Source: Nakamurella alba (GTDB lineage: Bacteria > Actinomycetota > Actinomycetes > Mycobacteriales > Nakamurellaceae). Taken from it: a DNA stretch of 64,000 nt. Where the stretch lies: positions 372,001-436,000 of the forward strand of contig NZ_WLYK01000006.1 in the NCBI RefSeq assembly GCF_009707545.1. The letters are read 5' to 3'. Positions 1-64,000 of this stretch are shown piece by piece. The position numbers were made by a program, and so were the translations under genes. Within the stretch, counting starts at the first letter, position 1, and the number at the start of each line of letters is the position of its first letter. Below the pieces are notes generated by a model. It did no database searches and was not told where the DNA came from. It saw only the letters and a list, made by a program, of their open reading frames with translations.

Positions 1-2
1 TC

Positions 3-617
3 GGGATGCACGTGACCCACGTGCCGCTGCGCCTGGGCTGGCGGCCGGAGACGGTCTTCGCCCAGCTGCAGGAGCTGGTCTCGGTGCGGCCGGACGGCAA
101 GGGCGGCACGGTGCCCTGCGACACCATCGAGAACGCCACCCTGACCGGGCGGGTCGGCACCGGTACCGGCACCTTCCCGATCTCGCTGCAGACCAAGCGG
201 GTCGCCCCCGGCGAGATGAACACCTGGCGGATGCGGGTGGTCGGGATGGACGGCGGGGTCGAGTTCTCCACCCGGTACCCGCAGTCGCTGCGGGTGATGA
301 CCGTCCGCGACGGCGCCCAGGTGTGGGAGGAGCGGATGGCCGGCAGCCAGTCGGCGCAGCCGACCATCACCGGCCCGATCTTCGAGTTCGGCTTCCCGGA
401 CGCGCTGCTGCAGATGTGGGCCGCCTATCTGGCCGAGCGCGCCGGCGAACTGGGCGACGCCTTCGGCTGCGCCACCCCGCAGGAGGCGCTGGCCAGTCAC
501 GAGCTGTTCGACGCCGCGCTGGTGTCCTCCGCCTCCGCCGCCGCGGCCCCGGTGGCCGCCGGCGTGCGGCGCCGGCACACCGCGGCGGACGTGAGCGGTG
601 TGCTCGGGAGAGACTGA
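3..617 (+). CDS. Gfo/Idh/MocA-family oxidoreductase, C-terminal part (cut by window edge)
   Basis: The frame is open to the left edge, so only the last ~204 residues are present. They resemble the C-terminal alpha/beta substrate domain of Gfo/Idh/MocA NAD(P)-dependent sugar dehydrogenases: an open beta-sheet face, a stretch about the induced sugar gradient (EFGFPDALLQMWAAYL), and a helical tail ending in a low-complexity Ala/Ser run. The Rossmann domain with the nucleotide motif would lie upstream of the window. It ends 4 nt before the next start, so the two are probably one transcript. The family call rests on the C-terminal domain only; the substrate cannot be told. Confidence 0.6.
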   Translation, partial: GMHVTHVPLRLGWRPETVFAQLQELVSVRPDGKGGTVPCDTIENATLTGRVGTGTGTFPISLQTKRVAPGEMNTWRMRVVGMDGGVEFSTRYPQSLRVMTVRDGAQVWEERMAGSQSAQPTITGPIFEFGFPDALLQMWAAYLAERAGELGDAFGCATPQEALASHELFDAALVSSASAAAAPVAAGVRRRHTAADVSGVLGRD

Positions 618-621
618 TCCC

Positions 622-3471
622 ATGAGCACCGCGACACTGCCGTCCCCGTCCCCCCGGTTGCTGGCGTCCCTGCACGCCGCCGGGGGGACGGTGCGGGACC
701 GCCCGCTCGACCGGCTGGCGATGGCGCACGACGCCTCGCACTTCCTGCTGGTCCCGCAGGCGGTCGCCACCCCGGCCGACCCTGCCGAGGTGGGCCGGCT
801 GTTCGCCGCCTCCGCCGCGGCCGGGGTGCCGCTGACCTTCCGGTCCGGTGGCACCTCGCTGTCCGGCCAGGCGGTCACCGACGGGGTGCTGGTCGACACC
901 CGGCGGAACTTCCGCGGCATCGAGGTGCTGGACGGCGGCCGGCGGGTGCGGGTGCAGCCGGGCGCGACGATCCGACAGGTCAACACCCGGCTGGCCCGGC
1001 TCGGCTTCAAGCTCGGCCCCGACCCGGCGAGCGAGAACTCCTGCACGCTGGGTGGTGTGCTGGCGAACAACTCGTCCGGCATGGCCTGCGGTACGGTGGA
1101 CAACGCCTACCGCACGCTGGAGTCGATGGTCGTGGTGCTGCCCTCCGGCACGGTGGTCGACACCGCGGCCGCCGACGCCGACGACCGGCTGCGCGCGCTG
1201 GAACCCGATCTCTGGCAGGGGCTGTCGCTGCTGCGCAACCGGATCCGCGGCAATCCGGCATCGGTCCGCCGGATCACCGAGCAGTTCGCCATGAAGAACA
1301 CCATGGGGTACGGGCTGAACTCGTTCCTGGACCACAGCTCGCCCGCGGACATCCTGGCCCACCTGATGATCGGCAGCGAGGGCACACTCGGTTTCGTGGC
1401 CTCCGCCGTGCTGCGCACCGTCCCGATCCGCCCGCACACCGCGAGCGGGCTGCTCTACTTCGACGACCTGGCCGCCGCGACAGCCGCACTGCCGGCGCTG
1501 GTCTCGACCTCCCCCGCCACCATCGAGCTGCTCGACGCCACCTCGCTGCGGGTCGGCAAGCGGGACCCGGATGCCCCCGAGGTGCTCAAGGCCATGCAGG
1601 TCGACCGGCACGCCGCGCTGCTGGTGGAGTACCAGGGCCTGGTGCCGGAGGAGCTGGCGGAGCTCACCGCGTCGGCGGCCCCGGTGCTGGGAGACCTGCC
1701 GCTGAGCCTGCCCGCCGACCTCACCGCCGACCCGGTGATCCGTGGGCAGCTCTGGCACGTCCGGAAGGGTCTGTACGCCACCGTCTCCGGCGCGCGACCG
1801 TCCGGGTCGACGGCGCTGCTGGAGGACATCGTGGTCCCGGTGCCGGCGCTGCTGCCGACCTGCACCGAGCTCATCGGGCTCTTCGACAAGCACGCCTACA
1901 CCGACAGTGTCATCTTCGGCCACGCCAAGGACGGCAACATCCACTTCATGATCACCGAGAAGCTCGGTGACACCACCTCGGAGGACCGGCTCACCGCCTT
2001 CACCGAGGACATGGTGGAGGTGGTGCTCGGCCACGGCGGATCGCTGAAGGCCGAGCACGGCACCGGCCGGATGATGGCCTCCTACGTGCGCCGGCAGTAC
2101 GGCGACGAGCTGTACGAGGTGATGCGGGAGGTCAAGCGGCTCTTCGATCCTCGGGGTCTGCTGAGCCCCGGGGTGATCATCACCGACGACCCGGGCGCCC
2201 ACGTGCGGCATCTGAAGACGACACCCACCGTCGAGTCCGAGGTGGACCGCTGCGTGGAGTGCGGGTTCTGCGAGCCGGTGTGCCCGTCCCGGGACCTGAC
2301 CACCACCCCGCGGCAGCGCATCGTGCTCCGCCGCGAGCGCGAGCGGGCCGCCGCGGCCGGGGATCTCGAGCTGGTCGCGGCCATCGACGAGCAGTACCGC
2401 TACGACGGGGTGCAGACCTGCGCGGTGGACGGCATGTGCCAGACCGCGTGCCCGGTGCTGATCAACACCGGGGACCTGGTGAAGCACCTGCGGCGGGACA
2501 CCGCGGCAGAGCCGCTGCAGATCGGCTGGAAGCAGGCGGCCAAGGGCTGGAAGGCCGGCAGTGCCCTCGCCGCCACCGCTCTCGACGTCGCGCACAAGGT
2601 GCCGGCGCTGGCCGAGCTGGCGACCTCGGTGGGCCGCCGGTTCGTCGACCCCGACGTGCTGCCGCAGTACGGCCGGGACCTGCCGGCCGGCGGCCGGGCC
2701 CGCTGGCAGCCGTCGTCCGCGTCGCACCCGGATGCGAAGGCCGTTTTCGTCAGCGCCTGCGTGGGCCGGATGTTCGGTCCGGCGGAGAACGGGGCCGGCG
2801 CGACCGGTGACGGCGTCGGCACCGCGATGGCCAGACTGGCCGTCCGGGCCGGGGTGATCCTCACCGTGCCGCCGGAGATCGGCTCGCTCTGCTGCGGAAC
2901 ACCTTGGAAGTCCAAGGGTCTCGCCGACGGCTACGCCGAGATGACGGACCGGGTGCTGCCTGCGCTGTGGGCGGCGACCCGGCAGGGCGAGCTGCCGGTG
3001 GTCTGTGATGCATCCTCCTGCACCGAGGGTTTCCACCAGATGCTGGAGTCGGCGCAGGAGGCCGGCGACCCGCGGGCCGCCCGGATCCGGACGGTGGACG
3101 CCGTGCAGTTCGTCCGGGACGAGATCCTGCCGAGGCTCACCGTGCACCGCCGGAAGGCGGACCTGGCCCTGCACCCGACCTGCTCGTCCACCCGGATGGG
3201 TCTGGACCCCGCGCTGCGCGAGGTCGCCGCAGCCGTGGCCGACCGGGTCGATGTGCCGGCCGCCTGGGGCTGCTGCGCCTTCGCCGGCGACCGCGGTCTG
3301 CTGCACCCGGAGCTCACCGCCAGCGCCACCGCGCCCGAGGCCGCGGAGATCGCGGCCGGGTCGCACGATGCGCACGCCTCCTGCAACCGGACCTGCGAAC
3401 TCGGCATGACCCGGGCCACCGGTCACCCCTACCGGCACGTGCTGGAGCTGCTGGACTGGGCCACCGCCTGA
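622..3471 (+). CDS. FAD-binding and Fe-S-binding oxidoreductase, D-lactate dehydrogenase/glycolate oxidase type (GlcD-GlcF-like fusion)
   Basis: This is a 949-residue fusion. The N-terminal half is a VAO-type FAD domain (TFRSGGTSLSGQA near residue 75, ENSCTLGGVLANNSSGMACG near 140) followed by the FAD-oxidase C domain (HAKDGNIHFM, LKAEHGTGRMM). Next come two Fe-S clusters (CVECGFCEPVCP and CAVDGMCQTACP) and two CCG-type cysteine-rich repeats (SLCCGTPWKSKG, WGCCAFAGDRG). The family oxidises D-2-hydroxy acids such as D-lactate or glycolate and passes electrons to the quinone pool at the membrane. ATG 622 was chosen over the upstream in-frame GTG because it follows the previous stop closely and begins the conserved region. 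The exact 2-hydroxy acid is not determinable. Confidence 0.88.
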   Translation: MSTATLPSPSPRLLASLHAAGGTVRDRPLDRLAMAHDASHFLLVPQAVATPADPAEVGRLFAASAAAGVPLTFRSGGTSLSGQAVTDGVLVDTRRNFRGIEVLDGGRRVRVQPGATIRQVNTRLARLGFKLGPDPASENSCTLGGVLANNSSGMACGTVDNAYRTLESMVVVLPSGTVVDTAAADADDRLRALEPDLWQGLSLLRNRIRGNPASVRRITEQFAMKNTMGYGLNSFLDHSSPADILAHLMIGSEGTLGFVASAVLRTVPIRPHTASGLLYFDDLAAATAALPALVSTSPATIELLDATSLRVGKRDPDAPEVLKAMQVDRHAALLVEYQGLVPEELAELTASAAPVLGDLPLSLPADLTADPVIRGQLWHVRKGLYATVSGARPSGSTALLEDIVVPVPALLPTCTELIGLFDKHAYTDSVIFGHAKDGNIHFMITEKLGDTTSEDRLTAFTEDMVEVVLGHGGSLKAEHGTGRMMASYVRRQYGDELYEVMREVKRLFDPRGLLSPGVIITDDPGAHVRHLKTTPTVESEVDRCVECGFCEPVCPSRDLTTTPRQRIVLRRERERAAAAGDLELVAAIDEQYRYDGVQTCAVDGMCQTACPVLINTGDLVKHLRRDTAAEPLQIGWKQAAKGWKAGSALAATALDVAHKVPALAELATSVGRRFVDPDVLPQYGRDLPAGGRARWQPSSASHPDAKAVFVSACVGRMFGPAENGAGATGDGVGTAMARLAVRAGVILTVPPEIGSLCCGTPWKSKGLADGYAEMTDRVLPALWAATRQGELPVVCDASSCTEGFHQMLESAQEAGDPRAARIRTVDAVQFVRDEILPRLTVHRRKADLALHPTCSSTRMGLDPALREVAAAVADRVDVPAAWGCCAFAGDRGLLHPELTASATAPEAAEIAAGSHDAHASCNRTCELGMTRATGHPYRHVLELLDWATA

Positions 3472-3736
3472 TCCGGGCAGGCGACGTCACCCGATCCGGG
3501 CATTTTCCGGGCAACCGACCGTCCGGGTCCGGGCAGGTCGCCCGCGGGCCGGGTCGGACCCGATCGCCCGATCCGGTCGCCGGCCCGGGACGCCCGGTTT
3601 CGGAACCGATTCCGGTTTCGGTGCGAAGCCGTTGGCAGTACGCCGATCTCACCGGTGGACACCGGATGGACCAGCACCGACGAGGTCATGATCGTCTGGT
3701 GACCGAACCGTGATGTCCCGTCGTTGTCCCGCCACT

Positions 3737-3750
3737 TGACAACGCTGTCA
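3737..3750 (+). promoter_or_regulatory. LacI-type operator 1
   Basis: TGACAACGCTGTCA is palindromic except for one base pair next to the central CG, the usual form of LacI-family operators. An identical copy lies 87 bp downstream. The nearest LacI gene is the second gene of the operon that follows, so autoregulation plus operon control by DNA looping is the simplest reading. Confidence 0.75.
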
Positions 3751-3823
3751 ATGCTGGAGCACTCTGGTGGCACGCCCCGCTCCGGGGTGACCGCAGTCAC
3801 AGGATGCCAGCAGTTCCGGCGAG

Positions 3824-3837
3824 TGACAACGCTGTCA
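3824..3837 (+). promoter_or_regulatory. LacI-type operator 2
   Basis: This is a second exact TGACAACGCTGTCA copy, ending 96 bp before the PfkB start codon. Two identical near-palindromes in 101 bp of intergenic DNA are very unlikely by chance. They match a dimer-binding LacI repressor with a central CG. Confidence 0.75.
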
Positions 3838-3933
3838 CCGAGAGTGCGGGGTGACGGCGGCGCTGCCTTCCTGGCGGCGCCGTCCCTCCGGCCGCCCGGT
3901 CGGGCGGACCGACCTGTGGACAGGAGGGCACCG

Positions 3934-4899
3934 ATGCTCATCGCCACGCCCAACCTGTGCCTGGACGTCACCGTCCGCATCCCGCAGCTGGTCCCCGGCG
4001 GCATCCACCGGGCCACCTCCACCACGACCACCGCCGGCGGCAAGGGCGTCAACGTCTCCCGTGCCGCCCGGGCGCTGTCCGGCGTGGAGGCCGCCACCCC
4101 GGTACTCATGGGCTTCCTGCCGGTGGACGACGGCGACCGTTTCGCCCGGCTCTACCAGGCCGAGGAGTCCGGCCGGCTGCTGCCGGTCGCGGTGCCGGGC
4201 GTCATGCGGCTGGCCACGATCCTGCTGCCGGCCGACGGACCGGTCACCGTGATCAACGGTCGCGGACCGGACATCGACCCGGCCACCTGGTCCCGCTTCT
4301 GCTCCAAGCTGGCCCGCGCGCTGACCGGCCAGGACGTGCTGCTGTGCTCCGGCTCGCTGCCGCCCGGCGTCCCGGTGGACGGCTATGCCCAACTCGTCCG
4401 GTTGGCCCGCTCAGCCGGCGTGCCGGTGCTGGTCGACGCCGCCCCCGCCGTGCTCGAGGCCGCCCTGCCGGCCGGCCCGGACCTGGTGTCCCCCAACCTG
4501 TCCGAGGCCGAGGGTCTGCTGGACGGCCGGGTCGACGAGCAGGTGCACGAGGAGGGCGACGACATCCCGGACCGGGCCATCCGGGCCGCGAAGGAGCTGC
4601 ACGCCCGCGGTGCGCGACGCGCCGTCGTCACCGCCGGTTCCGCCGGCGCGGCGTTGGCCACCGACGACGGCAGCTGGTGGCTGGAGGCCGTCCGGGTGGA
4701 CGCCGTGAACCCGATCGGTGCTGGTGACTGCTTCGCCGCCGGCGCGGCCCTCGCCCTGACCACCGGCGCCTCCGACGTCGACGTGGTGCGGCGCGGGATG
4801 GCCGCCGCCACGGCCTCCGTCGAGCACCCGGTCGCCGGGCGTCTCGATCCCGCCCGTGCCGCAGGACTCTTCGAGCAGATCACCGCGGTGTCCCGATGA
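3934..4899 (+). CDS. PfkB-family sugar(-phosphate) kinase, 1-phosphofructokinase/tagatose-6-phosphate kinase type
   Basis: A 321-residue PfkB carbohydrate kinase. It begins with the family's TPNLCLDVTV strand and the TAGGKGVNVSRAA signature near residue 36. It ends with the second signature NPIGAGDCFAAGAAL, whose Asp is the catalytic base. The CSGSLPPGVP motif is typical of LacC/FruK. ATG 3934 follows a GGAGGG site by five bases; longer in-frame starts would read through the operators. It is the first gene of the operon and overlaps the LacI gene by 4 nt. Beside an FGGY kinase and a LacD-type aldolase, its likely job is the second phosphorylation of a ketohexose 6-phosphate to the 1,6-bisphosphate. 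The sugar is inferred. Confidence 0.85.
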   Translation: MLIATPNLCLDVTVRIPQLVPGGIHRATSTTTTAGGKGVNVSRAARALSGVEAATPVLMGFLPVDDGDRFARLYQAEESGRLLPVAVPGVMRLATILLPADGPVTVINGRGPDIDPATWSRFCSKLARALTGQDVLLCSGSLPPGVPVDGYAQLVRLARSAGVPVLVDAAPAVLEAALPAGPDLVSPNLSEAEGLLDGRVDEQVHEEGDDIPDRAIRAAKELHARGARRAVVTAGSAGAALATDDGSWWLEAVRVDAVNPIGAGDCFAAGAALALTTGASDVDVVRRGMAAATASVEHPVAGRLDPARAAGLFEQITAVSR

Positions 4900-5897
4900 G
4901 CACCACGCGCGCGACCGTGTACGACGTGGCCCGGCTGTCCGGGGTCTCGATCAAGACCGTGTCCCGGGTCGTCAACGGCTCGCTGCAGGTCTCCGAGACG
5001 ACCCGGGCCAAGGTGCTGGACGCCGTGGCCGAGCTCGGCTACGTCCGCAACCCGATCGCCCACTCCCTGCGCACCGGCTCGTCGGACACCATCGGCGTCG
5101 TCGTCGACTCGATCAGCGACCACTTCTTCTCCGCACTGGTCTCCGTGGTCGAGGAGCGCGCGCTGGCCAAGGGTTTCAGCGTGCTGATCGGCTCCACCGG
5201 CCGCGATCCGGGCCGCGAGCGCGGGCAGGTGCAGCGGATGCTGCAGCAGAACGTCGCCGGACTGCTGCTGGCGCCGAACACCTCCGACCACAGTTACCTG
5301 CTGGGCACCGCCGGCGACCTGCCGATGGTGCTCATCGACCGCGGCTGGGAGCTCCCCGGCTTCGACACCGTCGGGGTCCAGGACCACAGCGGCGGTTACG
5401 CCGCGACCCAGCACCTGCTGCGGCACGGCCATCGCCGGATCGCCTTCCTCGGCGAGGACATCCGGCTGGAGACCATCACCCACCGGCGCAGCGGGTACCA
5501 CGACGCGCTGGCCGATGCCGGTGTACCGCTGGACGAGTCGCTGATCCGGACGGACTGCAGCGAGGCACCGATCGCGGCGCTGGCGACCCTGGAGCTGCTC
5601 ACGCAGCCGAATCCGCCGACCGCCATCTTCTCGTCCAACCCCCGGGCGAGCCTCGGTTCCGTCTCCGCCCTGCACCGGGCCGGCCGGACCGACGTCGCCT
5701 TCGTCAGCTTCGGTGACTTCGACCTGGCCGACGCCCTGTCCCCCGCGATCTCGATCATCGACCAGGACCCGACCCCGATCGCCGTCGCGGCGGCGGACCG
5801 GCTGCTGGACCGGATGGCCGGCGAGAGCGGCCCGGCGCAGCAGATCGTGCTGCCCATCACGTTGATCGAACGAGGTTCCGGAGAAATCGCTCCATGA
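4896..5897 (+). CDS. LacI-family transcriptional regulator
   Basis: A 333-residue LacI/GalR repressor. The N-terminal helix-turn-helix and hinge are clear (VYDVARLSGVSIKTVSRVVN, residues ~7-26), followed by a periplasmic-binding-protein-like effector domain (IGVVVDSISDHFFS, PMVLIDRGWE). It sits inside the operon, with 4-nt overlaps on both sides. The two TGACAACGCTGTCA operators upstream of the operon are its probable targets. The inducer is probably the imported sugar or one of its phosphates. Confidence 0.9.
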   Translation: MSTTRATVYDVARLSGVSIKTVSRVVNGSLQVSETTRAKVLDAVAELGYVRNPIAHSLRTGSSDTIGVVVDSISDHFFSALVSVVEERALAKGFSVLIGSTGRDPGRERGQVQRMLQQNVAGLLLAPNTSDHSYLLGTAGDLPMVLIDRGWELPGFDTVGVQDHSGGYAATQHLLRHGHRRIAFLGEDIRLETITHRRSGYHDALADAGVPLDESLIRTDCSEAPIAALATLELLTQPNPPTAIFSSNPRASLGSVSALHRAGRTDVAFVSFGDFDLADALSPAISIIDQDPTPIAVAAADRLLDRMAGESGPAQQIVLPITLIERGSGEIAP

Positions 5898-6943
5898 TCC
5901 CCCTGCTGATGCCCCCCAACATCCTCGACCACTTCTACCTCGGTGGCGAGCGGATCGCCGAGCTGCGCGGCACCGACATGCCCTCGCCGCGGCGACCCGA
6001 GGAGTGGCTGGCCGCCACCACCCGCCGGGCCGGCGAAGGTGACACCGGACTGTCCCGGACCCCGGACGGCGCGCTGCTGCGCGACCTGATCGCCGCCGAC
6101 CCGATCGCCTGGCTGGGCAGCGATGCCGGCCCCTCCGGCGACAACGGGATCCTGGTCAAGCTTCTCGATCCGGGCCAGCGGCTGCCGGTGCACGTGCACC
6201 CGGAGCGGCCGTTCTCTGTGGCGCACCTGGACTGCCCGTACGGCAAGACCGAGGCCTGGTACGTGCTGGCCACCAGCGGCGAACAGCCCTCGGTGTGGCT
6301 CGGCTGGACCGAGGACGTCGACCCGGCCGAACTGGCCGAGCGGATCGACGCGCAGGACTCGGAGTGGATGCTCTCCCGCATGCACCGGCTGGACGTGAAG
6401 CCGGGCGACGGCATCCTGGTCCCGGCCGGCACCACGCACGCCATCGGATCCGGCGTGTTCGTCGCCGAGGTGCAGGAGCCCACGGACTTCTCGATCCTGC
6501 TGGAGTGGATCGTCACCACGGCCACCCGCGAGGAATCGCACCTGGACCTGGGTTTCCCGCTCGCCCTGCAGGCCCTCAACCACCACGGCTGGTCGGCCGA
6601 CGAGGTCGCCGACCTGGTGCTGCACACCGATCCGGCGCGCCGGTCCGACCTGCCGATCCGGCTGCTCCCTCCGCAGGCCGACCCGTTCTTCCTGCTGCAC
6701 CGGGTCGCCCCGGCCGCGGCGGCGGTCCCGGTGGACGCCGGCTTCGCCGTGGTCGTCGTGCTCGACGGCTCCGGCACCGTGTCCGGCACCGGCGGCAGCC
6801 TGGACGTCACCCGCGGCCAGGTGCTGGCCGTGCCCCACGACTTCGGCGACTGGACCGCTTCCGGCGCCCTCGATCTCGTCGTCTGCCGGCCCGGTGCGGG
6901 CTGGCCGGCGACCCTGCACCACGGAACGGCGGTCGCGCAGTGA
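5894..6943 (+). CDS. Class I mannose-6-phosphate isomerase-like cupin
   Basis: A 349-residue type I phosphomannose isomerase-like protein. Metal-ligand motifs of the family are visible: LPVHVHPERPFS near residue 97, KTEAWYVLA near 117, and a PAGTTHAIGSG loop near residue 180 that supplies a ligand His. The C-terminal jelly roll (GSGTVSGTGGSLDVTRGQVLAVP) is present. It overlaps LacI and the FGGY kinase by 4 nt each. In this operon it probably isomerises a hexose or hexose phosphate to the ketose that the kinases use. Mannose 6-phosphate itself is not implied. Confidence 0.78.
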   Translation: MIPLLMPPNILDHFYLGGERIAELRGTDMPSPRRPEEWLAATTRRAGEGDTGLSRTPDGALLRDLIAADPIAWLGSDAGPSGDNGILVKLLDPGQRLPVHVHPERPFSVAHLDCPYGKTEAWYVLATSGEQPSVWLGWTEDVDPAELAERIDAQDSEWMLSRMHRLDVKPGDGILVPAGTTHAIGSGVFVAEVQEPTDFSILLEWIVTTATREESHLDLGFPLALQALNHHGWSADEVADLVLHTDPARRSDLPIRLLPPQADPFFLLHRVAPAAAAVPVDAGFAVVVVLDGSGTVSGTGGSLDVTRGQVLAVPHDFGDWTASGALDLVVCRPGAGWPATLHHGTAVAQ

Positions 6944-8421
6944 GCATCGACATCCTGCTCGGCGTCGACGTCGGCACCTCCGACTCCAAGGTGCTGGTCA
7001 CCCGCCTCGACGGCAGCGAGATCACCGCCGTGGCCACTCCGACCGTGTGGCGCAACCACGGCGGGAAGTTCACCGACTGCGACGCGTCCACCCTGGCCGA
7101 CGGCGTGTTCGGCCTGCTCGGCCGGGCGGTCGCGGCGGCCACCGACCTGGTCGGCCCGGTGACCGTGGCCGCGGTGGCGATCACCGGCATGGCCGAGGCC
7201 GGCGTCCTGCTGGATGCCGACAACCGGCCGGTGCATCCCGTTCTCGCCTGGTTCGACCCGCGCGGCGGGGAGGAGATGCTGCGGCTGCCGCAGGAGCTGC
7301 TCACCGAGTTCTGCGGCCGCACCGGTCTGCCGGTGTCCGCGCTGTGCACGGTGGCCAAGCTGGCCTGGATGCGCGAGCAGGGCACCGACCTGGCCGCGCA
7401 CCGCTGGCTCAACGTCCCCGAGTACCTGGCCTTCCGGCTGGGCGGCGAGCAGGTCGGCGAGATGTCGCTGGTCGCCCGCACCGGCCTGATGGACCAGGAC
7501 ACCGAGACGCTCTGGCCGGAGATGCTCGAGGCCCTCGGCGCCACCGCCGATCTCATCGCCCCGCTGGTCCCGGCCGGTACCCCCCTCGGCCGGATCTCCG
7601 GCAACGACGTGCCCACCGCGCTGCACGGCGCGGTGGTCACCGTGGCCGGGCACGACCACCCGGTCGCCGCCGTCGGTTGCGGTGTGGTCGGCTCCGCCGA
7701 GGTGTTCGACTCCTTCGGTACCGCCGAGGCTCTCGTCCGCACCGTGGACGGCAACCTGGCGTTCGACGCCCGCGAGCGGTTGGGCCGCGAGGGCATCAAC
7801 AGCGTGCACCACGTGCTCGAGGGGCGGCGGCTGCTGCTGGGCGGCACCAAGGCCGGCCTGCTGCTGCGCCGCACCCTCAACATGCTCGGTGCCGGCGAGC
7901 CGTCGCGGCGCGCCGAACTGGACGCCGCCGCGGTCGCCGCGGCGGAGCAGTACCCCGGTGCGGTGCCCGGGATCTCGGTGTCCGGCGCACTGAACGCCGA
8001 CGGCACCCTGAAGATCACCGCCACCGGGGACGACATCACCCCCGGCATGCTCTGGCACGCGGTCGTCGCCCACGGGATCGACGAGGCCGCACGGTGTCTG
8101 GAGCTGATGGAGCGCGAGGTCGGACCGACCAGCGCCGCAGTCGTGGCCGGCGGGTGGATGCGCATGCAGTCCGTCCGCCGGTCCAAGCAGGATTCCCTGC
8201 CCGACGTCCGGTTCTCGGACCGTTCGCAGGCAGGGGCGTTCGGCGCCAGCATGTTCGCAGCACATGCGCATGCGCACGCCGAGAACCTCCGCGCCGCCGG
8301 TGATCCCACCGGTGTCGCGGTCACGGTGCCGGTCGGTCCCAGCGAGCAGTTCGCGGCCGACTACACCCGGACCACCCGTTCGCAGACACCGGCGGACCAG
8401 CCGGCCGTCCCCAGCCGCTGA
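6940..8421 (+). CDS. FGGY-family carbohydrate kinase
   Basis: 493 residues with GTG start 6940, overlapping the previous stop as GTGA. The N-terminal ATPase fold of the actin/hexokinase superfamily is plain (GVDVGTSDSKVLVTR). GMAEAGVLLD and the phosphate-2 loop (SFGTAEALVRT) follow, and the C-terminal lobe has GTKAGLLLRRTL and AGGWMRM. FGGY kinases phosphorylate free sugars or polyols. With a sugar ABC transporter, a PfkB kinase and a LacD-type aldolase, this enzyme most likely makes the 6-phosphate of the imported ketohexose, as TagK-type tagatose kinases do. That assignment is inference. Confidence 0.85.
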   Translation: MSIDILLGVDVGTSDSKVLVTRLDGSEITAVATPTVWRNHGGKFTDCDASTLADGVFGLLGRAVAAATDLVGPVTVAAVAITGMAEAGVLLDADNRPVHPVLAWFDPRGGEEMLRLPQELLTEFCGRTGLPVSALCTVAKLAWMREQGTDLAAHRWLNVPEYLAFRLGGEQVGEMSLVARTGLMDQDTETLWPEMLEALGATADLIAPLVPAGTPLGRISGNDVPTALHGAVVTVAGHDHPVAAVGCGVVGSAEVFDSFGTAEALVRTVDGNLAFDARERLGREGINSVHHVLEGRRLLLGGTKAGLLLRRTLNMLGAGEPSRRAELDAAAVAAAEQYPGAVPGISVSGALNADGTLKITATGDDITPGMLWHAVVAHGIDEAARCLELMEREVGPTSAAVVAGGWMRMQSVRRSKQDSLPDVRFSDRSQAGAFGASMFAAHAHAHAENLRAAGDPTGVAVTVPVGPSEQFAADYTRTTRSQTPADQPAVPSR

Positions 8422-8449
8422 CCCGGCGACACCACAGGAGATCCAGTTC

Positions 8450-9367
8450 ATGACAGACAGCTTCGCCGCCCTGAAGAACATCGCCACCGCTGACGGCACC
8501 TTCGCCATCGTGGCGATGGACCAGCGCAACACGCTGAAGCGCATGTACCACTCCGTCGGCATCGCCGACCCGTCGGATGCCGAACTGACCGACATCAAGG
8601 CGGACACCGTGCAGGCCCTGCGCGGCGTCGGCTCCGGCTTCCTGCTCGACCCGACCTACGGCGTGCCGGCCCTGGCCCAGCTGCCCACCGACGGCCCGTC
8701 CTACGGCGTGCTGGTGGCGGCCGAGCCGTCGGTCCGCGGCAACGTGAACGGGGAGCCCCGCACCCACCGCGACCCGGCGCTGAACGCGCAGTGGGTCAAG
8801 GACCAGGGCGGCGACGCCGTCAAGTTCCTGGTGCAGCTGCGCGCCGACCGCACCGCCGCCCCCGGCGAGCCGGACATCACCGCCGAGGTGCTGGAGGTCG
8901 TCAAGCAGGTCGTCGCGGACTGCCGCGAGGTCGGGATCCCTTCCGTCGTCGAGAACCTCATCTTCCCGCTGGCCGGCGAGGAGCCGCCGACCGCCCAGCA
9001 GCGCGCCGACCGGATCATCGAGGCCGCGGTCATGCTGGACGAGCTGCGCCCCGACCTGATCAAGCTCGAGTACCCGGGTGACGCGGCCTCCTGCCGCAAG
9101 CTGGCCGACTCGCTGCACAGCCCGTGGGCCGTGCTCTCGGCCGGCGTCGGGTTCGACCAGTTCGCCGAGGCGCTGCGCGTCTCCTGCGACGAGGGCGGCA
9201 CCAGCGGCTTCATCGCCGGCCGCTCCATCTGGAAGGAAGCAGTCGGGATGTCCCGTCCGGAGCGGCAGGAGTTCCTCGGCAACGAGGGCCGTCGCCGGCT
9301 GGACAACCTGGTGAAGGTGATCGACGGGCGTGCGCGCCCCTACACGGAGGTGGTGACGACCGCATGA
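8450..9367 (+). CDS. LacD/YihT-type class I aldolase
   Basis: 305 residues. The start ATG 8450 has AGGAG at 8436-8440. The protein follows the LacD (tagatose 1,6-bisphosphate aldolase)/YihT pattern: FAIVAMDQRNTLKRM at the N-terminus, DAVKFLVQLRAD, PSVVENLIFPL, and LIKLEYPGD holding the presumed Schiff-base lysine. A C-terminal phosphate-binding glycine segment (LSAGVGFDQF, IAGRSIWKEAV) follows. It would split a ketohexose 1,6-bisphosphate into dihydroxyacetone phosphate and glyceraldehyde 3-phosphate. A sulfofructose-phosphate aldolase role is possible by homology, but no other sulfoquinovose gene is nearby. Confidence 0.85.
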   Translation: MTDSFAALKNIATADGTFAIVAMDQRNTLKRMYHSVGIADPSDAELTDIKADTVQALRGVGSGFLLDPTYGVPALAQLPTDGPSYGVLVAAEPSVRGNVNGEPRTHRDPALNAQWVKDQGGDAVKFLVQLRADRTAAPGEPDITAEVLEVVKQVVADCREVGIPSVVENLIFPLAGEEPPTAQQRADRIIEAAVMLDELRPDLIKLEYPGDAASCRKLADSLHSPWAVLSAGVGFDQFAEALRVSCDEGGTSGFIAGRSIWKEAVGMSRPERQEFLGNEGRRRLDNLVKVIDGRARPYTEVVTTA

Positions 9368-10134
9368 CCCCTATCCTCGAAGCCCGCTCACTGTCGCGCA
9401 GTTTCGGGCACGTCCGCGCTCTGGACGAGGCCGACTTCGAGATCAACGCCGGTGAGGTGGTCGCCCTGATCGGCGACAACGGTGCCGGCAAGTCCACTCT
9501 CACCAAGGCGCTGACCGGCAACCTGGAGCTCGACTCCGGCCAGATCCTGTTCGAGGGAAGCCCGGTGGAGCTGCACGACCCGCAGCAGGTCTCCGCGATG
9601 GGGATCGAGGTGGTGCACCAGGATCTCGCCCTGGCGCCCCATCTGGACCCCGCGCAGAACGTGTTCCTGGGCCGGGAGATCCCGGCGAAGGGGCTGCTCG
9701 GCAAGTTCGGGTTCATGAACAACAAGGAGATGCGCAAGCAGGCCCGCGCCAGCTTCGACGAGCTCGGCGCCACGGTCCGCTCGCTCACCTCCCCGGTGGG
9801 CTCGATGTCCGGCGGTCAGCGCCAGGGCATCGCGATCGCCCGGGCGATCGCCTGGGCGTCGAAGGTCGTGTTCCTCGACGAGCCCACGGCGGCACTGGGT
9901 GTGGTGCAGACCAAGAACGTGCTGGACACGATCAAGCGGGTCCGGGACAAGGGCATCGCGGTGGTCTTCATCTCCCACTCGATGCCGCACGTGCTCGAGG
10001 TGTCCGACCGCATCCAGGTGATGCGCCTGGGTCGGCGGGTCGCGACCCTGCCGGCCGCGGGCACCACCGTCGAGCAGCTCGTGGGCGCCATGACCGGTGC
10101 CCTGGACTTCAGCACCAAGGAGGTGCCGGCGTGA
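9364..10134 (+). CDS. CUT2-type sugar ABC transporter ATP-binding protein (single-domain, FrcA-like)
   Basis: A 256-residue ATPase with Walker A GDNGAGKST (near residue 38), signature MSGGQRQG, Walker B KVVFLDEPTAALG and switch His in FISHS. It carries one ABC domain, unlike the double RbsA/XylG type, so it resembles the fructose transporter subunit FrcA. Its start overlaps the aldolase stop by 4 nt and its stop overlaps the permease start by 4 nt. It powers uptake of the operon's sugar as a homodimer at the inner face of the membrane. Confidence 0.9.
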   Translation: MTPILEARSLSRSFGHVRALDEADFEINAGEVVALIGDNGAGKSTLTKALTGNLELDSGQILFEGSPVELHDPQQVSAMGIEVVHQDLALAPHLDPAQNVFLGREIPAKGLLGKFGFMNNKEMRKQARASFDELGATVRSLTSPVGSMSGGQRQGIAIARAIAWASKVVFLDEPTAALGVVQTKNVLDTIKRVRDKGIAVVFISHSMPHVLEVSDRIQVMRLGRRVATLPAAGTTVEQLVGAMTGALDFSTKEVPA

Positions 10135-11324
10135 CCACCAGTGCCCCCGCGGCGAACTCGAACGCGCCCAGCGTCGACGACCAGCCGACCAGCATGCTCA
10201 AGCGGATCGCCGGTGTGCAGTCGGTCTGGATCCTGATGGTGCTGGTGGTGATCGTCGCGTTCTTCTCGATCACCGGTGGCAGCAGCTTCTTCTCGGGCTC
10301 CAACTTCACCGCGATCCTGCTGAACCTCGCGGTGCTGGCCGTGGTCGGCGTCGGGATGACCTTCGTGATCATCACCTCCGGCATCGACCTCTCGGTCGGG
10401 TCGGTGCTGGTGTTCGCCTCGGTCATCTCGGCCAAGGTGATGGAGGCCATGGGCGGACAGGGTTGGGGCGCAGCCACTGTCGGCATCATCGTGGCCATCC
10501 TGGGCGGCGGCGTGTGGGGCCTGATCAACGGCATCCTGGTCGCCAAGGCCAAGATCCCGCCGCTGATCGTCACCCTGGGCACACTGTCCATCGCGCTGTC
10601 CGCGGCGCAGATCGTCACCGACGGCCTGGACATCCGCTCCGTGCCCCGTGTCCTGACCGAGATCAATCTGTACGACCGGATTCTCGGTCTGCCGGCACTT
10701 GCCTTCGTGGCCTTGATCGTGGTCATCATCGGTGGCATCATCTTGCATCGCACCAAGTTCGGCCGGTACACCTACGCGATCGGTTCGAACGAGGAAGCGG
10801 CCCGCCGCGTCGGGGTCCGGGTGGATCGTCACCTGGTCTTCGTGTACCTGTTGTCCGGCCTGCTGGCCGGCCTCGGTGCCGTGCTCTACCTGATGCGGTT
10901 CGGTACCACCACCATCAGCGGCAACGCGCTGCTGAACCTCAACGTGATCACCGCGGTCGTCATCGGCGGCACCTCCATCTTCGGTGGTGTCGGTTCGATG
11001 TTCGGCACGGTCGTCGGCCTGTTCATCCCCGCGGTGCTGCAGGCCGGTCTGGTGATCATCGGCGTGCAGCCGTTCTGGCAGGGCGTTGCCGTCGGCTGCG
11101 TGCTGATCGCCGCGGTGTTCGTCGACCAGAGCCGCCGGGCGGCGGCGATGCGTGGATCGAAGAGGAAGAAGAAGCCCACCACCCCATCGGTGGGCGCGAG
11201 CAGTGCCAGCAGTGTCAGCAGCACCCCCAGCAGCACCAGTGGTTCCGCCGGAGAAGCGTCGGCGGATCTGCAGAAGACGGTCGGCACCGGGTCGGCCGTC
11301 GGATCACGAAAGGAATCGCAATGA
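10131..11324 (+). CDS. CUT2-type sugar ABC transporter permease (RbsC/FrcC-like)
   Basis: A 397-residue membrane protein with about ten hydrophobic segments. The CUT2 permease hallmarks are ITSGIDLSVGSVLVFASV near residue 82 and AIGSNEEAARRVGV near residue 218. The last ~60 residues are not membrane-spanning: a very basic SKRKKK patch, then a Ser/Thr-rich tail. This extension is uncommon in the family and may be a cytoplasmic regulatory or anchoring tail. GTG start with GTGA overlap to the ATPase. Confidence 0.9.
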   Translation: MTTSAPAANSNAPSVDDQPTSMLKRIAGVQSVWILMVLVVIVAFFSITGGSSFFSGSNFTAILLNLAVLAVVGVGMTFVIITSGIDLSVGSVLVFASVISAKVMEAMGGQGWGAATVGIIVAILGGGVWGLINGILVAKAKIPPLIVTLGTLSIALSAAQIVTDGLDIRSVPRVLTEINLYDRILGLPALAFVALIVVIIGGIILHRTKFGRYTYAIGSNEEAARRVGVRVDRHLVFVYLLSGLLAGLGAVLYLMRFGTTTISGNALLNLNVITAVVIGGTSIFGGVGSMFGTVVGLFIPAVLQAGLVIIGVQPFWQGVAVGCVLIAAVFVDQSRRAAAMRGSKRKKKPTTPSVGASSASSVSSTPSSTSGSAGEASADLQKTVGTGSAVGSRKESQ

Positions 11325-12424
11325 AGCGTTCTGTCGTCCTGAAGACCGCAGCGGGCGCAGCCGTCGCCCTGCTCGCGGTGGCAGGATGCTCCTCCAGCCG
11401 GCCGGCGGAGAGCTCCACCACCGCCGCGCCGACCACGGCGGCCACCTCGGCCGCCACCAGTGCGTCGTCCGCGGGATCCTCCACCTCCGAGGCCACCTCG
11501 GCGGGTTCGTCGACGTCCGACGGCAGCTCGGCCGTCGCCCCCACCTCGGCGAGCAAGAACTACAACATCTCGTTCATCCAGGGCGTCGCCGGTGACGAGT
11601 TCTACATCTCCATGCAGTGCGGCATCGAGGCCGAGGCCGCGAAGCTGGGCGTCACCGTGAACACGCAGGGTGCGCAGAAGTTCGACCCGACCCTGCAGAG
11701 CCCGGTGCTCGACGGTGTCGTCGCCTCCAAGCCGGACGCGATCCTGATCGCCCCGACCGACGTCACCGCCATGCAGGCACCGCTGAAGGCCGCGGCCGAC
11801 GCCGGCATCAAGGTCGTCCTCGTCGACACCACCGTCGACGACCCGTCCTTCGCCGTCTCGCAGGTGTCCTCGGACAACCTGGGTGGCGGAAAGGCCGCGT
11901 TCGACGCCATCAAGCAGCTGAATCCGGACGGCGGCAAGGTCCTGGTCATCTCGGTCGACCCGGGCATCTCCACCACCGACGCCCGCGTGAAGGGCTTCGA
12001 GGACGCGGCCAACGCCGACTCCGCCTTCACCTACCTGGGTGTGCAGTACTCGCACAACGATCCGGCCACCGCCGCGCAGCTGGTCTCGGCCGCCCTGCAG
12101 AAGGATCCCGACATCGTCGGCGTCTTCGCCACCAACCTCTTCGCCGCCGAGGGCACCGCCCAGGGCATCCGTGAAGCCGGCAAGCAGGGTGCGATCGACG
12201 TCGTCGGCTTCGACGCCGGCCCGAACCAGGTCGAGGCGCTGAAGGAGGGCACCGTCCAGGCGCTCGTCGCCCAGCAGCCCGCCACCATCGGCACCGACGG
12301 TCTGGACCAGGCCGTCGCCGCGCTCGACGGCGGCACCATCACCCCGGTGATCCAGACCGGCTTCTCGATCATCACCCAGGAGAACGTCGAGGGCAACGAG
12401 GCTGTGTACCAGTCCTCCTGCTGA
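11321..12424 (+). CDS. Sugar ABC transporter substrate-binding lipoprotein (RbsB-like, type I periplasmic fold)
   Basis: 367 residues. A lipoprotein signal ends in LLAVAGC (Cys ~22), then a ~55-residue Ser/Thr/Ala linker, then a Peripla_BP_4 domain (ISFIQGVAGDEFYISMQCG, DAILIAPTDVTAM, VVLVDTTVDD, VGVFATNLFAAEG, VVGFDAGP). The protein would be anchored to the outer face of the membrane and deliver the sugar to the permease. ATG 11321 has GAAAGGA at 11308-11314 and overlaps the permease stop by 4 nt. It is the last gene of the operon; a strong hairpin follows. Confidence 0.93.
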   Translation: MKRSVVLKTAAGAAVALLAVAGCSSSRPAESSTTAAPTTAATSAATSASSAGSSTSEATSAGSSTSDGSSAVAPTSASKNYNISFIQGVAGDEFYISMQCGIEAEAAKLGVTVNTQGAQKFDPTLQSPVLDGVVASKPDAILIAPTDVTAMQAPLKAAADAGIKVVLVDTTVDDPSFAVSQVSSDNLGGGKAAFDAIKQLNPDGGKVLVISVDPGISTTDARVKGFEDAANADSAFTYLGVQYSHNDPATAAQLVSAALQKDPDIVGVFATNLFAAEGTAQGIREAGKQGAIDVVGFDAGPNQVEALKEGTVQALVAQQPATIGTDGLDQAVAALDGGTITPVIQTGFSIITQENVEGNEAVYQSSC

Positions 12425-12497
12425 CGCAGACCCTCGGTGGTTCCTGGAACGAGCAGTCCCTGACTCACCAGTTCCACCAGCATCACCGCACCAGACC

Positions 12498-12540
12498 CCG
12501 GAGCCCCCGGTCCGCCACAGGACCGGGGGCTCCGGCCTTT
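12498..12540 (+). terminator. Hairpin terminator of the sugar operon
   Basis: A perfect 15-bp GC-rich stem (12498-12512 with 12521-12535, 8-nt loop) 73 bp after the binding-protein stop, followed by a short CCTTT run. The U-tract is weak, as is common in high-GC actinobacteria. Confidence 0.85.
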
Positions 12541-12543
12541 CCC

Positions 12544-12621
12544 GGGAGTCCGGCGGGTCCGGGAGTCCGGCGGGTCCGGGAGGTCCGTGAGGTCCGTGAG
12601 GTCCGGGAGTCCGGCGGGTCC
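12544..12621. repeat. Short tandem repeats: 17-bp and 9-bp units
   Basis: A 17-bp unit GGGAGTCCGGCGGGTCC occurs at 12544-12560, 12561-12577 and 12605-12621. Between the second and third copies lie three 9-bp units (GGGAGGTCC, then GTGAGGTCC twice). The region has no open frame worth calling. The rest of the 425-bp gap up to the IS element (to 12849) shows nothing else recognisable. Confidence 0.8.
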
Positions 12622-12849
12622 GCGGGCAGGCAGTCGGCGGTCCGCGGTCAGTCAAAGAAAGGCAGTCCGGCGGCAAGGCAGTCCGGTCGGCGGCCGTCCG
12701 GGACCACTTTTCGTACGACTCACGGAAATCCGTCCCCGGATGGACCCGGGTCCTGACGCCGCGGCGCTTCGGGGCGGACGCGGACCCGGCCGGCACCCGC
12801 GACCGTGCCCCGCAGTCGTTGCGGGGCCGAAAAACCACACTCCGGCGGA

Positions 12850-12871
12850 TTCAAGCGGTCATCGCAACACC
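12850..12871 (+). repeat. IS30-family terminal inverted repeat, left
   Basis: TTCAAGCGGTCATCGCAACA plus CC (22 bp). It pairs with the reverse complement of 14281-14302, with mismatches at positions 7 and 20. Confidence 0.88.
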
Positions 12872-14260
12872 TGGTGGTTGTGTCGGGTTCAGTAGAGCAT
12901 CCATTCGCTCGGCGGGCGTGGCCCATCCGAGGGTCTTTCGGGGTCTGCCGTTGAGTTCCTGAGCGACGTGGCGCAGGTGGTCCGCGCTGTGCTGGGACAG
13001 GTCGGTGCCCTTGGGGAAGTACTGGCGGAGCAGGCCGTTGGTGTTCTCGTTGCTGCCCCGCTGCCATGGGCTGGCCGGGTCGCAGAAGTAGACCGGGGCG
13101 CCGGTGGCGATGGTGAACGCGCGGTGTGCGGCCATCTCCGATCCCTGGTCCCAGGTCAGCGAAGCCCGTAGGTGCTCGGGCAGGCTGCCGATCAACTGGA
13201 TCAGCACGTCCCGCACCGCGGGGGCATCATGCCCGGCCGGGAGATGCCCGAGCAGCACGTACCTGGTCTGCCGCTCGACGAGAGTGATGATCGCGGAACG
13301 GTTCTCACGCCCGGTGATGAGGTCACCCTCCCAGTGGCCGGGCACCGCCCGGTCGGCGACCTCGGCCGGCCGGTCCGCGATCCCGACCGTGTCGGTGAAC
13401 CGGGGCCGGTCTTGCTGCGGGTCACGGTGCGGTGTGCGGCGGATCCGGCCGGTCCGCAACCCGGCGGCGACCTCCCGTTTCAGGCCGCCGCGGGCCTGGA
13501 CGTACAAGGCCTGGTAGATCGTTTCCACGCTGACCCGCATCCGATCATCGTCCGGGAACTTGTTGATCAGGTCGTTGCTGATCTGCTCCGGTGACCAGCG
13601 TGTTCCCAGACTGGCATGCACGAACGAACGCAACGGACCCGGCACCGCCAGCTTGCACGACCGGGGCCGGACCCGCCGGGCCGCGGACTCCTGCTGCGCC
13701 CGCCACGGCCGATACCCGCCGGCCGGGTCGCTGTTGGCATCCAGCTCCCGCTTGATCGTGGACGCCGACCGGCCCAACTCCCGACCGATCGCCCGCAACG
13801 AACAGCCCTATTCACGCAGCTCAGCGATCCTCTCCCGGTCCCGCAGCGACAGGAACCGCGGGTGCAACAACTTCCCCGAACGGGCGATCGAGGCCTGCAG
13901 TTCCTGGGAAAGCGCAAGTTTCATCTCAGCGGTGTAGCCCACCCGACGCCCGTCCGGATAGACCCGAACATCGCCATCGGCCTTGCGGATCCCGCGATCC
14001 CAGTCGTACGCAGACCGGCGACCGATCCCGACCTGGCGGGCGGCATCCTTGACCGACACGCCCTGCCCCCGCAGCCGGAAGAACTCCTCCCGACCAGGAT
14101 GCGGCCGCCGCCCCGACTTCTTCGGTGCGAGCCCCGCCTTCCGAGCCCAGTGATACGCAGTGTTCTGATGGACTCCCAACTCCCGCGCCACAGCGGTCAA
14201 GCTGTCCAAACGTGTGTAAGCGTCCAGGAACTCCTCCCGGACCCGATCCCAGATCGTCAT
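12851..14260 (-). pseudogene. IS30-family transposase, interrupted by an in-frame amber codon
   Basis: Read as one frame this is ~469 codons from ATG 14260 to TGA 12851-12853. A TAG at 13808-13810 splits it after AELRE and before GCSLRAIGRELGRS. Both parts are in the same frame with no indel, so a single C-to-T change (CAG to TAG) explains it. The first part holds two helix-turn-helix segments (SLTAVARELGVHQNTAYHWA and SVKDAARQVGIGRR). The second has the third HTH and the IS30 DDE core (GHWEGDLITG, LTWDQGSEM, CDPASPWQRGSNENTNGLLR). The second half could start at TTG 13798, but the split should abolish transposition unless amber is read through. Confidence 0.85.
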
Positions 14261-14280
14261 CGCGAACTCCCCTGAACAGG

Positions 14281-14302
14281 GGCGTTGCGATGACCACTTG
14301 AA
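14281..14302 (-). repeat. IS30-family terminal inverted repeat, right
   Basis: GGCGTTGCGATGACCACTTG plus AA; the reverse complement matches the left end at 20 of 22 positions. It lies 20 bp upstream of the transposase ATG, so the promoter is probably near or outside the end. Confidence 0.88.
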
Positions 14303-14644
14303 CTTGCCTCCGTGTAGCGAAACGGCCAGCGAAGCGCCGACCCCGGATCCCGCCGACTCCCGGGCCCCTGCACCACATTCCCGCTGGACCATTGCCCCCG
14401 CCGCAGGCAAATCGGGGACCGTTTCCGTCGCCCACCGATGGTTCCGGTCCCCGATCCCACCGCGACCACCGCTGCCGACCGGACAGCCCCACCTGGCCCT
14501 CCACCCTCGAGAGCCCTTCTCTTCCAGGCGATCTTGACCGTCGCCAACCGCCGCCCGCCAGCGCTCGCGGACCTTCCCGCTCCAGCGCAGAAGCGGTCCG
14601 ACATCCGAACGCAACCGCTCCCACCCGACGCCACCACCCCGCCC
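14303..14644. other. 342-bp gap without a recognised gene
   Basis: Between the IS element and the TOPRIM gene. Frames here are open only because of high GC and encode Pro/Arg/Ser-rich nonsense. No repeat or RNA structure stands out. It may be remnants of a gene disrupted by the IS element, but nothing identifiable remains. Confidence 0.4.
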
Positions 14645-15184
14645 TCAGAGCGAGTCGAGCAGGGCCTTCAACGGTGCCGGCGACCGCTCCACCCCCAGCG
14701 CCCGGACGAGGACCGGGCCGTAGTGGATCTTGCGACCGCTCCCGCTGCCGAAGAAGCGGCGGAGGCGGGCGGTGTCGGGGCGGCCGGCCTGGGCGGGCTG
14801 CCGCTGGAAGGTGCGGAAGGAGCTGAGATGGCCCTCCGCAGCGAGGATCTCCTCGATCACCGGCACCCCCAGCGCCCGGATCAGTTCGTCCTCCAGATCC
14901 TTGACGCAGATCTGGAAGCCGAGCCCGGGCAGGTCCTCGGGCGTCGGGTCGCCGTACCCGGTGCGGCGCAGACCCTCGACGAAGAAACGGGTCTCGGCGA
15001 CGTCGCAGAGCCCGACCACCCGCAACCCGCGGCCCTGCACACCGAACGCCGCCAGGCAATGGCGGATGTTCGTCGCACCGGCCATCGGCAGCACCGCGAC
15101 ACCCTCGGCATCCAGGTCCCGCCCGGCGCACCGGGCCAGTTCCGACACCGCTCCCGCGTCACTCCGACCCTCCACGAGCACCAC
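14645..15184 (-). CDS. TOPRIM nucleotidyl-transferase/hydrolase domain protein (OLD-endonuclease-like, stand-alone)
   Basis: A ~179-residue protein made almost only of a TOPRIM domain. VVLVEGRSD with the catalytic Glu opens it, VAVLPMAGATNIRHCL follows, and GLCDVAET carries an Asp of the metal site. A conserved tail has KDLEDELIRALG, FRTFQRQPAQ and RRFFGSGSGRK. Actinobacteria carry many such stand-alone proteins annotated as ATP-dependent endonuclease, without the OLD ATPase; their role is not established. GTG 15184 is the only standard start nearby. The frame stays open upstream (PLPDARTV looks native), so a rarer start up to ~24 codons earlier is possible. Downstream of the deacetylase-like gene on the same strand. 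Confidence 0.7.
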   Translation of the reverse strand: MVLVEGRSDAGAVSELARCAGRDLDAEGVAVLPMAGATNIRHCLAAFGVQGRGLRVVGLCDVAETRFFVEGLRRTGYGDPTPEDLPGLGFQICVKDLEDELIRALGVPVIEEILAAEGHLSSFRTFQRQPAQAGRPDTARLRRFFGSGSGRKIHYGPVLVRALGVERSPAPLKALLDSL

Positions 15185-15257
15185 GGTCCGGGCGTCCGGC
15201 AGTGGCTCCAGCCAGGCCGGCCGCGGCGTCCGCGACGTCGTGGGACGGGTCAGTGGG

Positions 15258-16628
15258 TCAGACCTCCGGGTCCTGGTTCTGCAGGTCGGCCAGCACGGCC
15301 GGGTCCTGCGCCTCCATCCAGTCGATGAGGTCCCGGTTGGTGACGCAGTAGGTGTCGGCCTTGCCGCAGGTCTCGAGCACGAAGTTGGCGATCGCGTCGG
15401 AGTAGGCGTTGTTGTTCCACGAGTTGAAGTGGTTGCCCAGGATCAGCGGCGCCCGGTTGCCGTTGAACGTCGCGTTGTACATGTCGCGATAGGTGTCCAG
15501 CACCTGCTGCGAGTCCTGCGCCGACTCCGCCTCGGTCACGCCCTCCGAGTTCGCCTCGCGCTGCGTGTAGTAGAAGTTGTAGTCCATCGTGATCTGGAAG
15601 TGGTCGGTGCCGTGGATCGGGTACTCGGCCATCCCGATCTGCCAGATCTTGTTCTCCTTCGACTTCAGCGGCCAGCTGATGCCGTGCTTGGTGAAAGAGC
15701 TGTCGTAGTCCATGTTGTGGGCCTTGTAGGCCGGGAACAGGTCCTCCGCATGGCCTTCCAGGCAGGGCGTGCGGCCGCCGCGGATCTCCGACGGGTCGAT
15801 GTTCAGCTTGTCGGTGATGCCGTTGTTGGCGTCGACGTTCGCCACCAGCGAGAAGAACTGGTCGAGCTCGTTGTTCCAGTCGGCGGTGTTCCACACGTTG
15901 CCGCTGGGGTCGTTGCCCTCGCAGAAGTGGCCGTTGAAGTGGGTGCCGATCTCGTCGCCGCGGTTGATCGCGTCGTTGAGGTCGTTGATCTCGGGCACCA
16001 GGTCGGCCGGCTCGTTCCAGCTGATGGAGGCGGCCCCCGGGTTGTGGCCCGGGCCCTGGTACTTCTCCTTGGTCTCCGTCGTCAGCATGTAGGTGCCGGA
16101 CAGGAAGCCGGTGAAGTGGAACGGCACCTTGGTCTGGATGTCCTTCCAGTACTGCCACTTCTCGTGCCAGCCGACGCCGTCGAAGCTGACCACCACGAAC
16201 TGCGGCGCCTTCTCCCCGGCGGCCAGTTTGGTGATCTTGAAGCCGTCCGGCTCCACCTTGATCACCTCGCCGGTCGGGTCCTGGTACTGCGGCAGGTCCG
16301 CGACGCCGGGGGCGACGGTGCCGGTGGCCGGGTTCGTGCTGGAGGACGTCGAGGGCGGCGCGCTCGAGGTGGGCGGCGCGCTCGAGGTCGACGGCGGTGC
16401 GCTCGAGGTGCTGGGGGCCGTGCTGGTCGACGGCGCCGTGCTCGACGAGGGAGCGGCGCTCGAGCTCGACGGGTCGGCCGGACCCGCGGTCACCGTGACG
16501 TTGCTGGTGACGGTGACCGCCGCGTCGTCGGAACTGCTGCCGCAGGCGCTGAGCAGCAACGATGCGGCGATCAGCGCTCCGGTGGCGGCGATGCGGGAGC
16601 GGGAGCGGTACCAGACCTTCGTTCTCAC
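15258..16628 (-). CDS. Polysaccharide-deacetylase-like secreted lipoprotein (paralogue 1)
   Basis: 456 residues from GTG 16628. A lipoprotein signal ends in LLLSACG, followed by a ~70-residue Ser/Thr/Pro/Ala linker. The ~360-residue domain starts with FVVVSFDGVGW and contains DEIGTHFNGHFC. These look like the NodB/CE4 metal motifs (SFDG for TFDD, HFNGH for HxxxH). Further conserved stretches are FHFTGFLSGTYML and LILGNHFNSWNNNAYSDA. It may deacetylate or otherwise act on cell-wall sugar, but the catalytic Asp pair is incomplete. A close paralogue lies at 18864-20258; both end in nearly identical DNA (WMEAQDPAVLADLQNQ). Divergent from the secreted protein at 16687. Confidence 0.7.
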   Translation of the reverse strand: MRTKVWYRSRSRIAATGALIAASLLLSACGSSSDDAAVTVTSNVTVTAGPADPSSSSAAPSSSTAPSTSTAPSTSSAPPSTSSAPPTSSAPPSTSSSTNPATGTVAPGVADLPQYQDPTGEVIKVEPDGFKITKLAAGEKAPQFVVVSFDGVGWHEKWQYWKDIQTKVPFHFTGFLSGTYMLTTETKEKYQGPGHNPGAASISWNEPADLVPEINDLNDAINRGDEIGTHFNGHFCEGNDPSGNVWNTADWNNELDQFFSLVANVDANNGITDKLNIDPSEIRGGRTPCLEGHAEDLFPAYKAHNMDYDSSFTKHGISWPLKSKENKIWQIGMAEYPIHGTDHFQITMDYNFYYTQREANSEGVTEAESAQDSQQVLDTYRDMYNATFNGNRAPLILGNHFNSWNNNAYSDAIANFVLETCGKADTYCVTNRDLIDWMEAQDPAVLADLQNQDPEV

Positions 16629-16686
16629 CGGACAGACTGTAGTCGCCGCACCACTCCGGGTACGGCGAACGGGAGGAGTCACCCCG

Positions 16687-18357
16687 ATGCACCGCAGGTG
16701 GGCGCACGGCCTGGTCATGCTGTTCGTCCTCGGAGCGGCCTCGCTGGTCACCCCTGCCGCGTCGGCACACACGGTCGCGACACCGGTGTCCGCGGACGCC
16801 GCAGTTGCAACGGGGTCAGTGGTCGCGACGGCGGCTTTCGCCACGTCGACGCCTGTCGTTGCAGCAGCCTGCACTGGCGCGACCGGGGTGACCGTGGTGG
16901 TCGACAAGGGCGTCGAGCCGGCCGCGGCCGGTTGCGCTCCAGGCGATCCGACGGACGGTCTTTCCGCACTCGGCGCGGCCGACTTCCCGTACGAGTTCGT
17001 GCCCCGACAGCCGGGTCTGGTCTGCACGATCGATGACTACCCCGCCTCCTGCAACGGCGCCCCGTCGACCGCCTACTGGTCGTACTGGCACGCGGTCCCC
17101 GGCGGCACCTGGATCTACTCGACGAAGGGCGCCGGCTCCTACGACCCGGCCCCGGGCACCGTGGAGGGGTGGGCGTTCGGCGCCGGCACTCCGCCGCGCA
17201 TCGACCCGCCGCCGGCGCAACCCGGCACCTACCGCCCGACCACCCCGATCCGCAGCTTCGACACCCGTACCGGGCTCGGCACCGCGAAGCGCACGTTGGC
17301 CCCGGGCGCGTCGATCACCGTCACCCTCGCCGGCCGGACCGGGGTCCCGCAGCAGGTGGGGGCGGTGGCGCTGACCGTCTCGGTGGTCGGCCCGACCGCC
17401 GCCGGCACCATCTCTGCCGCACCGGCCGGGGTCACCGCGCGCACCGCTGCCATCAACTTCAGCCGCGGCACCAGCATCTCCGGACTGCTCATCGTCCCGA
17501 CCTCCGCCGCCGGCCGCATCACCCTGACCAACAACTCCACCGGCACCGTCCACCTCGTCGGCGACGTCGCCGGCTGGTACCGGACCGGCACCCCGACCGC
17601 CGCAGGCACCTTCACCGCACTCACCCCGACCCGCAGCTTCGACACCCGGACCGGCCTCGGCACCGCCAAGCGCACCCTCGCACCTGGTGCGTCGATCACC
17701 GTCACCGTGGCCGGGCGGACCGGGGTCCCGATCGGGGCGGCCGCTGTGGCGCTGACCCTGTCCGCCGTCGGCCCGACCGCCGCGGGCACCATCTCCGCAG
17801 CACCGGCCGGGGTCACCGCGCGCACCGCTGCCATCAACTTCAGCCGCGGCACCAGCATCTCCGGACTGCTCATCGTCCCGACCTCCGCCGCCGGCCGCAT
17901 CACCCTGACCAACAACTCCACCGGCATCGTCCACCTCGTCGGCGACGTCGCCGGCTGGTACCGCAGCGGCACCCCGACCGCCGGCGGCAGCCTGGTCGCG
18001 GTCGATCCGGTCCGCACGCTGGACACCCGGACCGGGCTCGGCGCGGCCCGTGGGCCGCTGGCGCCCGGGGAGTCGATCACCGTGCGGATCGCTGGGCGTC
18101 CCGGCGTGCCGTCGACGGGCGCCGGATCCGTGGCGCTGACCCTGTCGGTGGTGTCACCGACAGCGGCCGGCACCGTCACCGCCTATCCCGCGGGCAGCGC
18201 CGCACCGCTGGCCGCGGCGATCAACTGGACGAAGGGCGTCAACATCTCCGGCCTGACCGTGGTGCAGCTCGGTGCCGGCGGATCAGTGGTGCTGCGCAAC
18301 AACTCGACCGGAACTGTGCACCTGGTCGGCGATGTCACCGCCTACCATCGGGGCTGA
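16687..18357 (+). CDS. Secreted protein: transcobalamin-beta-like (DUF4430-type) domain plus three ~125-residue surface repeats
   Basis: 556 residues. A signal peptide ends near residue 27 (PAASA). Residues ~60-175 form a small four-cysteine domain (Cys62, 83, 113, 122) with FVPRQPG, AYWSYWHAVPGGTWIYST and VEGWAFGAG. These motifs recur almost word for word in the B12-riboswitch operon protein at 27834. Residues ~180-556 are three repeats, each opening with a FDTRTGLG-type motif (LDTRTGLG in the third) and closing in NNSTGTVHLVGDV, a module frequent in secreted actinobacterial proteins. GGGAGGAG at 16671-16678 supports ATG 16687. Unlike the 27834 protein it has no membrane anchor. Only 58 bp separate it from the divergent lipoprotein start, and no riboswitch is visible there. 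Confidence 0.75.
   Translation: MHRRWAHGLVMLFVLGAASLVTPAASAHTVATPVSADAAVATGSVVATAAFATSTPVVAAACTGATGVTVVVDKGVEPAAAGCAPGDPTDGLSALGAADFPYEFVPRQPGLVCTIDDYPASCNGAPSTAYWSYWHAVPGGTWIYSTKGAGSYDPAPGTVEGWAFGAGTPPRIDPPPAQPGTYRPTTPIRSFDTRTGLGTAKRTLAPGASITVTLAGRTGVPQQVGAVALTVSVVGPTAAGTISAAPAGVTARTAAINFSRGTSISGLLIVPTSAAGRITLTNNSTGTVHLVGDVAGWYRTGTPTAAGTFTALTPTRSFDTRTGLGTAKRTLAPGASITVTVAGRTGVPIGAAAVALTLSAVGPTAAGTISAAPAGVTARTAAINFSRGTSISGLLIVPTSAAGRITLTNNSTGIVHLVGDVAGWYRSGTPTAGGSLVAVDPVRTLDTRTGLGAARGPLAPGESITVRIAGRPGVPSTGAGSVALTLSVVSPTAAGTVTAYPAGSAAPLAAAINWTKGVNISGLTVVQLGAGGSVVLRNNSTGTVHLVGDVTAYHRG
17402..17963 (+). repeat. Near-identical 381-bp-spaced direct repeat inside the secreted protein gene
   Basis: Modules 1 and 2 of the 16687 gene are almost identical at DNA level. 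Bases 17421-17582 match 17802-17963 with a single difference (C17546 versus T), and similarity extends further upstream. The third module (from ~17995) is diverged. This indicates recent in-frame duplication or gene conversion of a 127-codon unit. Confidence 0.85.
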
Positions 18358-18403
18358 CGATCGGTACGCGGGGGCGGGCACCGAGGGATCGTGGGGGGAC
18401 TGC

Positions 18404-18877
18404 ATGAGCACGGATGGGGACGAGATCCGGGAGTTGGCCGAGGCACGGGCCGGGAGTGGCACCACGCGCGGGATCGTCCGCCGTGATGACGCGGCTTGCA
18501 TCTGCGTCGAGACCGACGACCGGGTCAGGTTTCTGGTGATCCTGTTGCACGACGGGGACCACTGGCAGGTCCCCGAACTCCTGGACGGTACGCAGCTGCC
18601 GTTCAACGCCGAGCGATCAGCGGGGCCGCCGGATCAGATCGCCGGGCTGTCCTTCCAGCAGACCGCGCCACCGGGACCCGATCGTCCGGACACCGCCTGG
18701 ACGGCGGTGTGCGGGACGGCGCCGGCCGGGGTCACCGAGGTCATCATCGACTCCGGGATCGACGGACAGACCGTCGAGATCGACGACGACGGATGGTTCC
18801 TCGGGCTGGTGCGCGCTGCATGGGGCCACCGACCGGCGATCCGGTACCGACCGTCGCCGACGGTCAGTACTGGATGA
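18404..18877 (+). CDS. Hypothetical protein, 157 residues
   Basis: ATG 18404 follows a GGGGGG stretch at 18393-18398. The protein is acidic and soluble, with no signal peptide or membrane segment. It alternates short beta-like stretches (RFLVILLHDGDHWQVPELL, GVTEVIIDSGIDGQTVEID, WFLGLV). No family was recognised. It converges on the lipoprotein gene and overlaps its 3' end by 14 bp. Codon usage matches the neighbours. Confidence 0.6.
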   Translation: MSTDGDEIRELAEARAGSGTTRGIVRRDDAACICVETDDRVRFLVILLHDGDHWQVPELLDGTQLPFNAERSAGPPDQIAGLSFQQTAPPGPDRPDTAWTAVCGTAPAGVTEVIIDSGIDGQTVEIDDDGWFLGLVRAAWGHRPAIRYRPSPTVSTG

Positions 18878-20258
18878 GCCCGGTGCACTTCGGCCAGGCG
18901 TCGTAGGGGCACCCGCCGAGATTGCTCTGGTGGTTCTGCAGGTCGGCCAGCACGGCCGGGTCCTGCGCCTCCATCCAGTCGACCAGGTCACGGAACGGCA
19001 CGCAGTAGGTGTTCTCCTTGCCGCAGTACTGCAGGGCGAAGTTGCCGACCGCGTCGCTGTAGGCGTTGTTGTTCCAGTCGTTGAAGTGGTTGCCCAGGAT
19101 GATCGGCTCGTTCACGCCGTCGGTGGTCGCGGCCTTGTACATGTCGGCGTAGGTGTCGAGGACCTGCTGCGAGTCGATCTTGCTCTGCGCGGCGGCCGGC
19201 GGTGTGCCGCTGCCGATCGCGTCCGGCTCCTGCTGCGCGTAGTAGTTGTAGTCCATGGTGATCTGCACGTGGCCGGTGCCGTGGGTGGGGAACTCGGACA
19301 TCCCCATCTCCCATACCTTCCCGTCCTCGCTCAACGTCGGCCAGGACAGCCCGACCCGGGTGAACGAGCTGTCGTAGTTCATCCCGTGCGCCTCGAGAGC
19401 CGGGTACAGGTCGGCCTTGTGGCCGGTCAGGCACGGCGTGCGCTCGCCCTTCACCTGCGAGAGGTCGACCTGCAACTGGTCGCTGATCCCGTTGTTGGCG
19501 TCGACATCCTTGACCAGCGCGAAGAACTGGTCCAGTTCGTTGTTCCAGTCGGCGGTGTTCCAGTCGCCGCCGCCCGGCGGGTTGTCGTCGCAGAAGTGCC
19601 CGTTGAAGTGCGTACCGATCTCGTCGCCCGCGGCGACAGCCTTGTTGAGATCGGCGATCTCGACCGGAAGGTCGCTCGCGCTCGCCCACGGGATCGACGA
19701 CTTGCCGGCCACGTGGCCGGGCCCGGTGTACTTGTCCTTGGTGGCATCGCTGAGCATGTAGGTGCCGGACAGGAACCCGGTCCAGTGCAGCGGCACCTTG
19801 CTGGCGAGATCGAACCAGTAGTCCCACTTCTCGTGCCAGCCGACGCCGTCGAAGCTGAACACGATGAACTGCGGGACCTTGTCGCCCTTGCGCAGCTTGG
19901 TGATCGTGAAGCCGTCGGGTTCAGTCTTCACCACGTCGCCGGCCGGCACCTGGTACGCCACGCCGCCGTCCGATGCACCGCCGGACTTCGTCGTCGATGC
20001 GGTCGACGGGGTCGTGCTCGAAGGATCCGCGCTCGAGGACGTCGGATCAATACTCGAAGAACTCGACGCACTCGTCGGGTCGGTGACCGCGCCCGATGAC
20101 GAGGTCACACCCCCGGTCGCCGGCACCACCACCTCCGACGTGACCGTCACCGCGGCCTGCTCACCACCGCTGCAGGCGGTGAGCAGCAGGGCACCGAGCC
20201 CCAGCAGCACGATCGGCAGTCGTCGGGCCCGACGGCGCAGCAGCACGATGTCCCTCAT
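18864..20258 (-). CDS. Polysaccharide-deacetylase-like secreted lipoprotein (paralogue 2)
   Basis: 464 residues from ATG 20258, signal peptide with lipobox LLLTACS, Ser/Thr-rich linker. The domain is homologous end to end to the 15258-16628 protein: FIVFSFDGVGWHEKWDYW, EIGTHFNGHFCDDN, PIILGNHFNDWNNNAYSDA, WMEAQDPAVLADLQNH. It has an extra C-terminal tail with two cysteines (GGCPYDAWPKCTGL). Same deviations from the NodB metal motif as paralogue 1, so both share a function that may not be classical deacetylation. The pair brackets the secreted repeat protein. Confidence 0.72.
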   Translation of the reverse strand: MRDIVLLRRRARRLPIVLLGLGALLLTACSGGEQAAVTVTSEVVVPATGGVTSSSGAVTDPTSASSSSSIDPTSSSADPSSTTPSTASTTKSGGASDGGVAYQVPAGDVVKTEPDGFTITKLRKGDKVPQFIVFSFDGVGWHEKWDYWFDLASKVPLHWTGFLSGTYMLSDATKDKYTGPGHVAGKSSIPWASASDLPVEIADLNKAVAAGDEIGTHFNGHFCDDNPPGGGDWNTADWNNELDQFFALVKDVDANNGISDQLQVDLSQVKGERTPCLTGHKADLYPALEAHGMNYDSSFTRVGLSWPTLSEDGKVWEMGMSEFPTHGTGHVQITMDYNYYAQQEPDAIGSGTPPAAAQSKIDSQQVLDTYADMYKAATTDGVNEPIILGNHFNDWNNNAYSDAVGNFALQYCGKENTYCVPFRDLVDWMEAQDPAVLADLQNHQSNLGGCPYDAWPKCTGLIQY

Positions 20259-20418
20259 CCCTCTTCACACGGTCCGCACACAGTTTCGCAACGCGAAGCA
20301 AACGGGACCAGTGTGCGCCACCGAGGATCGGATCGGTGTGATCCCCACCCGCTCCCCATCCGGCGCCATGCCCGTTGCCATCCGCCGCACCGCCCGCCGC
20401 TCTACCCTGACGGACGCC

Positions 20419-21228
20419 ATGACCAGCGCATCCGTGCCCGCTGCCCCGGAGTTCCGGGAGCCCCGACGGGACACCCCCAACGCGATCCGTGTCGAGATCG
20501 CGATCGTCCTGCTCATCACCCTCGGCATGTCCGGGCTGCGCTCGATCGTCTCGATCATCGAGGACCAGATCCGGGCCGCGCAGGCCGGGCAGCAGCTGTC
20601 CTCGCAGGCGGTCGCGGTGGTCGCGCCGCAGTCCGACCTGAACTGGATCGACCTGATCCGGCAGCTGTTGTCGATCACCCAGGCGGTCACCTGGGGAGTG
20701 CTGGGCCTGTACCTGCTGTGGCGGTCCGGGCTGGCGGTCAAGGAGCGGTTCGGGCTGGACCTGCGCCACCCGTGGCGCGACCTGGCGAGCGGCGCCGGTC
20801 TGGCCGCGTTCATCGGCGTCCCGGGACTCGGTCTGTACCTGGTCTCGCACGCCCTGGGCTTCTCGCTGACGGTGGTCGGCTCGAACCTCACCGACACCTG
20901 GTGGCGACTCCCGGTGTCGATCCTCGCCGCGATCGAGAACGGTTTCCTGGAAGAGGTTCTCGTTGTCGCCTACCTGATCACCCGGCTGCAGGACCTGCGG
21001 GTCCGGCTGTGGGTCGCGGTCGCCGCGTCGGCGCTGCTGCGCGGCTCGTACCACCTCTACCAGGGGTACGGCGGGTTCGTCGGCAACGCGATCATGGGCG
21101 TGATCTTCGCGCTGGTGTTCCTGCGGTGGCGGCGGCTCTGGCCACTGGTGATCGCGCACTCGCTGATCGACATCGTGGTCTTCGTCGCCTACCCGCTGCT
21201 GCAGGGGAAGGTCAGCTGGCTGCCCTGA
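20419..21228 (+). CDS. CPBP-family intramembrane metalloprotease (Abi-type)
   Basis: 269 residues, about seven to eight hydrophobic segments. The CPBP motifs are present: ENGFLEEVLVVAYLITRL (Glu-Glu pair), HLYQGYGGFVGNAIMG (first His) and IAHSLIDIVVF (second His with a helix-borne Asp). This is the arrangement of the putative glutamate/histidine metal site of the Rce1-like proteases. Start ATG 20419 is chosen because the frame upstream overlaps the divergent lipoprotein. Likely substrate and role unknown; homologues act in prenyl-protein processing, bacteriocin immunity or signalling. Confidence 0.85.
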   Translation: MTSASVPAAPEFREPRRDTPNAIRVEIAIVLLITLGMSGLRSIVSIIEDQIRAAQAGQQLSSQAVAVVAPQSDLNWIDLIRQLLSITQAVTWGVLGLYLLWRSGLAVKERFGLDLRHPWRDLASGAGLAAFIGVPGLGLYLVSHALGFSLTVVGSNLTDTWWRLPVSILAAIENGFLEEVLVVAYLITRLQDLRVRLWVAVAASALLRGSYHLYQGYGGFVGNAIMGVIFALVFLRWRRLWPLVIAHSLIDIVVFVAYPLLQGKVSWLP

Positions 21229-21292
21229 CCGAGGCACGGCGCCCGACGACCCCCACCACCGGCCGCCCGACGGCGACCGACCGGCAAGCGGA

Positions 21293-22240
21293 TCAGCGCA
21301 GGGTGAACTGCCGGGTCAGGATGCCGTCCCGGGCCCGTCGCTCGTCGTCGGTCAGCGGTGCCTCGACGGCCAGCGCCTTCTCCAGCCGGCCGGCGAAGGC
21401 GAGCGCCGGGGTGTCCCATTCGCTGGCGTGCGCGTCCCGGTCCAGGTCCCACACCGGCACCAGCCGGCCGTGCGCCCGGAACGACCCGACGTAGCGGGAT
21501 CCCTCGCCGAGATCGAGCTCGCCTGCGGCGGAGAGCCGGGCCAGCGCGGCCATCAACGGGGTCTCGTCCTCCGGTCGCACCCAGCGCAGGTGCGCCTTCT
21601 CACCGGCGTCGACCCAGTAGGCGCCCGGCTGTTCGGCGACCCGCGCGGTCGGCATGATCGCGGCGTTGGCCCGCTCCAGCGAGAGCGCCACCTCGCCGCC
21701 CTGCTCCGGCTCCTCCTCGAGCCACCAGGAGAAGTCCTCGTACACGGTGACGTCGAACGGGGCGTCGACGACCAGGTCGCCGAACCGCGGGCCGGCGGTG
21801 GCCCGGCCGGTGACCGGCAGCACCTGCGACGGCCCGGCCTGCAGCGCCCACTCCAGCGCCGCACCGAGATCGCGGGCCAGATCGCCGGAGTGCGTCTGCA
21901 CCTGCAGACCCAGCAGGATCGAGCCGTCGGCGCGGGTCAGCGCGGCGGCCGCGCCGGGCAGCACGGTCGCGAGGGTGACGGTCGGGCTGTCCTCGCCCGC
22001 GTCCTTCAGCTCCAGTGGCACCGTCGCGGACGGCACGAACTCGCGCAGCGCGATCAGCTCGGTCTCGCCGGCCAGGCCCTCGTACGGGCGGACGACGATC
22101 AGCTCGGCGGCGTCGGCCGATCCGTGGCATGCCTTGTAACGGCGGCCGGAACCGCACGGGCAGGGGCTGCGCGGGTTGACCGCAGCCTCGCCCTCGGGAG
22201 CGGTGGCACGGGCGGACCTGGTCGAGGACTTCTTGGACAC
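21293..22240 (-). CDS. DUF5926-family protein with N-terminal SEC-C motif
   Basis: 315 residues from GTG 22240. After a basic N-terminus (SKKSSTRSARA) comes a zinc-binding SEC-C motif (CPCGSGRRYKACHG, residues ~36-49). The ~260-residue acidic domain follows the pattern of actinobacterial DUF5926 proteins (ELIALREFVPSATVPLEL, FEDLVV-like FGDLVVDAPFDV, EDFSWWLE, YVGSFRAHGRLVPVWDLD). Function unknown; SEC-C often mediates binding to partner proteins or ribosome-linked complexes. No strong ribosome-binding site is visible before GTG, but it is the start that keeps the conserved SKKSS opening. Confidence 0.78.
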   Translation of the reverse strand: MSKKSSTRSARATAPEGEAAVNPRSPCPCGSGRRYKACHGSADAAELIVVRPYEGLAGETELIALREFVPSATVPLELKDAGEDSPTVTLATVLPGAAAALTRADGSILLGLQVQTHSGDLARDLGAALEWALQAGPSQVLPVTGRATAGPRFGDLVVDAPFDVTVYEDFSWWLEEEPEQGGEVALSLERANAAIMPTARVAEQPGAYWVDAGEKAHLRWVRPEDETPLMAALARLSAAGELDLGEGSRYVGSFRAHGRLVPVWDLDRDAHASEWDTPALAFAGRLEKALAVEAPLTDDERRARDGILTRQFTLR

Positions 22241-22802
22241 CCGGCAACGGTAGCCGACCTCACGGTGACCTCCGGACGCCTCGTACCGGCCCCGGAGTCC
22301 GGTTCCGTACGGCGGCATCGGGCCGCTCGTCGTCCACCCGTCCGGCGCCGACGACCGACTGCTCCGCGCGCCGCGCTGTGGCTCCGTGGTGGTACCTGAG
22401 AGCCGGGCGGGATCCGGCAACCGGACGGTCGCGGTCGTCACCGGGATCGTGGCTGTCGGTGCCGGGGGTCCGGTCAGTACAGTGTCAATCCGTCGGGGAG
22501 TACGGAAGTCGAGGAGCCGCCACGGTGCCGACACGTCGTGGCACCACCGGCGCACCGCAGCGCTTGCAGCCGGTCTCGATGCAGGTCAGAGCCCCGCAGG
22601 ACCGGTCCGCCCACTCCCGTGAGGATGATGACTTGTGCCGAGCGATCCACCCACCACTGTCGGTCGGCACGCGGACTCCGCCGTGCTGCCGTCGCAGCGG
22701 TCGGGCGAGGATCCTTCCGGCCCACCGGCCTTGGCGACCGCACTCCCGAGACACACTCCTGACCGCCGGACAGGTGAAGCAGATCACCCGAACGGAAGCA
22801 CG
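22241..22802. other. 562-bp gap without a recognised gene
   Basis: Between the divergent DUF5926 and SDR-like genes. No frame shows a plausible protein, and I saw no terminator, operator or RNA structure. Two promoters must lie here. A TTGACA on the minus strand near 22483-22488 lacks a convincing -10 partner. Confidence 0.4.
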
Positions 22803-23933
22803 ATGACCGACGATCGATCCGCTGCCGACCACACCGGCGCCGGGCGCGACGACCGGCAGCTCCCGCCGCTGCCGAACCTGCGCCCGTTGTTGTCGTTGCG
22901 CCCCTTCGAATGGCCACCGCCGGCGCCGGCGCCGGTCGCGAACGATGTCGCCGACGGTGTTCACACCAATGGCCACCACCACAGTGAGCCGTTCGATGAC
23001 GACTTCCCCGAGGCCGCCGCACCGACCGGTACCGACGGTGACGAGATCGCCGAGGCGGCTGTGAGCGAAACCACAGTCGTGCCCGAAACGGGCCAATCGC
23101 CCATCCCGGTGGCCGCCGACCCGACCGTGCGGATCCCGGCCGACGTGGTCCGGGCCGCCGACACCCCGTCGGCGGCGACCGCGGGCCGTCGGCACCGGCG
23201 ACGGCGCACCGACGACGACACCCCGGAGCGCTTCTCCGCCACCCGCTCGTCGCACCACCGCGCCGACCCCGCCCACGGCGGTCGCGCCCTGATCATCGGC
23301 GGGTCCGGTGCCGTCGGTTCGCTGATCGCGGCCGGACTGGCCGACGACGGTTTCCGGGTGGCGGTGCACCACGGCCAGCGCGCGGACCGGGCCCGGGAGA
23401 TCAGCCGCGCGCTGTCCGGGCGCGGGCATCTCGCCGTCGGAGCGGATCTCACCGATCCGGACGCCGTGGAGCGCATGTTCGACGCCGTGGATCAGCACTT
23501 CGACGGGATCGACGTGGTGGTGCACGCCGCCGGCACCCCGCGCAGCACGGACATCGGCGCCGCGTCCGCCGCCTGGGGCGAGGCGTGGGCCACCGCGCTG
23601 TCGGTGGAACTGCTGGGTGCCGCCCTGGTGGCGCAGGCCGCCGCCCGCTCGTTCGCCGGCCGCGGGCAGGGGGGCCGACTGGTCCTGCTGGCCGACCAGG
23701 GTCGCGCCGGGACCGGTGTCGCGATGGACCGCGCCCTGTCGCAGGGCATCGCCGGACTCGGCGCCGGCCTGGCCGTGGAGCTGCAGGGTCAGGGGATCCG
23801 GGTGGCCGTGCTGAGTTCCGGACCGTCGGCCGGCTCGGATGGCTGGGACCCGGCAGAGGTCGCGTCGCTGGTCTGCCGGATCTCGTCCGGTCCGCCGGGC
23901 GGGCCCTCGGGCGCCGTCGTGACCATCGACTGA
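22803..23933 (+). CDS. Degenerate short-chain dehydrogenase/reductase with long disordered N-terminus
   Basis: 376 residues. Residues 1-~157 are low complexity, Pro/Asp/His/Arg-rich with a basic GRRHRRRR stretch, and look disordered. The rest is a Rossmann SDR: ALIIGGSGAVGSLIAAGLAD with a nucleotide motif, GADLTDPDAVERMF, and VVVHAAGTPRS (for NNAG). The catalytic YxxxK is missing: the corresponding helix reads VAMDRALSQGIAGLGAGLA. The protein may bind NAD(P) without normal catalysis, or have a scaffold role. Its 3' end overlaps the convergent DUF4328 gene by 145 bp. Confidence 0.7.
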   Translation: MTDDRSAADHTGAGRDDRQLPPLPNLRPLLSLRPFEWPPPAPAPVANDVADGVHTNGHHHSEPFDDDFPEAAAPTGTDGDEIAEAAVSETTVVPETGQSPIPVAADPTVRIPADVVRAADTPSAATAGRRHRRRRTDDDTPERFSATRSSHHRADPAHGGRALIIGGSGAVGSLIAAGLADDGFRVAVHHGQRADRAREISRALSGRGHLAVGADLTDPDAVERMFDAVDQHFDGIDVVVHAAGTPRSTDIGAASAAWGEAWATALSVELLGAALVAQAAARSFAGRGQGGRLVLLADQGRAGTGVAMDRALSQGIAGLGAGLAVELQGQGIRVAVLSSGPSAGSDGWDPAEVASLVCRISSGPPGGPSGAVVTID

Positions 23934-24949
23934 CCCGTGCCTTCGGCAGTCGCGTCGTCGGCGGCCGGGCTTGGGTCCGCATCTGCTGACGGGCGATCCG
24001 CGCCGGCGCGCCGGAGACGCGTCGGGGCAGGCGCCTGCACCTGCCACCCGCGTGGCACTGCGCCGTCGCGGCCGTCCCAGCGGGCCAGGAACCGGCGCAG
24101 CACCGACACCGTGCAGAGTGCGACCGCGGCGCCCACCAGGTCGACGGCGATGTGCAACTCCACGGTGTCGGCGACCGCCTGCTCGCTGGTGCCGAACGCT
24201 CGCACCAGGGTGGCCACCACCAGCACCGCATTCAGCACCCAGAGCACCCACCAGGCCGTGATCCAGCGGGAGACCCGTTGCGGGCGTTGATCTTCCGAAC
24301 CTTCCACCTGCAGTCCGAGGTCGATCTCGGACAGCACCTGACCGATCCCGTGCAGGTTCCAGACCGGCACGACCATCCGGGCCAGCACCGAGGCCGGTCG
24401 CCGGGACGGCGAAGCCCCGGCCCGGTGGGCGGTCGCGGCGTGCAGGCGCACCAGCGCCGGCAGCACCAGGACCGCGGTGAGCAACGCGCCGGCCACCGCC
24501 GTCCAGCTCGCGGACACCACCAGGGCCTCGCTCGCCCGGACCGGCACCGGTGGCAGCACCTCGGTCCGGCCGCGGAGCATGAGCACGTAGCGCCAGGTCT
24601 CTCCGCTCGCGGCGATCACCGCAGCCAGGGCGGTCAGTCCGGCGGTCAGTGCACCGATCCGCAGGGCGCTCCGCGCCCGGCCGAGAACGCCTGCGGCGTC
24701 GTCGCTCTCGGTCTGCACGGTGGCGGTCCGCCAGATGACGGTGGGGAAGCCCCAGCGCGGCGGCCGCCCGTGATAGGACGGCGGGCCGTGATAGGCACGC
24801 GGCGGTGGTTCCGGCCGGCGACCGACGGTCACCCCTGGCGGCGGGTGCGCCCGCCACCGCTGGATCGGCAGCGGGGCCGAGCAGTAGACGCAGCTGTGCA
24901 CGCCGCGCGGCATCGGCGGCTGGGTGCGGGCGCAGCGGGGACAGCGCAC
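23789..24949 (-). CDS. DUF4328-family membrane protein with N-terminal zinc ribbon
   Basis: 386 residues from GTG 24949, two bases after the rhodanese stop, so co-transcribed. A CPRC...CVYC zinc ribbon opens the protein, then a Pro-rich linker, then the DUF4328 region with four hydrophobic segments. These include ALTAGLTALAAVIAASG, the PVWNLHGIGQVLSEIDLG cytosolic loop, WITAWWVLWVLNAVLVVATL and a last segment ending in TVSVLRRFL. The final ~75 residues are polar and overlap the 3' end of the convergent SDR gene. Function unknown; such proteins are common in actinobacteria. Confidence 0.75.
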   Translation of the reverse strand: MRCPRCARTQPPMPRGVHSCVYCSAPLPIQRWRAHPPPGVTVGRRPEPPPRAYHGPPSYHGRPPRWGFPTVIWRTATVQTESDDAAGVLGRARSALRIGALTAGLTALAAVIAASGETWRYVLMLRGRTEVLPPVPVRASEALVVSASWTAVAGALLTAVLVLPALVRLHAATAHRAGASPSRRPASVLARMVVPVWNLHGIGQVLSEIDLGLQVEGSEDQRPQRVSRWITAWWVLWVLNAVLVVATLVRAFGTSEQAVADTVELHIAVDLVGAAVALCTVSVLRRFLARWDGRDGAVPRGWQVQAPAPTRLRRAGADRPSADADPSPAADDATAEGTGQSMVTTAPEGPPGGPDEIRQTSDATSAGSQPSEPADGPELSTATRIP

Positions 24950-24951
24950 GG

Positions 24952-25284
24952 TCAGATGATCTCCGGGGCCCCGCCGCTGCCGGCGCCCTCCAACGGCCGG
25001 CCGGCGCGGGCCCACTCCATCATCCCGCCGGCGACGTTGACCGACTCCCAGCCGTTGGCGTTGAGGAATTCGGTGACCCGGGCGGACCGGCCGCCGGACC
25101 GGCAGATGACGTAGAGCGGCGCTGCCTCCGGCACCTCGCCGAGGCGGCCGGTGAGCGTGGTCATCGGGATGTGGACGGCGCCCGGCGCGTGCCCGGCCTC
25201 CCACTCGTCGCTCTCGCGCACGTCGAGCAGCACGGCGTCGGCGGGCACCTGGTCGATCCCGACCTCGGGAACCTGGGATGGCAT
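24952..25284 (-). CDS. Rhodanese-like domain protein
   Basis: A 110-residue single rhodanese domain. Start ATG 25284 has a GGAGG upstream on the minus strand. LLDVRESDEWEAGHAPGAVHIPM and the active loop CRSGGRS with the catalytic Cys are intact, as is AGGMMEWARAGRP near the end. It would act as a cytoplasmic sulfurtransferase or persulfide carrier. First gene of a pair with the DUF4328 protein. Confidence 0.9.
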   Translation of the reverse strand: MPSQVPEVGIDQVPADAVLLDVRESDEWEAGHAPGAVHIPMTTLTGRLGEVPEAAPLYVICRSGGRSARVTEFLNANGWESVNVAGGMMEWARAGRPLEGAGSGGAPEII

Positions 25285-25327
25285 CACGCCCTCCATCCTC
25301 CCACCCACCCCCGCGGGCGTCCCCGGA

Positions 25328-25401
25328 TCCGGAGCGATGGGGAGCCGGGCGGGTGCGGGACGACTCCGGAGCGGCGGGGAGCCGGGCGGGTGCGGGACGA
25401 C
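25328..25401. repeat. Tandem 37-bp direct repeat
   Basis: Two adjacent 37-bp units (25328-25364 and 25365-25401) differ at two positions. They lie upstream of the rhodanese gene and hold no gene. Confidence 0.8.
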
Positions 25402-25404
25402 CGA

Positions 25405-25508
25405 GGAACGAGGAAGGACTGCAGCCGCTCAAGCCGGCGGACCGGCGCGACAGTCCACTCGGAACGAGGGAGCGACTGCAGCTGCATCAACCGGCGGACC
25501 AGCGCGAC
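25405..25508. repeat. Two 47/48-bp repeats, third partial copy at 25897-25918
   Basis: Units at 25405-25451 and 25461-25508 share the core ACTGCAGC, CAA(G/C)CCGGCGGACC and GCGCGAC. A diverged third copy (CATCAACCGGCGGACAAGCG) appears at 25897-25918 on the other side of the small secreted-protein gene. They look like a dispersed intergenic repeat; no coding sense was found. Confidence 0.65.
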
Positions 25509-25549
25509 TATCAGACACGGAGCGCTCGGGAGGGCGGTGTGGAGTCGGG

Positions 25550-25798
25550 TCACTCGCTGCTGCGGGAGTCGTCCGCCTCGACAGCTCGGTATCGCGCCAA
25601 CTTCTCCTCGTAGGCCGCCTCACCCACGCGCGTCCTGAACTGCTCCTTGGACAAGAACCTGAGCGCGCTCGAGCCCGAGAAATCTGATTCCGGATCCGAC
25701 GAATCACCTACATCCGGATTCGTGCGGGCGGACCCCGCAGGCCCGACGGCCAGGACCGCCAGCAGGACGCCGATCCCGACGAGGAGTGTTCGATACAT
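25550..25798 (-). CDS. Small secreted protein, 82 residues
   Basis: ATG 25798 has a GGAGGT site eight bases upstream on the minus strand. Residues 1-24 are a clear signal peptide (LLVGIGVLLAVLAVGPAGSA). The mature part is short, acidic and Ser-rich with a helical segment (LSKEQFRTRVGEAAYEEKLARY). No family recognised. It is flanked by copies of the intergenic repeat, and its tail overlaps no other gene. Confidence 0.55.
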   Translation of the reverse strand: MYRTLLVGIGVLLAVLAVGPAGSARTNPDVGDSSDPESDFSGSSALRFLSKEQFRTRVGEAAYEEKLARYRAVEADDSRSSE

Positions 25799-25963
25799 GC
25801 CCGACCTCCGTGAGCCTCACCGGACCCGCCGCCCCGAACGGTACCCGGCAACGTTCCGCCGGCGGCCGCTCGCGCGTGCTGGAAGCCGCTGCGGCGTCAT
25901 CAACCGGCGGACAAGCGCTGCCATCGGACACGGTGCTCGCCCGGCCGGGCGGGTCACACCGAG

Positions 25964-25993
25964 TTGACACCACCCGGACCTGCCTGGGACTTT
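25964..25993 (+). promoter_or_regulatory. Candidate promoter of the cobalamin operon
   Basis: TTGACA at 25964-25969 is followed after 18 bases by GACTTT, an imperfect -10. The position just before the riboswitch is right. The -10 is weak, so this is tentative. Confidence 0.4.
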
Positions 25994-25995
25994 GG

Positions 25996-26104
25996 ACCGG
26001 TTGTGCCCACCTGGCAGGGGAAGCCGGTCCGACTCCGGCACTGACCCGCAACGGTAGGTCCGCGGCCCGCGCCGCGGACGAGTCCGGATACCTGCCCGGT
26101 GCGA
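25996..26104 (+). ncRNA. Cobalamin (adenosylcobalamin) riboswitch
   Basis: The core elements of the B12 riboswitch occur in order: GGGGAAGCCGGT, CCGACTCCGGC, CTGACCCGCAACGGTA, an optional GC hairpin (26061-26077), and the B12 box GAGTCCGGATACCTGCC at 26080-26096. GGCAGG (26013-26018) can pair with CCTGCC (26091-26096). The leader runs ~100 bp further to ATG 26197. A CCCCCGC/GCGGGGG hairpin (26145-26164) and an SD-like GAGAGG (26186-26191) lie in the expression platform, so control may be by sequestering the start region. High B12 should switch the five genes off. Confidence 0.93.
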
Positions 26105-26196
26105 AACGGCTCCACACCACCCGTCGAGGTCCGCGGGCGGAGTCCCCCCGCGTCGCAGCGGGGGTACGTCCGTCGGGACCCAGCTGAGAGGCCCCG

Positions 26197-27837
26197 ATGT
26201 CCTTCCTGATCCGTACCGCCGCGGTCGTGTCCGCGACGGTCCTGGGCGCCGGCGCGCTGCTCGCCGCCCCCGCCCTCGCCGTCCCCGCCGAAGGGCCGGT
26301 GTACACCACGGATCCGGCCGCGGGTGCGGCCGGCTGGCTCGCCCGTCAGCTGGTCGACGGTGACCACATGCAGACCGATTTCGGCGGCACGAAGTACGAC
26401 GACCAGGGACTGACGGCGGACGTCATCCTCGCGCTGGACAGCGCCAAGGTCGGCCAGGACGCCGCCGCGGCCGCCACCGGCTGGCTGGCGGACAACGTCC
26501 GGACCTACGTCGGCAACGGCGAGACCGAGTCGTACGCGGGCGCGTTGGCCAAGACCATCCTGGTCGCCGACGCCCAGGGTGAGGACCCGCGCAACTTCGG
26601 CGGGGTCGACCTCGTCGTCCAGCTGGAGAACCTGCACTCCCAGACCGGCCGCTACAGCGACGTCTCGGAGTACGGCGACTACAGCAACGCGATCACCCAG
26701 TCGCTGGCGATCATCGCGCTGAACCGCACCACCGACGCCGCGCCGCAGGACGCCGGCGCCTCGCTGCGCAGCCTGCAGTGCCAGGACGGCGGGTTCGCCC
26801 TCTCCTACGACGTCCAGCCGTGCGTCAGCGATCCCGACGGCACCGCCCACGCGATCCAGGCCCTCAACCCGGGCGAGTCCCAGGAAGCCGCACTCGACTA
26901 CCTCGAGGGCATCCAGCAGGAGAACGGCGGCTTCACAGCCGCGGCCACCGGCGGCGTGCCGGGTGCGGTCAACAGCAACACCACCGGGCTGGCCACCGCC
27001 GCCCTGCTCAAGGGCGACCGCCCGGATCCGGCCGCGGCCGGCATGCAGTACCTGACCGGTCTGCAGGTGACCGTGAACGGCGACGACGTCGGCGCGATCG
27101 CCTACGACGGCACCGGTTTCGACGCCACCACCGCCCCGCGTGCCACCTCGCAGGCGATCCTCGGCCTGATCGGCGCCGACCTGAACACGGTCGACAACAC
27201 CGACGCGGCCGCCGAGGCGCCGGTGCTCGAGGGCACCGACCCGCCGACCAGCTCGAGCAGCGCGCCGAGCTCCAGCAGCTCCGCCGGCTCCAGCACGAGC
27301 CCCTCGTCGTCGTCCGGCTCCTCGACGTCGTCCCCGTCCAGCTCCTCCGCTCCGGTGTCCTCGACCTCGGCCCCGTCCACCCCGTCGACGAGCACCCCGG
27401 CCACCACCGCGACCACCCCGGCCACCAGCACGTCCGAGTCGGCGTCGGTCTCCGCCGATCTGGGCTCGGTGGCGCAGGGCGGCTCCGTCACGGTCACGGT
27501 GAGCGGCTTCCTGCCGGGCGAGACCGCCCGGGTCGAGCTGCACTCCACCCCGATCGTGCTGGGCACCTTCCTGATCGGCGCCGACGGCGCCGGCTCGGCC
27601 ACCGTCACCATCCCGGACGACGCCGAGGCCGGGCAGCACGAGATCTGGGTGATCGGCGAGACCTCCGGTGTGGTCGTCACCATCCCGGTCACCGTCGAGC
27701 CCTCGCTGGCCGCGACCGGCGTCTCCTCCGGCGTCACCACCCTGGGCATCATCGGCCTCGTCACCCTGCTGCTCGGCGGGTCGCTGCTGCTGATCGCCCG
27801 TCGTCGCAGCGTGGCCGCGGGACACCGGCACCGATGA
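26197..27837 (+). CDS. Sortase-anchored surface protein with prenyltransferase/squalene-oxidase-type alpha/alpha repeats (intrinsic-factor-alpha-like)
   Basis: 546 residues. The signal peptide ends near residue 28 (PALA). Residues ~35-340 are helical repeats of the terpenoid-cyclase/prenyltransferase alpha-alpha toroid type: GWLARQLVDGD, DQGLTADVILALDSA, SLQCQDGGFALSY, YLEGIQQENGGFTA, NTTGLATAALL. A Ser/Thr/Pro stalk (~345-425), a beta-sandwich segment, then LAATG (504-508), a hydrophobic helix and RRRS form a class-E sortase signal. The alpha domains of human intrinsic factor and transcobalamin have this fold. As first gene after a cobalamin riboswitch, and coupled to an ECF importer, a surface B12 binder is the natural reading; binding itself is not shown. 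Confidence 0.82.
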   Translation: MSFLIRTAAVVSATVLGAGALLAAPALAVPAEGPVYTTDPAAGAAGWLARQLVDGDHMQTDFGGTKYDDQGLTADVILALDSAKVGQDAAAAATGWLADNVRTYVGNGETESYAGALAKTILVADAQGEDPRNFGGVDLVVQLENLHSQTGRYSDVSEYGDYSNAITQSLAIIALNRTTDAAPQDAGASLRSLQCQDGGFALSYDVQPCVSDPDGTAHAIQALNPGESQEAALDYLEGIQQENGGFTAAATGGVPGAVNSNTTGLATAALLKGDRPDPAAAGMQYLTGLQVTVNGDDVGAIAYDGTGFDATTAPRATSQAILGLIGADLNTVDNTDAAAEAPVLEGTDPPTSSSSAPSSSSSAGSSTSPSSSSGSSTSSPSSSSAPVSSTSAPSTPSTSTPATTATTPATSTSESASVSADLGSVAQGGSVTVTVSGFLPGETARVELHSTPIVLGTFLIGADGAGSATVTIPDDAEAGQHEIWVIGETSGVVVTIPVTVEPSLAATGVSSGVTTLGIIGLVTLLLGGSLLLIARRRSVAAGHRHR

Positions 27838-28940
27838 TCCGCACCCGGGCCAGGAACTCCCGCGCCCGGGGACACCACCGGTTCCGCCCGCTGTTGCTGT
27901 CCCTGCTCGCCGCCGGTGCCGCCCCACTCCTCGGGGCGGCACCGGCCGCAGCGGCAGCGGCCGTGCCGTGCACCGCCCAGCAGGTCACCGTTGTCGTCGG
28001 GTCCGACGTCAGTTGCAGCGGTGACGCCGCGAACGGCCTCGCTGCCCTGCAGTCGGCCGGCCACAGCTACGCTTTCGTCCCGCGCCAACCGGGCTTCGTC
28101 TGCCAGATCGACGGCCAACCGGATCCGTGCAACGGGGCGCCCTCGAACGCCTACTGGTCCTACTGGCACGCCCAGCCCGGCGGTACCTGGGTCTACAGCA
28201 CCGCAGGAGCCGGCTCGTACGACCCGGCCCCGGGCAGCGTCGAGGGCTGGGCCTTCGGTGCCGGCGACCCGCCGCCGATCGACCCACCGACCCTGGCCGC
28301 GCCGCCCACCAACCCGAAGCCCACCCCCACGCAGGCACCGGCGCCGACCACGCCCAAGCCCACCCCCACGAAGACCACTCCGGCTCCGACCACCCGGGCG
28401 ACGACCCCGCGGCCGACCACCGCCCCGGTTCCGACGACGCGGACCACTGCTGCCCCGCCGACAGCACCGTCTCCCACGACACCGCCGACCACGCAGGCAC
28501 CTGGCACGACCGCCCCGGCTCCGCCGACGGCGCCGACCGCCGACCCGCCCACGGCCGACACCACTGCCGAGCAGACCGATGGCGGGCCGGACACCACAAC
28601 GACCTCCGGAACGGCCACCACCGGCGCACCGTCGACGCCGAGCCGCTCCCCCGCTACCTCCGCGATCCCGCCGAGCGCGTCGTCCCCGACCCGGCTCTCG
28701 CACCAGGGCAGCTCCGCGCCTCCTGTACCAATCAGCTCGACATCGGCCCCGGCCCCATCGGCCACCGGATCGAGCGACACCACCCCGTCCGCCGATCCGT
28801 CGGTCCTGCCCGCGTCGGCGGCCACCTCCGACGAGAACGACTCGTCGGCAGGCACCATCTGGGGTGTGGTGGTCGGAGCGCTCGCGGTCGCGGGACTGGG
28901 CACCGTCGCGGTGTTGCGGTCGCGACGGTCCCGCGGGTGA
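27834..28940 (+). CDS. Membrane-anchored transcobalamin-beta-like (DUF4430-type) protein
   Basis: 368 residues, ATG 27834 overlapping the previous stop by 4 nt. A signal peptide ends near residue 42. Residues ~44-150 form a four-cysteine domain (Cys46, 61, 90, 99) with FVPRQPGFVCQIDG, AYWSYWHAQPGGTWVYST and VEGWAFGAG. This pattern resembles the DUF4430/transcobalamin-like C-terminal domain. A ~190-residue Pro/Thr/Ser stalk leads to a C-terminal membrane helix and RSRRSRG. With the alpha-repeat protein next door it looks like a transcobalamin split into two cell-surface chains. The paralogous domain at 16687-18357 is about 60% identical by eye over its core. Confidence 0.78.
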   Translation: MIRTRARNSRARGHHRFRPLLLSLLAAGAAPLLGAAPAAAAAAVPCTAQQVTVVVGSDVSCSGDAANGLAALQSAGHSYAFVPRQPGFVCQIDGQPDPCNGAPSNAYWSYWHAQPGGTWVYSTAGAGSYDPAPGSVEGWAFGAGDPPPIDPPTLAAPPTNPKPTPTQAPAPTTPKPTPTKTTPAPTTRATTPRPTTAPVPTTRTTAAPPTAPSPTTPPTTQAPGTTAPAPPTAPTADPPTADTTAEQTDGGPDTTTTSGTATTGAPSTPSRSPATSAIPPSASSPTRLSHQGSSAPPVPISSTSAPAPSATGSSDTTPSADPSVLPASAATSDENDSSAGTIWGVVVGALAVAGLGTVAVLRSRRSRG

Positions 28941-30064
28941 CGGCGCAGGTCCGTCCGGAGGCGTGGTGGATCTGGGCGTTGTGCCTGGCCGCGACGGCCG
29001 ACCGGACCACCAACCCGATCCTGCTCGCGACGTTGATCGCGGTGACCTGGTTCGTGGTCAGCAGCTGCCGTTCCCGCGAACCGTGGGCGCCGGGCTGGAC
29101 GCGCGGGTTCGCCGCCTTCTTCAAGCTGGCCCTGGTCGTGCTGGCCATCAGGACCGTCTTCCACATCCTGCTCGGCTCGCCCACCGGCGGTCCGGTGCTG
29201 TTCACCCTGCCGACGGTGCACCTGCCGGACTGGGCCACCGGGATCGGGATCGGCGGGCCGGTGTACGCCGACGGCCTGCTCGGCACGCTGTACGCCGCGC
29301 TGTCGCTCGCGGTGCTGCTGTGCTGCGTCGGCGCGGCGGTGGCGCTGGCCGATCCGCGCCGGCTGCTGGCCGCGCTGCCCGGGGCGCTCTACGAGGTCGG
29401 CGTCGCGGTGGTGGTCGCCATGTCGTTGGCGCCGGAACTGCTGGCCGGGGCGCAGCGGGTCCGCCGGGCCCGGGAACTGCGCGGTGACGCCACCGCGGGC
29501 CGCGGGCTGCTGAGGCGGATCCGCGCCTGGGCCCGGCTGGCGCTGCCGCTGCTCGCCGACGCCACCGACCGCGCGCTCACCCTGGCCGCGTCGATGGACG
29601 GGCGCGGGTACGGCCGGGAGGGCGGCCTGGGTCGCACCGGCCGCCGGTGGACGGCCGGCCTGGTGCTGGTCGGGCTGGGCGGTCTGGTGCTGGGGATCTA
29701 CGGGCTGTTGGACACCACCACCCCGCTGCCGGTGACGGTCCTTGCGCTGGTGATCGGCTGCGGCGCCGCCGTCGCCGGCCTGACCGCCGGGTCGCGCCGG
29801 GTGGTCCGTACCCGGTACCGCACCGACCCGTGGACCTGGCGGGACGGTGTGGTCATCGGGTCCGGGCTGGTCGCGCTGGCCGGGTCGGTCGTCGGTGGCC
29901 TGCTCGACGCCCCGCTCGACCCGCCGGACCTGCTGGCCCTGCCGCCGCTGCCGGTGCTGCCGTTCGTCGCCGTGCTGGTCGCCGCGCTGCCCGGACTGCT
30001 GCTGCCGACCCGGGTGCCGCCGGTGCACCGGGCCGCCGATCCGGAGATGGTGACCGCCCGATGA
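28937..30064 (+). CDS. ecfT: ECF transporter T component (EcfT)
   Basis: 375 residues, GTG 28937 with GTGA overlap. About eight hydrophobic segments, more than the usual five to six, with an extended C-terminal membrane part. The coupling-helix signatures are present as RRARELRGD and SMDGRGYGR, matching the family's Ala-Arg-Gly motifs that dock onto the ATPases. It links the S component to the ATPase pair in the membrane. Its place in a B12-riboswitch operon makes it a dedicated (group I) ECF module. Confidence 0.85.
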   Translation: MTAQVRPEAWWIWALCLAATADRTTNPILLATLIAVTWFVVSSCRSREPWAPGWTRGFAAFFKLALVVLAIRTVFHILLGSPTGGPVLFTLPTVHLPDWATGIGIGGPVYADGLLGTLYAALSLAVLLCCVGAAVALADPRRLLAALPGALYEVGVAVVVAMSLAPELLAGAQRVRRARELRGDATAGRGLLRRIRAWARLALPLLADATDRALTLAASMDGRGYGREGGLGRTGRRWTAGLVLVGLGGLVLGIYGLLDTTTPLPVTVLALVIGCGAAVAGLTAGSRRVVRTRYRTDPWTWRDGVVIGSGLVALAGSVVGGLLDAPLDPPDLLALPPLPVLPFVAVLVAALPGLLLPTRVPPVHRAADPEMVTAR

Positions 30065-31659
30065 TCCGCTTCGACGGCGTCTCCGTCCGCTACGACGGCG
30101 CCACCCGGGACACCCTGCGCGGCGTCGACCTGGAGATCCCGGACGGTGAGTTCTGTCTGGTCGTCGGGCCGACCGGCGCCGGCAAGTCGACACTGCTGGG
30201 GCTGGTCAACGGGCACGTCCCGCACTTCACCGGCGGCACGGTCACCGGCCGGGTGCGGGTGGACGGCCGGGACACCAGGCAGTCCCGCCCGCGGGACCTC
30301 GCCGACGTGGTCGGCGTGGTGGTGCAGGACCCGCGGCGCGGGTTCGTCACCGACCGGGTGGACGACGAGCTCGCCTACACGATGGAGTCGCTGGCGCTGC
30401 CGCCCGAGGTGATGCGCCGCCGGGTCGAGGACACGGTGGACCTGTTGGGGCTGGCCGAGTTCCGGCACCGGCCGCTGGCCACCCTCTCCGGCGGGCAGCA
30501 GCAGCGGGTGGCGATCGGCGCCGCGCTGACCGCGCACCCGTCGGTACTGGTGCTCGACGAGCCCACCAGCGCACTGGATCCCGCCGCGGCCGAGGAGGTG
30601 CTGGCCGCCCTGCACCGCCTGGTGCACGACGTCGGCATCACCGTGCTGCTGGCCGAGCACCGACTCGAAAGGGTCGTCGGTGATGTGGATGCGGTGATCC
30701 TGGTGCAGCCCGACGGGCACGTCTGGCACGGCCCGCCCGGCCCGGTCATGGACATCTCCCCGGTGGTACCGCCGGTGGTGGAGCTCGGACGCTGGGCCGG
30801 CTGGTCCCCGCTGCCGCTCACCGTGCGGGACGCCCGGCGCCGCGCGGCGCCGTTGCGCGAGCAGGTCACCGCCCCGGCCCGTCAGGCCGACACCGCCGGC
30901 ACGGGAGTCATCGGCCTGCTGAAGCTCTCGGCCGGACACGACGGTCGCACGCCGGTCGCCGGACCGCTGACCGTCACCGCCGGCAGCGGGGAGATCATCG
31001 GCCTGATGGGACGCAACGGCGCCGGGAAGTCGACACTGCTGTGGACGATCGCCGCTGCGCTGACACCGATCTCGGGCTCGGTGCTGGTCGGCGGTGCTGA
31101 CCCGCGGACGCTGCCGCCCGCCGACCGGCGCCGGTCCGTCGCCCTGGTCCCGCAGCAGCCGGGCGATCTGTTGTACCAGCGGAGTGCCGCCGCGGAGCTC
31201 CGGCAGTCGGACGCCGATGCCGCCCGGCCGCCCGGCACCACGGCAGCGCTGTTCGCCGAGCTGGCACCGGGCGCCGACGCCGACCTGCACCCGCGTGACC
31301 TGTCCGAGGGGCAGCGGCTGGCCCTTGCGCTGTCGATTCAGATGGCCGCGCAGCCGCGCCTGCTGCTGCTCGACGAGCCCACTCGCGGGCTGGACTACCC
31401 GGCAAAGCAACGACTCTCGACCCTGCTCCGGCAGTGGTCGGCCGACGGCGTCACCGTGCTGCTGGCCAGTCATGACGTCGAGTTCGTCGCCGGCGTCTGC
31501 CGCCGGGTGCTGATCCTGGCCGACGGCCGCCTGATCGACGACGGCCCGACCGCGTCCGTGGTGACCGCCTCCCCGACCTATGCACCGCAGGTCGCGAAGA
31601 TCATGGCGCCGGTGCCGGTGCTCACCGTCGACGAGCTGCGAGCCGGGATGCCGTCATGA
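30061..31659 (+). CDS. ECF transporter ATPase, two ABC domains fused (EcfA-EcfA')
   Basis: 532 residues, 4-nt overlap with EcfT. Domain 1 has Walker A GPTGAGKST (36-44), signature LSGGQQQRV and Walker B VLVLDEPTSALD. Domain 2 has GRNGAGKST (~residue 317), a shortened signature LSEGQRLAL and LLLLDEPTRGLD. Switch histidines are in LAEHRLE and LASHDVE. The fusion replaces the usual separate EcfA1 and EcfA2. Domain 2 is the more divergent, with a shortened helical subdomain. Confidence 0.9.
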   Translation: MIRFDGVSVRYDGATRDTLRGVDLEIPDGEFCLVVGPTGAGKSTLLGLVNGHVPHFTGGTVTGRVRVDGRDTRQSRPRDLADVVGVVVQDPRRGFVTDRVDDELAYTMESLALPPEVMRRRVEDTVDLLGLAEFRHRPLATLSGGQQQRVAIGAALTAHPSVLVLDEPTSALDPAAAEEVLAALHRLVHDVGITVLLAEHRLERVVGDVDAVILVQPDGHVWHGPPGPVMDISPVVPPVVELGRWAGWSPLPLTVRDARRRAAPLREQVTAPARQADTAGTGVIGLLKLSAGHDGRTPVAGPLTVTAGSGEIIGLMGRNGAGKSTLLWTIAAALTPISGSVLVGGADPRTLPPADRRRSVALVPQQPGDLLYQRSAAAELRQSDADAARPPGTTAALFAELAPGADADLHPRDLSEGQRLALALSIQMAAQPRLLLLDEPTRGLDYPAKQRLSTLLRQWSADGVTVLLASHDVEFVAGVCRRVLILADGRLIDDGPTASVVTASPTYAPQVAKIMAPVPVLTVDELRAGMPS

Positions 31660-32447
31660 CCGATCACCTCACCGGCACACCGACCGCGCTGCGCATCCAC
31701 CCGCGCTCGACCGTCGCGCTGCTGCTCGCCTTCCTGGCCACCGTCGCGGCTTTCGGCTGGCCGCTGCTGGTCTCGCCGGACTCCGGGCTGGCCCACGGCA
31801 ACGACGCGACCCTGGTGTTCGCCGTGCTGCTCCCGCTGGTGCTTGCGGTGGTGCTCGCCGAGCTCAGCGAGGGCGGCATCGACGCGAAGGCCGTGGCGAT
31901 GCTCGGCGTGCTGTCCGCGGTGGGCTCGGCGATCCGGCTGCTCGGCGCCGGTACCGGCGGGATCGAGCCGGTGTTCTTCCTGATCGTGCTGGCCGGGCGG
32001 GTGTTCGGCCGCGGGTTCGGGTTCGTCCTGGGCTGCACCACCCTGCTGGCCTCGGCACTGCTCACCGGCGGGGTCGGTCCGTGGCTGCCGTTCCAGATGC
32101 TCGGTGCGGCCTGGGTCGGGTTCGGCGCGGGCTGCCTGCCGGCCGTCCGCGGCCGGTGGGAGATCGCCGTGCTGGCCGGCTACGCGACCCTGGCCGCCCT
32201 CGCCTACGGAGTCGCGCTGAACCTGTCGTTCTGGCCGTTCACCCTCGGCGGCGGCACCGAGATCTCCTTCGTACCAGGTGATCCGGTGGCCGACAACCTC
32301 CCGCGACTGCTCGCCTTCAGCCTGGCCACCTCGCTCGGCTGGGACCTGATGCGGGCGGTCACCACCGTGCTGCTGGTGGTGCTGGCCGGGCCCGGGGTGC
32401 TGTTCGTGCTGCGCCGGGCGGCCCGCAAGGCCCGCTGGGCCGGCTGA
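31656..32447 (+). CDS. ECF transporter S component, probably cobalamin-specific
   Basis: 263 residues, 4-nt overlap with the ATPase. Six to seven hydrophobic segments, with family-like stretches LGVLSAVGSAIRLL, GRVFGRGFGFVLGC, WLPFQMLGAAWVGFGAG and the C-terminal LATSLGWDLMRAVTTV. The S component gives the substrate specificity; vitamin B12 is inferred from the riboswitch and the two transcobalamin-like surface genes. It ends six bases from the convergent glycosylase gene. Confidence 0.82.
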   Translation: MTDHLTGTPTALRIHPRSTVALLLAFLATVAAFGWPLLVSPDSGLAHGNDATLVFAVLLPLVLAVVLAELSEGGIDAKAVAMLGVLSAVGSAIRLLGAGTGGIEPVFFLIVLAGRVFGRGFGFVLGCTTLLASALLTGGVGPWLPFQMLGAAWVGFGAGCLPAVRGRWEIAVLAGYATLAALAYGVALNLSFWPFTLGGGTEISFVPGDPVADNLPRLLAFSLATSLGWDLMRAVTTVLLVVLAGPGVLFVLRRAARKARWAG

Positions 32448-32453
32448 ACCCGA

Positions 32454-33323
32454 CTACTTGATCAGCCGGGAGAGCCGGCGGTCGGCGAGCAGCTTGCCGC
32501 CGGTCTGGCAGGTCGGGCAGTACTGGAAGGACCGGTCGGCGAAGGACACCTCGGCCACCGTGTCACCGCAGACCGGACAGGGCAGCCCGGTGCGGGCGTG
32601 CACCTTCAGCCCGGTGCGCTTCTCGCCCTTGAGCCGGGCGGCCTCCGCACCGACCGCCTTGCCGACGGCCGCGTTCAGCACCGAGACCATCGCCGTGTAC
32701 AGCCTTTCCAGCTGCTCGGGCTTGAGTGTGCCGGCAGTGGCGAACGGCGACAGCTTCGCCTGGTGCAGGATCTCGTCGGAGTAGGCGTTGCCGATCCCGG
32801 AGATCACCGGCTGCTCGGTGATCACGTTCTTGATCCGGCCGGTCCGGCCCTTCAGCAGCGCGGCGAACTCGTCGGCGGACAGCGACAGCGCGTCCGGCCC
32901 CAGCCGGGCCACCCCGGGCACCTGCTGCGGATCGGTGACGACTGCGATGGCCACGGACTTCTTCGTGCCGGCCTCGGTGATGTCGAACCCCGCGCCACCC
33001 TCCAGCCGCAGCCGGAAGGCGATGGGGCCGCCCATCTTCGGCGGGGTCGGCGACAGCGCGTCGGACCAGCGCAGCCAACCGGCGCGGGCGAGATGCACCA
33101 CCAGGTGCAGGTCCTCGGAACCCGGCGCCCCGCTGAACGTGAGGTCGAGGAACTTGCCGTGCCGTCCGCCGGCGGTCAGCGTGCGGCCGATCAGGGCGGT
33201 GGCCGGCGGATCATAGGTGGTCAGCACGTTGAGGGCGGTCACCGCGACGGAGGCGACGGGGCGGCCCGCGGCGTGCTCCACCAGGAACTCGGCCAGGGCG
33301 GTGACCTCGGGCAACTCAGGCAT
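32454..33323 (-). CDS. Formamidopyrimidine-DNA glycosylase/endonuclease VIII family protein
   Basis: 289 residues. Start ATG 33323 gives MPELPEV, whose Pro2 and Glu3 are the catalytic pair of the Fpg/Nei family; the longer frame would bury them. The H2TH region (GRIKNVITEQPVISGIGNAYSDEIL) and a C-terminal zinc finger (CPVCGDTV...YCPTC) are intact. It removes oxidised bases from DNA and cuts the strand. The sequence fits the actinobacterial Fpg-like/Nei2 branch rather than classic MutM. Divergent from the Eis-like gene. Confidence 0.9.
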   Translation of the reverse strand: MPELPEVTALAEFLVEHAAGRPVASVAVTALNVLTTYDPPATALIGRTLTAGGRHGKFLDLTFSGAPGSEDLHLVVHLARAGWLRWSDALSPTPPKMGGPIAFRLRLEGGAGFDITEAGTKKSVAIAVVTDPQQVPGVARLGPDALSLSADEFAALLKGRTGRIKNVITEQPVISGIGNAYSDEILHQAKLSPFATAGTLKPEQLERLYTAMVSVLNAAVGKAVGAEAARLKGEKRTGLKVHARTGLPCPVCGDTVAEVSFADRSFQYCPTCQTGGKLLADRRLSRLIK

Positions 33324-33415
33324 ACGGACAGTGTGCCGCACGGCGCGCGCCGGCACCGGGGGCATCTCCCGGAAACCCGCGGGCATCGCGGCAGGCCGGG
33401 CGCTACGGTCGGCGG

Positions 33416-34651
33416 GTGAGTCCCGACGCCGCGATCGATGTCCGCACCATCACCCCTGACGAGGTGCCGGCCTGGGTGGCCGCACTCAACACCGGGTTCC
33501 AGAACGCCTCCGGCGACGCGGATGCCGAGGCCCGACGCCCCTCTATCGACCCGGACCGGACGATCGGGGCCTTCGACGGGGACCGTGTGGTCGCGACCTT
33601 CCGCAGCTTCCCGACCGAGCTCACCCTGCCCGGCACGGCGGAGATCACCGTCTCCGCGATCACCGCGGTGTCCACCACCGCGACACACCGGCGGCGTGGA
33701 CTGGCCCGCCGGATGATGGCGCACGACCTGACCGCGGCGAAGGAGCGGGGCGAGCCCGGCGCGGCACTGATCGCCGCGGAGTGGCCGATCTACGGCCGGT
33801 TCGGGTTCGGCATGGGCACCGAGACCCAGGGCTGGCGGGTGGACACCTCGGTCGCCCGGATCGCCCGGCCGGTCGCCGGCCGTACCCGGATGATCGACGC
33901 CGCCGAGACCCGCCGGTTGGCGCCGGAGATCTTCGACCGGCACCGCCGGCACAGCCCTGGCGAGATCAACCGCACCCCGCAACTCTGGGACGTCGTCCTC
34001 GGCGTCGTGCACTACCCCAGCTGGGGCGAGCCGACGAAGAAGTTCTCGGTGCTGGCGGAGGACGAGGCCGGCACCCCGATCGGCCTGGCCCGCTACACCT
34101 TCGCCGACAAGTGGACCGACCGGCGCCCGGCGGGCACGATCACCATCGACGGCTTCATCAGCACCGGCCCGGAGGCGACGTCGCTGCTTTGGGAATACCT
34201 GATCGGCATCGACTGGGCCACCACCGTCGTCCAGGACATGGGCCGCACCGACGACCTGCTGCCCTGGCTGCTGACCGACCACCGGCACGCCGCCGTCACC
34301 GAACGCGGCGACCACCTCTGGTGGCGACCGCTGGACGTGCCGGCCGTGCTGTCGGCGCGCAGCTATCCGAACCCCGGCACGCTGGTCCTCGAGGTGACCG
34401 ACCCGATGGGGCTGACCGGCGGCCGGTTCCGGCTGGAGGGCGGCCCGCAGGGCGGCAGCTGCACCCCGACCACCGAGTCGGCGGACATCACCCTCGGCAT
34501 CGGTGCGCTCTCCGCCGCCGCGCTCGGCACCGTACGGCCGTCGCTGCTCGCCGCCGCCGGACAGGTCGACGAGCACACCGCCCGCGGACTGGTGAAGGCC
34601 GACGACCTGCTCCGCTGCCGGAAGACCCCGTACTGCAGCGTCGGGTTCTGA
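33416..34651 (+). CDS. eis: Eis-like GNAT N-acetyltransferase
   Basis: 411 residues from GTG 33416, the usual length for Eis. The N-terminal GNAT domain has the acetyl-CoA loop THRRRGLARRMM (~residue 91) and AEWPIYGRFGFG. A second GNAT-like domain follows, and the C-terminal SCP2-like domain ends in YCSVGF. The terminal Phe matches Eis, where the chain-end carboxylate takes part in catalysis. Eis enzymes acetylate lysines and aminoglycosides at several positions. Substrate here unknown. Confidence 0.85.
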   Translation: MSPDAAIDVRTITPDEVPAWVAALNTGFQNASGDADAEARRPSIDPDRTIGAFDGDRVVATFRSFPTELTLPGTAEITVSAITAVSTTATHRRRGLARRMMAHDLTAAKERGEPGAALIAAEWPIYGRFGFGMGTETQGWRVDTSVARIARPVAGRTRMIDAAETRRLAPEIFDRHRRHSPGEINRTPQLWDVVLGVVHYPSWGEPTKKFSVLAEDEAGTPIGLARYTFADKWTDRRPAGTITIDGFISTGPEATSLLWEYLIGIDWATTVVQDMGRTDDLLPWLLTDHRHAAVTERGDHLWWRPLDVPAVLSARSYPNPGTLVLEVTDPMGLTGGRFRLEGGPQGGSCTPTTESADITLGIGALSAAALGTVRPSLLAAAGQVDEHTARGLVKADDLLRCRKTPYCSVGF

Positions 34652-34700
34652 CCCACCCGGCCCGATCGGACCAGCGGTGCCGATCGGACCAGCGGCGCAG

Positions 34701-36689
34701 TCAGACCAGGGACAGGGCCAGCGCCACCGACGCGGTGAGCAGGTCGGCCGACGTGGCGCCCTGCACCGAGACGGCCCGGCCGTCGGCGGTCCGCAGCGCG
34801 ACGATGCCGGATGTCGGGTCGGCGAGCAGCGTCCCCCCGGCGATCGCCGATCCGTCCACGGTGACCGGTCGCAGGTCCGCGGCGCGGACCGCCTTCGGGA
34901 ACAGGCCGTCGGCGGCGGTCACCGCGATGTCGAGCATGGTGCCGCCGGCGCAGCTCATCGACGACCGGGACGAGGTGGTCCCGTCCTCCCGCTGACGTTC
35001 CGCATCGACGTCGAACAGTTCGCAGCCGGCCGGCAGAGCGGCCGGCAGCGCGGCCGACGGCAGGAGCGTCGCCGGCTCCGGCGTGGCCGACCGGGCCAGC
35101 GCCGGCAGGTCCGCCGACCAGTCGGTCAGGTCGTACCGGAAGCCGTCCACGGTCCAGGTCAGGGTCTGGATGCCTTCGTCGTCCCAGAGGGTGCCGCTCG
35201 CCCCGTCGATGTCGACCGGGCGGCCACCGTAGGGCTCCGACCAGGACACTCCGTCCTCCGGTCCCGTCATCAGGGTGAGTTGGTCGTCGGAGCCGGCGGT
35301 CGGGGCGAAGTCGACGATCAGCGAGTCGGGCGCGTACCAGGTCCAGGAGCTCACCGTCCGGCCCGGGAAGCCGAGGCCGACCGAGCTGGGTGGCTGCACG
35401 GGACGGACCAGTAGGTCGACCGGCGTGACGTCGAGCGGCTCCCCGGACGGTTCCGGGTCGGTGGTCGGCGGAGCGGTGGTCAGGGTGGTGGCGTCGGTGC
35501 CTGGCTGTTCGACCGCGTCGACGCCGAGCGACCTGCTGAACGGTGGCTCGTACCAGGACTGCCCCGCCGTCAGTGCCGGATCGACCTCGACCGATACCGC
35601 CAGGGCGACCAGCTGTTCGTCGGTCAGGTCCGCATCCGCCGGCCGGCGGACGAGCACGCTCGCGAAGTTGTCGGAGATCGTCTGGGCGGATCTGCCCGGC
35701 CAGAGCTCGGCCCAGCTGTCGCCGAGGGTCACGTGCTCGCCCGGGCCGTCCTCCCCCGACACGGTCGAGATCGAGACCATCCCGCCGTCGGGGACATCGG
35801 GGATCGGGGCCGACTGCACGGCGACCACCACACACCGGTCCCGGAGTTCGGCCGGCAGCACCGCGGCCGGGCAGAGGGCGACGGCCGGTTGCATCTGCCC
35901 CTCCACCGACGGACCGTCCACCGAGACCACCTGGTCGAAACCCGGGACACCGGACCGCAGCAGCACGGACCGTCGCAGGGCCGTCGGCTGCTCGACCAGG
36001 CCCGTGGCGAACGCGACGAGCTCCGGGGACGGGTCGCGCGCGGCGGCGAGATCCGGTTCGTAGCCGGCGGAGTCATCGAGGTTCTCCTGCCAGACGTGGA
36101 TCCACCGACCGTCGGACAGCTGCCAGGTCAGCCGCGCGGTCGCAGGCAGCCCGTATCTGTCGAAGGCGGCCCCGCGGGTCCACGACCACCCCACCGTCCG
36201 ATCGCCGAGTTGCGTGGTGGTGAAGACGATCTCGTTGCCGTAGGTCCGGCCGTCGTCGGTGATCGGCCCGGTGTCCTGAGCTCCGGTGATCAGGTAGCCG
36301 AGACTGCTGGTCCCGCTCGGACCGGCGTCGCCGGAGGCGAACCAGCCGACAGCGAGCCAGTCCGGCGCCTGCATCCACCAGGGACCGGCCAGTCCGGCCG
36401 GGACCGCTCCCGCGGTGACGGGGGACGACACCTCGGGCAGCGACAACGCCGGCAGCGGGGTGCCGGGGGTCAGCGCCCGGGCGGACATCCCGTCGGGCAC
36501 GGCCCCGGTCGCTGCGCCGTCCGAGGTCGTGGAGGCCGCAGCAGTACCGCCGGACACCGGGCTCGACGTGGTCATGACGACCGGGCTGCTCGTCGGTCCT
36601 GCGACGATGTCCGGCGGCGGGGTGCCGCACGCGGTGATCAGCAGTCCGGCCGCGAGCAGGACGCCCACCGATCGACGAATGGTGCTCAT
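34701..36689 (-). CDS. Large secreted lipoprotein of unknown function
   Basis: 662 residues. ATG 36689 has a GGGGGG stretch upstream. A lipoprotein signal ends in LLITACG, then a Thr/Ser/Pro linker. The rest reads as mostly beta-strand domain: WWMQAPDWLAVGWFASG, IVFTTTQLGDRTVGWSW, a DdCVVVAVQSAPIPDVP-like stretch, a Thr/Pro linker near residue 420, a second beta region (VSSWTWYAPDSLIVDF, WTVDGFRYDLTDW) and a last domain with two cysteines (CELFDVDAERQ, SSMSCAGGTMLD). Two tandem related halves are possible. No known family recognised. Its 3' end follows a short direct repeat (TCGGACCAGCGG twice, 34667-34694). Confidence 0.75.
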   Translation of the reverse strand: MSTIRRSVGVLLAAGLLITACGTPPPDIVAGPTSSPVVMTTSSPVSGGTAAASTTSDGAATGAVPDGMSARALTPGTPLPALSLPEVSSPVTAGAVPAGLAGPWWMQAPDWLAVGWFASGDAGPSGTSSLGYLITGAQDTGPITDDGRTYGNEIVFTTTQLGDRTVGWSWTRGAAFDRYGLPATARLTWQLSDGRWIHVWQENLDDSAGYEPDLAAARDPSPELVAFATGLVEQPTALRRSVLLRSGVPGFDQVVSVDGPSVEGQMQPAVALCPAAVLPAELRDRCVVVAVQSAPIPDVPDGGMVSISTVSGEDGPGEHVTLGDSWAELWPGRSAQTISDNFASVLVRRPADADLTDEQLVALAVSVEVDPALTAGQSWYEPPFSRSLGVDAVEQPGTDATTLTTAPPTTDPEPSGEPLDVTPVDLLVRPVQPPSSVGLGFPGRTVSSWTWYAPDSLIVDFAPTAGSDDQLTLMTGPEDGVSWSEPYGGRPVDIDGASGTLWDDEGIQTLTWTVDGFRYDLTDWSADLPALARSATPEPATLLPSAALPAALPAGCELFDVDAERQREDGTTSSRSSMSCAGGTMLDIAVTAADGLFPKAVRAADLRPVTVDGSAIAGGTLLADPTSGIVALRTADGRAVSVQGATSADLLTASVALALSLV

Positions 36690-36792
36690 GTGACCCCCCG
36701 GGAGCGCCGCTGTGACGGCAGATCCTCCCATGTCCCGTGCTCTCGCGGGGCGCATCGAGGGTGCGGGCCACCCCGGGGCGGCGACCCAGGGG

Positions 36793-37149
36793 TCAGGCGG
36801 CGCGCAGCGCGACCTGCCCGGCACCCGCACCGGCGGCGCCGGATCCGCCGACGACGGCGCGGTCGGGCGACATCTGCCGGACCGGCAGCGGGGTGACCAC
36901 GCCGACACCGGCTGCGGCGCGGGCGGTGTCGAGCAGCAGGTCGGCGAGATCGACGTCGAGTGCCGTGCAGAGCGCGGCCAGCAGCTCGGAGGAGATCTCC
37001 TTCTCGCCGCGCTCGATCTCCGACAGGTAGGCGCGCGACACCATCGACCGGGCGGCCAGTTCGCGCAGGGTGAGCCGGCGGTCGACGCGCGCGGCACGCA
37101 GGCTGCGGCCGAGTTCCTCGCGCAGCAGCGGAGCAGGTGCGGTGGGCAT
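36793..37149 (-). CDS. XRE-family regulator, ClgR-like
   Basis: 118 residues with one Cro/C1-type helix-turn-helix: LGRSLRAARVDRRLTLRELA, ARSMVSRAYLSEIERGEKEI, SSELLAALCTALDVDLADLL. This order and wording match ClgR, the actinobacterial activator of clp protease and stress genes. The C-terminal ~45 residues are Ala/Gly-rich and probably unstructured. A GTTCGC-N5-GCG site lies upstream (37241-37257), consistent with ClgR autoregulation. Other XRE proteins share the fold, so the name is probable rather than certain. Confidence 0.72.
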   Translation of the reverse strand: MPTAPAPLLREELGRSLRAARVDRRLTLRELAARSMVSRAYLSEIERGEKEISSELLAALCTALDVDLADLLLDTARAAAGVGVVTPLPVRQMSPDRAVVGGSGAAGAGAGQVALRAA

Positions 37150-37552
37150 CGCGGCGCCTCCCGGGATCCGGTGACGGCCGGGCGATCCGATGCCGTCCTG
37201 ATCGTCACCCTAGAAGCCTTGGCGCAGCCCCCGGAAGCTGGTTCGCTGTCAGCGGACCGTCCTGCTCCCGCCACCGGCACACCTCCGACGTGCGGTATCA
37301 GACCCCGGGCCGCATCCTCCTGGGAGGGAGTCGCACCAGCACCTCCGCCGGAACGACGCAGCACATCGGCCGGCACCACGCAGCACACCCGCCGGCACTG
37401 CACTGCCGCACTTCCGCCCGTCCGCGCCACCGCAGCATCACCCGAATGCCACATCGCGATGCCGGAATTGCCGGGAACCGATCGCTCCCGGTCCCCGTCG
37501 TAGCCGGCAACACCACCGGAACAACCGGCCCCACCGAACTGAAGGACACATC
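37150..37552. other. Intergenic region between divergent regulator and Asp-repeat protein
   Basis: About 400 bp. It contains the candidate ClgR site and a short degenerate tandem repeat of 22-bp units (37358-37379 and 37380-37401, with a weaker copy before them). A GAAGGA site at 37541-37546 serves the next gene. No coding frame is convincing. Confidence 0.5.
37241..37257. promoter_or_regulatory. Candidate ClgR-type binding site
   Basis: GTTCGCTGTCAGCGGAC fits the GTTCGC-N5-GCG pattern described for ClgR operators in streptomycetes. It lies 92 bp upstream of the ClgR-like start codon. One short motif only, so moderate confidence. Confidence 0.5.
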
Positions 37553-38284
37553 ATGAGCAAGGACCTGCACATCACCGTCGCCGGCGATCTGTACCAGGCG
37601 GAGGCGACCATCGACGTCGACGGCGACGGGGTCAACGACGCCGTGCTGGCGGACTTCGACGGCGACGGCAACCGCGACGAGATCGCCTGGGACTCGGACG
37701 GCGACGGCGTCATCGACACCATCCTGATGGCGTCGAACAACGACGGGAACTACGACGTCGGCTTCTACGACCCGAGCGGCCAGGGCAACTGGGACGAGGC
37801 CATCTCCGTCCCCGGCGGCTACATCCTCGGCGACCCGGGCACCACCGAGACCACGGAGACCGCCGGCTACACCACGACCACCACCGACGAGGGCGCCTAC
37901 ACCACCCAGACCGTCACCACCTCGGACGACGGCACGGTCACCTACACCGAGACCACGTACTACACGGATTCGCCGGAGACCACCGACGCCCCGGCGGCCA
38001 CCACCGCCGGCGACGGGCAGCTGACCTACTCCTTCGGCGACTCGAACAACCCCACCGAGACCTACCAGTCCGAGGCGAACATCGACATCGACGGCGACGG
38101 CGTCAACGACGCGCTGTGGATCGACATGGACGGCAACGGCGGGCACGACGACATCGCCTGGGACTCCGACGGCGACGGCGTCGTCGACGTGATCGCGGTG
38201 GACTCGAACCACGACGGCCACTACGACACCGCCTACACCGACCCCAACGGCAACGGCCACTGGGACTCCGCGACCACCATCTGA
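37553..38284 (+). CDS. Asp-rich repeat protein with thrombospondin-3/EF-hand-like calcium motifs
   Basis: 243 residues, ATG with GAAGGA seven bases upstream. Two halves each carry three to four DxDxDGxxD-type loops (VDGDGVNDAV, FDGDGNRDEI, DSDGDGVIDTI; IDGDGVNDAL, DMDGNGGHDDI, DSDGDGVVDVI). They are separated by a Thr/Tyr-rich spacer of ~80 residues. Such loops bind calcium in secreted proteins, yet no signal peptide is present. The protein is extremely acidic. Actinobacterial genomes often carry such repeats of unknown role. A hairpin terminator follows. Confidence 0.72.
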   Translation: MSKDLHITVAGDLYQAEATIDVDGDGVNDAVLADFDGDGNRDEIAWDSDGDGVIDTILMASNNDGNYDVGFYDPSGQGNWDEAISVPGGYILGDPGTTETTETAGYTTTTTDEGAYTTQTVTTSDDGTVTYTETTYYTDSPETTDAPAATTAGDGQLTYSFGDSNNPTETYQSEANIDIDGDGVNDALWIDMDGNGGHDDIAWDSDGDGVVDVIAVDSNHDGHYDTAYTDPNGNGHWDSATTI

Positions 38285-38352
38285 TCCGGCGCACCCCGCA
38301 GGTCCCGGCCACGTGCCGACGATCCCACCGGAGTCCACCCGATCCACCGGCC

Positions 38353-38393
38353 CACCCCGTCCGGCCCTGCACCGCGCAGGCCCGGGCGGGGTG
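38353..38393 (+). terminator. Hairpin terminator after the Asp-repeat gene
   Basis: Stem 38353-38370 pairs with 38376-38393 (18 positions, one mismatch and one G-U), loop ACCGC, followed by TTCGCGTT. It lies 68 bp after the stop and just before the aminopeptidase gene. Confidence 0.7.
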
Positions 38394-38424
38394 TTCGCGT
38401 TCCCGGTGCTTCTAGGGTGAGGGC

Positions 38425-39390
38425 ATGCGCAGCCCGTACCCGCCGATCGAACCCGACGCCTCCGGCATGCTCGACGTGGGCGACGGCCAGCTGATCCACT
38501 GGGAGACCTCCGGCAACCCGGACGGCGCGCCGGTGGTGTTCCTGCACGGTGGCCCGGGCGGCGGCACCAACCCGTTCCAGCGCCGGGTGTTCGACCCGGC
38601 GAAGTACCGGATCGTGCTGTTCGACCAGCGCGGGTGCGGGCGCAGCACACCGCATGTCGCTGATCCGGGGACCGACCTCTCGGTCAACACCACCTGGCAC
38701 CTGGTCGCCGACATGGAGAAGCTGCGCGAGCACCTGGGCATCGACCGCTGGCACGTGTTCGGCGGCTCCTGGGGCAGCACCCTCGCGCTGGCGTACGCCC
38801 AGACGCACACCGACCGGGTGGTCTCGCTCGTGCTGCGCGGCATCTTCACCCTGCGCAAGGCCGAGCTCGACTGGTTCTACGAGGGCGGCGCCGGCGCGCT
38901 GTTCCCGGACCTGCGCGAGGCGTTCGTCGCCCCGGTGCCGGAGGCCGAGCGCGGCAACTGCATGCAGGCCTACCACCGGCTGCTCAACGATCCCGACCCG
39001 GCCGTCCACGTGCCGGCCGGTGTCGCGTGGTCGGTGTGGGAGGCCTCCACCGTGCGGTTGCGGCTGGACCCGGCCAAGATCGCCGAGGCCGCCGATCCCC
39101 GCTTCGCCCTTGCCTTCTCGCGGATCGAGAACCACTACTTCGTCAACGGCGGCTGGATGCGGGAGGGGCAGTTGATCGAGGACGCCGGTCTGCTGGCGGA
39201 CATCCCGGCGGTCATCGTGCAGGGCCGGTACGACGTCTGCACCCCGCCGTTCACCGCCTGGGACCTGCACCGCGCCTGGCCGTCCGCGCAGCTGGTGATC
39301 ACCCCGGACGCCGGGCACGCCTTCGACGAGCCGGCCACGCTGACCGCCCTGCTGGACGCGACCGACTCCTTCGCCGACCTGCCATACTGA
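38425..39390 (+). CDS. pip: Prolyl aminopeptidase (alpha/beta hydrolase, S33)
   Basis: 321 residues. HGGPGGG oxyanion motif (~41-47), FDQRGCGRS, nucleophile in GGSWGS (~114), Asp in GRYDVCTPP and His in DAGHAFDEP complete the triad. The length and the NDP...WSVWEAS cap region are those of family S33 prolyl iminopeptidases, which remove N-terminal proline from peptides in the cytoplasm. ATG 38425 agrees with the conserved opening (YPPIEP...GMLDVGDG). Confidence 0.93.
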
Positions 39391-39533
39391 CCTTGCCTAC
39401 CGGCCGGGTGCCGGACCGGGGGTGGCGGGCGCGGAGCCCGGCACCCCGGTCGGGCGGCGACGGGCCGGAGACGGCAGACTGTCCGCGGTACGCCGGATCG
39501 GCGTACCGGGACCGCGACGAGGAGCACCCGAGC

Positions 39534-41219
39534 ATGACTGCCGCGCAGCCGACCGACATCTCCGCCACCGATTCGCCCGCGTGGGCCGCACTGCACACGC
39601 ACTTCGGCACGATGAGCGCGGTCCACCTGCGCGAACTGTTCGCGCAGGACCCGGCGCGCGGCAGCGAGCTGACCCTGCAGGCCGCCGACCTCTACGTCGA
39701 CTACTCCAAGCACCGGGTCACCCGGGAGACGCTCGGCCTGCTGCAGGAGCTGACCTCCGCGGCCGGCCTGCGCGCCAAGATCGACGCGATGTTCTCCGGC
39801 GTGCACATCAACTCCACCGAGAACCGCGCCGTGCTGCACACCGCTCTCCGGCTGCCGTCCGACGCGCAGCTGGTCGTCGACGGGCAGGACGTGGTGGCCG
39901 ACGTGCACGAGGTGCTGGACCGGATGTCCGGCTTCGCCGACCGGATCCGCTCCGGCGAATGGACCGGCGCCACCGGGGAGCGGATCACCACCGTGGTGAA
40001 CGTCGGCATCGGCGGGTCCGACCTCGGGCCGGTCATGGCCTACGAGGCGCTCAAGGACTACTCCGACCGCGGCATCACCTGCCGTTTCGTCTCGAACATC
40101 GACCCGACCGACATCTACGAGAAGACACACGATCTCGACCCGGCGAGCACCCTGTTCATCATCGCCTCCAAGACCTTCACCACATTGGAGACGCTGACCA
40201 ACGCCCGGCTGGCCCGGGACTGGCTGACCGGCGGGCTGACCACGAAGCACGGCCTGTCCGCCGACGACGCCACCGCCGCCGTGGCGAAGCACTTCGTCGC
40301 CGTGTCGACGAACGCCGATAAGGTGTCGGAGTTCGGCATCGACACCGCCAACATGTTCGGCTTCTGGGACTGGGTCGGCGGCCGCTACTCCTACGACTCC
40401 GCCATCGGCCTGTCGGTGATGGTGGCGATCGGGCCGGACAACTTCCGCGAGATGCTGGCCGGCTTCCACGCCATGGACGAGCACTTCCGGACCGCCCCGT
40501 TCGAGGTGAACGCGCCGGTGATCCTGGGCCTGCTGAACGTGTGGTACGGCGACTTCTTCGGATCGGGAAGCCATGCGGTGCTGCCCTACTCGCAGTACCT
40601 GCTGCGTTTCCCGGCCTACCTGCAGCAGCTGACCATGGAGTCCAACGGCAAGTCCGTCCGGCTCGACGGTTCCCCCGTGCTCGCCGACACCGGCGAGGTG
40701 TTCTGGGGCGAGCCCGGCACCAACGGCCAGCACGCCTTTTACCAGCTGCTGCACCAGGGCACCCGGATCATCCCCGCCGACTTCATCGGGTTCGTCGAGC
40801 CGAACCACGACCTGCACGACGGCGACGCCGACGTGCACGACCTGTTCATGTCCAACTTCTTCGCCCAGTCCACGGCGCTGGCCTTCGGCCGCACCGCCGA
40901 GGAGATCGCGGCGGAAGGTGTTGCGCCCGAGGTCGTCCCGCACAAGGTGATGCCGGGCAACCGGCCGTCGACCTCCATCCTGGCGCAGAAGCTGACGCCG
41001 TCGGTGCTCGGCCAGCTGGTCGCCCTCTACGAGCACATCACCTTCGTCCAGGGTGTGATCTGGGGGATCAACTCCTTCGACCAGTGGGGGGTCGAGCTCG
41101 GCAAGGCGATGGCCAAGGAGCTGGCGCCGATGCTGTCCGGCGAGACCTCGACCGACGGCCAGGACTCCTCCACCGCCACGCTGATCGGGCACTACCTGCA
41201 GGGCCGTGGCCGCGCCTGA
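39534..41219 (+). CDS. pgi: Glucose-6-phosphate isomerase
   Basis: 561 residues, full length for PGI. Both signatures are present: [14 protein letters not shown] and the [14 protein letters not shown] end motif. The catalytic stretches [18 protein letters not shown] and [13 protein letters not shown] are also there. It interconverts glucose 6-phosphate and fructose 6-phosphate in glycolysis and gluconeogenesis. The ATG follows a GAGGAGCACCC site. The DinB gene starts within its last 14 bases. Confidence 0.97.
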
Positions 41220-41706
41220 GCCGGACGAGTACCACCCGCTGGACGAGAAGCGATCCCTGGAAGCGCTTCTCGACCAGCAGCGGGATGCCGTGCTGCGCAA
41301 GGTGCGCGGCGTCCCGGAGCAGGACGCCCGGCGCGCACCGACCGCGAGCGCGCTGACCCTGCTCGGCCTGCTGAAGCACTGCGCCGTCTGGGAGCAGCGC
41401 TGGTTCCAGGGGGTGATGGCCGGCCGCCCGCTCGACGACGGCTGGCCGGAGCGGCGCGATCCCGGCGCCGACTTCCGTCTCGACGACTCCGACACGGTCG
41501 GCGTCTGGGTGCTGCGGTACCAGCAGGCGATCGAGGAGTCCCGCCGGACCACCGCGGACCACGACCTCGACACCCGTTGCGCCCGGCCGGATGTCGCCGA
41601 CTGCAACCTGCGTTACCTGCTGCACCACCTGATCGAGGAGACCGCCCGGCACGCCGGCCACGCCGACATCCTCCGCGAGTCGATCGACGGCAGCACCGGG
41701 ATGTGA
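41206..41706 (+). CDS. DinB-superfamily protein (DUF664 type), copy 1
   Basis: 166 residues from GTG 41206, overlapping the pgi stop by 14 nt. Four-helix-bundle pattern with metal-binding histidines in [16 protein letters not shown] and [18 protein letters not shown]. The latter is the DUF664 hallmark shared with mycothiol-dependent enzymes. Possible roles are thiol-dependent isomerisation, detoxification or DinB-like stress functions. A second copy lies at 44244-44774. Confidence 0.85.
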
Positions 41707-41711
41707 CCGGG

Positions 41712-42458
41712 TCAGCGGCGGGTGCGCTGCCACAGCCAGGCGGCGAGAACACCCGATACCAGCAGGATCCCGGCACACCAGAGCAACGAGGTGAGCGCCG
41801 GCCCGGCGACCGGACCGCCCAGCAGCAGGCCGCGCAGCGCCTCGGTCACCGGCGACACCGGCTGGTGCTGGGCGATCGGCTGCAGCCACCCGGGCAGGGT
41901 GTCCACCGGCACGAAGGCACTCGACAGGTAGGGCAGGAACAGCAGCAGGAACCCGAAGGCCGATGCGCTCTCCGGGGTCCGGGCGACCAGCCCGACCGCC
42001 GCCGCGGCCCAGGACAGCGCCAGCACGTACGCGCCCACCAGACCGGCGGCGGCCAGCCACTGCAGCGGTCCGGCCGAGGGCCGGAAGCCGACCGCGACGG
42101 CCGTACCGATCACCAGCAGCACCGACACCAGGTTCCGCAGCACGCTCGCGGCGACGTGTCCGGTCAGCACCGAGGACGGCCGCAGGTCCATCGTCCGCAG
42201 CCGGTCGACCATCCCTTCCCGGAGATCGGCGGAGACGCTGATCGCGGTGGTCGAGGCCCCGTACCCGGCGCAGAGCAGGATCACCCCGGGCACCACGTAG
42301 TCGATGTAGTCCGCGGCCGGTGTGCGCATCGCACCGCCGAACACGGTCGTCATCAGCAGCATGATCATCACCGGCAGCAGCGCGCCGATCAGCAGGCCGT
42401 CCGGGCTGCGCACCGCGTGCCGGAGGCTGCGGCCGGTCATCACCAGCGCCGCGCTCAT
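41712..42458 (-). CDS. ABC-2-type exporter permease (DrrB-like)
   Basis: 248 residues, six hydrophobic segments, ABC-2 pattern (LIGALLPVMIMLLMTTVFGGAM, VVPGVILLCAGYGAS, FLLLFLPYLSSAFVPVDTLP). The EGMVDRLRTMDL cytosolic loop is typical of DrrB. It partners the upstream ATPase with a 4-nt overlap. Probably exports a hydrophobic drug or lipid. Confidence 0.9.
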   Translation of the reverse strand: MSAALVMTGRSLRHAVRSPDGLLIGALLPVMIMLLMTTVFGGAMRTPAADYIDYVVPGVILLCAGYGASTTAISVSADLREGMVDRLRTMDLRPSSVLTGHVAASVLRNLVSVLLVIGTAVAVGFRPSAGPLQWLAAAGLVGAYVLALSWAAAAVGLVARTPESASAFGFLLLFLPYLSSAFVPVDTLPGWLQPIAQHQPVSPVTEALRGLLLGGPVAGPALTSLLWCAGILLVSGVLAAWLWQRTRR

Positions 42459-43342
42459 GCCGCCACCTCCCCGTCGCGCCGGCCGGTCAGCTGCAGGAAC
42501 ACGTCGTCCAGGCTCGGCGTCCGGACCGCGAACGAGGCGACCCCCGGTCCGTTACCGAGCCGGGCCTCCACCCCGGCCATGGCCCGGCGCAGGTCGGCGA
42601 AGGTGCCGTCGACCGGCACCCGGGCGGTGCTGCCGTCGGTGAACGTCACCTCCAGTACGTCGGCGCCCACCCGCTGCCGGAGCTCGGCGGGCGCGCCCTC
42701 GGCCACGATCCGGCCGCCGTCCAGCACCGCGACCCGGCCGCCCGGCCGGTCCGCCTCCTGCAGGTACTGCGTGGTCAGCAGCACCGCCGTCCCGCCGGCA
42801 ACCAGGTCGTCGACCAGGTCCCAGAGCGCCTGCCGACTGCGCGGATCGAGCCCGGTGGTCGGTTCGTCCAGGAACAACACCTGCGGCCGGGTGAGCAGGC
42901 TGACCGCGAGATCCACGCGCCGCCGGGTGCCGCCGGAGGCGGTCCGGGTGAGCCGGTCGGCCACGCCCGTCAGGTCGAGACGCTCCAGCAGCTCGTCGAC
43001 GTCGGTGCGCAGACGCGGCGCCGGGATCCGGGCCAGCCGGCCGATCAGCCGCAGGTTCTCCCGCGGAGTCAGCAGGCCGTCCACGGCGGCGAACTGACCG
43101 GTCACCGCGATCGCCCGGCGGACCGCCGCCGGGTCGGCGTGCAGGTCGTGCCCGGCCACCGCCACCTCACCGGCGTCCGCCGGGGTCAGGGTGGCGAGGA
43201 TCCGCACCACTGTCGTCTTCCCGGCGCCGTTCGGCCCCAGCAGTGCCAGCACCGACCCGGCGGCAACGTCGAGATCGACACCGTCCAGGACCGTGCGGTC
43301 CGCGTAGCTCTTGCACAGTCCGCGCACCCTCACCTGCGACAT
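42455..43342 (-). CDS. Drug-exporter ATP-binding protein (DrrA-like)
   Basis: 295 residues with Walker A GPNGAGKTT (~37), signature TASGGTRRRVDLAVSL, Walker B VLFLDEPTTGLD and switch TTQYLQEAD. The C-terminal ~90-residue domain ends in SFAVRTPSLDDVFLQLTGRR, the regulatory tail of DrrA. Divergent from the TetR regulator across two operator copies. Confidence 0.93.
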   Translation of the reverse strand: MSQVRVRGLCKSYADRTVLDGVDLDVAAGSVLALLGPNGAGKTTVVRILATLTPADAGEVAVAGHDLHADPAAVRRAIAVTGQFAAVDGLLTPRENLRLIGRLARIPAPRLRTDVDELLERLDLTGVADRLTRTASGGTRRRVDLAVSLLTRPQVLFLDEPTTGLDPRSRQALWDLVDDLVAGGTAVLLTTQYLQEADRPGGRVAVLDGGRIVAEGAPAELRQRVGADVLEVTFTDGSTARVPVDGTFADLRRAMAGVEARLGNGPGVASFAVRTPSLDDVFLQLTGRRDGEVAA

Positions 43343-43362
43343 CGGGCCTCCTTCTCGGGTTC

Positions 43363-43379
43363 AGCGTATGCCGTACGCT
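43363..43379. promoter_or_regulatory. TetR operator copy 1
   Basis: AGCGTATGCCGTACGCT: inverted arms AGCGTA/TACGCT around TGCCG. It shares the pattern GCGTATG-N3-TACGC with copy 2, 34 bp away, in the divergent exporter/TetR intergenic region. Confidence 0.7.
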
Positions 43380-43397
43380 TGTGTATCACGTACGCAT

Positions 43398-43412
43398 GCG
43401 TATGCGCTACGC
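43398..43412. promoter_or_regulatory. TetR operator copy 2
   Basis: GCGTATGCGCTACGC has arms GCGTA/TACGC and overlaps a perfect 12-bp palindrome TACGCATGCGTA (43391-43402). It ends 23 bp before the TetR start. Confidence 0.7.
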
Positions 43413-43435
43413 CCAACATCCGGCAGAATGCAGAC

Positions 43436-44257
43436 ATGACCTCCGACCCGCTGCCCGACCCCCTACCGGGTCCGGTGCGCGCCGCCTGGGAGAGCGAACT
43501 GGGCAGCGGAGGCCGGCGCCCCCGGCGCCCGGAGCTCTCGCTGCGCCGCATCGTCGATGCCGCGGTGGTGCTGGCGGACCGGGACGGCCTGGCCGGGATC
43601 TCGATGGCGAAGGTGGCGGCGGAGATCGGCTGCGCGACGATGGCGCTCTACCGGCATGTCCCGTCGAAGACCGATCTGCTGCAGCACATGTTCGATGCCG
43701 GACTGTCCGCACCACCACGGGACCGGACCCCACCCGGGACCGGCTGGCGGGACGGGCTGGCCACCTGGACCCGCGCCTCCCTGCAGGTGTTCGTCGGCCG
43801 GCCGTGGCTGCTCGAGATCCCCATCACCGGGCCGCCGCTGATGCCGCGGAACCTGGACTGGATGGACTGGGCGATGGGGCTGCTGGAGGGGACCGCCTTC
43901 GCCCCGTGGGAGAAGCTCTACACCCTGCTGCTGCTCAACGGCCACGCCAGACACGAAGCGGCACTGGCGGTCTCGATCGGCACCACGCCTGGGGAGCCGG
44001 CCGACCCGGAGGCGGGCGAGCAGGCCGCGGCCGACTACACCTCAGCCCTGGTGGCCCTCGCCGATCCCGGTCGTTTCCCGGCCCTGCACGACTTCGTCTC
44101 CACCGGTTCGCTCTTCGACCTGCCGCCGGACGTCGACCCGGAACGGGCCGACGACTTCCTCCGCGACTTCGGGCTGGAGCGCATCCTGGACGGACTCCAG
44201 GCGCTGCTGGACTCCCGGGGTGCTCCTGGTCCCGGTGACCCCGTCAGTCCCCGGTGA
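43436..44257 (+). CDS. TetR-family regulator (TetR class, with TetR_C domain)
   Basis: 273 residues. HTH: RRIVDAAVVLADRDGLAGIS then AAEIGCATMALYRHVPSKTDLL (~60-80), followed by the C-terminal domain of the tetracycline-repressor class. Divergent from the DrrAB-like exporter, with two matching inverted repeats between them, so it very likely represses the exporter and itself until a drug binds. The 3' end overlaps the convergent DinB gene by 14 bp. Confidence 0.9.
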   Translation: MTSDPLPDPLPGPVRAAWESELGSGGRRPRRPELSLRRIVDAAVVLADRDGLAGISMAKVAAEIGCATMALYRHVPSKTDLLQHMFDAGLSAPPRDRTPPGTGWRDGLATWTRASLQVFVGRPWLLEIPITGPPLMPRNLDWMDWAMGLLEGTAFAPWEKLYTLLLLNGHARHEAALAVSIGTTPGEPADPEAGEQAAADYTSALVALADPGRFPALHDFVSTGSLFDLPPDVDPERADDFLRDFGLERILDGLQALLDSRGAPGPGDPVSPR

Positions 44258-44774
44258 CCCCGTCCGCGCACTCGCGGAGCAGGTCGGCGTGGCCGGCGTG
44301 CCGGCAGTACTCCTCGAGCATGTGCACCAGCAGCCAGCGCATCGAGAAGTGGCCGTCCCGGATGGGTTTCGCCGACAGCGCATCGAGATCGGCGTCGCTG
44401 GCGGTGGTCCGGGCGAACGTGACCTCGGTCTCCCACGCCGCCAGGGCGTCCGCGAGGGTGTCGTCCGGGCCCGGATGGTGGTCGCCGTCCGGGTCCTGGC
44501 CGAGGTTCGGATCGCCGTAGAACAGCGGGTCGCTGTCGGGGTCACCGACGAACCGGTTGCGGAACCAGTACCGCTCGACGTCGGCCATGTGCCGGACGAG
44601 GCCCATCAGGTTCAGGTCCGACGGCGGCACGGTCGGCCGGCGGGCCAGGTCGTCGGACAGCCCGTGAACCTTGATCAGCAGGGTGGTCCGGTAGTAGTCG
44701 AGGAACTCGGACAGGGTCGTGCGCTCGTCGGCGGCGATGGCGGGCTCGGTGCGCTGCGGCGCGGGAAGGTCCAT
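44244..44774 (-). CDS. DinB-superfamily protein (DUF664 type), copy 2
   Basis: 176 residues. LNLMGLVRHMADVERYWF, then MRWLLVHMLEEYCRHAGHADLLRE: the three DUF664 metal histidines and the HAGHAD signature. Same family as 41206-41706; together they flank the exporter/TetR unit. Start ATG 44774. Confidence 0.85.
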   Translation of the reverse strand: MDLPAPQRTEPAIAADERTTLSEFLDYYRTTLLIKVHGLSDDLARRPTVPPSDLNLMGLVRHMADVERYWFRNRFVGDPDSDPLFYGDPNLGQDPDGDHHPGPDDTLADALAAWETEVTFARTTASDADLDALSAKPIRDGHFSMRWLLVHMLEEYCRHAGHADLLRECADGVTGD

Positions 44775-44836
44775 GGGCCGGACGCTACCCAGGTGGCGGC
44801 AGGCGGCACCACAGGGTTTCGCTACGGTGGGCCGGG

Positions 44837-45385
44837 ATGACAGCCATCCCGGAGCCCGCGGGCCCGTCCGCCACCGGAACTCCCACCGCGATGCAGCGGA
44901 TCGCCGCGGGGATCGGGCTCGGCCAGCGCGGACAGACCACCGAGGCGCGCCTGCTGCTGTCCGCCCTGTGGGCCGAGATCGGCCCGGAAGGCCCGCCTCT
45001 GCAACGACTCTCCGTCGCGCACGCGCTCGCCGACGTGCAGGAGGAGGTCACCGCCGAACTCGAATGGGACCTGGTGGCCCTGCAGGTCGCGTCCCGGGTC
45101 ACCGACGCCGAGGTGGCGGCCGCCGGGATGCCCGGGAACGCGGCGGCGCTGTACCCGTCGCTGCATCTCAATGCGGGAGAGGCCCACCGACGCTGCGGCG
45201 ACGACCGGGGGGCGCGGCGGCATCTCGACCTCGGTCGCACCGCCCTGCACGAGTTGCCCGTGGACGTGCGCACGGACGCCGCCGGCTATCTCGACATGAT
45301 CGAGGACGGACTCCGTCGCCTCGAGCAGCGTCTTGCCGATCCTGCAAGCTCCCTTGCGGATAGTGGGATCCCCCCGCACCCTTGA
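44837..45385 (+). CDS. Helical repeat (TPR-like) hypothetical protein
   Basis: 182 residues, all-helical, with TPR-like pairs (AMQRIAAGIGLGQRGQTTEARLL, HLNAGEAHRRCGDDRGARRHLD, ALHELPVDVRTDAAGYLDMI). No signal peptide or enzyme motif. Homologous small actinobacterial proteins are annotated as tetratricopeptide-repeat proteins. It ends 18 bp before the flavoprotein start. Confidence 0.65.
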   Translation: MTAIPEPAGPSATGTPTAMQRIAAGIGLGQRGQTTEARLLLSALWAEIGPEGPPLQRLSVAHALADVQEEVTAELEWDLVALQVASRVTDAEVAAAGMPGNAAALYPSLHLNAGEAHRRCGDDRGARRHLDLGRTALHELPVDVRTDAAGYLDMIEDGLRRLEQRLADPASSLADSGIPPHP

Positions 45386-45403
45386 TCGCAGGAGGTGGTC
45401 AGG

Positions 45404-46366
45404 GTGACCGGGTACGACGTGGTGGTGATCGGCGGCGGGTCCGCCGGACTGAGCGGGGCGGTGGCATTGGCGCGCTCACGCCGGTCGGTGCTGGTGGTGG
45501 ACAGCGGGGATCCGCGGAACCGACCGGCCGCCGGGGTCCACGGCTACCTGGGCCGGGAGGATGCCTCACCGACGGACCTGCTGGCCTCCGGACGCGCCGA
45601 GTTGGAGTCCTACGGCGGCGTGGTCCGGTCCGGGACGGTGACCTCGGCGCACCGGGCGGACGACGCCGGTTTCGTCGTGGAGATCGACGGGTCGGCACCG
45701 GTGCGGGCGCGCCGGATCCTGCTCACCACCGGCCTGGTCGACGAGCTGCCGGAGGTGCCGGGACTGCGCGAGCACTGGGGCAGCGACGTCGTGCACTGCC
45801 CGTACTGCCACGGGTGGGAGGTGCGGGACCTGCCGATCGGGGTGCTGGCGACCGGCCCGATGGCCGTGCACCAGGCACTGATGTTCCGCCAGCTCAGCGC
45901 CGACGTCGTGCTGCTCACCCACGAGCAGCCGCTGCCGCCGGCCGAGGAACTGGCGAAGCTGGCCGCGATGAACGTGCCGGTGATCGAGGGCCGGGTGGCC
46001 GCGCTGCTCGACGGGCCGGACGGCGCGCTCGCCGGGGTACGGATGGCCGACGGCCGGGAGCTCTCCCGCCGGGTGGTCGCGGTCGCGTCGCGGATGGTCG
46101 CCCGCAGCGCGGTTGCCGACGGGCTGGGACTGGTGGCCGAGCCGCACCCGATGGGCGGCTGGATCGGGATGCAGATCCCGGTGGACCCGATGGGGCGCAC
46201 GTCGGTACCCGGGGTGTTCGCCGCCGGCAACGTCACCGACCTGCAGGCCCAGGTGGTGGTCGCCGCAGGTCAGGGACTCAAGGCCGGCGCGATGATCAAC
46301 GCGGACCTGATCGAGGAGGACGTGGCCGCGGCGGCGCAGCGGGTAGCGGAGCGGACCGCCGTCTGA
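45404..46366 (+). CDS. Thioredoxin-reductase-like FAD/NAD(P) oxidoreductase
   Basis: 320 residues. GGGSAGLSGAVALARS binds FAD, CPYCHGWEV holds a redox dithiol CxxC, and GVFAAGNVTDLQAQVV is the second FAD site. The central NAD(P) domain lacks a standard GxGxxG: it reads GVLATGPMAVHQAL. This suggests weak or altered nicotinamide use, as in the TrxR-like oxidases of natural-product pathways. GTG 45404 is preferred because GGAGG at 45391-45395 sits eight bases before it; GTG 45395 would overlap that site. Confidence 0.83.
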   Translation: MTGYDVVVIGGGSAGLSGAVALARSRRSVLVVDSGDPRNRPAAGVHGYLGREDASPTDLLASGRAELESYGGVVRSGTVTSAHRADDAGFVVEIDGSAPVRARRILLTTGLVDELPEVPGLREHWGSDVVHCPYCHGWEVRDLPIGVLATGPMAVHQALMFRQLSADVVLLTHEQPLPPAEELAKLAAMNVPVIEGRVAALLDGPDGALAGVRMADGRELSRRVVAVASRMVARSAVADGLGLVAEPHPMGGWIGMQIPVDPMGRTSVPGVFAAGNVTDLQAQVVVAAGQGLKAGAMINADLIEEDVAAAAQRVAERTAV

Positions 46367-46385
46367 TCCCGGTCGCAGCGGGAGT

Positions 46386-47015
46386 TCAAGCGGTGGTGGT
46401 CTCGAGCAGGGCGCAGGCGCGGTCCTCGAGATCACCGACGGCGCCCTCGTCTCCACTGACGAACCGCAGCAGCGACTGGTGGAACAGACCGTCGAACATC
46501 GCGTAGGCGACCGGCCGCTCGACGTGCACCGACACCCCGTCGAGTTCGGCGTGCCGGCTGACCACCCGCCAGATCATCGCCTCGATGCCGGCGTCCAGCT
46601 CGAGCACGTCGTCGCGGAAGGCCCCCTCGAAGAGACTCTGGTTGCGGATGTCGTACCAGAGCCGGTGCTCCGGAGCCTCCGTCCGCAGGGTCCGGGCCAT
46701 CGCGGCGGCGAACTCGACGCGGAGCTCGTCGGCGGAGGTCGCGTTGTCCACGATGTCGTCGTACCGGTGCACGCAGTCCTGCTTGAACATCCGGACGGCC
46801 GCGGTGATGAGGTCGATCTTGTCGGTGAAGTAGTAGTGCAAGACCCCGTGCGAGAACTCGGAGTGGTCGGCGATGTCCCGGAGCGAGGTGCGGGCGTAGC
46901 CGAGCTCGGCGAGGGTCTGCAGAGCAGAGGACGCGAGCTGGTCGCGGCGGTGGGCGAAGCGGCGGCGCTGCACGCGCGACACCCGCTCGCGACTCCCGGC
47001 GATCACCTGGGTCAT
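46386..47015 (-). CDS. TetR-family regulator
   Basis: 209 residues. HTH LAELGYARTSLRDIADHSEF plus SHGVLHYYFTDKIDLI, then a TetR C-terminal helical domain. A candidate operator lies upstream at 47056-47073. The nearest different gene is the flavoprotein, which converges on it, so the target is unclear apart from autoregulation. Start ATG 47015 chosen. Confidence 0.87.
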   Translation of the reverse strand: MTQVIAGSRERVSRVQRRRFAHRRDQLASSALQTLAELGYARTSLRDIADHSEFSHGVLHYYFTDKIDLITAAVRMFKQDCVHRYDDIVDNATSADELRVEFAAAMARTLRTEAPEHRLWYDIRNQSLFEGAFRDDVLELDAGIEAMIWRVVSRHAELDGVSVHVERPVAYAMFDGLFHQSLLRFVSGDEGAVGDLEDRACALLETTTA

Positions 47016-47055
47016 CAGGACCACACCCTCGCTCGCTGACCGTGGCCGGATCGCC

Positions 47056-47073
47056 ACGATCAGCGTCGATCGT
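47056..47073. promoter_or_regulatory. Candidate TetR operator
   Basis: Inverted repeat ACGATC-N6-GATCGT, 40 bp upstream of the TetR start codon. Spacing and size suit a TetR dimer. Confidence 0.5.
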
Positions 47074-47190
47074 ACCGGTGGTGCACTGCTGCGAGCCAGG
47101 TCCGGAGTACCGGAACGCCTTCGGGTGACGACATCATCACAGCAGGTCACAGGCTGTTTGTCCGGTTGGCGACCCGATGCCCGGTTCGGG

Positions 47191-47763
47191 CTACCCGATG
47201 GTCGTGAGCCCGGCCGCGGCCCCGGCCGCGCGGTACGCCTCCGCCAACGACCTGACCGTGTCGTGGGCGTTGAGACCGCTCGGGTTCGGCACCACCCACA
47301 GCCGCGCGCCGGCCAGGTCCTCCGGCTGCTCACCGGTCCGGGCCTTCGGCCGGCCGAACGCCGTCCGGTAGGCCGTGATGCCGGCGACCGCGACCACCGC
47401 CGGACGCCACCGGGCGACGAACTCCTCCAGACGTACCCGGCCGGCCCGCAGTTCGTCGCGGGTCAGTTCGTCGGCGCGCGCGGTGGCCCGCGGCGCCAGG
47501 TTGGTGATGCCGATGCCACGAGCGAGCACTTCCGCCCGCTGCGGATCGGTCATCCCGGCGGCCGGGTCGATCGGGTGCTCCAGCAGGCCGGCGGCCAGCA
47601 GCGCCGGGTAGAAGCGGTTGCCGGGGTGCGCGAAGTGGGTCCGGGTGGCCGCGGTCCACAGGCCGGGGTTGATGCCGACGAACAGCAGGCGCACGCCCGG
47701 CCCGATCAGGTCCGGGACCTCCGCCCCGCGGTACGACTCCAGCTCGGCCCGGGTGAATCCCAC
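47191..47763 (-). CDS. mug: Mismatch-specific (G:T/U) DNA glycosylase
   Basis: 190 residues from GTG 47763. LFVGINPGLW holds the Mug/TDG active-site Asn, followed by GNRFYPAL and the recognition segment VVPNPSGLNAH. It removes uracil or thymine opposite guanine. Frames reading further upstream translate a 16-bp tandem repeat and are rejected as start. The start codon lies six bases from that repeat. Confidence 0.9.
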   Translation of the reverse strand: MGFTRAELESYRGAEVPDLIGPGVRLLFVGINPGLWTAATRTHFAHPGNRFYPALLAAGLLEHPIDPAAGMTDPQRAEVLARGIGITNLAPRATARADELTRDELRAGRVRLEEFVARWRPAVVAVAGITAYRTAFGRPKARTGEQPEDLAGARLWVVPNPSGLNAHDTVRSLAEAYRAAGAAAGLTTIG

Positions 47764-47768
47764 CGCTG

Positions 47769-47848
47769 GATTCAAGCAGAGCAGGATCCAAGCCGAGCAG
47801 GATCCAAGCCGAGCAGGATTCAAGCAGAGCAGGATCCAAGCCGAGCAC
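47769..47848. repeat. Five tandem 16-bp units
   Basis: Units GATTCAAGCAGAGCAG (A) and GATCCAAGCCGAGCAG (B) alternate as A-B-B-A-B', the last ending in C. They sit immediately upstream of the mug start. Confidence 0.85.
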
Positions 47849-47892
47849 GATCCACCGGTCCCGTCCGGACGAACGGGACCGGCCGGATCGTG
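47846..47892 (-). terminator. Long hairpin, probable terminator of the monooxygenase gene
   Basis: Outer arms CACGATCC (47846-47853)/GGATCGTG (47885-47892) and inner arms CCGGTCCCGT (47855-47864)/ACGGGACCGG (47873-47882) give 18 pairs. It lies ~90 bp downstream of the 47984-48310 gene on the minus strand. There is no T-run, so termination is inferred. Confidence 0.55.
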
Positions 47893-47907
47893 CCCTTCTG
47901 TTCAGAC

Positions 47908-47972
47908 GGCCGAGTTCAGCCGGCCGAGTTCAGCCGGCCGGCTCGGGCGACCAGGTCCGGGCGACCAGGTCC
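47908..47972. repeat. Two 14-bp tandem duplications
   Basis: GGCCGAGTTCAGCC at 47908-47921 and 47922-47935, then GGGCGACCAGGTCC at 47945-47958 and 47959-47972. Together with the 16-bp units the whole 220-bp gap is made of short duplications. Confidence 0.8.
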
Positions 47973-47983
47973 GGGCGTCCGGT

Positions 47984-48310
47984 TCAGGCGACGGTGATCT
48001 CGCCCATCTCGCCCCACTCGGAGCCCTCGACCTTGCGGGAGACGATGAGCGGGGTCGACACCAGGGCCGGCGGGATCGTCTGCTGGGTCGCGACCTTGAA
48101 GTGCTCGCTGTTCACGTGCGCACCGGCGGCGTCGTCGTCGGCGAAGGCCTCGACGAGCACGAAGGTGTCCGGGTCCTCGATGCTGCGCGACCACTCGAAC
48201 CAGAGGTTGCCCGGCTCGGCGCGGGTGGCCTCGGTGAACGGGGTGACCAGCTCGACGAAACCGTCCACCTGCTCCGGCTTGACCTTGAACTTGACGACGA
48301 TGAAGTACAT
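47984..48310 (-). CDS. Antibiotic-biosynthesis-monooxygenase (ABM) domain protein
   Basis: 108 residues. YFIVVKFKVKPEQVDGFVEL opens a ferredoxin-like dimeric alpha/beta barrel; EPGNLWFEWSRSIEDPDTFVLVEAF and HVNSEHFK are typical of YgiN/quinol monooxygenase relatives. Small cytoplasmic enzyme acting on quinol-like substrates, or a detoxifying protein. AAAGGT precedes the ATG. Divergent from the IclR gene by 45 bp, so the regulator may control it. Confidence 0.85.
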   Translation of the reverse strand: MYFIVVKFKVKPEQVDGFVELVTPFTEATRAEPGNLWFEWSRSIEDPDTFVLVEAFADDDAAGAHVNSEHFKVATQQTIPPALVSTPLIVSRKVEGSEWGEMGEITVA

Positions 48311-48355
48311 CCGGGGACCTTTCGGGCTGTGCCGACCCGGCCGCTGCGGGTCACT

Positions 48356-49141
48356 ATGGGAGGCGTGAGCGACGGTACCCGGAGCGGCCCGGTGGCGCGC
48401 GCGTTGCGCATCCTCGAGGTGGTCGCCGAACGCGGTGGTGCCACCGCACGCGAGATCGCCGATGCGACAGGGCTTCCGCTGCCCACGGTGTACCGGCTGG
48501 CCGCCGAGCTGGCCGACGCGGACTACCTCGTGCACATCCGCAGCGAGAGCCGCTACGAGCTCGGCCACCAGGTGCACGCCCTCGGGTTGTCGCTGCACCG
48601 CCGGCTGGGTCTGTCCCGCGGGGTGACCAGGGAGATCTCGCTGCTGCACGAGTCCACCGGCTTCGCCGCCTATCTCGCGATCCTGCGCGGGTCGACGCTG
48701 GTCATCGTGCACGTGGTCGACTCCCCCGACTGCCCGCGACTGCACCCGATGCGGTTCGGCTTCCACGAGGCCCCGCACGCCACCGCCTTCGGGAAGATCC
48801 AGCTCGCCGAGATGGAGGTGGCCGCGCGCCGCGAGTTCGTGGACCGGCAGGACCTGCGCGCCTTCACCGCGAACACGCTGACCGAGCACGCCCCGCTGGC
48901 CCGCGAACTGGCCGTCGTCGGCCGCGACGGCATCGCCTGGGAGCACGAGGAGTTCCTCGCCGGGTGGGCCTGCGCGGCGGTACCCGTTCGGGCGGCGGAC
49001 ATCTCGCTGGTCGGCGCGATCGCGGTGTCGGCCCAGGCGCACCGTTTCCCGAGTGCTGCACCGGCGACGGACCGGCTGGTGGCCCGGCTGCGGCAGGTGG
49101 CCTCCCGGGTCGGCGCACAACTGCGCGGGACGCTGAACTAG
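48356..49141 (+). CDS. IclR-family regulator
   Basis: 261 residues: winged HTH (ALRILEVVAERGGATAREIA, TGLPLPTVYRLAAELADADY) and the IclR effector domain (HATAFGKIQLAEM, WACAAVPVRAADISLVGAIAVS). It stands between the divergent ABM gene and the GMC dehydrogenase pair, which are its likely targets. ATG 48356 has no clear SD; GTG 48365 is an alternative. Confidence 0.88.
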   Translation: MGGVSDGTRSGPVARALRILEVVAERGGATAREIADATGLPLPTVYRLAAELADADYLVHIRSESRYELGHQVHALGLSLHRRLGLSRGVTREISLLHESTGFAAYLAILRGSTLVIVHVVDSPDCPRLHPMRFGFHEAPHATAFGKIQLAEMEVAARREFVDRQDLRAFTANTLTEHAPLARELAVVGRDGIAWEHEEFLAGWACAAVPVRAADISLVGAIAVSAQAHRFPSAAPATDRLVARLRQVASRVGAQLRGTLN

Positions 49142-49255
49142 AAACCGGCCCGCGTTCTCACTCGATGAGAAAGCACCCTGGCCGGACTCCCGACCTCCCC
49201 CTACCGTGTGATCCAGGCCTCACACACCGATGTGCGGGGCAGGAGGAGGAAGTCG

Positions 49256-49771
49256 ATGTCCGCACCTCAGGAGCCCGTCGAACTGCAACGGGACACGGCC
49301 GACACGGACGGTTCCGACGGGGCGCTCCCGCCGGACCGCATCACCCAGCTGGTCCGGCTGCTGCGGGTGGCCTACCCGCACCCGACCTTCCCGGACGCCC
49401 CCTACGAACGGACGGCGAAGGCCGTCCAGGACGCCGATGCCGAGAACCTGCTCACCGCAGGGCTCGCCGACCTGGACGAGGCGGCCGGCGGCGACTTCGG
49501 TGCGCTGTCCGACGCCGAGGCGACCGCCGCCCTGGAGCGGATCCAGGACAGCGCCTTCTTCAAGCTGGTGCACTCCACCACCGTCGTCGCGCTCTACGAC
49601 GACCACGAGGTGTGGGACCTGCTGGGCTACGAGGGCGCGTCCTACGACAAGGGCGGCTACCTGCACCGCGGCTTCGACGACCTGGACTGGCTGCCGGCGC
49701 CGCGCATCGCGGAGTACACCGCGGAACCGCGGGTGGAGATCGGCAGCGCTGCCAACGGAAAGGCGTTCTGA
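49256..49771 (+). CDS. GMC dehydrogenase small subunit-like protein (gluconate 2-dehydrogenase subunit 3 type)
   Basis: 171 residues. ATG 49256 follows AGGAGGAGGA. The C-terminal part FFKLVHSTTVVALYDDHEVWDLLGYEG and GGYLHRGFDDLDWLP matches the small partner subunit of membrane-type GMC dehydrogenases. No Tat or Sec signal is seen, so export would need the partner or does not occur. One base separates its stop from the GMC subunit start region. Confidence 0.72.
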   Translation: MSAPQEPVELQRDTADTDGSDGALPPDRITQLVRLLRVAYPHPTFPDAPYERTAKAVQDADAENLLTAGLADLDEAAGGDFGALSDAEATAALERIQDSAFFKLVHSTTVVALYDDHEVWDLLGYEGASYDKGGYLHRGFDDLDWLPAPRIAEYTAEPRVEIGSAANGKAF

Positions 49772-49772
49772 G

Positions 49773-51338
49773 ATGGCGACCATCGCGCACGACGACCCGG
49801 CGGTCGTCATCATCGGATCCGGTGCCGGCGGCGGCACCCTGGCCCACGAGCTGACCACCCGCGGGGTGAAGTGCGTCGTGCTGGAGGCCGGCCCGCACCT
49901 GACCGGGGACGACTACGAGAACGACGAGTGGCGGGCCTTCGGCCAGATGGCCTGGCTGGACATGCGCACCACCAGCGGCTCCTGGCGGGTGGCGAAGGAC
50001 TTCCCGAACCTGCCGGCCTGGATCGTCAAGGCCGTCGGGGGCTCGACGACCCACTGGTCCGGCGCCACCCCGCGGTTCATGCGGCACGAGTTCGCCGCCC
50101 GCACCACCTACGGCGGCCTGGACGGGGCCTCGCTGCTGGACTGGCCGATCACCCTCGACGAGATGGCCCCCTGGTACGACAAGGCCGAGATCGCGATGGG
50201 CTCGACCCACCGGCACGGCCGTCCCCCGCTGCCGGCGAACAACAACTACATGGTGTTCGCCAACGGGGCCGAGAAGGCCGGCTACCGCTACTACGCGACC
50301 GGCCCGTACGCGACGAACGCCGAGCCCTACGACGGGCGCCCGGCCTCGGTGCAGGACGGCTTCAACTTCCAGGGCGACAAGAGCGGCGCCAAGTGGTCGA
50401 CGCTGGTGCGGGAGATCCCGCGGGCGCTGGCCACCGGGAACCTGGACCTGCGGCCGGAGTGCCAGGCGGTGCGGATCACCCACGACAGCGCCGGGAAGGT
50501 CGACGCCGTCGAGTACCTCGACGCCGCAGGCGGTCTGCACAAGCAGGCGGCGCGGGTGGTCTGTGTGGCCGGCAACTCGATCGAGTCGCCGCGGTTGCTG
50601 CTGATGAGCGCCAGCTCGCTGCACCCGGACGGGCTGGCCAACTCGTCCGGCCAGGTCGGGCGGAACTACATGCGGCACATGACCGGCTCGGCGTACGCGC
50701 AGTTCGAGAAGCCGGTCCGGATGTACCGCGGCGAGACCATGGCCGGGATCGTCGCCGACGAGGCGCGGCACGACACCGACCGCGGCTTCGCCGGCGGCTA
50801 CTACATGGAGACGCTGTCGCTCGGCCCGGCCTTCCTGGCCAGCTTCGTCGAGCCCGGCGAGTGGGGTCGCAGCTTCACCGAGAAGATGGAGGCCTACCAG
50901 CGCACCGCCGGCATGTGGCTGGTCGGCGAGGACATGCCGCAGCAGTCGAACCGGATCACCCTCAACACCGAGGTGACGGACCAGCACGGCCTGCCGGTCC
51001 CGGACGTCCATTTCGACGACCATCCCAACGACGTGGCGATGCGCACCCACGCCTACGCCGCGGCCGATGCGATCTACGAGTCGGTCGGGGCGCTGAAGGT
51101 GCACCACACGCCGCCGTATCCGTCGACGCACAATCTCGGCACCTGCCGGATGAGTGCCGATCCGGCGGACGGCGTGGTCGACCGCTGGGGCAGGGCGCAC
51201 GACGTGCCGAACCTGTTCGTCAGCGACGGATCGGTAATGACCACGGGCGCCGCCGCCAACCCGACGCTCACCATCGTCGCCCTGGCCATGCGTCAGGCCG
51301 ATCATTTGCTGGACGAGATGAGCGCCGGAAGGCTCTGA
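49773..51338 (+). CDS. GMC-family FAD oxidoreductase (large subunit)
   Basis: 521 residues: IIGSGAGGGTLAHELTTRG (FAD), GGSTTHWSGATPR, and the C-terminal GMC motif VSDGSVMTTGAAANPTLTIVALA with the catalytic His region THNLGTCRMS. Resembles gluconate/sorbose/fructose dehydrogenase large subunits. The small subunit is just upstream. Oxidises a sugar or polyol; electron acceptor probably quinone or cytochrome. Followed by a strong terminator. Confidence 0.92.
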   Translation: MATIAHDDPAVVIIGSGAGGGTLAHELTTRGVKCVVLEAGPHLTGDDYENDEWRAFGQMAWLDMRTTSGSWRVAKDFPNLPAWIVKAVGGSTTHWSGATPRFMRHEFAARTTYGGLDGASLLDWPITLDEMAPWYDKAEIAMGSTHRHGRPPLPANNNYMVFANGAEKAGYRYYATGPYATNAEPYDGRPASVQDGFNFQGDKSGAKWSTLVREIPRALATGNLDLRPECQAVRITHDSAGKVDAVEYLDAAGGLHKQAARVVCVAGNSIESPRLLLMSASSLHPDGLANSSGQVGRNYMRHMTGSAYAQFEKPVRMYRGETMAGIVADEARHDTDRGFAGGYYMETLSLGPAFLASFVEPGEWGRSFTEKMEAYQRTAGMWLVGEDMPQQSNRITLNTEVTDQHGLPVPDVHFDDHPNDVAMRTHAYAAADAIYESVGALKVHHTPPYPSTHNLGTCRMSADPADGVVDRWGRAHDVPNLFVSDGSVMTTGAAANPTLTIVALAMRQADHLLDEMSAGRL

Positions 51339-51395
51339 CTCGTCCGGCTTCTCCGCCGGGAGCCGCCTTCGCGATCACTCCCGGTGACCGGAGCA

Positions 51396-51442
51396 CCGGA
51401 CGTGGGCACGGACGACTGAACCGTGCCCACGTCCGGGTTGTT
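51396..51442 (+). terminator. Hairpin terminator after the GMC operon
   Basis: A perfect 16-bp stem (51396-51411 with 51421-51436), 9-nt loop, then GTTGTT, 58 bp after the GMC stop. Confidence 0.88.
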
Positions 51443-51545
51443 CGGCCCTCCCGGCAATGGTGCTGCCCGCCCCGACCGGCCTACCGTTCACTCCGTGCGA
51501 CCACTCGGTCGCGTCGGGTGAGACTGAACAGTGGGGAACGCGGAG

Positions 51546-52442
51546 ATGACGCAGGCCGAAGCAGCACCGTCCGGGCAGGTTCCCGTACCAGGGCCGACCC
51601 CACCGACACCGCCCACGTCCGTCGCACCCACCGGTGGCCGCCGGATCCTGAAGCTGTTGGTGGACAACCCGATCGCCGGTTTCGTGCCGTGGATCGTGCA
51701 CTCGATGCTGAGCGGCGAGAACCGGGTCATGCTCGCCGCCTGGATCGCCCTCGGCCTGTCGGTGCTGCTGTTCGTCAGCGCCCGGGTCATGGGCACCCGG
51801 ACGAAGATCCTCGAGGTCGTCGACCTGGTCAGCTTCGGCGGCTTCGTGGCCTTCGCACTGCTCGCCTCGGCGCCGGCGCTGACCTGGATGGAGACCTGGT
51901 TCGGCGAGCTCTCCAACGCCCTGCTGGTGCTGGTGGTCGTCGTCTCGATGCTGCTGCGGGTGCCGTTCACCGTGCAGTACGCCCGCGAGCAGGTCGACGA
52001 GTCCCTGTGGCACGCACCGGCTTTCATGCGGATCAACTACGTGATCACCGGCGTCTGGGGACTGGCGTTCCTGGTCTCCGCCGTCTCCGGGTACATCGGC
52101 GACGCCGTCCTGCACAACTCGAACAACCTGTGGACCGGGTGGGTCATCCAGATCTTCGCCTCGCTCACCGCCGCGCACTTCACCATCTGGTACCCGAAGT
52201 ACGCCCGGGCCATCGGCCGCGCGAAGCTGGGGATCCCCACCGACCCGCCGCCGCCGCCGGCGATGCTGCTGCTGGACCTGGCGACCTATCTGCTGGTCAT
52301 CGGCATCATCATGCTGGTCTTCACGGCCGACCCGGTGTGGATCGGCGTCGCCCTGGTGGTCGTCGGTGCGGCCGCGATGTCGCAGCAGCGCAAGGTCGAG
52401 AAGGCCTGGAAGGCACAGTGCACCGGGATCGACGCGGACTGA
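51546..52442 (+). CDS. Multi-pass membrane protein of unknown function
   Basis: 298 residues: a Pro-rich N-terminus (~38 residues) then about seven membrane segments (FVPWIVHSMLS, MLAAWIALGLSVLLFVSARV, FGGFVAFALLASAPALTWM, ALLVLVVVVSMLLRVPF, YVITGVWGLAFLVSAVSGYI, LLLDLATYLLVIGIIMLVF). A positively charged C-terminus follows. No family recognised. ATG 51546 is preferred over GTG 51531 because GGGGAAC at 51533-51539 then serves as ribosome-binding site. Confidence 0.75.
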   Translation: MTQAEAAPSGQVPVPGPTPPTPPTSVAPTGGRRILKLLVDNPIAGFVPWIVHSMLSGENRVMLAAWIALGLSVLLFVSARVMGTRTKILEVVDLVSFGGFVAFALLASAPALTWMETWFGELSNALLVLVVVVSMLLRVPFTVQYAREQVDESLWHAPAFMRINYVITGVWGLAFLVSAVSGYIGDAVLHNSNNLWTGWVIQIFASLTAAHFTIWYPKYARAIGRAKLGIPTDPPPPPAMLLLDLATYLLVIGIIMLVFTADPVWIGVALVVVGAAAMSQQRKVEKAWKAQCTGIDAD

Positions 52443-52490
52443 CCGCCTGATCCACCGGTCGCCCGATCACGGCACCGGCGTCACCCGGTC

Positions 52491-53171
52491 TCAGGACGCG
52501 GTGACGCCGGTGCCGCGGGTGCCGGTGATGGAGCAGGCGACACCGGTGCCGTGCATGTCGCAGTAGCCGCCGGGGTTCTTCTCCAGGTACTGCTGGTGGT
52601 AGTCCTCGGCGTAGAAGAACTCGGCGGTGGAGCCGAGAGGCCGGATCTCCGTGGTGATCTCGCCCTTGCCCGCGGACAGCAGCGCACCCTGGTAGACCTC
52701 CATCGAGGCGACCGCGGCGTCGAACTGTGCCTGCGTGGTGGTGTAGATCGCCGACCGGTACTGGGTGCCGACGTCGTTCCACTGCCGCATCCCCTGGGTC
52801 GGGTCGTGGTTCTCCCAGAACGCCGCCAGCAGCTGGTCGTAGGTGATCACCGCCGGGTCGTGCACCACCAGCACCACCTCGGTGTGCCCGGTGCCGCCGC
52901 TGCACACCTCCTGGTACGTCGGGTTCGGCGTGCTGCCGCCCGCGTAGCCGGCGGCGGTCGTCCACACCCCGGGCATCCGCCAGAACAGTCGCTCGATGCC
53001 CCAGAAGCACCCCATGCCGAACACCGCCACCTCCGAGCCCTCCGGGAACGGCGGCGTCATCGGGTGGTGCAGCACGATGTTCTCCGGTGCCACCGCCATC
53101 GGATCCTCCCGGCCGGGCAGCGCCTGCTGCGGTGCGGGGATCGTGGGCGTCGAACGGCCGAAGAGACTCAT
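52491..53171 (-). CDS. msrA: Peptide-methionine (S)-S-oxide reductase
   Basis: 226 residues. [13 protein letters not shown] holds the catalytic Cys; [38 protein letters not shown] and [16 protein letters not shown] segments are complete. Resolving-Cys candidates are in [14 protein letters not shown]. It repairs oxidised methionine. ATG 53171 has GGAGG upstream. Confidence 0.96.
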
Positions 53172-53233
53172 GCCTCCACCATAGGAGCGATCCGCTCCCC
53201 CTCGTCCGTCGTTCCCCGGGCTCGTCCGGGACA

Positions 53234-53384
53234 CACATGGGCTTCACACGGCGGGAGCAGCAGGGACCGGGAGCCGGGGCGTTCCAACCGGCACGCCGGA
53301 ACCACCGCCCGCCGACGCTTTCCCGTGGGCACAAGCGGGAAGTGGGTCGGGCGGGGCCACAGAGCGCACATGGACCTCACACGG
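53234..53384. repeat. Imperfect 18-bp direct repeat, 133 bp apart
   Basis: CACATGGGCTTCACACGG (53234-53251) and CACATGGACCTCACACGG (53367-53384) lie in the ~290-bp gap before the CFA-synthase-like gene. GGAACCACCGCC also recurs nearby. No gene is seen in this gap. Confidence 0.55.
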
Positions 53385-53464
53385 ACGGGCACCCACCCCT
53401 GCTGTGCAGGGTGCCGAACCACCGCCGCAGAATGTATGCCGCACGCCGTACACAGGAGCAGAAG

Positions 53465-54784
53465 ATGGCCATCCTTTCCCCGTCCCGACCGCGGGTGATC
53501 CCGCGTCCGTCCGCCGGTGTCTGGCCCGGACTCTTCGACCGGCGCCGCGCCCCGATCCACGCCGGCATCGCCCGCGCGCTGTTCCGCACCGCGGTGCGGA
53601 AGCTGCCGATCACCGTGTCGCTGCCGGACGGCACCCGCTGGGGATCCGGCGGGCCGGAGCTGCAGATCCGGGACGACGCGTTCTTCTCGCGGCTGGGCCG
53701 GGACGGGCTCATCGGCTTCGGCGAGGCCTACATGACCGGTGAGCTGACCACCGGCGGCTGGCTGCCCGGCCACGACCTGCTCGACGTCGAGCGGATCAAC
53801 GCCGCGACCGACGAACTGGCGGCCGCGCTGACCGTGATGGCCAAGCGGATGAGCATCCTGATCCCGCAGCCGGTGCAGAAGCTGCGCAAGCTCTGGCAGG
53901 CCCGCCCGCCGAAGGACGAGGAGAACACCCCGGACGGGGCGAAGGAGAACATCCACCGCCACTACGACCTGTCCAACGAGTTGTTCGAGCTGTTCCTGGA
54001 CCCGACGATGACCTACTCGTCGGCCTGGTACGTGCCCGGTGACGACCACGCCCGCGACCTGGAGAAGGCCCAGCTGCGCAAGATCGACGGCGTGCTGGAC
54101 CTGGCCAAGGTGGCGCCGGGCATGCGGATCCTGGAGATCGGGTCCGGCTGGGGGGCGTTGGCCATGCGGGCGGTCGCGGAGCGCGACGTGCACGTCACCA
54201 CGCTGACCCTGTCGGAGGAGCAGAAGGCGCTGGCCGAGCAGCGGATCGCCGCGGCCGGCATGTCCGACCGGATCGAGGTCCGGCTGGAGGACTACCGGGT
54301 GCACGCGGCCTCCCGGCCGCAGGCCTACGACGCGGTGGTCAGCGTGGAGATGATCGAGGCGGTCGGCGAGCAGTACTGGCCGGACTACTTCGGCGCCATC
54401 GACCGGATGCTCACCCCGCGGGGCTGGCTCGGGCTGCAGGCCATCACCATCGACCACGAGCGACTGCTGGCCACCCGGAACAGCTACACCTGGGTGCACA
54501 AGTACGTGTTCCCGGGCGGCATCCTGCCCTCGCTGCCGGCGATCGACCACGTCCTGGAGCAGCACACCGACCTGCGGATGCTGGAGACCCGGCGCCTGGG
54601 CCGGTCCTACGACCCGACGCTGGAGCAGTGGCGGCACCGGTTCAACGCGAATCTGCCACTGGTCCGCACCGAGGGATTCGACGAGACCTTCATCCGGATG
54701 TGGAACTTCTACCTGGCCTACTCAGAGGCCGGTTTCGCCTCCGGCTACCTCGACGACTGGCAGCTGGGCATCGGTCGCGGCTGA
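53465..54784 (+). CDS. Cyclopropane-fatty-acyl-phospholipid synthase family methyltransferase
   Basis: 439 residues. The N-terminal lipid-recognition region (FGEAYMTGELTTGGW) and the SAM domain (ENIHRHYDLSNELFELFLDP, MRILEIGSGWGALAMRA, VSVEMIEAVGEQYW) match CFA synthases. The last part has KYVFPGGILPSL and WRHRFNAN. Methylates or cyclopropanates unsaturated fatty acids of membrane phospholipids; actinobacterial relatives also make 10-methyl or methylene fatty acids. AGGAG precedes ATG. Overlaps the convergent ugd gene by 63 bp. Confidence 0.92.
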   Translation: MAILSPSRPRVIPRPSAGVWPGLFDRRRAPIHAGIARALFRTAVRKLPITVSLPDGTRWGSGGPELQIRDDAFFSRLGRDGLIGFGEAYMTGELTTGGWLPGHDLLDVERINAATDELAAALTVMAKRMSILIPQPVQKLRKLWQARPPKDEENTPDGAKENIHRHYDLSNELFELFLDPTMTYSSAWYVPGDDHARDLEKAQLRKIDGVLDLAKVAPGMRILEIGSGWGALAMRAVAERDVHVTTLTLSEEQKALAEQRIAAAGMSDRIEVRLEDYRVHAASRPQAYDAVVSVEMIEAVGEQYWPDYFGAIDRMLTPRGWLGLQAITIDHERLLATRNSYTWVHKYVFPGGILPSLPAIDHVLEQHTDLRMLETRRLGRSYDPTLEQWRHRFNANLPLVRTEGFDETFIRMWNFYLAYSEAGFASGYLDDWQLGIGRG

Positions 54785-56104
54785 TCCGGCCGGGTCACCT
54801 GGCCGGACGGTGGGCCGGCCGACGCCGACCACGGTCCAGCCGGCCCCGACGGCCGCAGCGGTGTCCAGCAGGTTCCGGGCATCGACGATGACGTCGCCGG
54901 CGGACACCGCGCGGGCCACCTCCAGGTCGACCTCGGCGAACTGCGGCCACTCGGTGAGCACCACCAGCACCTCGGCACCCTCGGCCGCCTCGATCGGGTC
55001 CGCGACCACCCGCACCGTCGGCTGGCCGGGCTTGATCGGCAGGTCCCGGTGCACGGCCGGGTCGTGGCCGACCAGCTCGGCGCCGGACTCGGCCAGCCGG
55101 GCGGCGACCTCGAGGGCCGGCGAGTCGCGCAGGTCGTCGGTGCCGGCCTTGAAGGTCAGCCCCCAGAGCGCGATCCGCTTGCCGGCGACGCTGCCCCCGG
55201 CGGCCTGCCGCACCATCTCGGCGACCCGGTCCTGCGCCTGGTCGTTGGACAGCGTGGTGGCGTCCAGCAGCGGGAACGGCACGCCGTGGTCCAGCGCGAT
55301 CGCGGCCAGCGCCTTGGTGTCCTTCGGGAAGCAGGAGCCGCCCCAGCCCGGACCGGCCTTGAGGAACTTCGAACCGATCCGCTCGTCCATGCCCATGCCG
55401 TAGGTGATCTCGCCGACGTCCGCGCCGACCTCCTCGGCCAGCGCCGCGACCGAGTTGACGAAGGACAGCTTCATCGCCAGGAACGCGTTCGCCGCGTACT
55501 TGATCAGCTCGGCGGACTCGGCGGAGGTCACCACCTGCGGGCAGGACAGGCCGTCGTACAGCCCCGCCACGGCTTCCGCCGCGGCCCGCGAGTCCGACCC
55601 GACGACCACCCGGTCCGGGTTCATGAAGTTACGGACGGCGGTGCCCTCCTGCAGGAACTCCGGATTGGAGACCACCGCGACGTCCGGCCGCTGCACGGTC
55701 GCGGTGATCTGCTGGGCGGTGCCCACCGGCACGGTCGACTTGGTGATCAGCACCGCGTCCCGCTCCAGGAACGGCCCGATCTCGGCCACCACCGCGTGCA
55801 CGATCCGCAGGTCGGCCCGGCCGTCGCCGCCGTCCGGCGTGGGCAGGCAGAGGAACACGAAGTCGGCGCCGCTGATCGCGGCGACGGCGCCGTGCACGAA
55901 CCGCAACCGGCCGCTCGCCAGTCCCTCGGCGACCAGTTCCGGCAGGCCGTCCTCGAGGATCGGCACCTCGCCGCGGGAGAGCAGCTCGACCTTGGCCGCG
56001 TCCACGTCACCGCAGACCACCTCGTGGCCGAGGCGGGCCAGGCACGCTCCCGTCGTCAGTCCCACGTACCCACTGCCGATCACCGCGACCCGGCCCTGTC
56101 CCAT
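54722..56104 (-). CDS. ugd: UDP-glucose 6-dehydrogenase
   Basis: 460 residues. VAVIGSGYVGLTTGACLARLG binds NAD; TKSTVPVGTAQQI, NPEFLQEGTAV, the catalytic GWGGSCFPKDTKAL and GLTFKAGTDDLRDSPA follow. Makes UDP-glucuronate for surface polysaccharides. ATG 56104 has AGGAGAACGT upstream. A short Asp/Gly tail (~25 residues) extends past the usual end and overlaps the CFA-synthase-like gene. Confidence 0.95.
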   Translation of the reverse strand: MGQGRVAVIGSGYVGLTTGACLARLGHEVVCGDVDAAKVELLSRGEVPILEDGLPELVAEGLASGRLRFVHGAVAAISGADFVFLCLPTPDGGDGRADLRIVHAVVAEIGPFLERDAVLITKSTVPVGTAQQITATVQRPDVAVVSNPEFLQEGTAVRNFMNPDRVVVGSDSRAAAEAVAGLYDGLSCPQVVTSAESAELIKYAANAFLAMKLSFVNSVAALAEEVGADVGEITYGMGMDERIGSKFLKAGPGWGGSCFPKDTKALAAIALDHGVPFPLLDATTLSNDQAQDRVAEMVRQAAGGSVAGKRIALWGLTFKAGTDDLRDSPALEVAARLAESGAELVGHDPAVHRDLPIKPGQPTVRVVADPIEAAEGAEVLVVLTEWPQFAEVDLEVARAVSAGDVIVDARNLLDTAAAVGAGWTVVGVGRPTVRPGDPAGSAATDAQLPVVEVAGGETGL

Positions 56105-56159
56105 ACGTTCTCCTGCTCCGCCCGTCGGCCCCCGGAAGTCAGGATCGTACGCTGCGGGT

Positions 56160-57131
56160 ATGGACCACAGAACTCTCCGCAGGCTCGGCTCCTCGGGCCT
56201 GGCCGTGTCCACCGCCGGGCTCGGCTGCAACAACTTCGGCCGGGCGAACACCGTCACCGCCGACCTCGCGGGCACCCGCGCCGTGGTGGACGCGGCCATC
56301 GACGCCGGCATCAACCTGTTCGACGTCGCGGACATCTACGGGGCCGAGCCGGGGCTGTCCGAGCGGCTGCTCGGCCAGGCGCTCGGGAAGCGCCGGGACG
56401 AGATCGTGCTGGCCACCAAGTTCGGCATGGACATGAAGGGCGCGAACGGCCCCGACGACCTGGCCCGCGGCAGCCGCCGCTACGTCCGGATCGCGGTGGA
56501 GGCCTCGCTGCGCCGGCTGGGCACCGACCACATCGACCTCTACCAGCTGCACCAGCCGGACCCGCTGACCCCGATCGAGGAGACGCTGGCCGCCCTGGAC
56601 GAACTGGTGCTCGCCGGCAAGGTCTGCTACATCGGCCACTCCAACTTGTCCGGCTGGCAGCTCACCGAGGCGCACTGGGTGGCCCGGACGTCCGGCCGCA
56701 CCCCGTTCCTGTCCGCGCAGAACGAGTACTCGCTGCTGAACCGGGATCTCGAGCGCGAGGTGCTGCCGGCCGCGGCGCACGTGGGTATCGGCATCCTGCC
56801 GTTCTTCCCGCTGGCCAACGGCCTGCTCACCGGCAAGTACACCCGCCACGACGCCCCGGACGGCTCGCGGCTGAAGGTGAACAAACCGCAGCTGCTGGAG
56901 TCCGCACCGTGGGACGTGCTGGAGGGGCTGCAGGCCTTCGCCGACGAGCGCGGGATCACCATGCTGGACGTCGCCTTCGGCTGGCTGCTGGCCCGGCCCG
57001 GCGTCTCCTCGGTGATCGCCGGGGCCACCACTCCGGAGCAGATCCGCGGCAACGTGGCCGCCGCCACCGGATGGCAGCCCACCGCAGCGGATCTCGACGA
57101 GATCGACCGGATCGCCCCCGCCCGCCGGTAG
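56160..57131 (+). CDS. Aldo/keto reductase
   Basis: 323 residues. GLGCNNFG, FDVADIYGAEPGLSERLLG (Asp/Tyr of the tetrad), LATKFGMD (Lys), DLYQLHQPDP (His) and SSVIAGATTPEQIRGNVAA for NADPH are all present. Reduces an aldehyde or ketone, YghZ/Gpr-like branch. Divergent from ugd by 55 bp. Confidence 0.93.
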   Translation: MDHRTLRRLGSSGLAVSTAGLGCNNFGRANTVTADLAGTRAVVDAAIDAGINLFDVADIYGAEPGLSERLLGQALGKRRDEIVLATKFGMDMKGANGPDDLARGSRRYVRIAVEASLRRLGTDHIDLYQLHQPDPLTPIEETLAALDELVLAGKVCYIGHSNLSGWQLTEAHWVARTSGRTPFLSAQNEYSLLNRDLEREVLPAAAHVGIGILPFFPLANGLLTGKYTRHDAPDGSRLKVNKPQLLESAPWDVLEGLQAFADERGITMLDVAFGWLLARPGVSSVIAGATTPEQIRGNVAAATGWQPTAADLDEIDRIAPARR

Positions 57132-57142
57132 CGTTGTCGATC

Positions 57143-57961
57143 ATGGACCGGCCGGCAGCACGGGACTCCCCGGAGCAGGACGGGATCCGCGCTGCGGTCC
57201 TCGGCCTGTCCCGCCGGACCCGGGCGGTCGCCACCGCCGACGAGTCGGACGTGGTCGATGCCCGGGTGGCGCTGGACACCGTGCTGCACGGCGGCCGCGG
57301 CACCGGCCGGGCGCCGGGCATCGAGGCGGTCACCGACCTGGCCGACCTGCGGCAGCGGCTGCTCCGGCTGGGTACCACCACCCGCCGCGAACTGGTCAGC
57401 GTGCACGCCGGTGCCGTCCCCGCCGAGCAGGTGCTGCGCGGCTCGATGGAGGCGGACACCGACCTGCTGCGGCGCGGGGTCGACCTGCGCATCGTCTTCC
57501 CGGTGGCCTTCCTGCAGGCCGGCCACCTCCGCGGGTACGTGGACGAGATGACCGCCGCCGGCGCCCGGATCAGCTTCGCCGACGCACTGCCGCACCGGTT
57601 GATCGTGGCCGACGGCGCCCGCGCGGTGGTGCCGATCGACAGCCGGGACCTGACCGCCGGGGCGATGCTGGTGGACGAGCCGCTGCTGGCCCGCGGCCTG
57701 CGGCACCTGTCCGTGTCGTTGTTCCGCCGCGGCCGCGAGGCCGCCGCGATCCCGGACGGCGAGGCGGACGGACTGCCGTCGGAGATGGACCTGCAGGTGA
57801 TCCGGATGCTCAGCTCCGGGGTGACCGACGAGGTCGCGGCGCGCCGGCTGTCGGTCAGCGAGCGCACCTTCCGACGGCACGTCAGCGCCCTGCTCACCGG
57901 CCTGGGTGCCACCAGCCGGTTCCAGGCCGGTGTGAAGGCGGTGGAACGTGGCTGGATCTGA
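57143..57961 (+). CDS. LuxR-family regulator lacking receiver domain
   Basis: 272 residues. The C-terminal LuxR HTH is clear (MLSSGVTDEVAARRLSVSER, TFRRHVSALLTGLGATSRFQ). The N-terminal ~180 residues have a phospholipase-D-like/TrmB-type effector look (RELVSVHAGAVP, RRGVDLRIVFP, RISFADALPHRLIVAD, AVVPIDSRD) seen in many actinobacterial orphan LuxR proteins. It is 11 bp after the aldo/keto reductase and probably co-transcribed. Confidence 0.82.
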   Translation: MDRPAARDSPEQDGIRAAVLGLSRRTRAVATADESDVVDARVALDTVLHGGRGTGRAPGIEAVTDLADLRQRLLRLGTTTRRELVSVHAGAVPAEQVLRGSMEADTDLLRRGVDLRIVFPVAFLQAGHLRGYVDEMTAAGARISFADALPHRLIVADGARAVVPIDSRDLTAGAMLVDEPLLARGLRHLSVSLFRRGREAAAIPDGEADGLPSEMDLQVIRMLSSGVTDEVAARRLSVSERTFRRHVSALLTGLGATSRFQAGVKAVERGWI

Positions 57962-57986
57962 CCGCAGGTCCGCGGGCGGGGAGAAG

Positions 57987-58766
57987 GTGGACACCGAGCA
58001 ACTGCACGAACTGCGGCTGCAACGCTGGTGGCTGGACCGCGAGCCGCTGCGCACCCAGCCGCAGGCCGTCGCCTTCCTGGCCGACGTGCACTTCGCGCAG
58101 CTGTTCGGCACGGACGCCACCTTCCCGTGCCTGCGCGAGGTGTCCCGCGACGACGAGGTGGAGCGCGGGAAGTCCGGCTGGGGCGAGGATCTCGACCGGA
58201 TGTGGGGCTGGAAGGACGACCTGCCGCTGACCGGCGACGGTTGGTACGGCCACCTGGTCGGCGGCCGGCTGTCCCTGGTGTCACCGCACCTGCTGGGCCT
58301 GCTCTACGACCACGCCGGGGACGAGGACGACGCGGACTCCGCGGTCGGCCTCAGCGAGACCTCCCGGCGGCTCGCCGATTTCCTCCGGCGGAACGGGCCG
58401 ACGTCGACACCGGTGCTGCGGGAACAGGTCTGCCACTCGGCCGCCGATCTGGCCAAGGCCCGCAAGGAGCTCGGCCGGGCCCTGCTGATCACCCACTACG
58501 GCGTCGACGACAGCCGGGCAGGTTGGCCCAGCAGCGTGCTGGAGCTGACCGCGCGGGCCTTCCCCGGGCTCGGCGGCCGGCCCCGACCCGAGCGGGACAG
58601 GGCCGCGGCCGCGATCTTCCTGGACACCATGGTCGACTGCCGGCCGCGCGAGCTGGCCTCCGGGTTCTCCTGGCCGATCGACCGGGCCCGGGCGGCGCTG
58701 GACGCGCTGCGGGTCAGTCCGGCTCCGGCACGGCCTCGAGCAGCGCGGACCGCGCGCCGGCGGTGA
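57987..58766 (+). CDS. Uncharacterised protein, possibly AlkZ-related winged-helix
   Basis: 259 residues from GTG 57987 (GGGGAG just before), or 272 from GTG 57948, which overlaps the LuxR stop by 14 bp. Features: LRLQRWWLDREPL at the start, DRMWGWKDDLPLTGDGWYGHLVGG, and a winged-helix-like part (LADFLRRNGPTSTPVLREQV, ARKELGRALLITHYGVDDS). The plan recalls AlkZ-related DNA glycosylase-like proteins, but the QxD/QxQ catalytic motif is not seen. Overlaps the convergent methyltransferase by 53 bp. Confidence 0.6.
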   Translation: MDTEQLHELRLQRWWLDREPLRTQPQAVAFLADVHFAQLFGTDATFPCLREVSRDDEVERGKSGWGEDLDRMWGWKDDLPLTGDGWYGHLVGGRLSLVSPHLLGLLYDHAGDEDDADSAVGLSETSRRLADFLRRNGPTSTPVLREQVCHSAADLAKARKELGRALLITHYGVDDSRAGWPSSVLELTARAFPGLGGRPRPERDRAAAAIFLDTMVDCRPRELASGFSWPIDRARAALDALRVSPAPARPRAARTARRR

Positions 58767-59742
58767 TCCGCTCCACCCGGAACCCGCTGCGGGACAGCAG
58801 CTCCCGCCACTGCCGCTCGGTCCGTTCGCGGCCGCCGAGCAGGACCAGCATGTGCAGGTCCAGCAGCCGGGCCGGGTGCGGCCGGGTGTCGTCCGGCACC
58901 ACCTGCTCCAGCACCAGCAGACGGGCGGCCGGCGAGCCGGTGCGCAGCATCGCCTCGCGCACCCGGCGCAGGATGCGCACGGCGTCGACATCCGGCCAGT
59001 CGTGCAGGATCTGGGCCAGCACGTAGGTGTCGCCGCCGACCGGCACCCCGTCGAAGAAGCTGCCGCCCACCCGGGTGGTCCGCTCGCCGACCGGGGCCGC
59101 GGCGGTGACCTCGGGCAGGTCGAACCCGATGCCGGCCAGGTGCGGCTGCGCGGTGAGCAGCGTGTGCAGCAGCACCCCGTCCCCGGCCCCGACGTCGACC
59201 ACGGTGCGGGTGGCCGACCAGTCGAGCGCCAGCAGCGGGAGCAGCCGCATCTCCACCAGCCCGGCCTGGGCGGCGTGGAACCGGGTCGCGTCGTCGGGAT
59301 GCCCGGCCAGCCAGTCGAAGTACGGCTGGCCGTAGACCTGGTCGAAGGCGGCACCGCCGGTGCGCAGCGCGTGCCCGGCCCCGGACCAGCAGGTGTACGC
59401 CTCGTGGTCCATCAGCGCGCACAGGTGCTTGAGCGACCCCGGGGTGTCCGAGCACAGCAACCGGCCACGACCGGTCAGCTCGACCCGGTCCGGCGCGACA
59501 CCGGTGAGCAGGCCCTCGCTCTCCAGCAGGCCGAGCATGCGGCGCAGCGCATCGGCGTCCACCCCGGCCGCCGTCGCCAGGTCCGGCACCGAGCGCGGGC
59601 CGTCGTGCAGCAGGTCCGGGATCCCGGCCTCGGTGATCGCCATGATGCTGCGGGACACGATGTAGCCCATGATCTGTCGGCGCAGCGCGGCGTACTCGCC
59701 GTCCAGGTGCTCGGTCAGTTCGTCGGCCAGCAGCGCGGTCAT
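58714..59742 (-). CDS. SAM-dependent O-methyltransferase (Methyltransf_2 family)
   Basis: 342 residues. N-terminal winged-helix dimerisation domain (IMAITEAGIPDLLHDGPRSV, RMLGLLESEGLL), SAM motif VVDVGAGDGVLLHTLL, and catalytic-His motif LAQILHDWPDVDAVRILRR. The plan is that of class I O-methyltransferases of antibiotic and phenylpropanoid pathways. ATG 59742 overlaps the dioxygenase-like stop as ATGA; GTG 59751 is possible. Last gene of the putative biosynthetic cluster, probably modifying a hydroxyl of the product. Confidence 0.88.
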   Translation of the reverse strand: MTALLADELTEHLDGEYAALRRQIMGYIVSRSIMAITEAGIPDLLHDGPRSVPDLATAAGVDADALRRMLGLLESEGLLTGVAPDRVELTGRGRLLCSDTPGSLKHLCALMDHEAYTCWSGAGHALRTGGAAFDQVYGQPYFDWLAGHPDDATRFHAAQAGLVEMRLLPLLALDWSATRTVVDVGAGDGVLLHTLLTAQPHLAGIGFDLPEVTAAAPVGERTTRVGGSFFDGVPVGGDTYVLAQILHDWPDVDAVRILRRVREAMLRTGSPAARLLVLEQVVPDDTRPHPARLLDLHMLVLLGGRERTERQWRELLSRSGFRVERITAGARSALLEAVPEPD

Positions 59743-60911
59743 ACCGGGCACCCCGCCCCCGCGGTGCGGCCGGTCTGCGGGAACAGTGGCTGCACCGCCT
59801 TCTGCTCCAGGTAGTCGGCACCCTCGGTGCCGCCGGTGCCGCGCACCCGGCCGATCACCTTCAGCGCGATCCCCCAGTGCGTGCGTTTCATCGACACCCA
59901 GGCCCGGCCGAGATCCTCAGCTGCGGAACATATCCCGGTGTTCGTATGGTCCCGCAGCGGTGCGGCCGGACCTGCGGCCAGCTGTTCCACCTCGGCGTAG
60001 GCCCGGGACTGGATGGCGCTCCGGCCGTCGGTGGCGCCGCGGATCACCGCGAACGCGTCCTTGGAGATGGTGGTGACCACCCGGTACAGGGCCTTGGTCG
60101 CGTCGAGCCGTGCCGTGGCGTCCTGCAAGGCCGCCATCGCGTCGCCGACCTCGCCCCGGCCGGCCGCGCCGCTCGCCGCCCGCAGCCGCCCCGCCACCTG
60201 GCGGTAGACACACTCGAAGGCCTGGATGGTGCGGACGAACATGATCTCGTCGTGCACCGTCGTGGTCGGCAGCAGACTCAGGTCGACGGCGAACCGTACG
60301 GAGGACGGGCAGGCCACCAGCACCTCGGCGGCGGCCCGCCGTCCGGTGGCGGCGAGGTCCGGCAGCGCACTGCCCGAGATCCCCTCCGGCAGCACCCGGG
60401 AGGCCGGGGCGAACCCGGCCGCGGCCTGCAGCGCGTGCACCACGGCGCGCACCCGGGCGCCACGGGCGGGGCTGTCGCCGGCGGTCTCCCAGTGCCGGAT
60501 CTCGGTGCGGCACAGGTCCGCCAGCAGGGCCACCACCAGGGTGTCGGTGACGGCGCAGGTCCGCTCGGATCCGGCCGGCTCCACCCCCGGCAGGTCCTCG
60601 AACAACGCGGATCCGAGATAGGAGTCGTAGCCGCCGATCCCGGCGTCCAGGGTCATCGGCAGCCATTGGGCCAGCGGCCAGCCGGAGGCGGCCGCACCGG
60701 CCTCGGCCGACCGGCAGATGGTGACGTCGGCCTGGTTGCGGCCGACCGCGCGGTAGTGGTCGAGCACCTCGTCGTAGGGGAAGCCGGTGCCGGGCCGCCA
60801 ACCGTGCACGGCCGTCCGGGCCCGCTCCCGGGAGCGCGGGCAGCCGCTCGCCCAGCGGTGGTGGTCGACGGCCGGCCCGGTGGGCTCGAGCCGTTCGAGG
60901 GGTTGCGCCAT
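59739..60911 (-). CDS. Tryptophan 2,3-dioxygenase-like protein
   Basis: 390 residues, mostly helical. The C-terminal THWGIALKVIGRVRGTGGTEGADYLE (in overlapping parts: THWGIALKVIG, then RGTGGTEGADYL) matches the TDO/IDO signature where His345 would ligate the heme and GTGG binds the substrate carboxylate region. The upstream region (TTTVHDEIMFVRTIQAFECVYRQ) resembles the TDO helix bundle. It is larger than TDO and divergent, so it may oxidise another indole or aromatic substrate. AGAGGTG precedes ATG 60911. Lies 31 bp from the SpeD-family gene. Confidence 0.68.
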   Translation of the reverse strand: MAQPLERLEPTGPAVDHHRWASGCPRSRERARTAVHGWRPGTGFPYDEVLDHYRAVGRNQADVTICRSAEAGAAASGWPLAQWLPMTLDAGIGGYDSYLGSALFEDLPGVEPAGSERTCAVTDTLVVALLADLCRTEIRHWETAGDSPARGARVRAVVHALQAAAGFAPASRVLPEGISGSALPDLAATGRRAAAEVLVACPSSVRFAVDLSLLPTTTVHDEIMFVRTIQAFECVYRQVAGRLRAASGAAGRGEVGDAMAALQDATARLDATKALYRVVTTISKDAFAVIRGATDGRSAIQSRAYAEVEQLAAGPAAPLRDHTNTGICSAAEDLGRAWVSMKRTHWGIALKVIGRVRGTGGTEGADYLEQKAVQPLFPQTGRTAGAGCPV

Positions 60912-60942
60912 GGTGATCACCTCTCTCGTGGTGGGCCCGCGG

Positions 60943-61353
60943 TCAGCGGGCGGCGGCCAGCACCGGCGCCTCGACCGGCCGGATCGCGTGGCGGGGGCGT
61001 GCGGTGCCGCGGTGCACGGTGCTGGTGCGGTGGTCGCACCGGCCGAGCGCGGCCAGCAGCTCGTCGAGAATCAGTTCCGGGCGGCAGGTCTCACCGCAGG
61101 TGAAGGCGTCCAGGAAGAGCGCGTTGCTCTCCGGGTAGGTGTGCACCGAGACGTGCGACTCGCTGAGCAGGTAGATCGCGGTCATCCCGGCCGGTTCGAA
61201 CTCCTTGACCTGCATGCCGCACAGGGTGGCGCCGGAGGTGCGGATCCCACGGGCGATGGCACCCAGGATCAGGTCGTGGTCGGCGACCACGTCGTCCGGG
61301 ATCCCGCTGATGTCGCTGAGCACGTGTGTACCGCCGAAGGCGAACAGTCCCAT
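60943..61353 (-). CDS. SpeD-family pyruvoyl-dependent decarboxylase proenzyme
   Basis: 136 residues. LLSESHVSVHTYPESNAL contains the self-cleavage Ser66 (giving the pyruvoyl group), His71, and LDAFTCG holds Cys86. These correspond to Ser63, His68 and Cys83 of Thermotoga AdoMet decarboxylase. HVLSDISGIP at the start is typical. No spermidine synthase lies nearby, and the gene sits in a biosynthetic-type cluster. SpeD homologues are known to have changed to other amino-acid substrates, so the substrate may not be S-adenosylmethionine. GGGAGAG precedes ATG 61353. An Arg/Pro tail of ~25 residues is extra. Confidence 0.85.
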   Translation of the reverse strand: MGLFAFGGTHVLSDISGIPDDVVADHDLILGAIARGIRTSGATLCGMQVKEFEPAGMTAIYLLSESHVSVHTYPESNALFLDAFTCGETCRPELILDELLAALGRCDHRTSTVHRGTARPRHAIRPVEAPVLAAAR

Positions 61354-61418
61354 GATGGCTTCTCTCCCGTGTGTGTGTGGTCGTCTGTGGGGTCGTGCGG
61401 GTGGGGTCGTGTGAGGGG

Positions 61419-62615
61419 TCAGACCCAGGTGGTGATGCGGTCGGCGAGGGCGGTGCAGGAACGCAGGTTCTCCCGGACGGTCGCGGCGGTGGGGCCGTCG
61501 ACGACGAAACCGAGCAGTTCGTCGGTACTGGCGGTGGCGCCGCGGAAGTCGCGTGGCACCTCGGTCCGGATGCAGAAGTCGCGGACGTATCCGGGCAGGT
61601 CCGGGGTGTCGATGGCGGTGAGGGTGCCGATCCGCGGTGGCACCAGCAGGAACCCGACGCTGCCGGCCGCGGGCACGGTCGGGATGTCCGCGGGCAGACC
61701 GGCCTGGAGCCGGTACCAGACCTGCACCGGGTTGACCCCCAGTCGGTAGGTCAGCGACTCCATGATGTGACCGCCGCCGAGCCGGCAGGCGATCTCGCAG
61801 AACACCAGGGATCCGTCCGGGCGCCGGAACACCTCGAGGTGGAACGGCCCGGCATCGGTGGCCGGCAGCGCGCCGACCACCGCGTGGGCGAAGTCCACCA
61901 GCTGCCGGCACACCGGGTCGGCGGCATCCAGCTGGACACTGCCGAGCGGCGTGCTGTCCTGGAACGACAGGCAGGTGCCCAGGTATTCCGACGGCAGCGC
62001 CAGCACCACCTCGCCACCGCACATGAAACCGTCGACGTGGTGCAGGGTCCCGTCGACGAACTGCTCGACCAGGGTGTCGTCCGGGTCGCGGCCGGCGGTC
62101 TCGGCGAGCAGGTGGCCGATCCCGGTGACCACCTCGATCCCGCGCGAGCCGTAGCTGCGTCGCGGCTTGACCACCCACGGTCCGGGCACCCGGGAGGCGA
62201 AGTCCCGCAGGTGATCCGGGTCGATGTCCCCGGTGTGCCGTGGTACCTCGACCGCCCGGCCTGCCGCCGCCTTCATCACCAGTTTGTCGATGAAGGCGGT
62301 GGCCGCGACGGTGTGCATCCCGGGCAGGCCGAACTCCTCCCGCACCGCGGCGACCCGCAGCACGTCGTCCTCGGTGCCGGAGACGATCCGCGACACCCCG
62401 CCGTCCCGGCACAGCCTTCGCAGCACCTCGACCGTCTCGTTCGATCCGTAGTCGGCGACGGCGATCACCTCACCCATGGCCCCGCGGTAGCCGTCCGCCG
62501 CTTCCGCGGAGGTGACGAGCACGACGTCGTCGGCGATCTCGGTCAACCAGCTGCCGAGCGGGGTGACGGCGGCCGGGATCCGGTGCGCGATCACCACGCG
62601 CTCACGCCGGGACAC
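61419..62615 (-). CDS. ATP-grasp ligase
   Basis: 398 residues from GTG 62615, preceded by GGAGGAGGT and overlapping the MFS stop by 14 nt. ATP-binding lysines K111 (FIDKLVMK) and K150 (WVVKPRRSYGSRG), metal ligands E261 (FHLEVFRRPDG) and E274 with R278 (CEIACRLGGGH) are intact. ATP-grasp enzymes of this type join an acyl phosphate to an amine or amino acid. Together with the decarboxylase it could couple an amino acid or polyamine-like building block. Confidence 0.9.
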   Translation of the reverse strand: MSRRERVVIAHRIPAAVTPLGSWLTEIADDVVLVTSAEAADGYRGAMGEVIAVADYGSNETVEVLRRLCRDGGVSRIVSGTEDDVLRVAAVREEFGLPGMHTVAATAFIDKLVMKAAAGRAVEVPRHTGDIDPDHLRDFASRVPGPWVVKPRRSYGSRGIEVVTGIGHLLAETAGRDPDDTLVEQFVDGTLHHVDGFMCGGEVVLALPSEYLGTCLSFQDSTPLGSVQLDAADPVCRQLVDFAHAVVGALPATDAGPFHLEVFRRPDGSLVFCEIACRLGGGHIMESLTYRLGVNPVQVWYRLQAGLPADIPTVPAAGSVGFLLVPPRIGTLTAIDTPDLPGYVRDFCIRTEVPRDFRGATASTDELLGFVVDGPTAATVRENLRSCTALADRITTWV

Positions 62616-63882
62616 CGGACACCTCCTCCACCCGGTCAGCCGCAGGGTCGCCGGCACCGCGATCCGCGCCGCCCGGTTCCTGTTCGGGTGCCTGCCGGCG
62701 GAGCAGCAGGAACGGCACCGCGACACCGATGGCCAGCGCCATCACCAGGTAGTAGACCGGCGGGACCCCGGTGCCGGTGGTGCCGATCAGCGCGCCACCG
62801 GCCAGTGGGCCGGCGAAGAACCCGACGTACCGGAGTTCGGCGAGACCGAAGTAGGCGCCCTTGTTCTCGGGGGTGGCCAGGTCGTGCACGGCCATGTCCG
62901 GCAGCGGCAGCAGCAGTCCCTCGCCGACGGTCCAGACCGCCACCCCGACGTACAGCCAGACCGGGGAGACGTCCATCAGCGCGAAGCAGCCGAAGGCCAG
63001 GGCGAAGGCCGCTGCGCCGGTGAACACGAGTGCCCGGTGGCCCAGCCGGGCGGACAGCTTGTCGGCGAGCGGCTGGAAACACAGTGCCAGCACCGCATTC
63101 GCGATGAGCAGGCCGGCGAACAGCGATGCCGTCCGGTCGCCGAAGGTGCTCTGCATGGCGAGCGGCACCATGGACTCCAGCTGGGAGAACACGAAGAACA
63201 CCACGGCACCGGCCGCCACCGCGGCGAGCAGCCGGCGGTCGGTCACCGCCCGCCGCAGGGCACCGCCGCCGGGCAGCCCGGCGGCCGGGTCCCGGGTGAG
63301 CGTGTCCGGGAAGTCACCCCGTGAGGTGGCCATCAGTACCAGGTAGCCGGCGAAGAAGGCGGCCGGCACCAGGAAGAACGCCGCCGGGCCGACGTGGTAG
63401 AGCGCGGCACCGATCAGCGGCCCGGCGATCGCCCCGACACACAGGATCATGTACCGCAGCCGGAACACCCGGGCGTCCCCGGAGACCGTGGACATCAGGT
63501 TCTTGGTGGCCGGTTCGACCAGCAGCCGGGCCACCCCGAGCAGGGCGAAGAGCGTGATCAGCAGCCAGGTCTCGCGGGCCACGGCGAAGGCCCCGAAGGT
63601 CAGCACGTTGAGCACCAGGCCCAGCTGCAGGGTGCGCAGGGCGCCGATCCGGTCGGCCAGCAGGCCGCCGAACACCCCGCCGATGGCGCCGATCAGCGAG
63701 ACGCTGCCGACGACCGCGCCGATGGCCGCCGCGCCGAGATCGGTGACCGCCGCGAGGTACAGCGTGCCGAAGGGCATCACGGCGAAGAACGCGACCGAGC
63801 TGAGCAGCGCGCCGCCGGAGAGCAGACGGGCCGGCCGGGTGGCCGGCAGCAGCGACCGCAGCCCCGATTCCGGTGCCGTCAT
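62602..63882 (-). CDS. MFS transporter (probable product exporter)
   Basis: 426 residues, twelve hydrophobic segments, MFS motif GGLLADRIGALRTLQLG (motif A-like) between helices 2 and 3 and ADKLSARLGHRALVF in the second half. Start ATG 63882 shares its A with the stop codon of the upstream gene. Same strand and operon as the ligase and decarboxylase, so likely exports or gives resistance to the cluster's product. Confidence 0.9.
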   Translation of the reverse strand: MTAPESGLRSLLPATRPARLLSGGALLSSVAFFAVMPFGTLYLAAVTDLGAAAIGAVVGSVSLIGAIGGVFGGLLADRIGALRTLQLGLVLNVLTFGAFAVARETWLLITLFALLGVARLLVEPATKNLMSTVSGDARVFRLRYMILCVGAIAGPLIGAALYHVGPAAFFLVPAAFFAGYLVLMATSRGDFPDTLTRDPAAGLPGGGALRRAVTDRRLLAAVAAGAVVFFVFSQLESMVPLAMQSTFGDRTASLFAGLLIANAVLALCFQPLADKLSARLGHRALVFTGAAAFALAFGCFALMDVSPVWLYVGVAVWTVGEGLLLPLPDMAVHDLATPENKGAYFGLAELRYVGFFAGPLAGGALIGTTGTGVPPVYYLVMALAIGVAVPFLLLRRQAPEQEPGGADRGAGDPAADRVEEVSGVPA

Positions 63883-64000
63883 CACACGGCTCCCTGCAAC
63901 ACCCGGGCGGGCGGCCGGGCCGCGCTGCCGCATCCGGTCCCGCAGGCGGGTGCGCCGGCGGTGCCGCCACCGCCGATCGGCGTGAGCGGCAGCGTGCGCC
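63882..64000 (-). CDS. C-terminal end of an unidentified gene (cut by window edge)
   Basis: A minus-strand frame runs from the right edge to TGA 63882-63884, 38 codons. It is read as ending TLPLTPIGGGG, TAGAPACGTGCG and ARVLQGAV. The TGATG junction with the MFS start is a typical coupled arrangement, so the gene is probably part of the cluster. Too little is present to name it. Confidence 0.55.
   Translation of the reverse strand, partial: RTLPLTPIGGGGTAGAPACGTGCGSAARPPARVLQGAV

What the first reader, a model, noticed from the sequence alone, without database searches (positions are those of the whole stretch)
25996..32447. B12-riboswitch operon encoding a split, surface-anchored transcobalamin-like capture system plus a dedicated ECF importer
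Seen: a full cobalamin riboswitch (B12 box 26080-26096). Five coupled genes follow: an alpha/alpha-repeat protein with a LAATG sortase signal, a four-Cys DUF4430-like domain on a Pro/Thr stalk with a membrane anchor, EcfT, fused double EcfA, and an S component. Known: intrinsic factor and transcobalamin hold B12 between an alpha6/alpha6 barrel and a DUF4430-type beta domain. Inference: here the two halves are separate surface chains that close on B12 and hand it to the S component across the Gram-positive wall. I know of no characterised bacterial system with this exact arrangement.
Basis: partly seen in the sequence, partly recalled or inferred. Interest (0 to 1): 0.88.

Follow-up and report, generated by a model that had tools for sequence, protein, structure and literature searches.

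The report
Bacterial split transcobalamin-like B12 uptake operon
An actinobacterium carries a vitamin-B12-controlled gene cluster that seems to catch B12 on the cell surface with two separate proteins resembling the two halves of the human B12 carrier proteins, and then passes it to a membrane importer; the parts are well supported, but that they grip B12 together is still untested.

Summary
A cobalamin riboswitch (RF00174, 46.2 bits) precedes five genes, each overlapping the next by 4 bases: alpha/alpha toroid with LAATG anchor, four-Cys beta domain on a Pro/Thr stalk, EcfT, fused EcfAA and an S component.
A cobalamin-clan riboswitch lies upstream in 36 of 39 related loci (17 of these below Rfam's cut-off). 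ECF genes lie nearby in 34 of 40. 27 natural beta-toroid fusions were retrieved. In other classes the toroid is fused to the S component (4 loci). In Streptomyces-type relatives both halves are circularly permuted, always together (0 mixed of 24).
The idea is not wholly new: Burroughs et al. 2007 predicted surface SLBB/toroid B12 scavengers with CbiO/CbiQ genes in Gram-positives. The split, riboswitch-controlled, matched-pair version is a new variant. That the halves jointly hold B12 and hand it to S is inferred. Seven beta-only operons argue that the toroid is not always needed.

The parts
25982..26113 (+). Cobalamin riboswitch aptamer (RF00174), B12 box near 26079-26096
   Evidence: Rfam cmscan 46.2 bits, gathering 31.5, E 2.1e-8; sequence
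26197..27837 (+). Secreted, wall-anchored alpha/alpha-toroid protein (P0001, 546 aa), relative of SCO2321_fam with permuted order
   Evidence: NF053823 E 6e-24, order profile 249-354 then 46-239; AF2 pLDDT 96.2 for residues 28-345
26278..27231 (+). Toroid domain (P0246, residues 28-345)
   Evidence: AF2 model and PDB fold matches
27706..27837 (+). LAATG sorting signal, hydrophobic helix and basic tail
   Evidence: TIGR01167 17.3 bits, cut-off 15.9; 51 of 57 TM-tailed toroid proteins carry L[AP]xTG
27834..28940 (+). Membrane-anchored transcobalamin-type beta-domain protein (P0002, 368 aa): signal peptide, 4-Cys beta domain, Pro/Thr stalk, TM
27969..28268 (+). Beta-grasp (transcobalamin-type) domain, Cys 46/61/90/99
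28937..30064 (+). EcfT transmembrane coupling subunit (P0003)
   Evidence: PF02361 E 2.7e-10; EcfT chains in PDB E 4.1e-6
30061..31659 (+). Fused double EcfA ATPase (P0004)
   Evidence: Two ABC_tran stretches; TIGR04521/04520 best but below cut-offs
31656..32447 (+). ECF S component (P0005), substrate-binding membrane protein
   Evidence: PF12822 E 7.2e-6, below curated cut-off; 33% identical to the S part of an S-toroid fusion, E 4e-10

Best explanation
A cobalamin-repressed corrinoid scavenging system. When corrinoids are plentiful, the riboswitch shuts the operon (inferred). When they are scarce, the cell displays two extracellular proteins: a sortase-anchored alpha/alpha toroid and a membrane-tethered beta-grasp domain on a long Pro/Thr stalk. 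These correspond to the alpha and beta domains of transcobalamin and intrinsic factor. Most likely the toroid forms the floor and the beta domain the lid of a corrinoid site; they capture B12 at the wall and release it to the S component, from which EcfT/EcfAA import it. Shown here: riboswitch, gene order, predicted folds, anchor motifs, natural fusions of beta to toroid and of toroid to S, and matched topology of the two halves. Inferred: corrinoid binding, joint binding of one molecule, and hand-off to S.
Against: Seven sampled operons (L073-L076, L078-L080) have beta + ECF but no toroid, and their genomes show no SCO2321_fam match at E <= 1e-3. The toroid model is closer to terpene cyclases than to transcobalamin. 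Beta-to-DUF4430 profile comparison is not significant: score 12.9 in one direction and 18.0 in the other, against up to 16.9 for 30 shuffles run in the first direction. The host appears to make B12 itself (cobN, cobK, cobU, cobT, cobO), so uptake is not obligatory. Six of 40 loci show no toroid/beta-ECF pairing. No complex or ligand was modelled.
Confidence: 0.72

Rival explanations
1. Same machinery, but the cargo is an incomplete corrinoid (cobinamide, cobyrinate diamide) or other cobamides rather than B12 itself.
For: A review passage lists cbrUVT as cobyrinate diamide uptake (PMC8123684, passage); the characterised CbrT takes both cobalamin and cobinamide (PMC5997447, passages); the host has cobU and cobT salvage steps.
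Against: The beta domain matches complete-cobalamin carriers best, but that does not fix the ligand.
Confidence: 0.2
2. Only the beta domain captures the corrinoid; the toroid is an accessory wall or glycan-binding spacer and does not form half of the site.
For: Seven beta-only operons, two of them (L075, L079) with a gathering-level riboswitch about 190-310 nt upstream of the beta segment; toroid closer to cyclases and glycosidase-type toroids than to transcobalamin.
Against: Beta-toroid fusions, toroid-S fusions and matched permutation point to direct partnership.
Confidence: 0.17
3. A cobalt importer of the CbiMNQO kind, placed under B12 control because cobalt limits B12 synthesis.
For: EcfT is of the CbiQ family; the host makes B12.
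Against: No CbiM or CbiN match among the five proteins in the listed rows; large transcobalamin-type capture domains would be odd for a metal ion.
Confidence: 0.05
4. The toroid is an extracellular terpene-cyclase-like enzyme and the operon handles another ligand.
For: Best toroid matches are squalene-hopene and drimenyl diphosphate cyclases.
Against: DxDD is found at the aligned place in 0 of 62 rows; it is secreted and wall-anchored by its motifs; B12 riboswitches precede the operon.
Confidence: 0.02

Closest known systems
Animal transcobalamin / intrinsic factor / haptocorrin
   Different: Two separate anchored chains, toroid less specifically similar, coupled to an ECF importer; relatives are fused as beta then toroid, the reverse of the animal order.
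Predicted SLBB/transcobalamin-like B12 scavengers of low-GC Gram-positives (Burroughs et al. 2007, PMC1796856; abstract, section 7 part 1 of 2 and passages seen)
   Same: Surface SLBB domain plus alpha/alpha toroid, operons with CbiO-like ATPase and CbiQ-like permease, B12 scavenging proposed.
   Different: Toroid/SLBB pairing is described there as fusion; here two chains. Actinobacterial, under a cobalamin riboswitch, own S component, four-Cys beta family without Pfam DUF4430 match, paired circular permutation in relatives. That paper notes that its bacteria usually lack key B12 synthesis enzymes; this host has many of them.
ECF-CbrT of Lactobacillus delbrueckii (PMC5997447, passages seen)
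   Same: ECF-type cobalamin importer; EcfT relative.
   Different: No dedicated extracellular capture proteins in the passages seen; the S component P0005 had no relevant PDB match.
SCO2321/SCO2322 families of NCBIfam
   Same: Same operon partners and clear homology.
   Different: Both proteins circularly permuted relative to the window's; the window's proteins score below both curated cut-offs.
Bacteroides BtuG/BtuH surface B12-binding lipoproteins (PMC6143338, PMC8941943; search listing only)
   Same: Surface capture of B12 before import.
   Different: Different proteins and an outer-membrane route (from titles and abstract starts in the listing, and recall).

Membership tests
Transcobalamin-type (SLBB/DUF4430) beta domain | Beta-grasp fold with hairpin insert after the helix | tested here: met
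Transcobalamin-type (SLBB/DUF4430) beta domain | Sequence match to Pfam DUF4430 (PF14478) | tested here: not met
   0 of 60 members at E <= 1; no match in the own genome; profile comparison not significant
Transcobalamin / intrinsic factor family | Toroid of the Cobalamin_bind family (PF01122) | tested here: inconclusive
   P0246 no match; 4 of 62 rows match weakly, best E 0.054; transcobalamin at Foldseek ranks 33-34, E about 2e-5
Transcobalamin / intrinsic factor family | Toroid and beta domain in one chain | tested here: not met
   Two chains in the window; one chain in some relatives
Transcobalamin / intrinsic factor family | High-affinity cobalamin binding between the two domains | not testable with these tools
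   No ligand or complex modelling available
ECF transporter with its own module | EcfT, two EcfA domains and an S component in one operon | tested here: met
   S is below the Pfam cut-off, but tblastn finds its relatives in 31 of 40 related loci at 39-67% identity (one, L084, is a cut-off stretch)
Cobalamin riboswitch regulon | RF00174 at or above gathering score upstream on the coding strand | tested here: met
   46.2 bits against 31.5
SCO2321_fam / SCO2322_fam (NCBIfam) | Score at or above curated cut-off | tested here: not met
   84.7 against 300 and 27.3 against 85; domain order permuted
Class II terpene cyclase | DxDD acid motif | tested here: not met
   0 of 62 rows at the aligned place
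Sortase-anchored proteins | L[AP]xTG-type motif, TM helix, basic tail | tested here: met
   LAATG, TIGR01167 over cut-off; sortase matches in the genome. That class E sortases prefer LAxTG is recalled, not tested

The most novel reading that the evidence does not exclude
An ECF importer with its own extracellular two-piece 'bacterial intrinsic factor': toroid and beta lid close on one corrinoid at the wall and dock on the S component. The two pieces have coevolved so tightly that when one became circularly permuted the other did too, and the toroid is hard-wired to S in other classes. ECF transporters are regarded as working without extracellular binding proteins (recalled), so this would be a new mode for them, and a bacterial relative of the animal carrier.
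Probability: 0.5. Interest if true: 0.82.

Novelty: new variant of a known kind. Interest (0 to 1): 0.63.

Why it matters
In the papers I could search I found no characterised surface step for B12 uptake in this group of bacteria. If right, this names that step, links the animal B12 carriers to a widespread bacterial system, gives two unnamed NCBIfam families a likely function, and offers a testable case of an ECF transporter fed by extracellular capture proteins. The paired circular permutation gives an unusual evolutionary argument that two separate chains touch each other.

Tried and rejected
Cobalt import (no CbiM/CbiN match) and an extracellular cyclase (no DxDD) were rejected. Sequence proof that the beta family is DUF4430 failed: hhalign 12.9 and 18.0 against 30 shuffles up to 16.9; the fold is the evidence. 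A single origin of the permuted type was neither shown nor excluded: two changes on the transporter tree; two are forced by well-supported branches in the quick tree but only one in the careful tree, and the AU test gives p 0.48 for one clade (the beta-only loci were labelled SCO there). No intrinsic terminator or sigma-70-like site was found around the riboswitch, and the leader fold was no better than shuffles (z -0.06), so the switch mechanism is open. A viral-contig scan for the S component found nothing. The S component had no relevant PDB match. In VIA's 50 shown rows for the toroid no transcobalamin appears. Papers, held library only: SCO2321-2325 found in one unrelated paper; DUF4430 with cobalamin in two papers, one a passage on fish, one seen in the listing only; other searches. 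Rodionov et al. 2009 is not held, so its assignments are known to me only by recall and through passages of others.

Rows dropped before counts: L077 (no toroid/beta HMM hit; one ABC ATPase match on the other strand) from the riboswitch and ECF counts; L084 starts at a contig end and was not retested; L067 and L104 had no riboswitch hit. For matched topology I used only loci with both proteins' order resolved (16 window-type: L085-L095, L097, L100-L103, with beta segment A only at E 0.04-0.05 in L085 and L101; 8 SCO-type: L066-L070, L081-L083). Left out: L071, L072 (second toroid segment not found), L096, L098, L099, L105 (beta incomplete), L104 (ambiguous), L084, L077 and the seven beta-only loci. 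In the SCO type the beta order comes from the NCBIfam profile and a tblastn query, since segment A is not found there by my HMM. For the rotation tests, of 30 loci each, 23 beta and 27 toroid sequences were extracted; 14 beta met the cutting rule and 25 toroids were long enough; one search had read some loci on the wrong strand and was superseded. Alignments used 59 of the 120 listed beta homologues and 61 of the 119 listed toroid homologues.

Full report
WHAT IS THERE. The window holds one gathering-level Rfam match, a cobalamin riboswitch at 25982-26113 (46.2 bits against 31.5). It is followed by five same-strand genes that overlap by four bases each (26197-27837, 27834-28940, 28937-30064, 30061-31659, 31656-32447). 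They encode a secreted alpha/alpha-repeat protein with an LAATG anchor, a secreted four-Cys domain on a Pro/Thr stalk with a TM anchor, EcfT (CbiQ family), a fused EcfAA and an S component.

ANCHORS. Of 120 toroid proteins (the query and 119 homologues), 57 have a C-terminal TM stretch by a simple hydropathy rule, and 51 of these carry L[AP]xTG. Of 121 beta proteins, 117 have the TM stretch and one carries L[AP]xTG. Two toroid homologues carry SLH domains instead. So as a rule the toroid is wall-linked or secreted, and the beta chain sits in the membrane.

GENOMIC CONTEXT. NCBIfam families for the Streptomyces counterparts SCO2321 and SCO2322 were searched in 197 genomes of the class: 100 and 88 had a match at E <= 1e-3 (the weak short SCO2321 matches may be unrelated toroids, not checked). 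I fetched 40 regions, chosen from these matches, not at random. ECF genes were found together with toroid or beta in 34 of 40; the six without are L077, L082, L083, L088, L096 and L104, of which L096 reaches a contig end. Riboswitches: of 38 regions with toroid/beta hits that were scanned, 18 had a cobalamin-clan match at gathering score on the coding strand, 188 to 574 nt upstream of the nearest HMM segment. For 19 of the remaining 20, and for L083, I fetched about 1.2 kb upstream and scanned it with lax filters. All 19 matches at E <= 1 were cobalamin-clan; 18 of 20 pieces had one on the coding strand with E <= 0.029; only one of those 18 (L172) passes its curated cut-off. Together that is 36 of 39 loci.

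FUSIONS. In a Jiangella alba locus (L100; species) one 1195-aa protein holds beta, Ig-type, toroid and a second toroid, directly behind a cobalamin riboswitch that just passes its cut-off (32.0 against 31.5), and is followed by a further beta gene, EcfT, EcfAA and S. A search with residues 20-710 gave 218 proteins, 120 listed. Among the 53 of these 120 with a toroid hit, 27 also have the beta domain (24 with both beta segments), always beta first and with the first toroid in torA-torB order. The query was a fusion and the length window excludes single domains, so this is not a frequency. In other classes of the phylum, Pfam DUF4430 proteins (51 of 296 genomes) sit with EcfA, S and toroid genes (20 regions fetched: EcfA and S in 15, a toroid hit in 15, none of these in L133, L149 and L152). 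RF00174 passes its cut-off in 9 of 10 of these regions scanned, on the strand of the ECF genes, from about 0.2 to several kb upstream of the DUF4430 hit; what lies between was not examined. In L142, L145, L146 and L147 the S component and the toroid are one open frame; P0005 aligns to the S part of L142 at E 4e-10.

PAIRED CIRCULAR PERMUTATION. In Streptomyces-type relatives both proteins are circularly permuted relative to the window. Unrotated against rotated profiles align over 37 against 82 columns for beta (14 rotated sequences; the scores are about equal, 78 and 77, so the gain is in coverage), and 168 against 295 columns with score 215 against 334 for the toroid (25 sequences). In 24 loci where the order of both is resolved, 16 are window-type in both, 8 permuted in both, none mixed. 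The window type shares the order of transcobalamin and DUF4430 for beta. On a tree of EcfA and S sequences the type changes twice, but one origin is not rejected (AU p 0.48), so this may rest on a single coupled event.

RESULTS AGAINST. Seven operons (L073-L076, L078-L080) have beta, EcfT, EcfA and S without a toroid; their genomes were among the 197 searched and are not among the matches for SCO2321_fam. The host carries cobN, cobK, cobU, cobT, cobO and CbiA/GATase genes near further riboswitches (one of the five sites is below the cut-off), and a riboswitch also precedes class I ribonucleotide reductase genes. It is thus probably a B12 maker and the operon a salvage route.

MECHANISM. The best reading is riboswitch-controlled corrinoid scavenging in which the toroid and the stalked beta domain act as the two jaws of a transcobalamin-like site that feeds the S component. 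I put the corrinoid uptake role at about 0.9, capture by these surface proteins at about 0.75, and one shared site at about 0.55. Stepwise binding, release and the role of the four Cys are inference.

NOVELTY. Burroughs et al. 2007 (PMC1796856; abstract, section 7 part 1 of 2, one reviewer report and passages seen) predicted surface SLBB/toroid proteins with CbiO/CbiQ genes as B12 scavengers, so the idea is known in outline. I found no experimental account in the held library. What is new here, as far as those searches reach, is the actinobacterial two-chain form, its consistent riboswitch association, the fusions to S, and the paired permutation. Hence: new variant of a known kind.

Noticed in passing
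window 16687-18357 (+), domain 16876-17187: A second four-Cys transcobalamin-type beta domain in window order (segments A and B at E 1.7e-20 and 3.8e-23; SCO2322_fam E 5.1e-6), N-terminal to repeats of the 'FDTRTGLG' kind. No riboswitch near it at gathering score, no toroid, EcfT or S hit elsewhere in the window, no Pfam match.
   Followed up: partly
L142, L145, L146, L147: ECF S component and alpha/alpha toroid in one open reading frame in other classes of the phylum.
   Followed up: partly
L075 (1.3 Mb genome, G025) and other f27 genomes: Small genomes keep the SCO2322-type beta protein but none of the f27 genomes is among the SCO2321_fam matches; L075 has beta + ECF under an AdoCbl riboswitch.
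   Followed up: partly
L086 (G095, same order): Two toroid-beta pairs in tandem before one ECF set, with four cobalamin riboswitch matches in 19 kb.
   Followed up: no
own genome C5:34994-35227 (-): Strongest cobalamin riboswitch of the genome (76.7 bits) precedes class I ribonucleotide reductase genes (gene identity read from the sequence, not from a family search).
   Followed up: partly
window 15258-17027 and 18864-20258 (-): Two similar secreted Ser/Thr-rich proteins flank the second beta gene on the other strand; neither has a Pfam match at E <= 0.1.
   Followed up: no
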